Of a DNA stretch of 33,435 nucleotides, positions 1 through 33,435 are shown in pieces (the stretch's first letter is position 1; the number at the start of each line of letters is the position of its first letter). Source of the stretch: Thermodesulfobacteriota bacterium (lineage in GTDB: Bacteria > Desulfobacterota > Deferrisomatia > Deferrisomatales > JACRMM01). The notes below the pieces were generated by a model. That model saw only the letters and a list, made by a program, of their open reading frames with translations. It did not search any database and was not told the origin of the DNA. A program made the position numbers and the translations under genes. The stretch lies in NCBI GenBank assembly GCA_040756475.1, contig JBFLZB010000029.1:1-33435 (forward strand), given 5' to 3'.

Positions 1-108
1 CGGTTCGAGGGCAAGCGGCTGGCTCCGGTCCCCGAGGCGGTCTGGAGCGAGATCCTGGCGGAGCAGGGCGCGGCGACCTCGTTTCGCTGGGTGGAGCTGG
101 ACGACTGA
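1..108 (+). CDS. C-terminal end of an unrecognised protein (partial)
   Basis: An open frame enters from the left edge and stops at TGA 106-108, giving the last 35 residues of a protein. It ends in the acidic tail WVELDD. Codons are strongly GC at the third position, as in neighbouring genes, so it is probably real coding sequence. The fragment is too short to assign a family. It is followed after three bases by a perfect hairpin, which fits the end of a transcription unit. Confidence 0.55.
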   Translation, partial: RFEGKRLAPVPEAVWSEILAEQGAATSFRWVELDD

Positions 109-111
109 GGT

Positions 112-144
112 GCTTTGCCCGGGCGCCCCCGGCCCGGGCAAAGC
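112..144 (+). terminator. Hairpin, likely terminator of the upstream gene
   Basis: A perfect 12 bp inverted repeat (GCTTTGCCCGGG at 112-123, CCCGGGCAAAGC at 133-144) with a 9-base loop starts three bases after the stop codon at 108. No T-run follows, so this is not a textbook intrinsic terminator. It could end transcription or protect the upstream transcript's 3' end. It lies just before the ribosome binding site of the next gene. Confidence 0.5.
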
Positions 145-177
145 CGCAACACCGCGCGGGGGGAGAGGAGGACCGGC

Positions 178-648
178 ATGGGATTGACGCTCACGTCCGA
201 GGCGTTCGCCCACCAGGGAGACATCCCCGTGCGCTACACCTGCGAAGGGGAAGACCTCTCGGTGCCCCTGGCCTGGTCCGGCGTTCCCGAGGGCACCCGC
301 AGCCTTGCGCTGATCGTGGACGATCCCGACGCCCCCGACCCCAGGGCTCCCAAGATGACCTGGGTCCATTGGGTGCTCTATAACCTCCCCCCCGCCGCCG
401 GGAGCCTGCCCGAGGCAGTGACGAAGCTCCCGCCCGGCACCCGGGAGGGGCGCAACGACTGGAAGCGCACGGGCTACGGCGGGCCCTGCCCGCCCATCGG
501 CCGCCACCGGTACTTCCACAAGCTCTACGCCCTGGACGAGGTCCTCCCCGACCTGGGCACCCCCACCAAGGCCCAGCTGGAGAAGGCCATGGAGGGCAAG
601 GTGCTCGCCCGCGCAGAGCTGGTGGGTACGTACCGGAAGCAGAAGTAA
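178..648 (+). CDS. YbhB/YbcL family (PEBP-like) protein
   Basis: A 156-residue protein of the phosphatidylethanolamine-binding protein/Raf kinase inhibitor-like family, bacterial YbhB/YbcL branch. Family marks visible are the N-terminal LTLTSEAF start, the strand with LIVDDPDAP (about 44-53), WVHWVLYNLP (about 62-71), and the ligand-pocket region GYGGPCPPIGRHRYFHKLYAL (about 99-119, given as a known family signature). It should be a soluble small-ligand-binding fold; no substrate is known for most members. The ATG at 178 is preferred over an earlier in-frame TTG because GGAGAGGAGG lies just upstream and the family begins here. It appears to be monocistronic, followed by an inverted hexamer repeat. 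Confidence 0.9.
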   Translation: MGLTLTSEAFAHQGDIPVRYTCEGEDLSVPLAWSGVPEGTRSLALIVDDPDAPDPRAPKMTWVHWVLYNLPPAAGSLPEAVTKLPPGTREGRNDWKRTGYGGPCPPIGRHRYFHKLYALDEVLPDLGTPTKAQLEKAMEGKVLARAELVGTYRKQK

Positions 649-687
649 CCCAGGCCCGCCGCTTCGTTTCTCCCTGACCCGGTTTCC

Positions 688-759
688 ATCGGTATCGGGA
701 TCGGTATCGGTATCGACGGCGTTCGGAATTCCGATACCGATACCGATACCGATACCGAT
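688..759. repeat. Inverted array of ATCGGT/ACCGAT hexamers
   Basis: The left arm, 688-715, is built of GGTATC/ATCGGT units. The right arm, 732-759, is built of CGATAC units repeated head to tail. The two 28-base arms are complementary at 27 of 28 positions and are separated by a 16-base loop. The array begins 39 bases after the YbhB-type gene. It would form one long hairpin in RNA or a cruciform in DNA. Related hexamers recur at 21773-21830. A role as terminator, transcript stabiliser or slippage-grown simple repeat cannot be decided from sequence. Confidence 0.85.
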
Positions 760-900
760 GTGGAGGGCGGAGGGCGGACCCGGCGGGCCCGCTCGGTCTA
801 TCCGCGCCTTGGCTGCCCCCCGCCCCTAACGGGCCCCTCCGGACCCACCACGGCCCCGGAGTCCGTCACCCCGCAGCCACTCTCCCCGGGCACCGTTTCC
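760..900. other. Non-coding stretch with no recognised feature
   Basis: This part of the 326-base gap between the YbhB-type gene and the chemosensory operon is GC-rich and carries no convincing reading frame on either strand. I looked for a sigma-54 -24/-12 pair around the GGCTGCCCCCCGC stretch; the spacing is one base short. The next recognisable element is the sigma-28-like promoter at 901. Confidence 0.5.
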
Positions 901-928
901 TAAAGAGCCGGCCTGCGTGGGCCGATCT
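901..928 (+). promoter_or_regulatory. Sigma-28 (FliA)-like promoter of the chemosensory operon
   Basis: TAAAG at 901-905 and GCCGATCT at 921-928 match the flagellar sigma factor consensus (TAAA, about 15 bases, GCCGATAA). The spacing here is 16 bases, one longer than consensus, and six of eight bases of the -10 box agree. It sits 46 bases ahead of the first start codon at 975. If functional, it would place the operon under motility control. No FliA gene is in the window, so this rests on the match alone. Confidence 0.5.
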
Positions 929-974
929 AAGGGCACGACCGCACGCCGCACTCTCCCTTTCGCGAGGACGTCCG

Positions 975-1904
975 ATGGCACTGGAAGGAACCCTCAACTA
1001 CATGGACATCTCCCACCTCCTCCAGGTGGTGGGGACGTCCGAGAAATCCGGCGTCCTCGAGATCCGTTGGCAGGAGCGGGAGGCCCGCCTGTACTTCCAG
1101 CAGGGGCGCCTCCTGCGCGCAGAGTCCAACCGGATCCGGGAGGGGATCGGGACCTTGCTCGTGCGTGGAGGGCTCCTCGCGCCCGAGGATCTGGACCGGG
1201 CTCTCGAGCGCCAGAGGAACCAGGGGGGCGTGCCCCGGCTGGGAGTGCTCCTCTGCGATGCCTTCGGGGTGCGGCCGGAGGACATCGCGCGCCTGCTCCT
1301 GGAGCAGTCCCGGCAGATCGTGTACGACGTGTTCTCCTGGCCGGGCGGTCGATTCCGGTTCCAATTCCGCGTGCCGGACGAAGCCCTCGACCGCTTCCAC
1401 CACGACGCCGTGGAGTTCATCCGGAAGGTGGGCGTGGAAGCCGGGCTCCTGGCTCGGGAGGGAGCCGCGCAGGAGCGCTCGGGCGAGGGACGGTGCCCCA
1501 TCCTGCTCCTGCTCGCCGACGCGGAGCTCGGGGACCGGTGCAGGGCCCAGTGGAGGGAAGGGGGACACCGGGTCACCCGGTGCGAGCGGGTCGAGGAGGT
1601 GGTGGACCTCCTGGGGGCCTCCGCGGGAGGCCCCGCGCCCATCGTCGTTGCAGAAGACGGGGGCAGGGCCGTCCTGGACGCCCTGCGCGGTGCCCGAGCG
1701 GACGCCCCGGTGGTGCTCCTGGTGCCGGGAGGGGACACGCCGCCGGAAGACAGGGGACAGGGCAGCCTGGCCCGGGTGACGCTTCCCACCCCCGGCGAGC
1801 GGGCGGCACCGGGCGGAGACGCGCGGCGGGAGACGTTTCTTGCCGCCGTGCGCGCGGCGGTATCGGCCATGGAGGGGTCCGCGGGAGCGGAACCTGGCAG
1901 ATGA
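975..1904 (+). CDS. DUF4388 protein with degenerate receiver-like C-terminus
   Basis: A 309-residue protein. The first roughly 150 residues match the DUF4388 (PatA-type) domain: an opening MALEGTLNYMDISHLLQVV, then SGVLEIRW, LYFQQGRLLRAES and the later helix LLLEQSRQIVYDVFSWPGG. This domain is known in regulators near two-component, chemosensory and Mgl-type polarity genes. Residues about 175-285 alternate hydrophobic strands and helices like a receiver (ILLLLADAE, IVVAEDGG, APVVLLVPGGD), but no clear phosphoacceptor motif is seen, so it may be a pseudo-receiver. It is the first gene of the che operon and its stop overlaps the cheA start as ATGA, implying translational coupling. It is probably an input or scaffold protein for the array; that role is inferred. 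Confidence 0.85.
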   Translation: MALEGTLNYMDISHLLQVVGTSEKSGVLEIRWQEREARLYFQQGRLLRAESNRIREGIGTLLVRGGLLAPEDLDRALERQRNQGGVPRLGVLLCDAFGVRPEDIARLLLEQSRQIVYDVFSWPGGRFRFQFRVPDEALDRFHHDAVEFIRKVGVEAGLLAREGAAQERSGEGRCPILLLLADAELGDRCRAQWREGGHRVTRCERVEEVVDLLGASAGGPAPIVVAEDGGRAVLDALRGARADAPVVLLVPGGDTPPEDRGQGSLARVTLPTPGERAAPGGDARRETFLAAVRAAVSAMEGSAGAEPGR

Positions 1905-3937
1905 GCCGCGCCGACGACGCCGGCATCCGCGAATTCCTGGCGGAGGCCGACGAGATCCTCGAACGGGTTACGGAGGGGCTCCTCTCCCTGGAGGCGTCGG
2001 CCGCCGGCGGGGACCCGGACCCCGAGGTGATCAACGCCATCTTCCGGGGCGCCCACAGCCTCAAGGGGCTCTCGGGCATGCTGGGCCTGGCCCAGATGAC
2101 CGACCTCTCCCACAAGATGGAGTCCCTCCTCGACGCCCTGCGCATGGGGCAGGCGGCGTGCAGCCGGGAGGTGGTGGACCTGCTCCTGGCCGGGGTGGAC
2201 CTCCTCAAGGGGCTGTGCGGCCGCCTGGCCGCGGGCCACTCCCCGGAAGACCCTCGCGTAGCGCCCTTCGTGGAGCAGCTCCTGGGAGCGGCCCGGGGGG
2301 AGGGCGGCGCCGGCGGCCCCAACGACCTGGCGGAGCTGGGTCTGGCTCCCGAAGCCATCCAGGTGCTCAGCGAGTACGAGGTGCACCGCCTGCGGGAGAC
2401 CCTGAAGGATTCCCGGCGCACCCTGTGTCGCGTTGTGGTCGGCTTCCCCATCGAGAGCTTCGACACCGGCCTCGAGGCCCTCAACGCGGCCCTCAAGGAG
2501 CGCGGGGAGATCATCTCCACGCTCCCCTCGGCCGGGGCCGTTGCCGACGACCGCCTGGACTTCGAGCTCCTGGTGGGCACCAAGGAGGGAATCGAGGCCG
2601 TACGAAGCGCCTGCGCGCCCCACGGCGCCCGGGTCGAGGCGCTGGGGGGAGGCAGGCCGCCTGGGGGGCCCGAGCCCGCTGCCCGTGAGCCGGCGGCCCC
2701 GAAACCGCCCGAGGAACAGGGCTCCGGCGGTGCGGCGGCCGACGGCGAACTGCGAAGCCTGAGCCAGACGATCCGGGTGGATCTGGCCAAGCTCGACGCG
2801 TTGATGAACCTGGTGGGGGAGCTGGTTCTCACCAAGGGGCGCATCCAGATCGTGGGGACCCAACTCCGGGAGCGACTGGGCTTCAGCGGCGAGGCGTTGG
2901 AGCTCTCCAAGGTGCACAAGGAGTTCGAGCGGCGCCTCTCCGAGCTCCAGCAGTCGGTCATGGACGTGCGGATGGTGCCCCTGGGCCAGCTCTTCTCCAA
3001 GCTCCACCGGGTCATGCGCCGTATCCTCCAGGAGTCGGGCAAGGAAGTCGACTTGGAGATCACCGGTGCGGAAACCGAGCTCGACAAGCTCATCGTCGAG
3101 GACCTGAGCGATCCCCTCGTCCACGTCGTCCGCAACGCGGTCGACCACGGCATCGAGCCCGCCGAAGACCGGGAGGCCTCGGGCAAGGCGCGCCGGGGCA
3201 AGATCCGCATCGACGCCCAACAGCGGGGAAACCACGTTGCCATCACGGTCTCCGACGACGGCCGGGGCCTCTCCCGGGAGAAGATCCGCCGCAAGGCCGA
3301 AGAGCGGGGACTGGTGGCCGCCGGGGCGGCCCTGGACGACCGGGAGCTCTTCGACCTGGTCTTCCTGCCGGGCTTTTCCACCAAGGAGGAGGTCACCGAG
3401 CTCTCGGGCCGCGGGGTGGGGATGGACGTGCTGCGCAAGAACGTCTCCCGTCTGTCGGGGCTCATCGAGCTGGGGAGCGAAGCGGGGCACGGCACCTCGG
3501 TCACGATCTCCCTGCCCATCACCCTGGCCATCATCCAGGCCCTCCTGGTGCGCGTGGAGCAGCAGACCTACGCGATCCCCCTGAGCAGCGTGCTCGAGAC
3601 CCTGGCGCTGGAAGCCGGGCAGGTGAAGGTGCTCGAGGGCAAACCCGTGCTTCGCCTCAGGGACCACACCCTGCCGCTGGTGCGGGTGGACGCGGTCCTG
3701 GGGGCCAACGGGCACCGGGAGCTGCCGGCCTACGCCGTGGTCGTGGGGGTGGCCGAGAAGCGGGTCGCCTTCGCCGTGGACGATCTGCTCACCCAGCAGG
3801 ACGTGGTGATCAAGAGCCTGGGACGGCGGCTCCGGGCCATCCGGGGGCTGGCCGGCGCCACCGACCTGGGCGACCAGCGCACGGTGCTCGTGCTCGACGT
3901 GGCGGCCCTGATGGAAGACGTGTTCCAGGGGAGGTGA
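1901..3937 (+). CDS. cheA: Chemotaxis histidine kinase CheA
   Basis: A 678-residue CheA with the usual order. The HPt domain at about 1-110 has phosphorylatable His52 in GAHSLKGLSGM. A linker and response-regulator-binding-like region spans about 160-250, followed by a low-complexity Gly/Pro/Ala stretch. The dimerisation domain is at about 285-370 (LDALMNLVGELVLTKGRIQ). The ATPase domain has N-box HVVRNAVDHGIEP (Asn412), G1 VSDDGRGLS (around 452) and G2 GRGVGMDVLRKNVS. The CheW-like regulatory domain forms the last roughly 140 residues. It autophosphorylates in receptor arrays and donates phosphate to CheB and a CheY. No cheY is in this operon, so a partner must be encoded elsewhere. The ATG overlaps the preceding stop by four bases. 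Confidence 0.97.
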   Translation: MSRADDAGIREFLAEADEILERVTEGLLSLEASAAGGDPDPEVINAIFRGAHSLKGLSGMLGLAQMTDLSHKMESLLDALRMGQAACSREVVDLLLAGVDLLKGLCGRLAAGHSPEDPRVAPFVEQLLGAARGEGGAGGPNDLAELGLAPEAIQVLSEYEVHRLRETLKDSRRTLCRVVVGFPIESFDTGLEALNAALKERGEIISTLPSAGAVADDRLDFELLVGTKEGIEAVRSACAPHGARVEALGGGRPPGGPEPAAREPAAPKPPEEQGSGGAAADGELRSLSQTIRVDLAKLDALMNLVGELVLTKGRIQIVGTQLRERLGFSGEALELSKVHKEFERRLSELQQSVMDVRMVPLGQLFSKLHRVMRRILQESGKEVDLEITGAETELDKLIVEDLSDPLVHVVRNAVDHGIEPAEDREASGKARRGKIRIDAQQRGNHVAITVSDDGRGLSREKIRRKAEERGLVAAGAALDDRELFDLVFLPGFSTKEEVTELSGRGVGMDVLRKNVSRLSGLIELGSEAGHGTSVTISLPITLAIIQALLVRVEQQTYAIPLSSVLETLALEAGQVKVLEGKPVLRLRDHTLPLVRVDAVLGANGHRELPAYAVVVGVAEKRVAFAVDDLLTQQDVVIKSLGRRLRAIRGLAGATDLGDQRTVLVLDVAALMEDVFQGR

Positions 3938-3944
3938 CGAGATC

Positions 3945-4496
3945 GTGAGCCCGACCCAATTCCCCGACGCGGCACGCTGGCGCCGGGAGCTCCTGGAGAC
4001 GCTGCGGACCGATGCGGCAGACCCGGAAGGTGATGGCGCCGGGAGGCGTCCGGCCGGCTCGGACCGCCTCGAGGCCCTGGCCTTCGAGGTGGCGGGAGAG
4101 ACCTACGCGCTGCCCCTCGATGCGGTCACCGAGATCGTCCTGCCCCGCCCCATCACGCCCTTGCCCCGCACCCCAGCGTTCGTGCTCGGGGTGATGAGCC
4201 TGCGGGGGGCCGTCATCCCGGTGCTGGGGCTGGCGAGAAGGCTCGGCCTTCCCGAGGAGGAGTCCTCCCGGGGTGCCCGCATCCTGGTCCTCAAGGACGG
4301 CGAGGAGAGGATGGGCTGCCGCATCGACCGGGTCCAGGGAGTGCTGCGGTTCCGACGGGAGGAGTTGGAGAAGCCCTGCGTCGCGGCGGGGGTGGACCCG
4401 CGCTTTCTCGCGTGGCTCGGGTACGACCGTCTGGGCAATCTGGTGGCGCTGCTCGACGCACAGCGCCTCTGCGACTTCGAGCTGCCCCCCCCATGA
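3945..4496 (+). CDS. cheW: CheW-type scaffold protein (first copy)
   Basis: A 183-residue protein with a CheW domain from about residue 43: [20 protein letters not shown], then [30 protein letters not shown], the typical strand-turn signature. CheW proteins couple CheA to receptor tips. The first roughly 40 residues are a charged extension not found in short CheW proteins. The GTG start at 3945 follows GGGGAGGTGA at the end of cheA, seven bases downstream of the cheA stop. It differs clearly from the second CheW, so the two may occupy different positions or receptor types in the array. Confidence 0.93.
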
Positions 4497-4963
4497 GCGC
4501 ACCGGCCCTCCAACTGCTGTGCTTTCGCCTTGGGGAGCGCTACTTTGCGGTCGACATCGGGTGTATCCGGGAACTGCTGCGCTCCCACGCCGTCACCGCC
4601 GTCCCCGGTGCTCCGGCCCACCTTGCGGGGGTGCTCAACCTGCGGGGCGAGCTCGTCACGGTCTACAACCTGCACCGCGTACTGCTGGGGCAGGACGCTG
4701 CGGAGGAGACCGAGGACAGCCGCCTGGTGGTGGTGCGGGCCCGGGGACAGAAGGCTGCGCTCCGGGTCGACCAGGTGGTGGACGTGATGTTGGTGGATGC
4801 CGACGAGCTCACTCCCGTCTCGGGAACTCCCCCCGGGGAGGCCGCCGTGGTCGCCGCGTTTCGCCGTCCGCTGGAGCCCGGGGAGGACCAGGTCGTCCTC
4901 CTGGTGCGCCTGCCCCCGTTCTTTGCCGACCACGCTCCCTCGGCCCCGGGCGGTGTGCCGTGA
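4493..4963 (+). CDS. cheW: CheW-type scaffold protein (second copy)
   Basis: A 156-residue single-domain Che[61 protein letters not shown] and [17 protein letters not shown] follow the family pattern through most of its length. The ATG at 4493 overlaps the previous stop (ATGA) and replaces an earlier in-frame start inside the first cheW gene. The stop in turn overlaps the next gene as GTGA. It links CheA to one or both receptors encoded immediately downstream. Confidence 0.94.
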
Positions 4964-6450
4964 GTCCGGGGGCGCGCCGATGGGTGGGATGGCTCGGGTG
5001 CGGGGCGCTGGCCGCGGGCGCGGCGCTCTTGGGCACGCTGTGGGGTTCCCTCCTGGGTGTCCCGGCGGCCGCTGCGGCGGGGGCCGGGGCAGGGTTCTGG
5101 TTCCTGCGGCGGCAGGAGCGGCGGCTCGCAGAGGCGGCAGCCCGGTGGGAGGCAAACATCGACGGGGTCCTCCAAGGGAAGCCGGCCGATGCCGCCGTCC
5201 CCCTGGCGGTTCGCGTGGAAGAGCGCCTTGCGGCGGCCCGGGCACGAGCCCAGGAAGCGGGGCGGGAGCTGGAAGAGGCCCGGGCCCGGGCGGACCGGTT
5301 TGGGAGCGAAGCCGCCGCGTTCCGAGCCGCCCTCGGCGAGCGGGCCCAGGAGGTCCTGGCCGAAGAGCGCGCCGCGGGAGAGCCGGAGGACGAAGGGGTG
5401 GCCGAGCTCACGGCGGCCGCCGCCGACGTGGAGGCCCACCTCTCGGAGGCGCGAAGCGAGCTGCACGGCCTGGCGGCGGCGGGGCGCGCCGTGGCGGAGG
5501 GGGTGGCGGGAGCGGGAGCAGGGGGCGAGCCGAGCCCGGAGGCGGCGGCCGACCCCAACGGCCCATGGCAGACGGCGGTGCGGCTGCTGGAGGAGTCGCT
5601 GGAAGCCGTGGACGCCCTCGCGACCCAAGGGGCCGGGGCGGGTGAGCGCGCCCGCCATGCCCTCTCCGGCGCCGAGAGACAGCAGGCGCAGCTGCGCCTG
5701 GGCCTGGAGGGGCTGGCCCGCTTTACGGCGGGCTCCAACGAGGCCGTGGGAGCCGTGCAGCGCCTCGGGGAGAGGATTGGCGCCATCGGGGCGATCCTGA
5801 CCGTAATCGAAGATGTCACCGAGCAGACCAACCTGCTCGCCCTCAACGCCGCCATCATCGCCGCCCAGGCCGGAGAGCACGGGCGGGGGTTCGGGGTGGT
5901 GGCCGAGGAGATCCGCGACCTGGCGGAGCGCACGGCCGAGTCGACCAAGGAGATCGGAGGCGTCATCGCGGCGCTCCAGAGCGAGTCGGTCCGGGCCGTC
6001 TCCCTCATCGAAGCGGGGGCGGCGAAGCTCGAGGCCGGGTTCGCGGCGGTGGGAGGGGTGGCCGGGGGCCTCGACGAACCCCTGGAGTCCCTCCGGTCGT
6101 CGGTGGCGGGGATCGGGGCCCTCGTGTCGGCGGCCGAGGCGGCAGCGGTGCGCACGCGGGACGTGGCCCGAAGGGTCGAGGCGGCAGGGCCCCGCCAGGG
6201 GCCGCGCCGGGGGCCGGCGCCCGTCGACCCCGGCCGGGCAGCGCTTCGGGAGCAGGCCCGCGAGCTGGCTTCGGCGGCAGAACGCCTCGGAAACGGTCTC
6301 GACGAGCAGGTGCGGCTCGCAGGGCGCCTGCGGCAGGCCATCCTGCGCTTCGAGGCGCGGCGGCCCGCTGCCGAGGCCCGTCAGAGGGCCTGCGAGCGGC
6401 TGCTGCGGTTTGCCCAAAGCGTGCGGACCTCCTGCCGAGAGTCGCGGTGA
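4960..6450 (+). CDS. Methyl-accepting chemotaxis protein without periplasmic sensor domain
   Basis: A 496-residue receptor starting at the GTG that overlaps the cheW stop. Residues about 8-50 form two adjacent hydrophobic segments with a short turn, followed by RRQERR, so the protein is probably anchored by a membrane hairpin with no real ligand-binding loop. A long Ala/Glu/Arg-rich coiled coil follows. The conserved signalling tip is at about 280-340 ([20 protein letters not shown], then [20 protein letters not shown]). No C-terminal CheR-docking pentapeptide is seen. It probably senses an internal signal or is driven by a partner protein, which is inference. The stop overlaps the next gene as GTGA. 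Confidence 0.93.
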
Positions 6451-8009
6451 AGACCCTCCGAAGTCGCGTGCTGGGGATCGCCGCCCGGAGTCTCTCGGCG
6501 TGGGTCGTGCGGCCCCTGGATGCCCTGCGGCTCAGGGCCGAGGCCTTGGGGCGGGGGAAGCCGCCCGGCCCCCTCCCGAGGGGCACCGGAGATGAGGTGG
6601 CGCGCGTGGCGGGGGCGCTCGAAGGGGAGAGCGCCGAGGAACGCAGACGGTGCGGCGACCAGCGAGAGCTCGCCGAGCGCCTGCGCTCCCGCAGCTCCCA
6701 GGGTGCGGGGGCCCTGGGGCAACTGCGCCGGGGGGCGGCTCGCGTGGGAGAGTGCGTGGGGACCATCCGGGGGGCGGCGGGCGAGCTCGACCGCTCGCTT
6801 GGCGCGATGGGAGCGAACCTGACCGCGATTGCGTCCTCCACCAGCGACAACTCCGCCAGCCTCATCGAGCTCTCCGCCAGCGTCGAAGAGGTGGCCCGAA
6901 GCTCGGACTATCTCGCCCAGCATGTGGCCACCACCGCGGCCTCGGTGGACCAGATGGTCGCGTCGGTGGTGGAGGTGGGAGATCGGGTGGAGGTCCTGGC
7001 CGGCGAAACGGATGCCACCGCCAACGCCGTGGCCCAGATCGGCGACTCCACGCGCGAGATCGAGCAAAGCGCCCGCGAGGGCGTGCAGTTGAGCGGCCGG
7101 CTGGGGGAGGCGGCCGGGGAGGGGAGCGCGGCCGTGCAGGAGACCCTGGAGGGCATCCACGCCTCCTACGCCGCCATCCAGGAGACCGCCCGGGCCATGG
7201 GGGATCTGGCGGAAGCCTCCCAGGCCATCGGCGGGGTGGTGAAGATCATCAACGAGATCAACGACCGCACCAAGCTCCTGGCCCTCAACGCGGCCATCAT
7301 CGCGGCCCAGGCGGGCGAGCACGGCAAGAGCTTCGCCGTGGTGGCCCACGAGATCAAGAACCTCTCGGACCGCACCGCGGCCAGCACCGGCGAGATCGCG
7401 CGGCTCAACCGGGGCATCGGCCAGCGCATGGAGGCCGCCGCCCAGGCGACGGCCAAGGGGGAGGAAGCCACCGCCGGGAGCGTGGTGCTCGCGGAGCGGG
7501 CGGGGCACGCCCTCGAGCGCATCCTGGCCACGGCCCGCCTCTCCCACGATCGGTCCCAGAGCATCCTGCGCGCGACGGAGCAGCAGACGCGGGACAGCGA
7601 GCGGGTGATGACGTCGGTGCAGCAGGTGGCCGCCCTGGTGGGCCACATCCGCAACGCGGCCCAGGAGCACCGGGTCACGGGAGAGAAGGTGCGCGCGGGC
7701 GCGGAGGAGATGCGCACCCTCACCGGCCACGTGCGGATCGCCACCGCGGAGCAGGCCGAGGTGAGCCGCTACCTTTCCGAGGCCATCGCAGCGGTGGACC
7801 ACAATCTCAAGGCCGAGCTCGCCGCGCTTCGGGCGGGGCGCGAGGACGCGGGGGCGATCCAGGAGCACCTGACGCGCCTTCGCGAGGAGAACGGCGGGCA
7901 GGAGGACGGCATGCGCGCCCTGGAGGCGCTCTGTGCCGAACTGCAGGAGGGAGCCGGAGCGCTGGGCGCCCGGGCCGCACCGCGCGCCGGCGGGGGCGGG
8001 GCCGGGTGA
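6447..8009 (+). CDS. Methyl-accepting chemotaxis protein, apparently soluble or N-terminally reduced
   Basis: A 520-residue receptor. The N-terminus has no convincing membrane pair, but residues about 20-60 ([15 protein letters not shown] to [11 protein letters not shown]) resemble a HAMP domain, so it looks like a receptor that lost its transmembrane and sensor parts. The signalling tip reads [20 protein letters not shown], then [20 protein letters not shown]. Long heptad-rich helices lie on both sides. The GTG start overlaps the previous stop. The following cheB start overlaps this stop by one base (TGATG). It may pair with the preceding receptor in a cytoplasm-facing array. Confidence 0.92.
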
Positions 8010-9202
8010 TGGAGGGCGGCACGGCACCAGTGGGGGCGGGGGCGCGCGTCCTGGTGGTGGACGACAGCCCCTATGCCCGCCAGGTCCTGCGGCGCGTCCT
8101 CGAGGCCGATCCCCTCGTGGGCTGCGTCCAGGGTGTGGCCAACGGCCAGGTGGCCCTTCAAAGTGCCCTGAAGTCTCCACCCGACCTCGTCACCCTCGAC
8201 CTCGAAATGCCCGTCATGGACGGATTCACCTTCCTGCGCCTCTTCCGGCGCCGCTGCGCGGCTCCCGTGCTGGTGGTGAGCTCCCACGCGGACCTGTGCA
8301 ACGTGGAGCGTGCCCTGGAGCTGGGGGCCTCGGGGTTCGTGTCGAAGCCCGAGAATCCCTATCGGGATCTGGAGGTCATTGCCGCCGAGCTTCGACTGAA
8401 GCTGCGGCAACTCTGGCTGCCCACCGCCGCTTCCGCCCCGGGGGAGGCCGGGTGGATCGCCGCGGAGGGGAGCTCGCTTGGCGTGTCTCTCCGGCGGGGC
8501 TTCCCGGTGGTGGTGATCGGCTCCTCCTCGGGCGGCCCGCCCACACTCCAGTACTTCCTGAGCGGTCTTCCCCGGTCCCCTCGGGCGGCAGTGCTGGTGG
8601 CCCAGCACATGCCCGCCGGCTTCACCGAGGCCTTCGCCCGCCGCCTGGACACCCTGCTGTCGGTCACCGTCCGGGAGGCGGAGGCGGGAGACCCGGTGTG
8701 CCCGGGTGAGGTGCTGGTGGCGCCGGGCGGAAGCCACCTGGTCGTGCGGGGAGAGGGGGACGCCGCCTTCCTGGACCTCGTCCCGGCCGTGGGCGAGAAC
8801 TGCGCCCCGAGCGTGGACCGGCTCTTCGAGAGCGCGGCCCAGGCGTTCGGTCCCCGCCTCACCGCCGTGGTGCTCACGGGGATGGGCAGGGACGGTTCCC
8901 AGGGGGTGCGCAGGGTCAAGGAGGCAGGCGGAGAGGTCCTGGCCGAGTCGGAAGAGACCGCCGCGATCTACGGCATGCCCAAGCAGGCCGCGGCCACCGG
9001 GTGCGTGGACCGCCTGCTGCCCCTGCCCGAGCTGGCGGTGCACCTGATGCGCCTGTGGGGGGAGGGGAGCCCCGAAGCGGCGGCGGATCAGACGCCGGCC
9101 CGGGAGGCTCCGGAGCGCGAGGCGGCGGGGTCCAGGGGCAGGGCCGAGAGCCCCACGCCGCGCGCCTGCACCAGCACCTGGAAGGCTTCGCCCATTCCTT
9201 GA
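8009..9202 (+). CDS. cheB: Chemotaxis protein-glutamate methylesterase CheB
   Basis: A 397-residue CheB. The receiver domain at 12-135 has VLVVDDS, phosphoacceptor Asp64 in LDLEMPVMDG and Lys113 in VSKPE. After a linker comes the methylesterase domain at about 165-350, with the catalytic triad Ser173 in IGSSSGG, His200 in AQHMPAG and Asp295 in GMGRDG. It demethylates and deamidates receptors when phosphorylated by CheA. The opposing methyltransferase CheR is absent from the operon and must be elsewhere if adaptation works. The last roughly 40 residues are low-complexity and lie over the 3' end of the gene on the opposite strand, so the functional protein probably ends near the LMRLW segment. 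Confidence 0.96.
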   Translation: MEGGTAPVGAGARVLVVDDSPYARQVLRRVLEADPLVGCVQGVANGQVALQSALKSPPDLVTLDLEMPVMDGFTFLRLFRRRCAAPVLVVSSHADLCNVERALELGASGFVSKPENPYRDLEVIAAELRLKLRQLWLPTAASAPGEAGWIAAEGSSLGVSLRRGFPVVVIGSSSGGPPTLQYFLSGLPRSPRAAVLVAQHMPAGFTEAFARRLDTLLSVTVREAEAGDPVCPGEVLVAPGGSHLVVRGEGDAAFLDLVPAVGENCAPSVDRLFESAAQAFGPRLTAVVLTGMGRDGSQGVRRVKEAGGEVLAESEETAAIYGMPKQAAATGCVDRLLPLPELAVHLMRLWGEGSPEAAADQTPAREAPEREAAGSRGRAESPTPRACTSTWKASPIP

Positions 9203-10269
9203 CCGGGGAGGAGTAGCGGGGCCGCGGCCCGTCGGGCCTCCCACGCGGCCGTCTCGTCGAGCCCGTCTCGTTCGAGTGCCTCCAGGTCCTCCAGGAGCCC
9301 CGAGGCGAAGAGGAAGTCCCTCAGGTGAAGCAAGGGGGCGGCCTCCAGGCCGAGCTCCTCACCGTCGCGGCGCAAGGACGTGAAGTCCACGTGGGCGGTG
9401 AGGTCCTGCCCTCCGGGGTCCTCCAGGAGGTCCACCACGGCGCGATGGGCCCGGTAGGCCAGCGCGGTGCCCCGGGGGCGGCGGGGACCATAGAGGCGCG
9501 CGGCCTCGTCTCCGTAGTCGATGGTGAGGACCACTCCTCGGGCCAGGGCGGAGCTCACCCCGGCGAGCCAGCTCCTCGCCTGGAGGTTCACCTCCGCCTC
9601 GCACCCCTCTGGAAGCGCCACTCCCCCCGCCTCCCAGCGAGCCCACCGGGCCGCGAGCTCGGGCCGGCTCGGAGGCAGGAGGACCTCGCGCAGGCGGGGG
9701 GTCTCCTGTGGGTTCTTGCCTGCCTCTTCCAGCGCCACGTGGATCTCGAGGAGAGCTTCTTGCCGGCGAACCAGCCGGTGCACCGGAAAGGCGTCCAGGA
9801 GCTCGTTGGAGAGGTAGATCCCCTGCACCGGGGCCGGGGGCGGCCACGGGGAGAGCCGGTCCCGGTGGGGGGCCCACAGGAGGGCCTGGCGCTCCCGCAG
9901 CGCCGGGCTCGCCTCATCGGGGGCGTAGCGCAGGCGGCGGTACAGGTGGGGAGCGGTCTCCCGGAGGCAGTCCAGGAGGTCCCGGGCCAGACGCCCCTCC
10001 CCGGGCCCGCCTTCCGCCAGCACGAAGGGATCCGGCTGCCCCAGCGCCTGGTCCACCCGCCGTACGAAGCGGGCGAGGCAGCGGGCGAAGAGCCCCGTCA
10101 GGTGGGGCGCCGTGGTGAAGTCGCCCCGGTCGTCCCCCACCCGCACCCGGCCCGAGCTGTAGTAGCCGTGCTCCGGGTGGTACAGGGCCCACTCCATGAA
10201 GGTGGCGAACGGCACGGGGCCCCGCTCCGCGATGCGGTCCGCGATCCAGCGCAAGAGGGGTTGGTCCAC
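9088..10269 (-). CDS. MidA/NDUFAF7-type SAM-dependent methyltransferase
   Basis: A 393-residue class I methyltransferase of the family that includes the mitochondrial complex I assembly factor NDUFAF7/MidA (DUF185). Visible marks are FATFMEWALYHPEHGYY near the N-terminus, GDFTTAPHLTGLFAR, the SAM site LAEGGPGEGRLARDLL, SNELLDAFPVHRL, VLTIDYGDEAARLYG and the closing GMGEAFQVLVQARG. NDUFAF7 methylates an arginine of a complex I subunit; the bacterial substrate is not established. The GTG at 10269 is chosen because the family begins at VDQPLLRWI and GGGAG lies upstream. A longer frame to 10671 would run through a repeat element and is rejected. The 3' end overlaps cheB tail to tail by 115 bases. 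Confidence 0.88.
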   Translation of the reverse strand: MDQPLLRWIADRIAERGPVPFATFMEWALYHPEHGYYSSGRVRVGDDRGDFTTAPHLTGLFARCLARFVRRVDQALGQPDPFVLAEGGPGEGRLARDLLDCLRETAPHLYRRLRYAPDEASPALRERQALLWAPHRDRLSPWPPPAPVQGIYLSNELLDAFPVHRLVRRQEALLEIHVALEEAGKNPQETPRLREVLLPPSRPELAARWARWEAGGVALPEGCEAEVNLQARSWLAGVSSALARGVVLTIDYGDEAARLYGPRRPRGTALAYRAHRAVVDLLEDPGGQDLTAHVDFTSLRRDGEELGLEAAPLLHLRDFLFASGLLEDLEALERDGLDETAAWEARRAAAPLLLPGQGMGEAFQVLVQARGVGLSALPLDPAASRSGASRAGV

Positions 10270-10359
10270 GCAGACGGCTCCCGGAGGGTAGGGGTGCGGG
10301 GAGCGAGTCTCCGGCAAATCCCCTGGGGATGCAAGATGCCGGGACCTCACCGGGCACCG

Positions 10360-10531
10360 CCACCTGGGTGGTGAGCGGGATCCGGGAGCCCCTGCGCTTC
10401 GCCCGCAATTCGCGCCAGTTGGACGAAGGACCTTTCGCGAAACCGGTGCGCCCGGCTTCACCGCTGTTCCCAAGTTGTGGCGGATCGGTCGATGCGATAC
10501 GGGGCCAGGCTCCGGGGCTCCCGGATCCCGC
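10360..10531 (+). repeat. Covarying palindromic repeat, copy A (upstream of recR)
   Basis: Arms 10375-10392 (GCGGGATCCGGGAGCCCC) and 10514-10531 are perfect 18 bp inverted repeats enclosing about 120 bases. A near-palindromic CCACCTGGGTGG at 10360-10371 precedes it, as it does in copy C. The interior aligns with copies B and C, notably the CGCAATTCGCG block after the left arm. Arm bases differ between copies but always pair. It lies between the minus-strand methyltransferase and recR, ending 118 bases before the recR start. Confidence 0.85.
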
Positions 10532-10649
10532 CCCGAGATGAGGTGCCTGTTCCTGGGCTTCCTGGCAACTGGTTGGGGGATTGCGTGGACCGCCCGGACG
10601 GATTCGGTTACCTTTCTGCCCGAACCCTTCGCTCGCAGAGGCATGCCCC

Positions 10650-11243
10650 ATGTTTCCACCCCCCATCGCACGTCTCCTTCGGGAGCTCCAGAAGCTGCCC
10701 GGGGTGGGCGAGAAGACCGCCGTGCGGTTCGCCCTCCACGTCTTGCGGGCGCCCCCGGAAAATGCCGCCGCCCTGGCCCGGGCGCTCACCGACGTGGTGG
10801 AGAAGATCCGCCCGTGCTCCGTGTGCTTCCAGCTCACCGAGGCCGATCCCTGCGAGGTCTGTACCTCGCCGCGGCGCAACCGGCGCCTGCTCTGCGTGGT
10901 GGAGGACCAGGCGAGTCTCATGGCCGTGGAGCGCACGCGTTCCTACTTCGGCCAGTACCACGTGCTGGGCGGCCACCTCTCCCCCATGGAAGGGGTGGGC
11001 CCGGGGGACCTGCACATCCGGGAGCTCCTCGACCGGGTGCGGGAGCAGGGGGTGGAAGAGGTGATCCTGGCCACCAACCCCGACGTGGAGGGCGACGCCA
11101 CAGCCCTCTACATCAAGCAGGCCCTCACCCCCCTGGGCGCCAAGGTGACCCGCATCGCCCGCGGCGTTCCCATGGGCGGAGACCTGGAGTACGCCGACGC
11201 CCTGACCCTGGGTCGGGCCCTGGAGGGACGGGGGGCGTACTGA
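10650..11243 (+). CDS. recR: Recombination protein RecR
   Basis: A 197-residue protein, close to the usual 198-200. It has an N-terminal helix-hairpin-helix (LQKLPGVGEKTAVRFALH, about 13-30), a four-cysteine zinc finger (Cys56, Cys59, Cys68, Cys71), and a Toprim domain from about residue 79 (LLCVVEDQASLMAVERT, then VILATNPDVEGDATALYI). It ends in the conserved GVPMGGDLEYADALTLGRAL. RecR acts with RecF/RecO to load RecA at single-strand gaps. The ATG at 10650 gives the canonical MFPPPIARLL start. The common dnaX-ybaB-recR arrangement is not present; here recR stands alone behind repeat copy A. Confidence 0.97.
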   Translation: MFPPPIARLLRELQKLPGVGEKTAVRFALHVLRAPPENAAALARALTDVVEKIRPCSVCFQLTEADPCEVCTSPRRNRRLLCVVEDQASLMAVERTRSYFGQYHVLGGHLSPMEGVGPGDLHIRELLDRVREQGVEEVILATNPDVEGDATALYIKQALTPLGAKVTRIARGVPMGGDLEYADALTLGRALEGRGAY

Positions 11244-11310
11244 AGGGACGGGATTCGGTCGGTATCCGGCCGGCCGCAGCGGCGGTCGCGGGGTCCGGGT
11301 GGGGCGCGTC

Positions 11311-11339
11311 TTGACGGTGCCGGGCCCCTGCGCTAGACG
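11311..11339 (+). promoter_or_regulatory. Sigma-70-like promoter of the YjgR-type gene
   Basis: TTGACG at 11311-11316, a 17-base spacer and TAGACG at 11334-11339 lie 32 bases before the ATG at 11372. The -35 box matches five of six consensus bases; the -10 box is weaker. Its position in the short gap after recR supports a separate transcript for the next gene. Confidence 0.5.
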
Positions 11340-11371
11340 AAGCACGGCAAACCCCCGACCCGGAGGTGACC

Positions 11372-12841
11372 ATGTCGTTCTCCCTCTCCCCCCTGACCCT
11401 GGCGCGCGGCACGCAGGAGGCGCTCCTCCTGCCGCGGATGATGAACCGGCACGGCCTGGTGGCCGGGGCCACCGGCACGGGGAAGACCGTGACCGTGCGC
11501 GTGCTGGCCGAGGGATGCAGTGCCCTCGGGGTGCCGGTATTCCTTGCCGACGTGAAGGGCGACCTGTCGGGGCTCGCCCGGGCGGGCGGGGACAACCCCA
11601 AGGTGGAGACACGGGTCCGGGAGCTGGGGCTCGGCGGCTTCGCCTACGAAGGCTTCCCCGTGATGTTCTGGGACCTCTTCGGCGAGCGGGGGCACCCCGT
11701 GCGCACCACGGTTTCGGAGATGGGGCCGCTGCTCCTGGCCCGGCTCCTCAACTTGAACGAGACCCAGGAGGGCGTGCTGACCGTCGCGTTCCGAATGGCC
11801 GACGACGAGGGCCTGCTCCTGCTGGATCTCAAGGATCTGCGGGCCCTGGTGGCCCTCGTGGGGGAGCGGGCGTCGGAGCTGCGCACGCGGTACGGCAACG
11901 TCTCCGCGGCGAGCGTCGGGGCGATCCAGCGAGGCCTCCTGGCCTTGGAGGAGCAGGGGGGAGCGCGGTTCTTCGGCGAGCCGGCGCTCGACCTCTTCGA
12001 CCTGCTCCAGACCGACGCCCGGGGCCGGGGCGTGATCCACCTCCTGGCAGCCCAGCGGCTCATGCAGACCCCCAAACTGTATGCCACCTTCCTCCTCTGG
12101 CTCCTCTCGGAGCTCTTCGAGGCCCTGCCCGAGGTGGGCGATCCCGAAAAGCCCCGGATCGTCTTCGTCTTCGACGAGGCCCACCTGCTCTTCGACGAAG
12201 CCCCCCCGGCCCTGCGGCAGAAGATCGAGCAGGTGGCCCGACTCATCCGGTCCAAGGGCGTGGGAGTGTACTTCTGCACCCAGAACCCCCTCGACGTCCC
12301 CGACGAGGTGCTCGGCCAGCTCGGAAACCGGGTGCAGCATGCCCTGCGGGCCTTCAGCCCCCGGGAGCAGAGGGCGGTCAAGGCCGCCGCCGAGACGTTC
12401 CGCCCCAGGCCGGGCCTCGACGTGGCGGGTGCCATCACCCAGCTCGGGGTGGGGGAAGCCCTGATCTCGTTCCTCGACGAGAAAGGCACTCCCGTGCCCG
12501 TGGACCGGGCGCTCGTGTATCCGCCCCGGAGCTGCCTCACCCCGCTGTCCGACGCGGAGCGCGCCGAGATCATCCGCAGCTCGACCCTCTACGGCCACTA
12601 CGAGCGCAGCGTGGACCGCGACTCGGCCTACGAGGTACTGGAGCGCCGCGCGAAAACGGCGCAGGGCGAGCTCCCCGCCGCGGCCCCTTCCACGCGGCCC
12701 GCCGCACCCCCCAAGGCAGCCAGGGGAAGAGACAGCTTCGCGGAAGCCTTCGCCAAGAGCGCCGTACGGGCCGTGGGCAGCCAGGTGGGCCGCCAGGTCG
12801 TGAGGGGCCTCCTGGGGTCCTTGTTCGGAGGGAGGAGGTAG
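11372..12841 (+). CDS. yjgR: YjgR/DUF853 family HerA-like ATPase
   Basis: A 489-residue ATPase of the DUF853 (YjgR) family, related to HerA/FtsK-type P-loop proteins. Walker A is [11 protein letters not shown] (about 31-41) and Walker B is [12 protein letters not shown] (about 262-273). Family blocks seen include [33 protein letters not shown] and [15 protein letters not shown]. The C-terminal roughly 70 residues are Ala/Pro-rich followed by a basic Gly-rich tail, typical of this family. Its cellular role is poorly known; DNA or nucleoprotein translocation is inferred from the fold. ATG 11372 follows GGAGG by five bases; an in-frame GTG two codons earlier overlaps that site and is less likely. 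Confidence 0.92.
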
Positions 12842-12843
12842 CT

Positions 12844-12885
12844 CGCTTTCCCGGAGGCGACGAGGCCAGGTCGCCTGGGCAAGCG
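12844..12885 (+). terminator. Hairpin after the YjgR-type gene
   Basis: Two bases after the stop codon, CGCTTTCCCGGAGGCGAC pairs with GTCGCCTGGGCAAGCG: 15 pairs with one mismatch and a two-base bulge. No T-run follows. The position suggests a transcription end or 3'-end stabilising hairpin. Confidence 0.5.
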
Positions 12886-12974
12886 CAAGCTCTGCTGGCC
12901 GAGGTGGCCTCTCCTCCCCCGGGGGTGAACGGCGCCTCTCCGCCCGGACGGTGGATCCAGGCGGGGGCCCCTGC

Positions 12975-13003
12975 TTGCAGCGGAGTTCGGGATCGGGTAG
13001 AAC
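12975..13003 (+). promoter_or_regulatory. Possible sigma-70-like promoter of the dodecin gene
   Basis: TTGCAG at 12975-12980, a 17-base spacer and TAGAAC at 12998-13003 lie 48 bases before the dodecin ATG. Each box matches four of six consensus bases. Supported by position between a hairpin and a well-defined gene, but weak by sequence. Confidence 0.35.
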
Positions 13004-13051
13004 CAGCGGCACAGATCAACTCGCCAACCCATTGGGAAGCGGAGGCGCGCC

Positions 13052-13306
13052 ATGAGCTCCTATCAATTCATCGAACTGGTCGGAACGAGCACCAAGTCCT
13101 GGGAAGACGCGACCCGGCAGGCCATCGACGATGCCAAGGCCATTGGGATGCGCGAGTTGCGGGTGGGGGAGGTCGTGCGCATGGACGTGAAGATGACCGG
13201 CGCCCTGATCACCTTCCGGGTGCGCCTCCAGATGTCCTACAAGGTTTCCTCGCTGAAGGAATTCAGCAAGATGGTGCAGGCCAGCGCCGCCGACCCGGGG
13301 GAGTGA
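13052..13306 (+). CDS. Dodecin family protein, calcium-dodecin (SecE2)-like
   Basis: An 84-residue protein of the dodecin fold: one helix packed on a three-stranded sheet, forming a hollow dodecamer. The N-terminal YQFIELVGTSTKSWEDATRQ and later ITFRVRLQMSYKV match the family. Flavin-storing dodecins carry a Trp at the start of the second strand; here that region reads MRELRVGEVVRM with no Trp. The SWE motif after GTS resembles the SecE2/calcium-dodecin branch instead, so flavin binding should not be assumed. It is about 14 residues longer than typical. ATG 13052 follows GGAGGC. It stands alone, and a palindromic repeat begins one base after its stop. Confidence 0.9.
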   Translation: MSSYQFIELVGTSTKSWEDATRQAIDDAKAIGMRELRVGEVVRMDVKMTGALITFRVRLQMSYKVSSLKEFSKMVQASAADPGE

Positions 13307-13449
13307 GAGCGTGTGAAGTAATCGTTGCGAGCAGGCCGCAGTGCAAGGCGCCGGCGAGTGAACGACGGGACATGTCAAGTAGATGGGCGAGGAGCGAGCG
13401 AGCCGGCAACGCAGCCATCCGGCCGCGCAGCAGATGGATTCACACGCTC
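13307..13449 (+). repeat. 143 bp palindromic element abutting the dodecin stop
   Basis: The element begins directly after the TGA with GAGCGTGTGAA (13307-13317) and ends with its exact complement TTCACACGCTC (13439-13449). Inside, ATCGTTGCGAGCAGGCCG and the segment before the right end are also largely complementary, with bulges. The middle carries GCCGGCGAGTGAACG and GAGCGAGCGAGCCGGC blocks. A long imperfect hairpin is expected. Similar elements exist in other deltaproteobacterial genomes to my recollection, but only this copy is in the window. Confidence 0.7.
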
Positions 13450-13757
13450 TGAGGCCGGGTGCCGGTTCGACCGACCGATTCCGGGGCCGGACGCACCCGG
13501 AGGCCAGCGACCCCGCACGGCGTCGGACCGCACCGAAACTCACGTGAAAAGGGCGTCCTCGCGCCAGTCCGGCTTGGGCCCTGCCCCTCCTGCGCGGCAA
13601 ATGGCCGCTACGCGCGGGCGAGGTTTCCCACCGTCGTCGTGCGACCAGCAGTGAACTAGGATCCAACGTGTCCCCCCACCCCCATCACCCGAGGATCGGC
13701 TGCGTCCTTTTCCCTCGGTCTGCGTCTTCCAGAGTGCGAGAACCAAGCACCTAACCC
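13450..13757. other. Gap before arsM with no recognised gene
   Basis: About 300 bases between the palindromic element and the arsM ribosome binding site. Short open frames exist on both strands, but their predicted peptides are low-complexity and Arg/Pro-rich, as expected by chance at this GC content. I see no clear ArsR-type operator or strong promoter. The arsM binding site GGAGGAG follows at about 13758. Confidence 0.5.
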
Positions 13758-13772
13758 TGGAGGAGACAGATC

Positions 13773-14597
13773 ATGCGTACCCTGGGAAACGAAGAAATTC
13801 GCAAGGCGGTGAGGGAGAACTACGGGAAGGTGGCCCAGGCGGCGGGTGTGGGTGCCGGGTGCGGGTGCGCGCCGGGGGGGGCCGTTGCGTGCTGCGCGCC
13901 CCGGACCGCTCCTGCTGCACCGACGGCGCCGGAAGTCGCGGCGGTCCTCGGGTATTCGGCCGAGGACGTCCATGCCGCGCCGCCGGAGAGCAACCTGGGG
14001 CTGGGCTGCGGCAATCCCCACGCCATCGCCGGGCTCAAGGCCGGCGAGACCGTCCTGGATCTGGGGAGCGGGGCGGGTTTCGACTGCTTCCTCGCGGCCC
14101 GGGCCGTCGGGGCGGGCGGCCGGGTGATCGGCGTAGACATGACGCCCGAGATGGTGGCGAAGGCCCGGGCCAACGCGCGCCAGGCGAAGGCCGCCAACGT
14201 GGAGTTTCGCCTGGGCGAGATCGAGGCCCTGCCGGTGGCCGACGCCTCGGTGGACGTCATCCTCTCCAACTGCGTCATCAACCTCTCTCCCGAAAAGGAC
14301 AAGGTCTTTCGAGAGGCCTTCCGCGTCCTCCGAAACGGGGGGAGACTGGCGGTGTCGGACATCGTGGCCCTGGCCGAGCTTCCCCCGGCCCTGCGGGAGG
14401 ACGTGGGTCTGCTCACGGGCTGCGTCGCGGGAGCCTCCACGGTGGACGAGGTGACGCGCCTCCTGGCGGAGGCGGGGTTCGAGAGCATCCGCGTCACACC
14501 GCGGGCCGAGAGCCGGGCGCTCGTGGAGGCTTGGCTGCCCGGGAGGAAGATCGAGGACTCCATCACCTCGGCGACCATCGAGGCGGTGAAACCGTAG
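13773..14597 (+). CDS. arsM: Arsenite S-adenosylmethionine methyltransferase ArsM
   Basis: A 274-residue SAM-dependent methyltransferase. The SAM site is [12 protein letters not shown] (about 94-105) with acidic [10 protein letters not shown]. Arsenic-binding cysteines expected of ArsM are present: Cys79 in [10 protein letters not shown], Cys167 in [16 protein letters not shown] and Cys217 in LLTGCVAGA. An extra Cys-rich N-terminus (Cys30, 32, 40, 41) may supply the fourth. The reaction adds methyl groups to As(III), giving methylated and volatile arsenicals. The start follows GGAGGAG. sigZ begins nine bases after its stop, so the two are likely cotranscribed. No arsR, arsB or acr3 is nearby. 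Confidence 0.94.
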
Positions 14598-14606
14598 GAA
14601 GGGCCC

Positions 14607-15260
14607 ATGGACATCGAACCGATCTGGCGAGAGTACCACGCGCGGCTCGCCGGTTTCGTGGCCCGGCGGGTGCGCGACCCGGCGACGGCGCAAGACATCG
14701 TGCAGGACGTGTTCCTGAAGACCCAGGAGAAGCTCGGGGACCTGCGCTCCCGGGAGAAGCTCGGGGGGTGGCTCTTTCGGATCGCGCGAAACGCCATCGT
14801 GGATCACTACCGCGCCTGGAGGCCGGAGGAGGCTCTGCCGGCGGAGCTCGCGGCACCGAGCGCCGAGGACGACGAGCAGGCTCGCCGGGACATCGGCGCC
14901 TGCCTGATCCCCATGGTGGAGAGCCTCCCCCCCGCCTATCGCGAGGCCGTGGTTTTGTCCGAGCTCCGGGGAAGGCCCCAGAAGGAGATCGCCCAGCGGC
15001 TGGGCCTGTCCCTTTCCGGGGGGAAGTCGCGCGTCCAGCGGGGCCGGGCCCTCCTGAAGGAGAGGTTGCTGGCGTGCTGCCGGATCGAGCTCGACGGCCG
15101 GGGCCGGGCGATCGACTACGAGGTCCGGGACGGCGGCCGGTGCGGCTGTCGGGAAGAGAGCCGGGGTACGGGCGCCCCCGGGGCCGGCACGCTGCCGGGC
15201 GGGGGCGCTCGGCTCGGTCAGCCCAGGCCCAGGAGCACGAGGCTCAGCCAGGGCCAGTAG
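14607..15260 (+). CDS. sigZ: ECF-type RNA polymerase sigma factor SigZ
   Basis: A 217-residue sigma factor. Region 2 is at about 15-70 (TAQDIVQDVFLKTQEKL, GGWLFRIARNAIVDHYR). Region 4 is at about 105-158 (LPPAYREAVVLSELRGRPQK, IAQRLGLSLSGGKSRVQRGR). The SigZ-specific Cys-containing tail is seen as LLACCRIELDGRGRAIDY, then RCGC (Cys157, 158, 179, 181), possibly metal- or arsenic-responsive. A further 36 residues are Gly/Arg-rich and partly overlap dctM on the other strand by 43 bases; that tail is unusual for the family and could reflect loss of the original stop. Coupled to arsM with a nine-base gap and AGGAAGGG ahead of the start. Confidence 0.9.
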   Translation: MDIEPIWREYHARLAGFVARRVRDPATAQDIVQDVFLKTQEKLGDLRSREKLGGWLFRIARNAIVDHYRAWRPEEALPAELAAPSAEDDEQARRDIGACLIPMVESLPPAYREAVVLSELRGRPQKEIAQRLGLSLSGGKSRVQRGRALLKERLLACCRIELDGRGRAIDYEVRDGGRCGCREESRGTGAPGAGTLPGGGARLGQPRPRSTRLSQGQ

Positions 15261-16501
15261 GTGAGGACGAGGATCGCCGCGAGCAGCAGGAAGAAGAAGG
15301 GCAGGGTGGCCCGGTAGAGCTCGAGGACGGGCTTTTCGAAGCGGTAGCTCGCGATGAAGAGGTTCATCCCCACGGGCGGGGTGAAGTAGCCGATCTGCAT
15401 GTTGGCGAGGAAGACGATCCCCAGGTGCACGGGGTGGATGTCGTACCCCAGGGCCACCGGCAGGATGATGGGGATCACGATCACCAGGGCGGAGAAGATG
15501 TCGAGCATGGTGCCGAGCACCAGGAGGAAGAGGTTCAGGAGCACGAGAAACGCCAGCCGGCTGTCCACGTGGGCGCGGATCGCCTCGAAGAGCCGCGTGG
15601 GCACCTCGGCGTCGATCATGTAGTTGGTGCTCGCCAGCGACGCCCCCAGAATCAGGAGCACCCCCCCCACCAGCACCATCGACTCGCGCATCACGGCGGG
15701 GAGCCGGGCGAGGGGAATCTCCCGGCGGATCCCCACCTCCACCACCAGCACGTACAGCGCGGTGACCGCCGCCGCCTCCGAGACCGCGAAGGTCCCGCTG
15801 TAGATGCCCCCCAGGACGAGAAGCGGCAGGGGGATCTCCCAGGCGGAATCCCGCAGGCTCGCCAGGGCCTCGCGCCACGAAAACTTCTGGGGCGGGCGGT
15901 CCCGGTTGCGCCCGACCCACGCGCTCCACCCCGAGAGGAGCGCCAGCATCAGGAGCCCGGGCAAGAGACCCGCCCGAAAGAGGTCGTCGATCCGCACCGG
16001 GGTTCCCACTCCCAGTTGCTGGGCCACCACCCCGTAGAGGATGAGGGGAAGCGACGGGGCAAACAGGAGCCCCAGACTCCCGGAGGTGGTCACCAGCCCC
16101 AGGCTGAAGCGCTCCGGGTAGCCCGCCTCCCGCAGGGCCGGGTAGAGGAGCGAGCCCAGCGCCACGATGGTCACCCCCGAGGCCCCCGTAAAGGCCGTAA
16201 AGAGGGCGCACGCCACGAGGGCGACCATGGCGAGCCCCCCGGGGAGCCAGCCGAGCAGCGCGTTGGTGATCCGCACGAGGCGGCGGGGCGCCTGGCTCTC
16301 CCCCAGGAGGTATCCGGCGAAGGTGAAGAGCGGGATGGCGAGCAACACTGGCATCTCCGCCAGGCGGTAGATCTCGATGGCCACCACCGAGAGGTCCACC
16401 CCCGCCCGGGAAAAACCCAGGAGGGCGCCCCCCGCGATCACCGCGAAGAGAGGCGCCCCCAGGAGGGCCGCGCCCAGCAGCAGGAGGCCGGCGACGATCA
16501 T
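15218..16501 (-). CDS. dctM: TRAP transporter large permease DctM
   Basis: A 427-residue membrane protein of the TRAP large subunit family, with about a dozen hydrophobic segments. Family marks are EMPVLLAIPLFTFAGYLLGE near residue 50, TAFTGASGVTIVALGSLLYP, SGSLGLLFAPSLPLILYGVV and the C-terminal GYFTPPVGMNLFIASYRFEK. It forms the sodium-driven transport path with DctQ and receives substrate from DctP. Its ATG overlaps the dctQ stop by four bases. It is the last gene of the operon and converges on sigZ. Confidence 0.96.
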   Translation of the reverse strand: MIVAGLLLLGAALLGAPLFAVIAGGALLGFSRAGVDLSVVAIEIYRLAEMPVLLAIPLFTFAGYLLGESQAPRRLVRITNALLGWLPGGLAMVALVACALFTAFTGASGVTIVALGSLLYPALREAGYPERFSLGLVTTSGSLGLLFAPSLPLILYGVVAQQLGVGTPVRIDDLFRAGLLPGLLMLALLSGWSAWVGRNRDRPPQKFSWREALASLRDSAWEIPLPLLVLGGIYSGTFAVSEAAAVTALYVLVVEVGIRREIPLARLPAVMRESMVLVGGVLLILGASLASTNYMIDAEVPTRLFEAIRAHVDSRLAFLVLLNLFLLVLGTMLDIFSALVIVIPIILPVALGYDIHPVHLGIVFLANMQIGYFTPPVGMNLFIASYRFEKPVLELYRATLPFFFLLLAAILVLTYWPWLSLVLLGLG

Positions 16502-17043
16502 TCGGGCTTCCGGAGGGGCGTCCCGGGGGGCTTCCCCCCGCGCCCTCCCTGCGCGGCGCGCCGAACCTGCACCGCGCACAGGACGCCGTAGCGCAGGGAG
16601 ATGAGGGCAAACGCCAGGGGGACCACCGCCTCCACCGCCCAGGCCGGGAGCCCGCCGAACGCGGTGGTGCCGGCGGCGTAGTCCGAGGCGACGAAGCGCA
16701 CGGCGTGGTAGGCGACCACCGCCGAGACCCCCGCGGTGAAGAGGCTCGTGACGGGACGGGTCCAGCCCTTCAGGTGGGCGGGCAGGAGGCGGGAGGCGAA
16801 GTCGATGGCGATGTGCCGGTCCTCCCGGCTGGCCACCACCGCACCCAGGAGCCCGACCCACAGCACCAGGGCCCGCAGGAGGGGGTCCGCCCAGAAGAGG
16901 CCGGTCTCGAAGACGTTCCGCAGCAGGATCTGGCCGCCGGCCAGGAGGACCATGACGGCCAGGAGGAGCCCCAGGAGCGCGTCCTCGGTGTACCGCAGGA
17001 GCCGGAGCCAGAAGGCGGCGCCGGCCGCGAGCCGCTCAGCCAT
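16498..17043 (-). CDS. dctQ: TRAP transporter small permease DctQ
   Basis: A 181-residue protein with four predicted membrane helices, typical of DctQ. The conserved signature LLRNVFETGLFWADPLLRAL (about 41-60) and ASREDRHIAIDFASRLLP follow the family pattern. It associates with DctM in the membrane as a scaffold. Its start overlaps the dctP stop by eight bases and its stop overlaps the dctM start. Confidence 0.94.
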   Translation of the reverse strand: MAERLAAGAAFWLRLLRYTEDALLGLLLAVMVLLAGGQILLRNVFETGLFWADPLLRALVLWVGLLGAVVASREDRHIAIDFASRLLPAHLKGWTRPVTSLFTAGVSAVVAYHAVRFVASDYAAGTTAFGGLPAWAVEAVVPLAFALISLRYGVLCAVQVRRAAQGGRGGKPPGTPLRKPE

Positions 17044-18100
17044 CCCGGCCGCCCTGCGCCGGCCGGGCGGCGCGATAGGCCTCCAGGTGGCCCCGGATGA
17101 CCTCGAGGGTCTCCGGGGTGTAGGCCTGCCGGGCCCGAAGCCGCTCCAGGGCTTCGACCGCGATCCCCCGCCAGCGGGCCAGCTCTTCGGGCGACTCGGG
17201 GCCCACGAAGGCGATGCCCTGCTGGCGAAGCGCCTCCCGGGCGCCGGCGTTGCCCTGGCGGTTCAAGACGTCGAGCCGGGCCAGCGCCGCGCCCATCTTT
17301 TCCAGCACGGCGGCCCGGTCTTCGGGGCGGAGCCGGTCCAGGGCCTTCTGGTCCACCGCCACCACGCCGACCAGGTACAGGAGGGGCACGTCGGTGAAGT
17401 ACTTGACCCGGGTGTGCCACTGGAACGCGATGGCCGCCGCCGAGGTGGTGGCCACGGTGTCCACGAGGCGGGTCTGGAGCCCGGTGTAGACGTCGGCCAG
17501 GGGCAGGGGCACGGGGGAGATGCCCGCCACTTCGAGGGTCACCTGGCTCACCACGTCTCCCTCGGGAACCCACATCTTCTTGCCCCGGAGGTCCTCCACC
17601 TTGCGCACGGGGCTCCCGGACAGAACGTGGGCGAAGCCGCCCTCGCTGATGCCCAGGGCCACCATGCCCCCCCGGGCGAGGCCTTCCTTGAGCAGGGGGT
17701 CCACCCTCTCCCGCACGTAGTCCACCTCGTCGTAGGAGCGGAAGAGGAACGGCAGGCCGTAGATGGCCGTGTCGCGGTACACCTCGTCGAGGCTCCCGCC
17801 CGTGAAGGCGCCGCCCTGGAGCTGGCCGGCCCGGATCTTCCGGAGCACGGTCTTGTCGTTGCCCATCACCGCCCCCGGGTAGAACCGGATCTCCACCCGC
17901 CCCTGGGTGGCGGCGGCCACCTCCTCGGCGCCCTTGCGCAGCTCCTGCATCCAGGAGGTCCCTTCCGGGGCCAGGGTGGCGATCTTGAGGGTCTGCTTCT
18001 GTGCGGCTGCCGGCGGGGCCAGAGCCAGGGGGGCGACCAGGGCCCCAAGGGCGAAAACGAGCGCGGCCGCGGCGGCGCGGGAGAGGCGTAGCGGGGGCAT
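17036..18100 (-). CDS. dctP: TRAP transporter substrate-binding protein DctP
   Basis: A 354-residue periplasmic binding protein. Residues 1-34 form a signal peptide (basic start, a long Ala/Leu core, PPAAAQ cleavage region). The mature protein begins KQTLKIATLAPEGTSWMQEL and contains VEIRFYPGAVMGNDKTVLRK, GLPFLFRSYDEVDYV and the binding-cleft region DVYTGLQTRLVDTVATT, all typical of DctP. The substrate is likely an organic acid or similar anion; the conserved cleft Arg region fits this, but the exact ligand cannot be read. It is followed by dctQ and preceded by the TatT lipoprotein, which suggests a TatT-assisted variant. Confidence 0.95.
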   Translation of the reverse strand: MPPLRLSRAAAAALVFALGALVAPLALAPPAAAQKQTLKIATLAPEGTSWMQELRKGAEEVAAATQGRVEIRFYPGAVMGNDKTVLRKIRAGQLQGGAFTGGSLDEVYRDTAIYGLPFLFRSYDEVDYVRERVDPLLKEGLARGGMVALGISEGGFAHVLSGSPVRKVEDLRGKKMWVPEGDVVSQVTLEVAGISPVPLPLADVYTGLQTRLVDTVATTSAAAIAFQWHTRVKYFTDVPLLYLVGVVAVDQKALDRLRPEDRAAVLEKMGAALARLDVLNRQGNAGAREALRQQGIAFVGPESPEELARWRGIAVEALERLRARQAYTPETLEVIRGHLEAYRAARPAQGGRDG

Positions 18101-18117
18101 GGGGGGCTCCCTCCAGG

Positions 18118-18978
18118 TCAGAAGTAGTCCTCGGCCCCGGCCAGGAGCTCGCGGGCCTGCTCCCGGGCGAGGACGTTGGAGAGGGTGAGGCCCGGCACCC
18201 GGGGTTCGGCGTCCAACACCTCGCCGAGGAGCCGGTCGTGGAGCTCCCGGTCGAACACCAGGCGGGCGTAGTGCCGGGCGAAGAGCACCTTGGCCATGAG
18301 GTTTCGGCCCTGGGCCAGGGCGTCGGCCCGCTCGAAGTGGCGCCGGCCTTCCTCGGGCCTGCCGCCCAGGCTCTCGGGGCGCAGGGTGGCGAGCACCCCG
18401 AGGTAGAGGTGCGCGCCTCCCCGGTCGTAGGCCTCGTCCAGGGCTGCCACCCGGGCCATGGCCGCCTCCACCTTGGGCAGGTCGGCCACCGCCGTCCAGT
18501 CGTCCGGGTTGGCCTGCACCCACCCGGCCCAGGCTGCCGCGAAGCCGTAGAGGGCGGGCATGTCGGCGCGCCCGGCGTCGGCGAGCCGGCCCACGAAGTC
18601 GTCGAAGGGGGCGGCCGCCGCGGCGCAGAGCTCGGGCCGGCGCAGGCACAGGGCGCGCAGTCCGTAGTCTCGCGCCTTTCCAGCGAGCCGGCGCACCCGG
18701 TCCGGGTCGTCCACGAAGGCAGCAGCATAGGCCCCGTAGAGGCGGGCGCCGGCCAAGAGCAGGCTCTCGCTCTCGGGCTCCCCCTCGATGAGCCCGTCGA
18801 TCATGAGGAGGTAGGCCGGGGCTCCGTCCCGCACCGTCGCCGCGTCGTCCTGGTTCAGGATGGCCGAGGAGACGTTGCCTGCGAGCCGGCCGGTGGCCGA
18901 GCTCACGAGGCCTGCGCAGCCCCACAGGAAGGGGAGGGGCAGAAGGAGGGAGAAGGCGAGGGAGAAGAGGCGGCGCAT
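18118..18978 (-). CDS. TatT-like lipoprotein (TRAP-associated protein)
   Basis: A 286-residue lipoprotein. It starts MRRLFSLAFSLLLPLPFLWG and has the lipobox LWGC at 20-23, with the acylated Cys at about 23. The remainder is helical with repeated Ala-rich helix pairs, as in the TPR-like TatT (Tp0956) of Treponema pallidum, which assembles with its TRAP binding protein. Family phrases seen are YLLMIDGLIEGEPESESLLL, then LYGAYAAAFVDDPDR and FDDFVGRLADAG. Its position 17 bases ahead of dctP in the same operon supports the assignment. ATG 18978 is chosen because the signal peptide begins there. Confidence 0.88.
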   Translation of the reverse strand: MRRLFSLAFSLLLPLPFLWGCAGLVSSATGRLAGNVSSAILNQDDAATVRDGAPAYLLMIDGLIEGEPESESLLLAGARLYGAYAAAFVDDPDRVRRLAGKARDYGLRALCLRRPELCAAAAAPFDDFVGRLADAGRADMPALYGFAAAWAGWVQANPDDWTAVADLPKVEAAMARVAALDEAYDRGGAHLYLGVLATLRPESLGGRPEEGRRHFERADALAQGRNLMAKVLFARHYARLVFDRELHDRLLGEVLDAEPRVPGLTLSNVLAREQARELLAGAEDYF

Positions 18979-19092
18979 CGATGGGTCCTCGGTCGCGGGT
19001 GCGCCAAGGCTACGATCAAACGCGCTCGATTTCAACCGCGGGAGCCGAGCCCTGGGTTGCGCCGGTGTCGCGGATCTACGGGTGAGCGGAGA

Positions 19093-19250
19093 GCGGGTTC
19101 GGGGAGCCCCTCCCCTTCGCCGCGCAATCCGCGACAGTTTGAGGAGGCAGCCCCGGGGGACCCGGTGCGACGAGCGTCGTCCCCGCAGGGAGGGTCGGGC
19201 CCCTCGGTCGTTGCGGGGCGCGGCTACGGTCCGGGGCTCCCCGAACCCGC
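19093..19250 (+). repeat. Covarying palindromic repeat, copy B (upstream of iorA)
   Basis: Arms 19093-19110 (GCGGGTTCGGGGAGCCCC) and 19233-19250 form a perfect 18 bp inverted repeat. Compared with copy A, the left arm reads GGTTCGGGG instead of GGATCCGGG, and the right arm carries the matching changes. The interior shares CGCAATCCGCG and GAGGAGGCAG with copy C, and GCCCCAAGA with GGTGGATT follow the right arm. It lies between the divergent tatT and iorA genes, 103 bases before the iorA start. Confidence 0.88.
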
Positions 19251-19288
19251 CCCAAGAAGAGGCGGTGGATTTGGGGTGCGGCCCGCCC

Positions 19289-19318
19289 TTGCCGGGGGCG
19301 GCTCGAGACTGCTACAAG
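19289..19318 (+). promoter_or_regulatory. Possible promoter of iorAB
   Basis: TTGCCG at 19289-19294, an 18-base spacer and TACAAG at 19313-19318 lie 35 bases before the iorA ATG. The pair sits 38 bases after repeat copy B. The better pair upstream of moeA sits at almost the same distance from copy C, which supports both. Confidence 0.45.
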
Positions 19319-19353
19319 ACAAGTCAACTTTCCTGTTTCCCACCGGAGGCCCC

Positions 19354-21120
19354 ATGAGCGAGCTCCTTTCCGGCAACGAGGCCCTGGCCCGGGGCCTGTA
19401 CGAGGCCGGCGTCACCGTGGCGGCGGGCTACCCGGGCACCCCCTCCACCGAGATCCTCGAAGCCCTCAGCCGCTACAAGGACGAGGTCTACTGCGAGTGG
19501 AGCCCCAACGAGAAGGTGGCCTTCGAGGTGGCGGCCGGGGCCGCCCTGGCCGGGGCCCGGGCCGCCTGCACCATGAAGCACGTGGGCCTCAACGTGGCTG
19601 CCGACCCCCTCATGACGCTATCCTACATCGGCACCCGGGGCGGCTTCGTGGCGTGCGTGGCCGACGACCCGGGCCAGCACTCCTCCCAGAACGAGCAAGA
19701 CACCCGCCACTACGCCCGGTTCGCCAAGATCCCGGTCTTCGAGCCGGCCGACTCCGGCGAGGCCAAGGAGCTGGTGGCCCTGGCCTTCGAGGTGTCCGAG
19801 CGCTTCGAGACCCCGGTGATCCTGCGCACCACCACCCGGGTGAGCCACTCCCGGGGGCTCGTGACCCGCGGGGAGCGCCGGACCCCGCCCGCCGTCGCCT
19901 TCGAGCGCGACCCTCCCCGGTACGTGCCCATCCCCATCTGGGGCCGCAAGATGCGGGTCAAGGTGGAGGAGCGCCTGGGCCGGCTCGCCGAGGAGGCCAG
20001 CCGCTCTTCCGCCAACCGCTTGGAATGGGCCGACCGGCGGCTCGGCATCGTTGCGGTGGGGGTGGCCTACGGGTATGTGAAGGAGGTCTTTCCCGAGGCC
20101 TCGGTGCTCAAGCTCTCCTGGTGCTACCCCTTTCCGGACGCGCTCCTGCAGGAGTTTGCCGCGGGGGTCGAGCAGGTGCTCGTGGTGGAGGAGCTCGACG
20201 ACATCGTGGAGGAGCACGTAAAGGCCCTGGGGGTCCTCTGCCGGGGCAAGGACGTGGTGGCCCGGATCGGCGAGCTCTCCGCCGCCCGCCTGCGGGAGAC
20301 CCGGGCCCGGCTCGAGGGGCGCGACCCCGCCGCCGCATCGGTGCCCCTGGCCCCCGAGGCCGCGGACCTGCCGGGCCGCCCCCCGGTGCTCTGCCCCGGG
20401 TGCCCCCACCGGGGCGTCTTCCACGGCCTGGGCAAGCTCGACGTGGTGGTCACCGGCGACATCGGGTGCTACAGCCTGGGGGTGTTCCCGCCCCTCAACC
20501 GCACCGACACGATCCTGTGCATGGGGGCCGGGGTCACCATGGCCCACGGCATGGACCGGGCGGGGGAGCCCCGAAAGGTGGTCGGCATCGTGGGGGACTC
20601 CACCTTCTTCCACTCGGGCATCACGGGGCTGCTCGACATCGCCTACAACCGGGGCGGCTCCACGATCATCGTGGTGGACAACCGCACCACCGCCATGACC
20701 GGCCACCAGGACCACCCGGGCACGGGCCGCACCCTCATGGGGGAGCCCACCGGAGAGGTTTCCATCGAGGCCCTGGGGCGGGCCTGCGGCATCCGCCGGG
20801 TCGTCACCGTGGACCCCTACGACCTCAAGGCCACCGCGGCGGCCCTCAAGGCCGAGGTGGAGGCGCCCGAGCCGTCGCTGGTGGTCTCCCGGGCCCCGTG
20901 CCCGCTGCACACCCGGAGCCGGCTGGGTCCGCCCCGGCGCATCGACCCCGAGGCCTGCGTCCAGTGCGGGAGCTGCGTCAAGCTCGGGTGCCCGGCCATC
21001 GAGAGCGACGCCGAAGCGGTGCGGATCAACGAGCTCCTGTGCCTGGGGTGCGGGATGTGCGGGCAGGTCTGCAAACTCGACGCCGTGCGGACGGAAGGGG
21101 AGGAGGGCGGCCATGGCTGA
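19354..21120 (+). CDS. iorA: Indolepyruvate ferredoxin oxidoreductase, alpha subunit
   Basis: A 588-residue IorA. The N-terminal pyrimidine-binding domain opens with LLSGNEALARGLYEAGVTVA and contains YPGTPSTEILEAL and EWSPNEKVAFEVAAGAALAG. The C-terminal half has the thiamine diphosphate-binding domain (LCPGCPHRGVFHGL, VTGDIGCYSLG, GIVGDSTFFHSGITGLLD). The last roughly 60 residues are a ferredoxin domain with CVQCGSCVKLGCP and CLGCGMCGQVCK, ligands for two [4Fe-4S] clusters. It oxidatively decarboxylates aryl-pyruvates from aromatic amino acids to aryl-acetyl-CoA, reducing ferredoxin. ATG 19354 follows GGAGG. iorB overlaps its end by eight bases. Confidence 0.96.
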   Translation: MSELLSGNEALARGLYEAGVTVAAGYPGTPSTEILEALSRYKDEVYCEWSPNEKVAFEVAAGAALAGARAACTMKHVGLNVAADPLMTLSYIGTRGGFVACVADDPGQHSSQNEQDTRHYARFAKIPVFEPADSGEAKELVALAFEVSERFETPVILRTTTRVSHSRGLVTRGERRTPPAVAFERDPPRYVPIPIWGRKMRVKVEERLGRLAEEASRSSANRLEWADRRLGIVAVGVAYGYVKEVFPEASVLKLSWCYPFPDALLQEFAAGVEQVLVVEELDDIVEEHVKALGVLCRGKDVVARIGELSAARLRETRARLEGRDPAAASVPLAPEAADLPGRPPVLCPGCPHRGVFHGLGKLDVVVTGDIGCYSLGVFPPLNRTDTILCMGAGVTMAHGMDRAGEPRKVVGIVGDSTFFHSGITGLLDIAYNRGGSTIIVVDNRTTAMTGHQDHPGTGRTLMGEPTGEVSIEALGRACGIRRVVTVDPYDLKATAAALKAEVEAPEPSLVVSRAPCPLHTRSRLGPPRRIDPEACVQCGSCVKLGCPAIESDAEAVRINELLCLGCGMCGQVCKLDAVRTEGEEGGHG

Positions 21121-21697
21121 GCAGCCGGTGACGAGCCTGGTGCTGGTGGGGGTGGGAGGGCAGGGGGTGCTCCTGGCAAGCGAGATCGCCGCCCGGGCCG
21201 CCATTGCCGCCGGGTTCGACGTCAAGACCAACGAGGTCCACGGCATGGCCCAGCGGGGCGGCTCGGTCATCGCCCAGGTGCGCTACGGCTCCCGGGTGTG
21301 GAGCCCGCTGGTGGAGCCGGGCACCGCCCGGGTGCTGGGGGCCCTGGAGAGCATCGAGGCCCTGCGCTACCACCAGCTCCTGGCCCCCGACGGGCTCGCC
21401 GTGGTCTCCTCCCAGGTGATCGTCCCCGCCACGGTCTCCTCGGGCCAGGCCGCCTACCCGGCGGACGCGCAGGCGCGCCTCCAGCGGGTCTTCCCGCGCC
21501 TGGTGTACGCCGACGCCGTGGCCGAAGCCCGGGCCCTGGGGGACCACCGGGCGGTCAACCTGCTACTCCTTGGAGCCATGTCTACAGCGTTGGAGCTGCC
21601 CATGGATGCTTGGGAAAAAGCCATTGTGCAAAGTGTAAAGGCCGGGCACCTCGACCTGAATCTCCGGGCCTTTCGCCGGGGGCGGGAGCTCCCGTAG
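21113..21697 (+). CDS. iorB: Indolepyruvate ferredoxin oxidoreductase, beta subunit
   Basis: A 194-residue gamma/beta-type subunit: [18 protein letters not shown] at the N-terminus, [21 protein letters not shown], then [18 protein letters not shown], the pattern of pyruvate/ketoisovalerate oxidoreductase gamma domains. It pairs with IorA to form the enzyme and probably shapes the CoA-binding site. The start overlaps the iorA stop by eight bases, implying coupled translation. A hexamer array follows 75 bases after the stop. Confidence 0.95.
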
Positions 21698-21772
21698 GCG
21701 CGCCCCGAGCCGTCTCGGACCTGCACGGTCCGCGGGCGGCACAACCCGGGTCGGGACGGGATGCGCCGTCCC

Positions 21773-21830
21773 CATCGAAATCGAAATCGAAATCGACCCG
21801 GACCCCGATACCGATACCGATCTTGATCGA
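21773..21830. repeat. Tandem hexamer array (AATCGA and ACCGAT units)
   Basis: Starting at 21773, ATCGAA is repeated three to four times, followed by CGATAC units repeated about three times and a TTGATCGA end. The second unit is the same hexamer as in the inverted array at 688-759, and both arrays lie in the gap after a gene. Here the two halves are not complementary, so no long hairpin is expected. Confidence 0.8.
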
Positions 21831-21995
21831 GGGAGAGGGGGGGAACCGCTTCTCGGGGGTGACGTCATGAGGGAGCCCGGCCGAAAGGGTACACCCGATC
21901 CAACGGCGGGGTCCGCACCCGGGGGCCGAGTCGCCCGGACAGGTCCCCGTGTGCCTTCCGCTGGTTTGGGGCGCCCCCCCGGGAGGGGTCCTGCC

Positions 21996-24536
<2,541 letters not shown>

Positions 24537-24651
24537 CCTGGACGGCTCCCGGCACCCCCGGGGGCTTTCCCACCCGGTGCGCCGGTCCCGTGCCCGTCTT
24601 GATCGGCCCGAAACCGGCCGGCCGACGGAGAACCGCAGTGGGTCCCTGCGC

Positions 24652-25464
24652 CTAGCCTCCCCCCAGGAGCCCCGCGACCCGGCCCCAGGCGGCCCGCACC
24701 AGGCCCGCGTCGTCGGTCAGGAGGAGCCGCGCGGTGAGCGCCAGCGACACGGCGACCAGGACCGGGCGCACCAGGCGGGCGCCCCGGTCCATCACCAGGT
24801 TCGACCCCAGGCGCGCCCCGGCGAACTGGCCCGCCGCCATCACCAGCCCCGCGGCCCACACGATCTCGCCCCCCGCCAGGAAGACCAGGAGCGAGGCGAG
24901 GTTGCTCGCGAAGTTGAGGAGCTTGGCGTGGGCCGTGGCCTTGGCCAGGTTGAACCCCAGGAGGCCCACGAAGGCCAGCGCCAGGAAGGACCCCGTGCCC
25001 GGCCCGAAGAACCCGTCATAGAACCCGATGCCGAAGCCGGCCGTGGCCGAGAAGGTGCGCAGCCCCATGCGCCGGTGGGAGTCCACCTCGCCCACCCGGG
25101 GCGAGAAGAGGAAGTAGGCGGCGATCCCCACCAGAAGAAAGGGGAGGAGCCCCGAGAGGAAGTCCGCCCGGAGCCTCTGCACCACCGCCGAGCCCAGCGC
25201 CGCACCCGCGAACGTGCACGCCGCGCACCCGGCCATCTGGCGCAGGTCCACCCGCCCGCGGCGGACGAAGTTCCAGGCGGCGGAGAAGCTGCCGAAGCTG
25301 CTCTGGAGCTTGTTCGTGCCCAGGGCCTGGGCGGGGCTCAGCCCCGCCGCGAGCAGCGCCGGCAGCGTAATGAGCCCCCCGCCCCCCGCGATGGCGTCGA
25401 TGCACCCCGCGAATGCCGCGGCGGCGAAGAGGGCGAGGGCGACGGGCAGGGTCAGGGGGTCCAC
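24652..25464 (-). CDS. TauE/SafE family sulfite exporter-like permease
   Basis: A 270-residue membrane protein with about eight hydrophobic segments in two repeats. The first repeat carries AGCIDAIAGGGGLITLPALL and GTNKLQSSFGSFSAAWNF; the second carries YDGFFGPGTGSFLALAF and KLLNFASNLASLLVFL. These are family signatures of TauE/SafE transporters, which export sulfite, sulfoacetate or related anions; the substrate here is unknown. The GTG at 25464 is chosen since the family begins at DPLTLPVALALF; the longer upstream frame is low-complexity. It is convergent with the hybrid kinase and divergent from the thioesterase. Confidence 0.93.
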   Translation of the reverse strand: MDPLTLPVALALFAAAAFAGCIDAIAGGGGLITLPALLAAGLSPAQALGTNKLQSSFGSFSAAWNFVRRGRVDLRQMAGCAACTFAGAALGSAVVQRLRADFLSGLLPFLLVGIAAYFLFSPRVGEVDSHRRMGLRTFSATAGFGIGFYDGFFGPGTGSFLALAFVGLLGFNLAKATAHAKLLNFASNLASLLVFLAGGEIVWAAGLVMAAGQFAGARLGSNLVMDRGARLVRPVLVAVSLALTARLLLTDDAGLVRAAWGRVAGLLGGG

Positions 25465-25736
25465 GGCGTTCCTGCGGCCCGGGGCCGGCTGGGGGAAGGC
25501 GCGCACTCTACCACCGGCGCCGGGGGAGAGCCTAGTACCCCAAACCACAAGTGCGTGTGCGAAACCGCTGACGAGCGAGCCGCGCACGGCGTTGGCAGGG
25601 AACGAATACATTCGCCACGCGAACTTATGCATCGAGATACCATGGGGGCCCGCCATCCCCTCACCCCCCCCGGGGGAGAGGGCAGGGTGGGGGGCGGAGC
25701 AGGAATCTCGAAGACCGGACGACGAGGAGAAGAGTC

Positions 25737-26168
25737 ATGGGAGAGCACGGCACCCGGCGCACCGAGATCACGGTGCGGGGCTACCACCTGGACCTCTACG
25801 GGCACGTCAACAACGCCCGGTATCTCGAGTTCCTCGAAGAAGGCCGCTGGCAGTGGCTCGAGGGCCGCGCCGACCTGGGGGCGCTGCTGGCCCGGGGCCT
25901 GGGGTTTTCCGTCGTGAACATCAACATCGACTACCGCCGGCCCGCCGCCCTCGGCGAGGTGCTGGAGATCGACACCGGCCTCAAGGCCCTTGGAAACCGA
26001 AGCGGCGTCGTGCACCAGGTGGTGCGCCTTCGGGGCACCGACACCGTGGTGGCCCAGGCCGACGTGACCTTCGTCATCGTCTCGAGCGAAACCGGTCGGG
26101 CCGTCCCCCTGGCCGGCGAGCTCCGGGCGCTCTTCGAGGCCGAGGCGGCGCGCTCTCTGGCCGGCTGA
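25737..26168 (+). CDS. Hotdog-fold acyl-CoA thioesterase (4HBT/YbgC type)
   Basis: A 143-residue thioesterase. The active-site segment GYHLDLYGHVNNARYLEF gives Asp19, His23 and Asn25 of the 4HBT motif, followed by the long helix EEGRWQWLEGR. Later strands VVNINIDYRRPAALGEVLEI and VVAQADVTFVIV match the fold. Such enzymes hydrolyse short or aromatic acyl-CoA thioesters; the exact substrate is not visible. ATG 25737 follows GAGGAGAAGAG. It appears monocistronic, with a 791-base gap after it. Confidence 0.92.
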   Translation: MGEHGTRRTEITVRGYHLDLYGHVNNARYLEFLEEGRWQWLEGRADLGALLARGLGFSVVNINIDYRRPAALGEVLEIDTGLKALGNRSGVVHQVVRLRGTDTVVAQADVTFVIVSSETGRAVPLAGELRALFEAEAARSLAG

Positions 26169-26498
26169 CTCCGACCCGACCGACATCCGGGAGCTTGGAA
26201 CCGGTCACCCGCCACCTCAAGCTCCGGACAAGGCGCTCTGGGAAGAGGGGGCAAGAGGAGTCTCGCATTTTCGCTTGCGTGCCCTGCGCCCTCCCGTCCG
26301 AACGCGGTCCCAGGGGCCGTCTTGGCCCCCGCCCGGGGGGTGGGGTAGAAGGGCCAAAGGTCGAGCGGGGAGGGCAACGATGGGCGGGGGTGCGAGACAA
26401 TCCGTGGGGAGCCGAGGCCGTCCCTGGCGCCGCGTCGCCGGAGCGGCCTCGTTTCGTTTGGGCGTAACCGGTCGAGCGCGGATCCGGTCCGGTTCCTC
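26169..26498. other. Non-coding stretch after the thioesterase gene
   Basis: About 330 bases with no reading frame that has a family signature or consistent third-position bias. It contains an A/T-richer patch (CGCATTTTCGCTTGCG near 26265) and several short GC-rich inverted repeats that are unremarkable at this composition. A REP-like pair follows at 26499. Confidence 0.5.
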
Positions 26499-26593
26499 TG
26501 TAGGCGCCAGCTCCTGCTGGCGATGTCGGCCGAAGGCCGACCCTTCTCCCTGCCGCTGGCGCGGCAAGTCGCCTGCGGGAGCAGGCTCCTACA
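26499..26593. repeat. REP-like inverted pair (BIME-like element)
   Basis: The left arm 26499-26523 (TGTAGGCGCCAGCTCCTGCT and GGCGA) and the right arm 26569-26593 (ending GCAGGCTCCTACA) are complementary at 21 of 25 positions across a 45-base middle, which itself holds GTCGGCCGAAGGCCGAC. The TGTAGGNGCC...GGCTCCTACA ends match the style of repetitive extragenic palindromes known from pseudomonads and other proteobacteria. No RAYT transposase is in the window. Confidence 0.75.
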
Positions 26594-26634
26594 CTCGCTT
26601 CTCGTTGTCCTTCGGATAGAGAGCGGCCGGCCGG

Positions 26635-26800
26635 TTACGCCCGCTTCGTTTCGCCGCCGGCCCCGGCCGCGAACCACCCCACGTCCAGGGGCCCCTGCGC
26701 GTAGTCGAGGAACCCGACCTCCGGGAGCACCTGGTGACGCCCCGATGATCCCAGACTTGAGAACGTAGGGGTCTCCGACAATTGCAATCCCCCTATTCAT
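26635..26800 (-). pseudogene. Possible decayed gene remnant with a frameshift
   Basis: On the minus strand, an ATG at 26800 opens a frame reading MNRGIAIVGDPYVLKSGIIG. Near 26735 the coding pattern moves to another frame, reading LPEVGFLDYAQGPLDVGWFA and ending at TAA 26635-26637. The second part has G or C at the third position in nearly every codon, like real genes here, and a natural residue mix. Neither piece is recognised. It may be the end of a lost gene or a chance frame; the start lacks a strong ribosome binding site. Confidence 0.3.
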
Positions 26801-26959
26801 CTCGTAGGATGCCTGTTTCCAGCTTGGGCGCGCGTATGCCGTCTTGCCCGCATCGGTCCTGGGGCAAGGCGGGCTCGCCGCGAAGCATCGGCGCCTTCCG
26901 GATTCGCCCCCCCGGAGGGCGCAGAGCGGTTCCCCTGGGGGTGCCCCCGATCCCGAACC

Positions 26960-28006
26960 ATGCCCTTGGACGAGCGCGACGATCTGCCGGCCCCGGTTCT
27001 CCGGGAGCCTTCGCCTCCCGGAGGCGAGGAAGTCTCCGAGGTCGTGGAGCCCGAGATCCTCGACCCCGAGGAGCCAGAAGGGGGCTTCGCGCAGAGCGAG
27101 GACCGGGGGCACGGCTACTTCGAAGAAGAGGACCTTGGGGCCATGCCCTCCACCGATCTGGTGGAGAGCGGGCCGTTGCAGCAGTACATGGCCGAGGTGA
27201 GCCGCTACCCCCTGATCACTCAGGAGGAAGAGGTCCGCCTGGCCCGCAAGCTCCAGGAGGACGGGGACCTGCGGGCGGCCTACACGCTGGTGCTGGCCAA
27301 CCTGCGGCTGGTGGTAAAGATCGCCTACGAGTTTCGCCGCAACTTCTCGAACCTCATGGACCTGATCCAGGAGGGCAACATCGGGCTCATGCGGGCGGTG
27401 GAGAAGTTCGATCCCTACCGGGGGGTCAAGCTTTCCTCGTACGCGGCCTGGTGGATTCGCGCGTACATCATCCGCTACGTCCTCAACAACTGGTCTTTGG
27501 TGAAGGTGGGGACGACCCAGAACCAGCGCCGCCTCTTCTTCAACCTCAAGAAGGCCAGGCGGGAGCTCGAGGCCGAGGGGTTCCGGCCCGAGCCCAAGCT
27601 CATCGCCGCCCGCCTCAACGTGCGCGAGGACGAGGTGGTGGAGATGGAGAAGCGCCTGTCGGGGTCCGACGTCTCCCTCGACGCCCCGGTGGACGCCGAC
27701 TCGGAGGCGAGCCGCCTGGAGTTCGTGGCCGACCTGGGCGAGGACGTGAGCGAGCGGCTCGCCAACCGGGAGCTCCGGGCCCTGGTGCGGACCCAGTTTG
27801 CCCAGTTCCGAGAAGGGCTGGAGGATCGCGAGCGCGCCATCTTCGACCGCAGGCTCCTGGCCGAGGAGCCCGTGACCCTGCGGGAGCTGGGCGAGGAGTT
27901 CGGGGTCTCGCGGGAGCGGGTGCGCCAGCTCGAGGCCGACGTGAAGCGCCGCCTCAAGGACTTCCTGGGGCGGACCGAGGGATTGGGGGAGTTGCTGCGT
28001 GGGTAG
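26960..28006 (+). CDS. rpoH: RNA polymerase sigma-32 type factor RpoH
   Basis: A 348-residue sigma-70 family protein. Residues 1-70 are an acidic, Pro/Glu-rich extension. Region 1.2-2 follows (LQQYMAEVSRYPLITQEEE, LANLRLVVKIAYEF, LMDLIQEGNIGLMRAVEKFD, then SYAAWWIRAYIIRYVLNNWS). Residues about 181-197 (VKVGTTQNQRRLFFNLK) are the RpoH box that separates RpoH from RpoD/RpoS. Region 4 closes the protein with TLRELGEEFGVSRERVRQLE. It should direct heat-shock or stress transcription. The ATG at 26960 has only a weak binding site; an internal ATG at 27143 is a possible alternative. It leads an operon with xseA and the mgl genes, overlapping xseA by eight bases. Confidence 0.92.
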   Translation: MPLDERDDLPAPVLREPSPPGGEEVSEVVEPEILDPEEPEGGFAQSEDRGHGYFEEEDLGAMPSTDLVESGPLQQYMAEVSRYPLITQEEEVRLARKLQEDGDLRAAYTLVLANLRLVVKIAYEFRRNFSNLMDLIQEGNIGLMRAVEKFDPYRGVKLSSYAAWWIRAYIIRYVLNNWSLVKVGTTQNQRRLFFNLKKARRELEAEGFRPEPKLIAARLNVREDEVVEMEKRLSGSDVSLDAPVDADSEASRLEFVADLGEDVSERLANRELRALVRTQFAQFREGLEDRERAIFDRRLLAEEPVTLRELGEEFGVSRERVRQLEADVKRRLKDFLGRTEGLGELLRG

Positions 28007-29354
28007 CGCCCCGTGGCGCCCGGAGCCGGGCGAGATCCTCACGGTGGGCGACCTGGTGGCCCGGGCGCGCCAGGCCCTGGAGGCCGGGTTTGCGTCGGTG
28101 TGGGTCGAGGGGGAGGTGACCAACCTGCGCGTGCCCTCGTCGGGCCACGCCTATTTCACCCTGAGCGACGAGCGGGCGCAGCTACGCGCCGTGTGTTTTC
28201 GCGCCGTGGTGCGCCTGCTGCGCCTCGAGCTGGAGGACGGGGCCCGGGTGCTGGCCCGGGGGCGGCTCACCCTCTATGAGGCCCGGGGGGACGTGCAGCT
28301 CGTGGTCGAGGACCTGGAGCCCCTGGGGGAGGGCCTGGCCCGCCTAGAGCTCGAGGCCCTCAAGCGCCGGCTCGCGGCCGAGGGGCTCTTCGCGCCGGAG
28401 CGCAAGCGGCCGCTCCCCCCGCTGCCCCGGGCCGTCGGGGTGGTGACCTCGCCCACGGGGGCAGCCCTTCGCGACGTGCTCCAGGTGCTGCGGCGCAGGG
28501 CCCCGGGTGTCTCGGTCTACCTGGCCCCGGCGGCGGTGCAGGGCGAGGGGGCGGCCGCCGCGCTGCGGGCGGCGCTGGCCCTGGCCGCGTCCCACCCCGA
28601 GGTGGAGGTGATCGTGCTGGGCCGCGGAGGCGGAAGTGCGGAGGATCTCTCGGCGTTCAACGAGGAGGCCCTGGTGCGGGCGGTGGCGGCTTGCCCGGTG
28701 CCGGTCATCGCCGCGGTGGGCCACGAGATCGATGTCACCCTGGTGGACTTCGCGGCGGACCTGCGGGCGCCCACCCCTTCGGCGGCCGCCGAGCTCGCCG
28801 TGCGCGAGTGGGCCCGATGGGGCGACCAGGTCCGAAGCGCCGGGGAGCGCCTCGGCAGCGCCGTCCTGCGCCGGCTCGGGCAGTGGCGTCGGGAGGTGGA
28901 GCGCCTCGACCCGGCGCTCCGGTCTCCCGCGGCCCGGGTCGCGCGGCTGCGCATCGCCCTGGATCGGAGGGCCGAGGCCCTGGAGGCAGCCCTCGTGCGC
29001 CGGGTGTTGCGCACCCGGGCACGGGTGGCCGCGGCCGAGACCCGGCTGGCGCGGCTTGCCCCCGAGCGCTGCCTGGGTGCGGGCCGCGAGCGGCTGGGTC
29101 GCCTGGAGGAGCGCCTCCAGGCCTGGCCCGACGGTGCGTTGGCGCTGCGCCGGCGGGAGATACTCCAGCGGGAGGGGGAGCTGCGGGCCCTGAGTCCCCT
29201 GGCTGTGCTGGGACGGGGATACGCCTTGGTGAGGCGCCGGTCAGGGGGGCTGGTTCGAGACGCCGCGTCCTGCCGCGTCGACGAGGCCCTGGAGGTGAGG
29301 CTCTCCCGGGGAGAGCTCGACTGCCGGGTGACCGGCGTGCGGGGGGAGGGATGA
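27999..29354 (+). CDS. xseA: Exodeoxyribonuclease VII large subunit
   Basis: A 451-residue XseA. The N-terminal OB fold (about 10-110) has VWVEGEVTNLRVPSSGHAYF and TLSDERAQLRAVCFR. The catalytic domain has VGVVTSPTGAALRDVLQVL, VIVLGRGGGSAEDLSAFNEE, VIAAVGHEIDVTLVDFAADL and RAPTPSAAAELAV. A long Arg/Ala-rich coiled coil follows, ending in LSPLAVLGRGYALVRR. With XseB it degrades single-stranded DNA. No xseB is next to it, although xseB commonly adjoins xseA. GTG 27999 overlaps the rpoH stop; the xseA stop overlaps the next start as ATGA. Confidence 0.96.
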   Translation: MGSAPWRPEPGEILTVGDLVARARQALEAGFASVWVEGEVTNLRVPSSGHAYFTLSDERAQLRAVCFRAVVRLLRLELEDGARVLARGRLTLYEARGDVQLVVEDLEPLGEGLARLELEALKRRLAAEGLFAPERKRPLPPLPRAVGVVTSPTGAALRDVLQVLRRRAPGVSVYLAPAAVQGEGAAAALRAALALAASHPEVEVIVLGRGGGSAEDLSAFNEEALVRAVAACPVPVIAAVGHEIDVTLVDFAADLRAPTPSAAAELAVREWARWGDQVRSAGERLGSAVLRRLGQWRREVERLDPALRSPAARVARLRIALDRRAEALEAALVRRVLRTRARVAAAETRLARLAPERCLGAGRERLGRLEERLQAWPDGALALRRREILQREGELRALSPLAVLGRGYALVRRRSGGLVRDAASCRVDEALEVRLSRGELDCRVTGVRGEG

Positions 29355-30100
29355 GGGCCGGGGTGAGCGGAAGCGGGGAAGCGGCGGATCCAGTCGATGT
29401 GGTGATCCGGGGCCCGTCGGCCGGCGCCGAGGTGGCCGGTGCCCGGGTCCTGGTGGTCGACGACGACCCCGCCCTGGTGCGTTTCCTGGAGCTTTACCTG
29501 GAGGGTTACGGGTTTCGGGTGTTCTCGGCTCTCACCGGGGAGGAAGGGGTCGAGCGGGCCCGGTCGCTCCTGCCCGATGTCATCCTGCTGGACGAGGGGC
29601 TGCCCGACCTGCGCGCGGCCGAGTTCCTGGGGAGGCTCTCCGGGGCGCAGGCGACCCGTGGGCTTGCGGTCATGGTGCTCGCCGCACCGGCGGGAGAAGC
29701 CGACGAGGTCAAGAAAGTTCGGGCACTGGCCGATGACTATCTGGTAAAGCCCTTCGACATCCAGGAGCTTCGGGCCCGCCTGGGCTCGATCGTCACTCGT
29801 CGCAGGCAGCAGGGGGAGGCCACCCAGGCGGAGCGGCTGCGAACCTTGCGGGAGGTGATCGCCAGCATCTCCCACGAGGTGAACAATCCCCTCGCGGCGA
29901 TCCTCATGAGTGCCGAGGCCCTGGCCCGGCGCCATGCCGAAGACGAGGACGTGATGCACAAGAGCCGGCTGATCCAGGACAACGCCCTGCGGATCCGCGA
30001 CATCCTCAAGCGCCTGGAGCGGGTGCGGGTGCTGGCCTCCAAGCCCTACGTGGCGGGGGAGCGCATCCTGGACCTGGACAGGGAGGAGGAGCCCCGGTGA
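29351..30100 (+). CDS. Receiver protein with a HisKA-like helix pair and no ATPase domain
   Basis: A 249-residue protein. The receiver domain at about 31-145 has VLVVDDDPALV, phosphoacceptor Asp81 in VILLDEGLPDL and Lys133 in YLVKPF. Residues about 160-225 read EVIASISHEVNNPLAAILMS, a HisKA-type H-box with His175, and end after a second helix (IRDILKRLERV). The protein stops soon after, with no N, G1, F or G2 box, so it cannot be a kinase by itself. It could be a phosphotransfer or dimerising regulator, in the manner of Spo0B-type proteins, or a truncated hybrid kinase. ATG overlaps the xseA stop; its own stop overlaps mglB. A longer upstream frame is out of context in xseA. Confidence 0.87.
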   Translation: MRAGVSGSGEAADPVDVVIRGPSAGAEVAGARVLVVDDDPALVRFLELYLEGYGFRVFSALTGEEGVERARSLLPDVILLDEGLPDLRAAEFLGRLSGAQATRGLAVMVLAAPAGEADEVKKVRALADDYLVKPFDIQELRARLGSIVTRRRQQGEATQAERLRTLREVIASISHEVNNPLAAILMSAEALARRHAEDEDVMHKSRLIQDNALRIRDILKRLERVRVLASKPYVAGERILDLDREEEPR

Positions 30101-30597
30101 GCCTCAAGGAGGGCATTCCCCAGCTCGTGGTGTACGAGGAAGAGCACTCGGCCCTGCGGAGGATCCTCTCCCGGGTCCACGGGGAGGCGCGGGCCAAGGC
30201 GGTGCTGCTCATGGACACGGCGGGCCAGCTCGTGGTCGACTGGGGCGACACCGGGGGGCTCGATCTCATGAGCTTCTGCTCGCTGGCGGCCTCCAACATC
30301 GCCGCCACCGCCACCATGGCGCAGCTCGTGGGGGAGAAGGACTTCACCATCCTCTTCCACCAGGGCAAGAACGACAGCATCCACATCAGCCTCATCGGCA
30401 ACCGGATCATCCTGGCGGTGATCTTCGGCAACGAGGCCTCCCTGGGGCTGGTGCGGCTGCGGGTGCGCAAGGCCGCCGAAGACATCGACGGGGTGGTGGA
30501 CCGGATCATCCGCAGGATGAGCGTGGTGGACCGGCTCGACCTCAACCCCCTGTGTGAGATCAGCGAGAAAGACATCGACGATCTCTTCACCTTCTGA
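30097..30597 (+). CDS. mglB: MglB-like Roadblock/LC7 protein
   Basis: A 166-residue protein with one Roadblock/LC7 domain (about 10-125): AKAVLLMDTAGQLVVDWGDT, SFCSLAASNIAATATMAQLV and SIHISLIGNRIILAVIFGNE are typical strand-helix blocks. It lies six bases before mglA, the standard mglBA arrangement, where MglB acts as the GTPase-activating partner of MglA at cell poles. The C-terminal 40 residues are acidic. The GTG start overlaps the previous stop as GTGA. Confidence 0.92.
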   Translation: MSLKEGIPQLVVYEEEHSALRRILSRVHGEARAKAVLLMDTAGQLVVDWGDTGGLDLMSFCSLAASNIAATATMAQLVGEKDFTILFHQGKNDSIHISLIGNRIILAVIFGNEASLGLVRLRVRKAAEDIDGVVDRIIRRMSVVDRLDLNPLCEISEKDIDDLFTF

Positions 30598-30603
30598 GGC
30601 TCG

Positions 30604-31185
30604 ATGGCCTTCGTCAACTACTCGACCCGGGAGATCAACGTCAAGCTCGTGTACTACGGGCCCGGCCTCTCGGGAAAGACCACCAACCTCCGCTACCTGT
30701 ACGCCAAGGCGCCTACGGGGGCCAAGGGCCGCCTCATCAGCCTCGCCACCGAGACCGAGCGGACCCTCTTCTTCGATTTTCTGCCCATGAGCCTGGGCTC
30801 GGTGGGCGGCTTCCAGGTTCGCTTCCACCTCTACACGGTGCCCGGGCAGATCTTCTACGAGGCCAGCAGGAAGCTCATCCTGAAGGGCGTCGACGGCCTC
30901 ATCTTCGTGGCCGACAGCCAGGCGCTGCGGGTCGACGCCAACGCCGAGTCCTGGGACGGGCTCCTCCAGAATCTCGGTGCCTACGGCCTCTCCCTGTCCA
31001 AGCTCCCCACGGTCATCCAGTACAACAAGCGCGACGTGGAAGGGGCCCTGCCCGTTCCCGAGCTGCGGCGGGCCCTGGGCTCTCCGGGCCTGCGGGAGTT
31101 CGAGGCCGTCGCCCCCAAGGGCTTGGGCGTCTTTGAGACCCTGCGCACCGTCGCCAAGGACGTCCTCCAGACCCTGCGCCATTGA
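30604..31185 (+). CDS. mglA: Ras-like polarity GTPase MglA
   Basis: A 193-residue small GTPase very like Myxococcus MglA: P-loop [17 protein letters not shown] (Lys25, Thr26), [13 protein letters not shown] switch region, [20 protein letters not shown] (the modified Walker B with PGQ), [11 protein letters not shown] and VIQYNKRD for guanine recognition. MglA sets the leading cell pole and drives reversals in gliding or twitching bacteria. It ends an operon that starts at rpoH. No other gliding genes are in the window. Start ATG 30604 follows TGAGG. Confidence 0.96.
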
Positions 31186-31221
31186 TCCGACTCTCAACCT
31201 TCCCTGCCCTGCGGACATCCG

Positions 31222-31249
31222 TTGACAGGGCCCCTTCGGCCGCTACGCT
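31222..31249 (+). promoter_or_regulatory. Sigma-70-like promoter of pcm
   Basis: TTGACA at 31222-31227, a 16-base spacer and TACGCT at 31244-31249. The -35 box is a perfect consensus match, the best in the window. It lies in the 121-base gap after mglA and 57 bases before the pcm GTG, supporting a transcript separate from the rpoH-mglA operon. Confidence 0.6.
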
Positions 31250-31306
31250 GCACGCTTCATTGCCCCATCCTCCCCCGGCTGGCATGCCGGGACGTGCCGA
31301 GGCGCC

Positions 31307-31969
31307 GTGAGCCTTAACGCCATCGCCGAACCCCCCTGGGACGACCTGCGAAGGGAGATGGTGCGTCGCCAGCTCCGGGCCCGGGGCATCCGGGATGCCC
31401 GGGTGCTCGAGGCCATGGGCCGCGTCCCGAGGCACGCCTTCGTCTCCGAGGGGCAGCGCGGCATGGCCTACGACGACACTCCCCTGCCCATCGGCCAGGG
31501 CCAGACCATCTCCCAGCCCTACATGGTGGCCCTCATGACCGAGGCCCTGGGCCTGGGCGCCGGCGGCAAGGTGCTGGAGGTGGGCACCGGGTCCGGATAC
31601 CAGGCTGCGGTGCTGGCCGAGATGGGGTGCGAGGTGCACACGGTGGAGCGTGAGCCGGCCCTGGCCCGGGAGGCCGCCCGGCGTCTGGCGGCCCTGGGGT
31701 ACGGCGCGGTGCGGGTGCACGAGGGCGACGGCACCCTGGGCCTCCCCGGCGAGGCGCCCTTCCGGGGCATCGTCGTCACCGCGGGCGGTCCGCGGGTGCC
31801 CGGGGCCCTCAAGGCCCAGCTCGACCCCGACGGGGGCGTACTGGTCATCCCCGTGGGCGACCGGGGCTACCAGGAGCTGGTGCGGGTGACCCGCAGGGGA
31901 GGCAGCTACCGCGAAGAAAACCTCGGGGGGTGCCGTTTCGTCCCGCTGGTGGGGGAGGAGGGGTGGTGA
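31307..31969 (+). CDS. pcm: Protein-L-isoaspartate O-methyltransferase
   Basis: A 220-residue PCMT. The N-terminal helix LRREMVRRQLRARGIRDARV and VPRHAFVSEGQR are followed by the substrate and SAM blocks GQTISQPYMVALMTEALGLG (about 65-84), VLEVGTGSGYQAAVLAEMG (about 89-107) and VHTVEREPALA. It methylates isoaspartyl residues to start repair of aged proteins. The GTG at 31307 gives the usual length; the next in-frame candidate at 31358 would remove the conserved N-terminal helix. A 29-codon frame follows one base after its stop. Confidence 0.95.
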   Translation: MSLNAIAEPPWDDLRREMVRRQLRARGIRDARVLEAMGRVPRHAFVSEGQRGMAYDDTPLPIGQGQTISQPYMVALMTEALGLGAGGKVLEVGTGSGYQAAVLAEMGCEVHTVEREPALAREAARRLAALGYGAVRVHEGDGTLGLPGEAPFRGIVVTAGGPRVPGALKAQLDPDGGVLVIPVGDRGYQELVRVTRRGGSYREENLGGCRFVPLVGEEGW

Positions 31970-31970
31970 G

Positions 31971-32060
31971 ATGCGCCGTGCGCTCCTCATGATCGACCAC
32001 CAGTGGGCCCTGCGGCAGATCGAGCAGGTGCTGGGGGGAAAGGTCGTAAGCCGGCAGTAG
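31971..32060 (+). CDS. Tiny ORF (29 residues) directly after pcm
   Basis: ATG at 31971 starts just after the pcm stop (31967-31969) with a strong GGGGGAGGAGGGG stretch upstream, and runs to TAG 32058-32060: MRRALLMIDHQWALRQIEQV and nine more residues. Codon use is GC-rich at the third position. It may be a leader-like micropeptide or the start of a gene cut short before repeat copy C. No family is recognised. Confidence 0.3.
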   Translation: MRRALLMIDHQWALRQIEQVLGGKVVSRQ

Positions 32061-32104
32061 CCCGACACGACCCCGCGCAAGCCTCCCCGCTGCGCCACGA
32101 TCCA

Positions 32105-32278
32105 CCACCTAGGTGGCAAGCGGGGTCCGGGAGCCCTTGCGCTCCGCCCCGTAATCCGCGATGTCCGGAGGCAGCGTAGCCGAGGGAGCCGGCGCGCCGA
32201 GCCTCACCGCTTTCGGCCTCGTTGCTGCGGTTCGGTCGAGGCGGTACGGGGCTGCGCTCCAGGACTCCCGGACCCCGC
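32105..32278 (+). repeat. Covarying palindromic repeat, copy C (upstream of moeA)
   Basis: Arms 32120-32133 (GCGGGGTCCGGGAG) and 32265-32278 pair perfectly over 14 bases, with one mismatch and three more pairs inward. A perfect palindrome CCACCTAGGTGG at 32105-32116 precedes it, as in copy A. The interior matches copy B closely (GTAATCCGCG, GGAGGCAG). Relative to copy A, the change from GGATCC to GGGTCC in the left arm is matched in the right arm. It ends 138 bases before the moeA start. Confidence 0.87.
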
Positions 32279-32318
32279 CCCAAAGATTTGGTGGTGGATT
32301 CTGGTGCCCCCCCTTTCC

Positions 32319-32348
32319 TTGACGCTCTTCGGCGCCGGTTGCTAGCAT
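32319..32348 (+). promoter_or_regulatory. Sigma-70-like promoter of moeA
   Basis: TTGACG at 32319-32324, an 18-base spacer and TAGCAT at 32343-32348 lie 68 bases before the moeA ATG and 40 bases after repeat copy C. The -35 box matches five of six bases, the -10 box four of six. Confidence 0.55.
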
Positions 32349-32416
32349 CCCCGACGCACGATCCCCCACTCACCCGCTGCCGGACCGGGTGCCCCGCCCG
32401 GCCGTTGGAACGACGC

Positions 32417-33435
32417 ATGATTTCCGTGGCCCAAGCCATCGAAACGATCCTCGGCGAGCTCTCGCCGCTTCCCCCCGAGAAGGTGTCGCTGCTGGACGCC
32501 CGGGGGAGGGTGCTGGCGGAGGACGTGGCGGCGGCACGGGACCTGCCGCCCCGGGACAACTCGGCCATGGACGGGTACGCCTGCCGCCGGGAGGACGCCC
32601 GGGAGGGGGCGCGGCTGCGGGTGGTGGGTCAGGCTCCCGCGGGGTCGCCCGACCGGCAGCCCCTGGGGCCCGGGGAGGCGGTGAAGATCATGACCGGGGC
32701 GCCGGTGCCGCCGGGGGCAGATCTGGTGGTTCCCGTGGAAGACACCGGGGCCGAGGGGGAGTGGGTGCAGTTGGAGCGGGTGGCCGGGGGCACGGCGAAC
32801 ATCCGGCCCGCGGGGGAGGACGTGCGCGCGGGAGAGGTGGTGCTGCCCCGGGGTACGCCGGTGCGGCCCCCCGAGGTGGCCATGCTCGCCAGCCTGGGGC
32901 GCTCGTTCGTGCTCGTGTATCAGCGGCCCCGGGTGGCGATCCTCGCCACGGGGGACGAGATCGTGGACCTGGACGCCCCCGCCGACGGGGGAAAGATCTA
33001 CAACTCCAACTCCTACGGGCTCGCGGCCCAGGTTGCCGACGCCGGCGGGGTGCCGGTGGTGCTGGGCATCGGCCGCGACGATCCGGAAGGGCTGCGGGAA
33101 ATGCTGGGACGGGCGGCCGGCGCCGACGCGCTCCTGACCACGGGAGGCGTCTCCATGGGCGACTACGATTTCGTGAGGCCCGTGCTCGCCGCCTCGGGGG
33201 TCGAGGTGCGGTTCTGGAAGGTGGCCATGAAGCCCGGAAAACCGGTGGTCTTCGGCTGGAAGGGGCGGGTGCCGGTGTTCGGCCTCCCGGGCAACCCGGT
33301 GAGCGCCATGGTGGGCTTCGAGGAGTTCGTGCGCCCGGCGCTCCTGCGCCTTCAGGGCAGCCGCCGGGCGGTCCGGCCCGGGGGGGCGGGGGGGGGGGGG
33401 GGGGGGGGGGGGCCGGGCAAGGGGGAGCGGGGGGG
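32417..33435 (+). CDS. moeA: Molybdopterin molybdenumtransferase MoeA (3' end missing)
   Basis: The frame is open to the window edge. It shows MoeA blocks in order: LPPRDNSAMDGYACRRED, VKIMTGAPVPPGADLVVPVE, ILATGDEIVDL, then YNSNSYGLAAQVADAGG, LLTTGGVSMGDYDFVRPVL, KPGKPVVFGWKGRVPVFG and GLPGNPVSAMVGFEEFVRPA. MoeA inserts molybdate into adenylylated molybdopterin in molybdenum cofactor synthesis. About 320 clear residues precede a G-rich stretch from 33380, where the sequence becomes unreliable; the family's C-terminal domain IV is lost. Start ATG 32417 has only a weak GGA upstream. Confidence 0.95.
   Translation, partial: MISVAQAIETILGELSPLPPEKVSLLDARGRVLAEDVAAARDLPPRDNSAMDGYACRREDAREGARLRVVGQAPAGSPDRQPLGPGEAVKIMTGAPVPPGADLVVPVEDTGAEGEWVQLERVAGGTANIRPAGEDVRAGEVVLPRGTPVRPPEVAMLASLGRSFVLVYQRPRVAILATGDEIVDLDAPADGGKIYNSNSYGLAAQVADAGGVPVVLGIGRDDPEGLREMLGRAAGADALLTTGGVSMGDYDFVRPVLAASGVEVRFWKVAMKPGKPVVFGWKGRVPVFGLPGNPVSAMVGFEEFVRPALLRLQGSRRAVRPGGAGGGGGGGGPGKGERG
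33380..33435. other. Poly-G tract, likely contig-end artefact
   Basis: From 33380 the sequence is almost only G, with an unbroken run of 25 G at 33388-33412. It falls inside the coding frame of moeA where the family has ordinary sequence. Such runs are typical of low-signal two-colour sequencing or bad read ends, so this is probably not genomic. Confidence 0.8.

Follow-up and report, generated by a model that had tools for sequence, protein, structure and literature searches.

Few bacterial transposons are known to home in on promoters. TnGBS/ISLre2 elements insert 15-17 bp upstream of the -35 box of sigmaA promoters and generate 8-9 bp target duplications, and some ISKra4 elements insert 13-17 bp upstream of the -35 box of such promoters; the promoter-targeting groups described in that work are all Mutator-like, with duplications of 8-9 bp (PMC3942029). 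Guerillot et al. 2014 attributed the orientation of insertion to asymmetric inverted repeats, and proposed a contact between the transposase and the RNA polymerase initiation complex (PMC3942029).

Here, we compare with these systems a short repeat that occupies about 100 places in one bacterial genome (4.99 Mb in 369 contigs). Three of its copies lie in the window, the whole 33,435-bp stretch of DNA under analysis, which is contig 29 of that assembly.

Anatomy, target duplications and distribution of the repeat

The preliminary description had placed the copies at 10375-10531, 19093-19250 and 32120-32278 (157, 158 and 159 bp), with terminal 18-bp arms paired at 18/18, 18/18 and 17/18 positions and with interiors that align. 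All of this was confirmed, including the arms themselves. When the copies are aligned together with their flanks, these intervals prove to be the inner palindrome alone: conserved sequence extends ~25 bp past it on both sides, giving a full repeat unit of ~208 bp (Table 1). The complete element runs CC...GG and is bounded by outer terminal inverted repeats (left, CCNNNATCCRCCRCC; right, GGYGGTGGATNNNGG). The CCNNNATCCRCCRCC end motif stands at both element ends, as in a MITE, and has 126 exact matches genome-wide versus 12 for the reversed control.

Table 1. Positions of the repeat and associated features in the window, with members of the long subfamily
Feature	Position	Strand	Description
Element copy 1	10350..10556	+	~207 bp; both outer inverted repeats decayed; from the end-unit profile
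Copy 1, family-profile match	10357-10545		
Copy 1, left inner arm GCGGGATCCGGGAGCCCC	10375..10392	+	
Copy 1, right inner arm	10514..10531	+	complementary to left arm, 18/18
Element copy 2	19068..19275	+	~208 bp; right outer repeat 19261-19275; left outer repeat decayed; left boundary approximate and read by eye
Promoter-like TTGCCG/TACAAG beside copy 2	19289..19318	+	-35 starts 14 bp past right end
Element copy 3	32095..32304	+	210 bp; intact outer inverted repeats 32095-32109 and 32290-32304
Copy 3 flanks	32091..32094 (TGCG), 32305-32308 (TGCC)		imperfect 4-bp target duplication, 3/4 match
Promoter TTGACG - 18 bp - TAGCAT beside copy 3	32319..32348	+	
Long-subfamily copies	L022, L025, L088, L086 and others		246-268 bp

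The 381 kb retrieved from the same genome contain 160 ends, of which 32 are single (some of these cut by contig ends) and the rest belong to 64 paired elements. The paired elements span 93-268 bp, with a modal length of 208-211 bp (n = 64). The size is that of a MITE (under ~600 bp, no coding capacity): ~208 bp is too short for a transposase gene. A long subfamily (246-268 bp, near 259 bp) carries an extra ~50 bp, GCTGGCCAGGAAGGGCGAGTGTCGCGGAGCCCAGGAGGGGCGGGAGCGA, immediately inside the left arm.

The window also contains tandem 6-bp units of the ATCGGT/ACCGAT type at 687-774, which form a 29-bp inverted repeat (97% complementary) around a 16-bp loop; a similar array lies 21 kb away, at 21774-21842.

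The target duplication is 4 bp long. Of 62 paired elements having both flanks, 25 carry an exact 4-bp duplication, versus 0.91 with permuted flanks; a smaller first test had given 20 of 41 versus 0.73 expected. The same 62 elements gave no signal at 6, 8 or 9 bp, and not one exact duplication of 8 or 9 bp. A duplication of fixed length, the further mark of a MITE, is thus present at 4 bp. An alternative length of 5 bp was rejected, the extra G being part of the right end. Contigs 4 and 50 each hold two elements at one locus, with exactly one 4-bp duplication between them. Tandem elements with this spacing (L005 ~1356-1470 and L019 ~1687) show the pattern of repeated insertion at the same position.

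Outer terminal inverted repeats together with 4-bp target duplications identify the repeat as a non-autonomous DNA transposon, a MITE of ~208 bp. Given these marks, the preliminary suggestion that it is not a transposase-bound repeat is not supported. In palindromic form, intergenic location and high copy number the element does resemble REP/REPIN sequences, and both single ends and inverted pairs are present, as would suit a repeat mobilised by a RAYT (Y1) transposase. REPINs, however, are not known to make target duplications. The clear 4-bp duplications and conserved outer terminal inverted repeats found here set the element apart from that class and make a RAYT-mobilised repeat very improbable.

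All copy numbers for the element are lower bounds. A BLAST search with copy 1 returned at least 108 matches in its own genome (40 of 165 candidates scored), and a 16-bp arm pattern, allowing up to two mismatches, occurs 467 times versus 276 for the reversed control. The element is absent from 11 other genomes of the same order and from all 58 other relatives searched. Within the order, two weak matches were dismissed as apparent chance similarities of coding sequence, and the end motif is mildly over-represented in five genomes, where the listed sites include no close inverted pairs. Neither the plasmids, phages and viral contigs searched nor an exact-pattern search of genome contigs beyond its own genome yielded a copy. 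By ribosomal S2, the host stands closest to a Deltaproteobacteria MAG (73%) and to other MAGs, and it probably belongs to a deltaproteobacterial-type lineage.

Promoters in phase with the left end

Outward from the left ends, conservation is confined to TTGAC (positions 14-18; T 0.73, T 0.65, G 0.69, A 0.51, C 0.56) and TAnnnT (positions 37-42). Together, these motifs form a sigma70-type promoter with a 17-bp spacer, directed away from the element. Its -35 box starts 14 bp outside the left end, leaving 13 bp between. When flanks were scored with a consensus independent of the element data, a -35 offset of 13-15 outscored all others among 70 offsets in 42 of 64 paired elements and 17 of 21 single left ends. 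Promoter scores of at least 8/12 were reached at this phased offset in 42% of paired elements and 57% of single left ends, versus 0.2-0.3% at other offsets. One end is in phase with a promoter in 45 of 62 paired elements (null expectation, ~2.4% per end), and in about a quarter of copies no such promoter is recognisable. That the promoter might be part of the element was rejected: the spacer between the two is not conserved, and the target duplication sits within it.

Right ends, taken overall, have no promoter signal in their outward flanks. A small minority are phased, including those of window copies 2 and 3. Downstream of the promoter-like pair at copy 2, a 588-aa frame begins with a start codon at 19354; at copy 3, in the same minority orientation, the -35 box begins 15 bp past the right end. 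By crude gene calls, most copies have a left-end gene that points outwards, and only 2 of 54 copies are flanked by convergent genes. The distance from the element to the start of the predicted downstream gene is mostly ~60-100 bp.

Single left ends of ~43-57 bp, variably truncated, retain the phased promoter (L061, L071, L073, L077, L085, L128 and others). These could be relics or functional sites.

This phasing could arise in two ways. If insertion were wide, selection might have kept those copies that stand in phase upstream of promoters, the left end serving as an insulator or upstream activator site and the single left ends as its functional core. Consistent with such retention, about a dozen left ends lacking a right end still have a phased promoter, and the left arm with the stretch inside it is less variable than the loop. 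The age of the copies argues otherwise: phasing is equally frequent in young copies, with exact duplications (19/25), and in decayed copies, whose duplications match at two positions or fewer (16/24). The downstream genes, judged by eye, look like those for ProS, TyrS, EF-G, L21, LexA, XerC, transketolase, NadA and the RNase P protein, which appear to be unrelated housekeeping genes, and the proposal that they form a regulon was rejected on that account. Selection would also need to have purged nearly all other intergenic insertions. For these three reasons targeting of insertion is the likelier explanation, and retention of a regulatory function appears improbable.

Covariation in the inner palindrome

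Each window copy folds better than 200 of 200 dinucleotide shuffles (z -4.2 to -4.7). Pairing persists in the 18-bp arms and in two inner stems across 52 full-length copies, whose mean pairwise identity is 79%; of 936 arm cells, 889 are Watson-Crick and 6 G-T. A tree from which the arm columns were left out requires at least 15 double substitutions in the stems from one Watson-Crick pair to another, among them four at column pair 31/179, three at 43/167, and two each at 34/176 and 55/155. In the true register 40 cells are altered on both sides; shifting the partner lowers this to 0-18. The covariation of the arms, first noted from the three window copies, is therefore real in the family as a whole.

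The preliminary description had read this covariation as selection on structure. Maintenance of pairing stands; selection as its cause is matched by another process, since the covariation fits palindrome self-correction equally. Changes from C-G to G-C occur without any intermediate among the 52 copies, so that correction of the palindrome in one step fits as well as selection.

The same description had named either RNA or a cruciform as the selected structure. On the RNA side, the repeat would be a structured RNA, cis-regulatory or small, with pairing kept by selection. The 15 independent compensatory double changes, with few intermediates, and the fold z-scores below -4 are in keeping with that proposal, although palindrome self-correction also yields covariation. 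The hairpin is outside the 5' UTR of the gene served by the phased promoter, because this promoter lies outside the element and fires away from it. Its outer inverted repeats mark the element as a transposon, as do the tandem insertions and the target duplications. A comparison with the Rfam covariance models, proposed in the preliminary description, gave no match to the element; the top-scoring model, for a microRNA (E 0.57), fell far short of its threshold. A structured RNA is thus very unlikely. A simpler role for the inner palindrome would be as a DNA hairpin used in transposition.

Mobilisation and comparison with known systems

Taken together, the anatomy and the phasing make it highly probable that this MITE was moved by a promoter-directed transposase, which joined it ~13 bp upstream of the -35 hexamer. 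The proposed mechanism would involve: binding of a transposase, supplied in trans and possibly of the DDE type, to the outer terminal inverted repeats; its direction to sigma70-type promoters, either by docking on bound RNA polymerase holoenzyme or by direct recognition of the promoter; and insertion with duplication of 4 bp of target, centred ~11 bp upstream of the -35 box. The left end would usually face the promoter, an orientation perhaps set by the asymmetry of the two element ends. The inner palindrome may form part of the transposition substrate, its symmetry kept by selection or by self-correction.

Promoters, or perhaps the RNA polymerase bound to them, are thus the probable target of the missing transposase. 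A search of the 369-contig assembly for six transposase families and for long-range end pairs did not find a cognate enzyme. The preliminary description had counted a match to a known MITE or REP family with a cognate transposase against its structural reading; MITE anatomy is what was found, and the enzyme was missing from this search. For MITE status, a partner transposase with the same ends is helpful and not required.

The element ends resemble those of ISEcp1, of the IS1380 family. IS1380 was rejected as mobiliser, PF13701 being absent from the genome, as are IS701, DDE_Tnp_1 (PF01609) and Transposase_mut (PF00872). For ISLre2/UPF0236 there is a sub-threshold match only, on a resident ISKra4 gene. 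This resident ISKra4, the one intact insertion sequence of its kind in the genome (L131 2394-4042, contig 79), is bounded by GGGAGCATTCGC ends and flanked by an 8-bp duplication, ACCATAGA; both its ends and its duplication length differ from those of the element, and it was rejected as the autonomous parent. The C-terminal fragment of a second ISKra4 lies on contig 84 (L132). A longer autonomous copy would supply a single end with a partner and a matching duplication; an inward search begun at each of the single ends gave one low-quality chance match.

A broader reading is tentative and less likely than not: a non-Mutator transposase with 4-bp duplications may have evolved promoter (RNA polymerase) targeting independently, giving rise to a high-copy MITE family whose members tag dozens to ~100 promoters of one deltaproteobacterial-type genome with near single-base precision. 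Finding 4-bp duplications and this same position in a 208-bp element suggests that promoter targeting may be commoner than the few known cases, or multiply evolved. The ~100 natural insertions give direct access to the question of how RNA polymerase might be docked on by a transposase, and the phased copies flag likely sigma70 promoters in a lineage about which little is known.

Among bacterial MITEs, Correia elements (CREE) and others are likewise short, mostly intergenic and high in copy number, with terminal inverted repeats; in the account drawn on here, Correia elements have internal promoters, whereas the promoter beside the present element is external host DNA at a fixed distance (PMC10969869). 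In the parts of that MITE review considered, promoters are placed within MITEs and no host promoters at a fixed distance are described (PMC10969869).

The closest precedent is provided by the TnGBS/ISLre2 and ISKra4 transposons. The ISKra4 group (p-MULT 4) shares with the element the insertion of some members 13-17 bp upstream of sigmaA promoters, and has one intact transposase gene in this genome; the ends and 8-bp duplication of that resident ISKra4 are unlike the element's. TnGBS/ISLre2 (p-MULT 3) shares a fixed distance to the -35 box, a single orientation and a terminal C. These transposons encode their own transposase, for which the ~208 bp here leave no space, and p-MULT elements measure 1.1-52 kb (PMC3942029). 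The fixed promoter distance of the p-MULT groups is found here, with the left end 13 bp from the -35 box; their 8-9 bp duplication is replaced by one of 4 bp, and because of this length the element is not filed with the p-MULT transposons. TnGBS/ISLre2 joins at 15-17 bp with an 8-9 bp duplication and the present element at 13 bp with a 4-bp one, yet by our own arithmetic the centre of the duplication is nearly the same in both, ~11 bp upstream of the -35 box.
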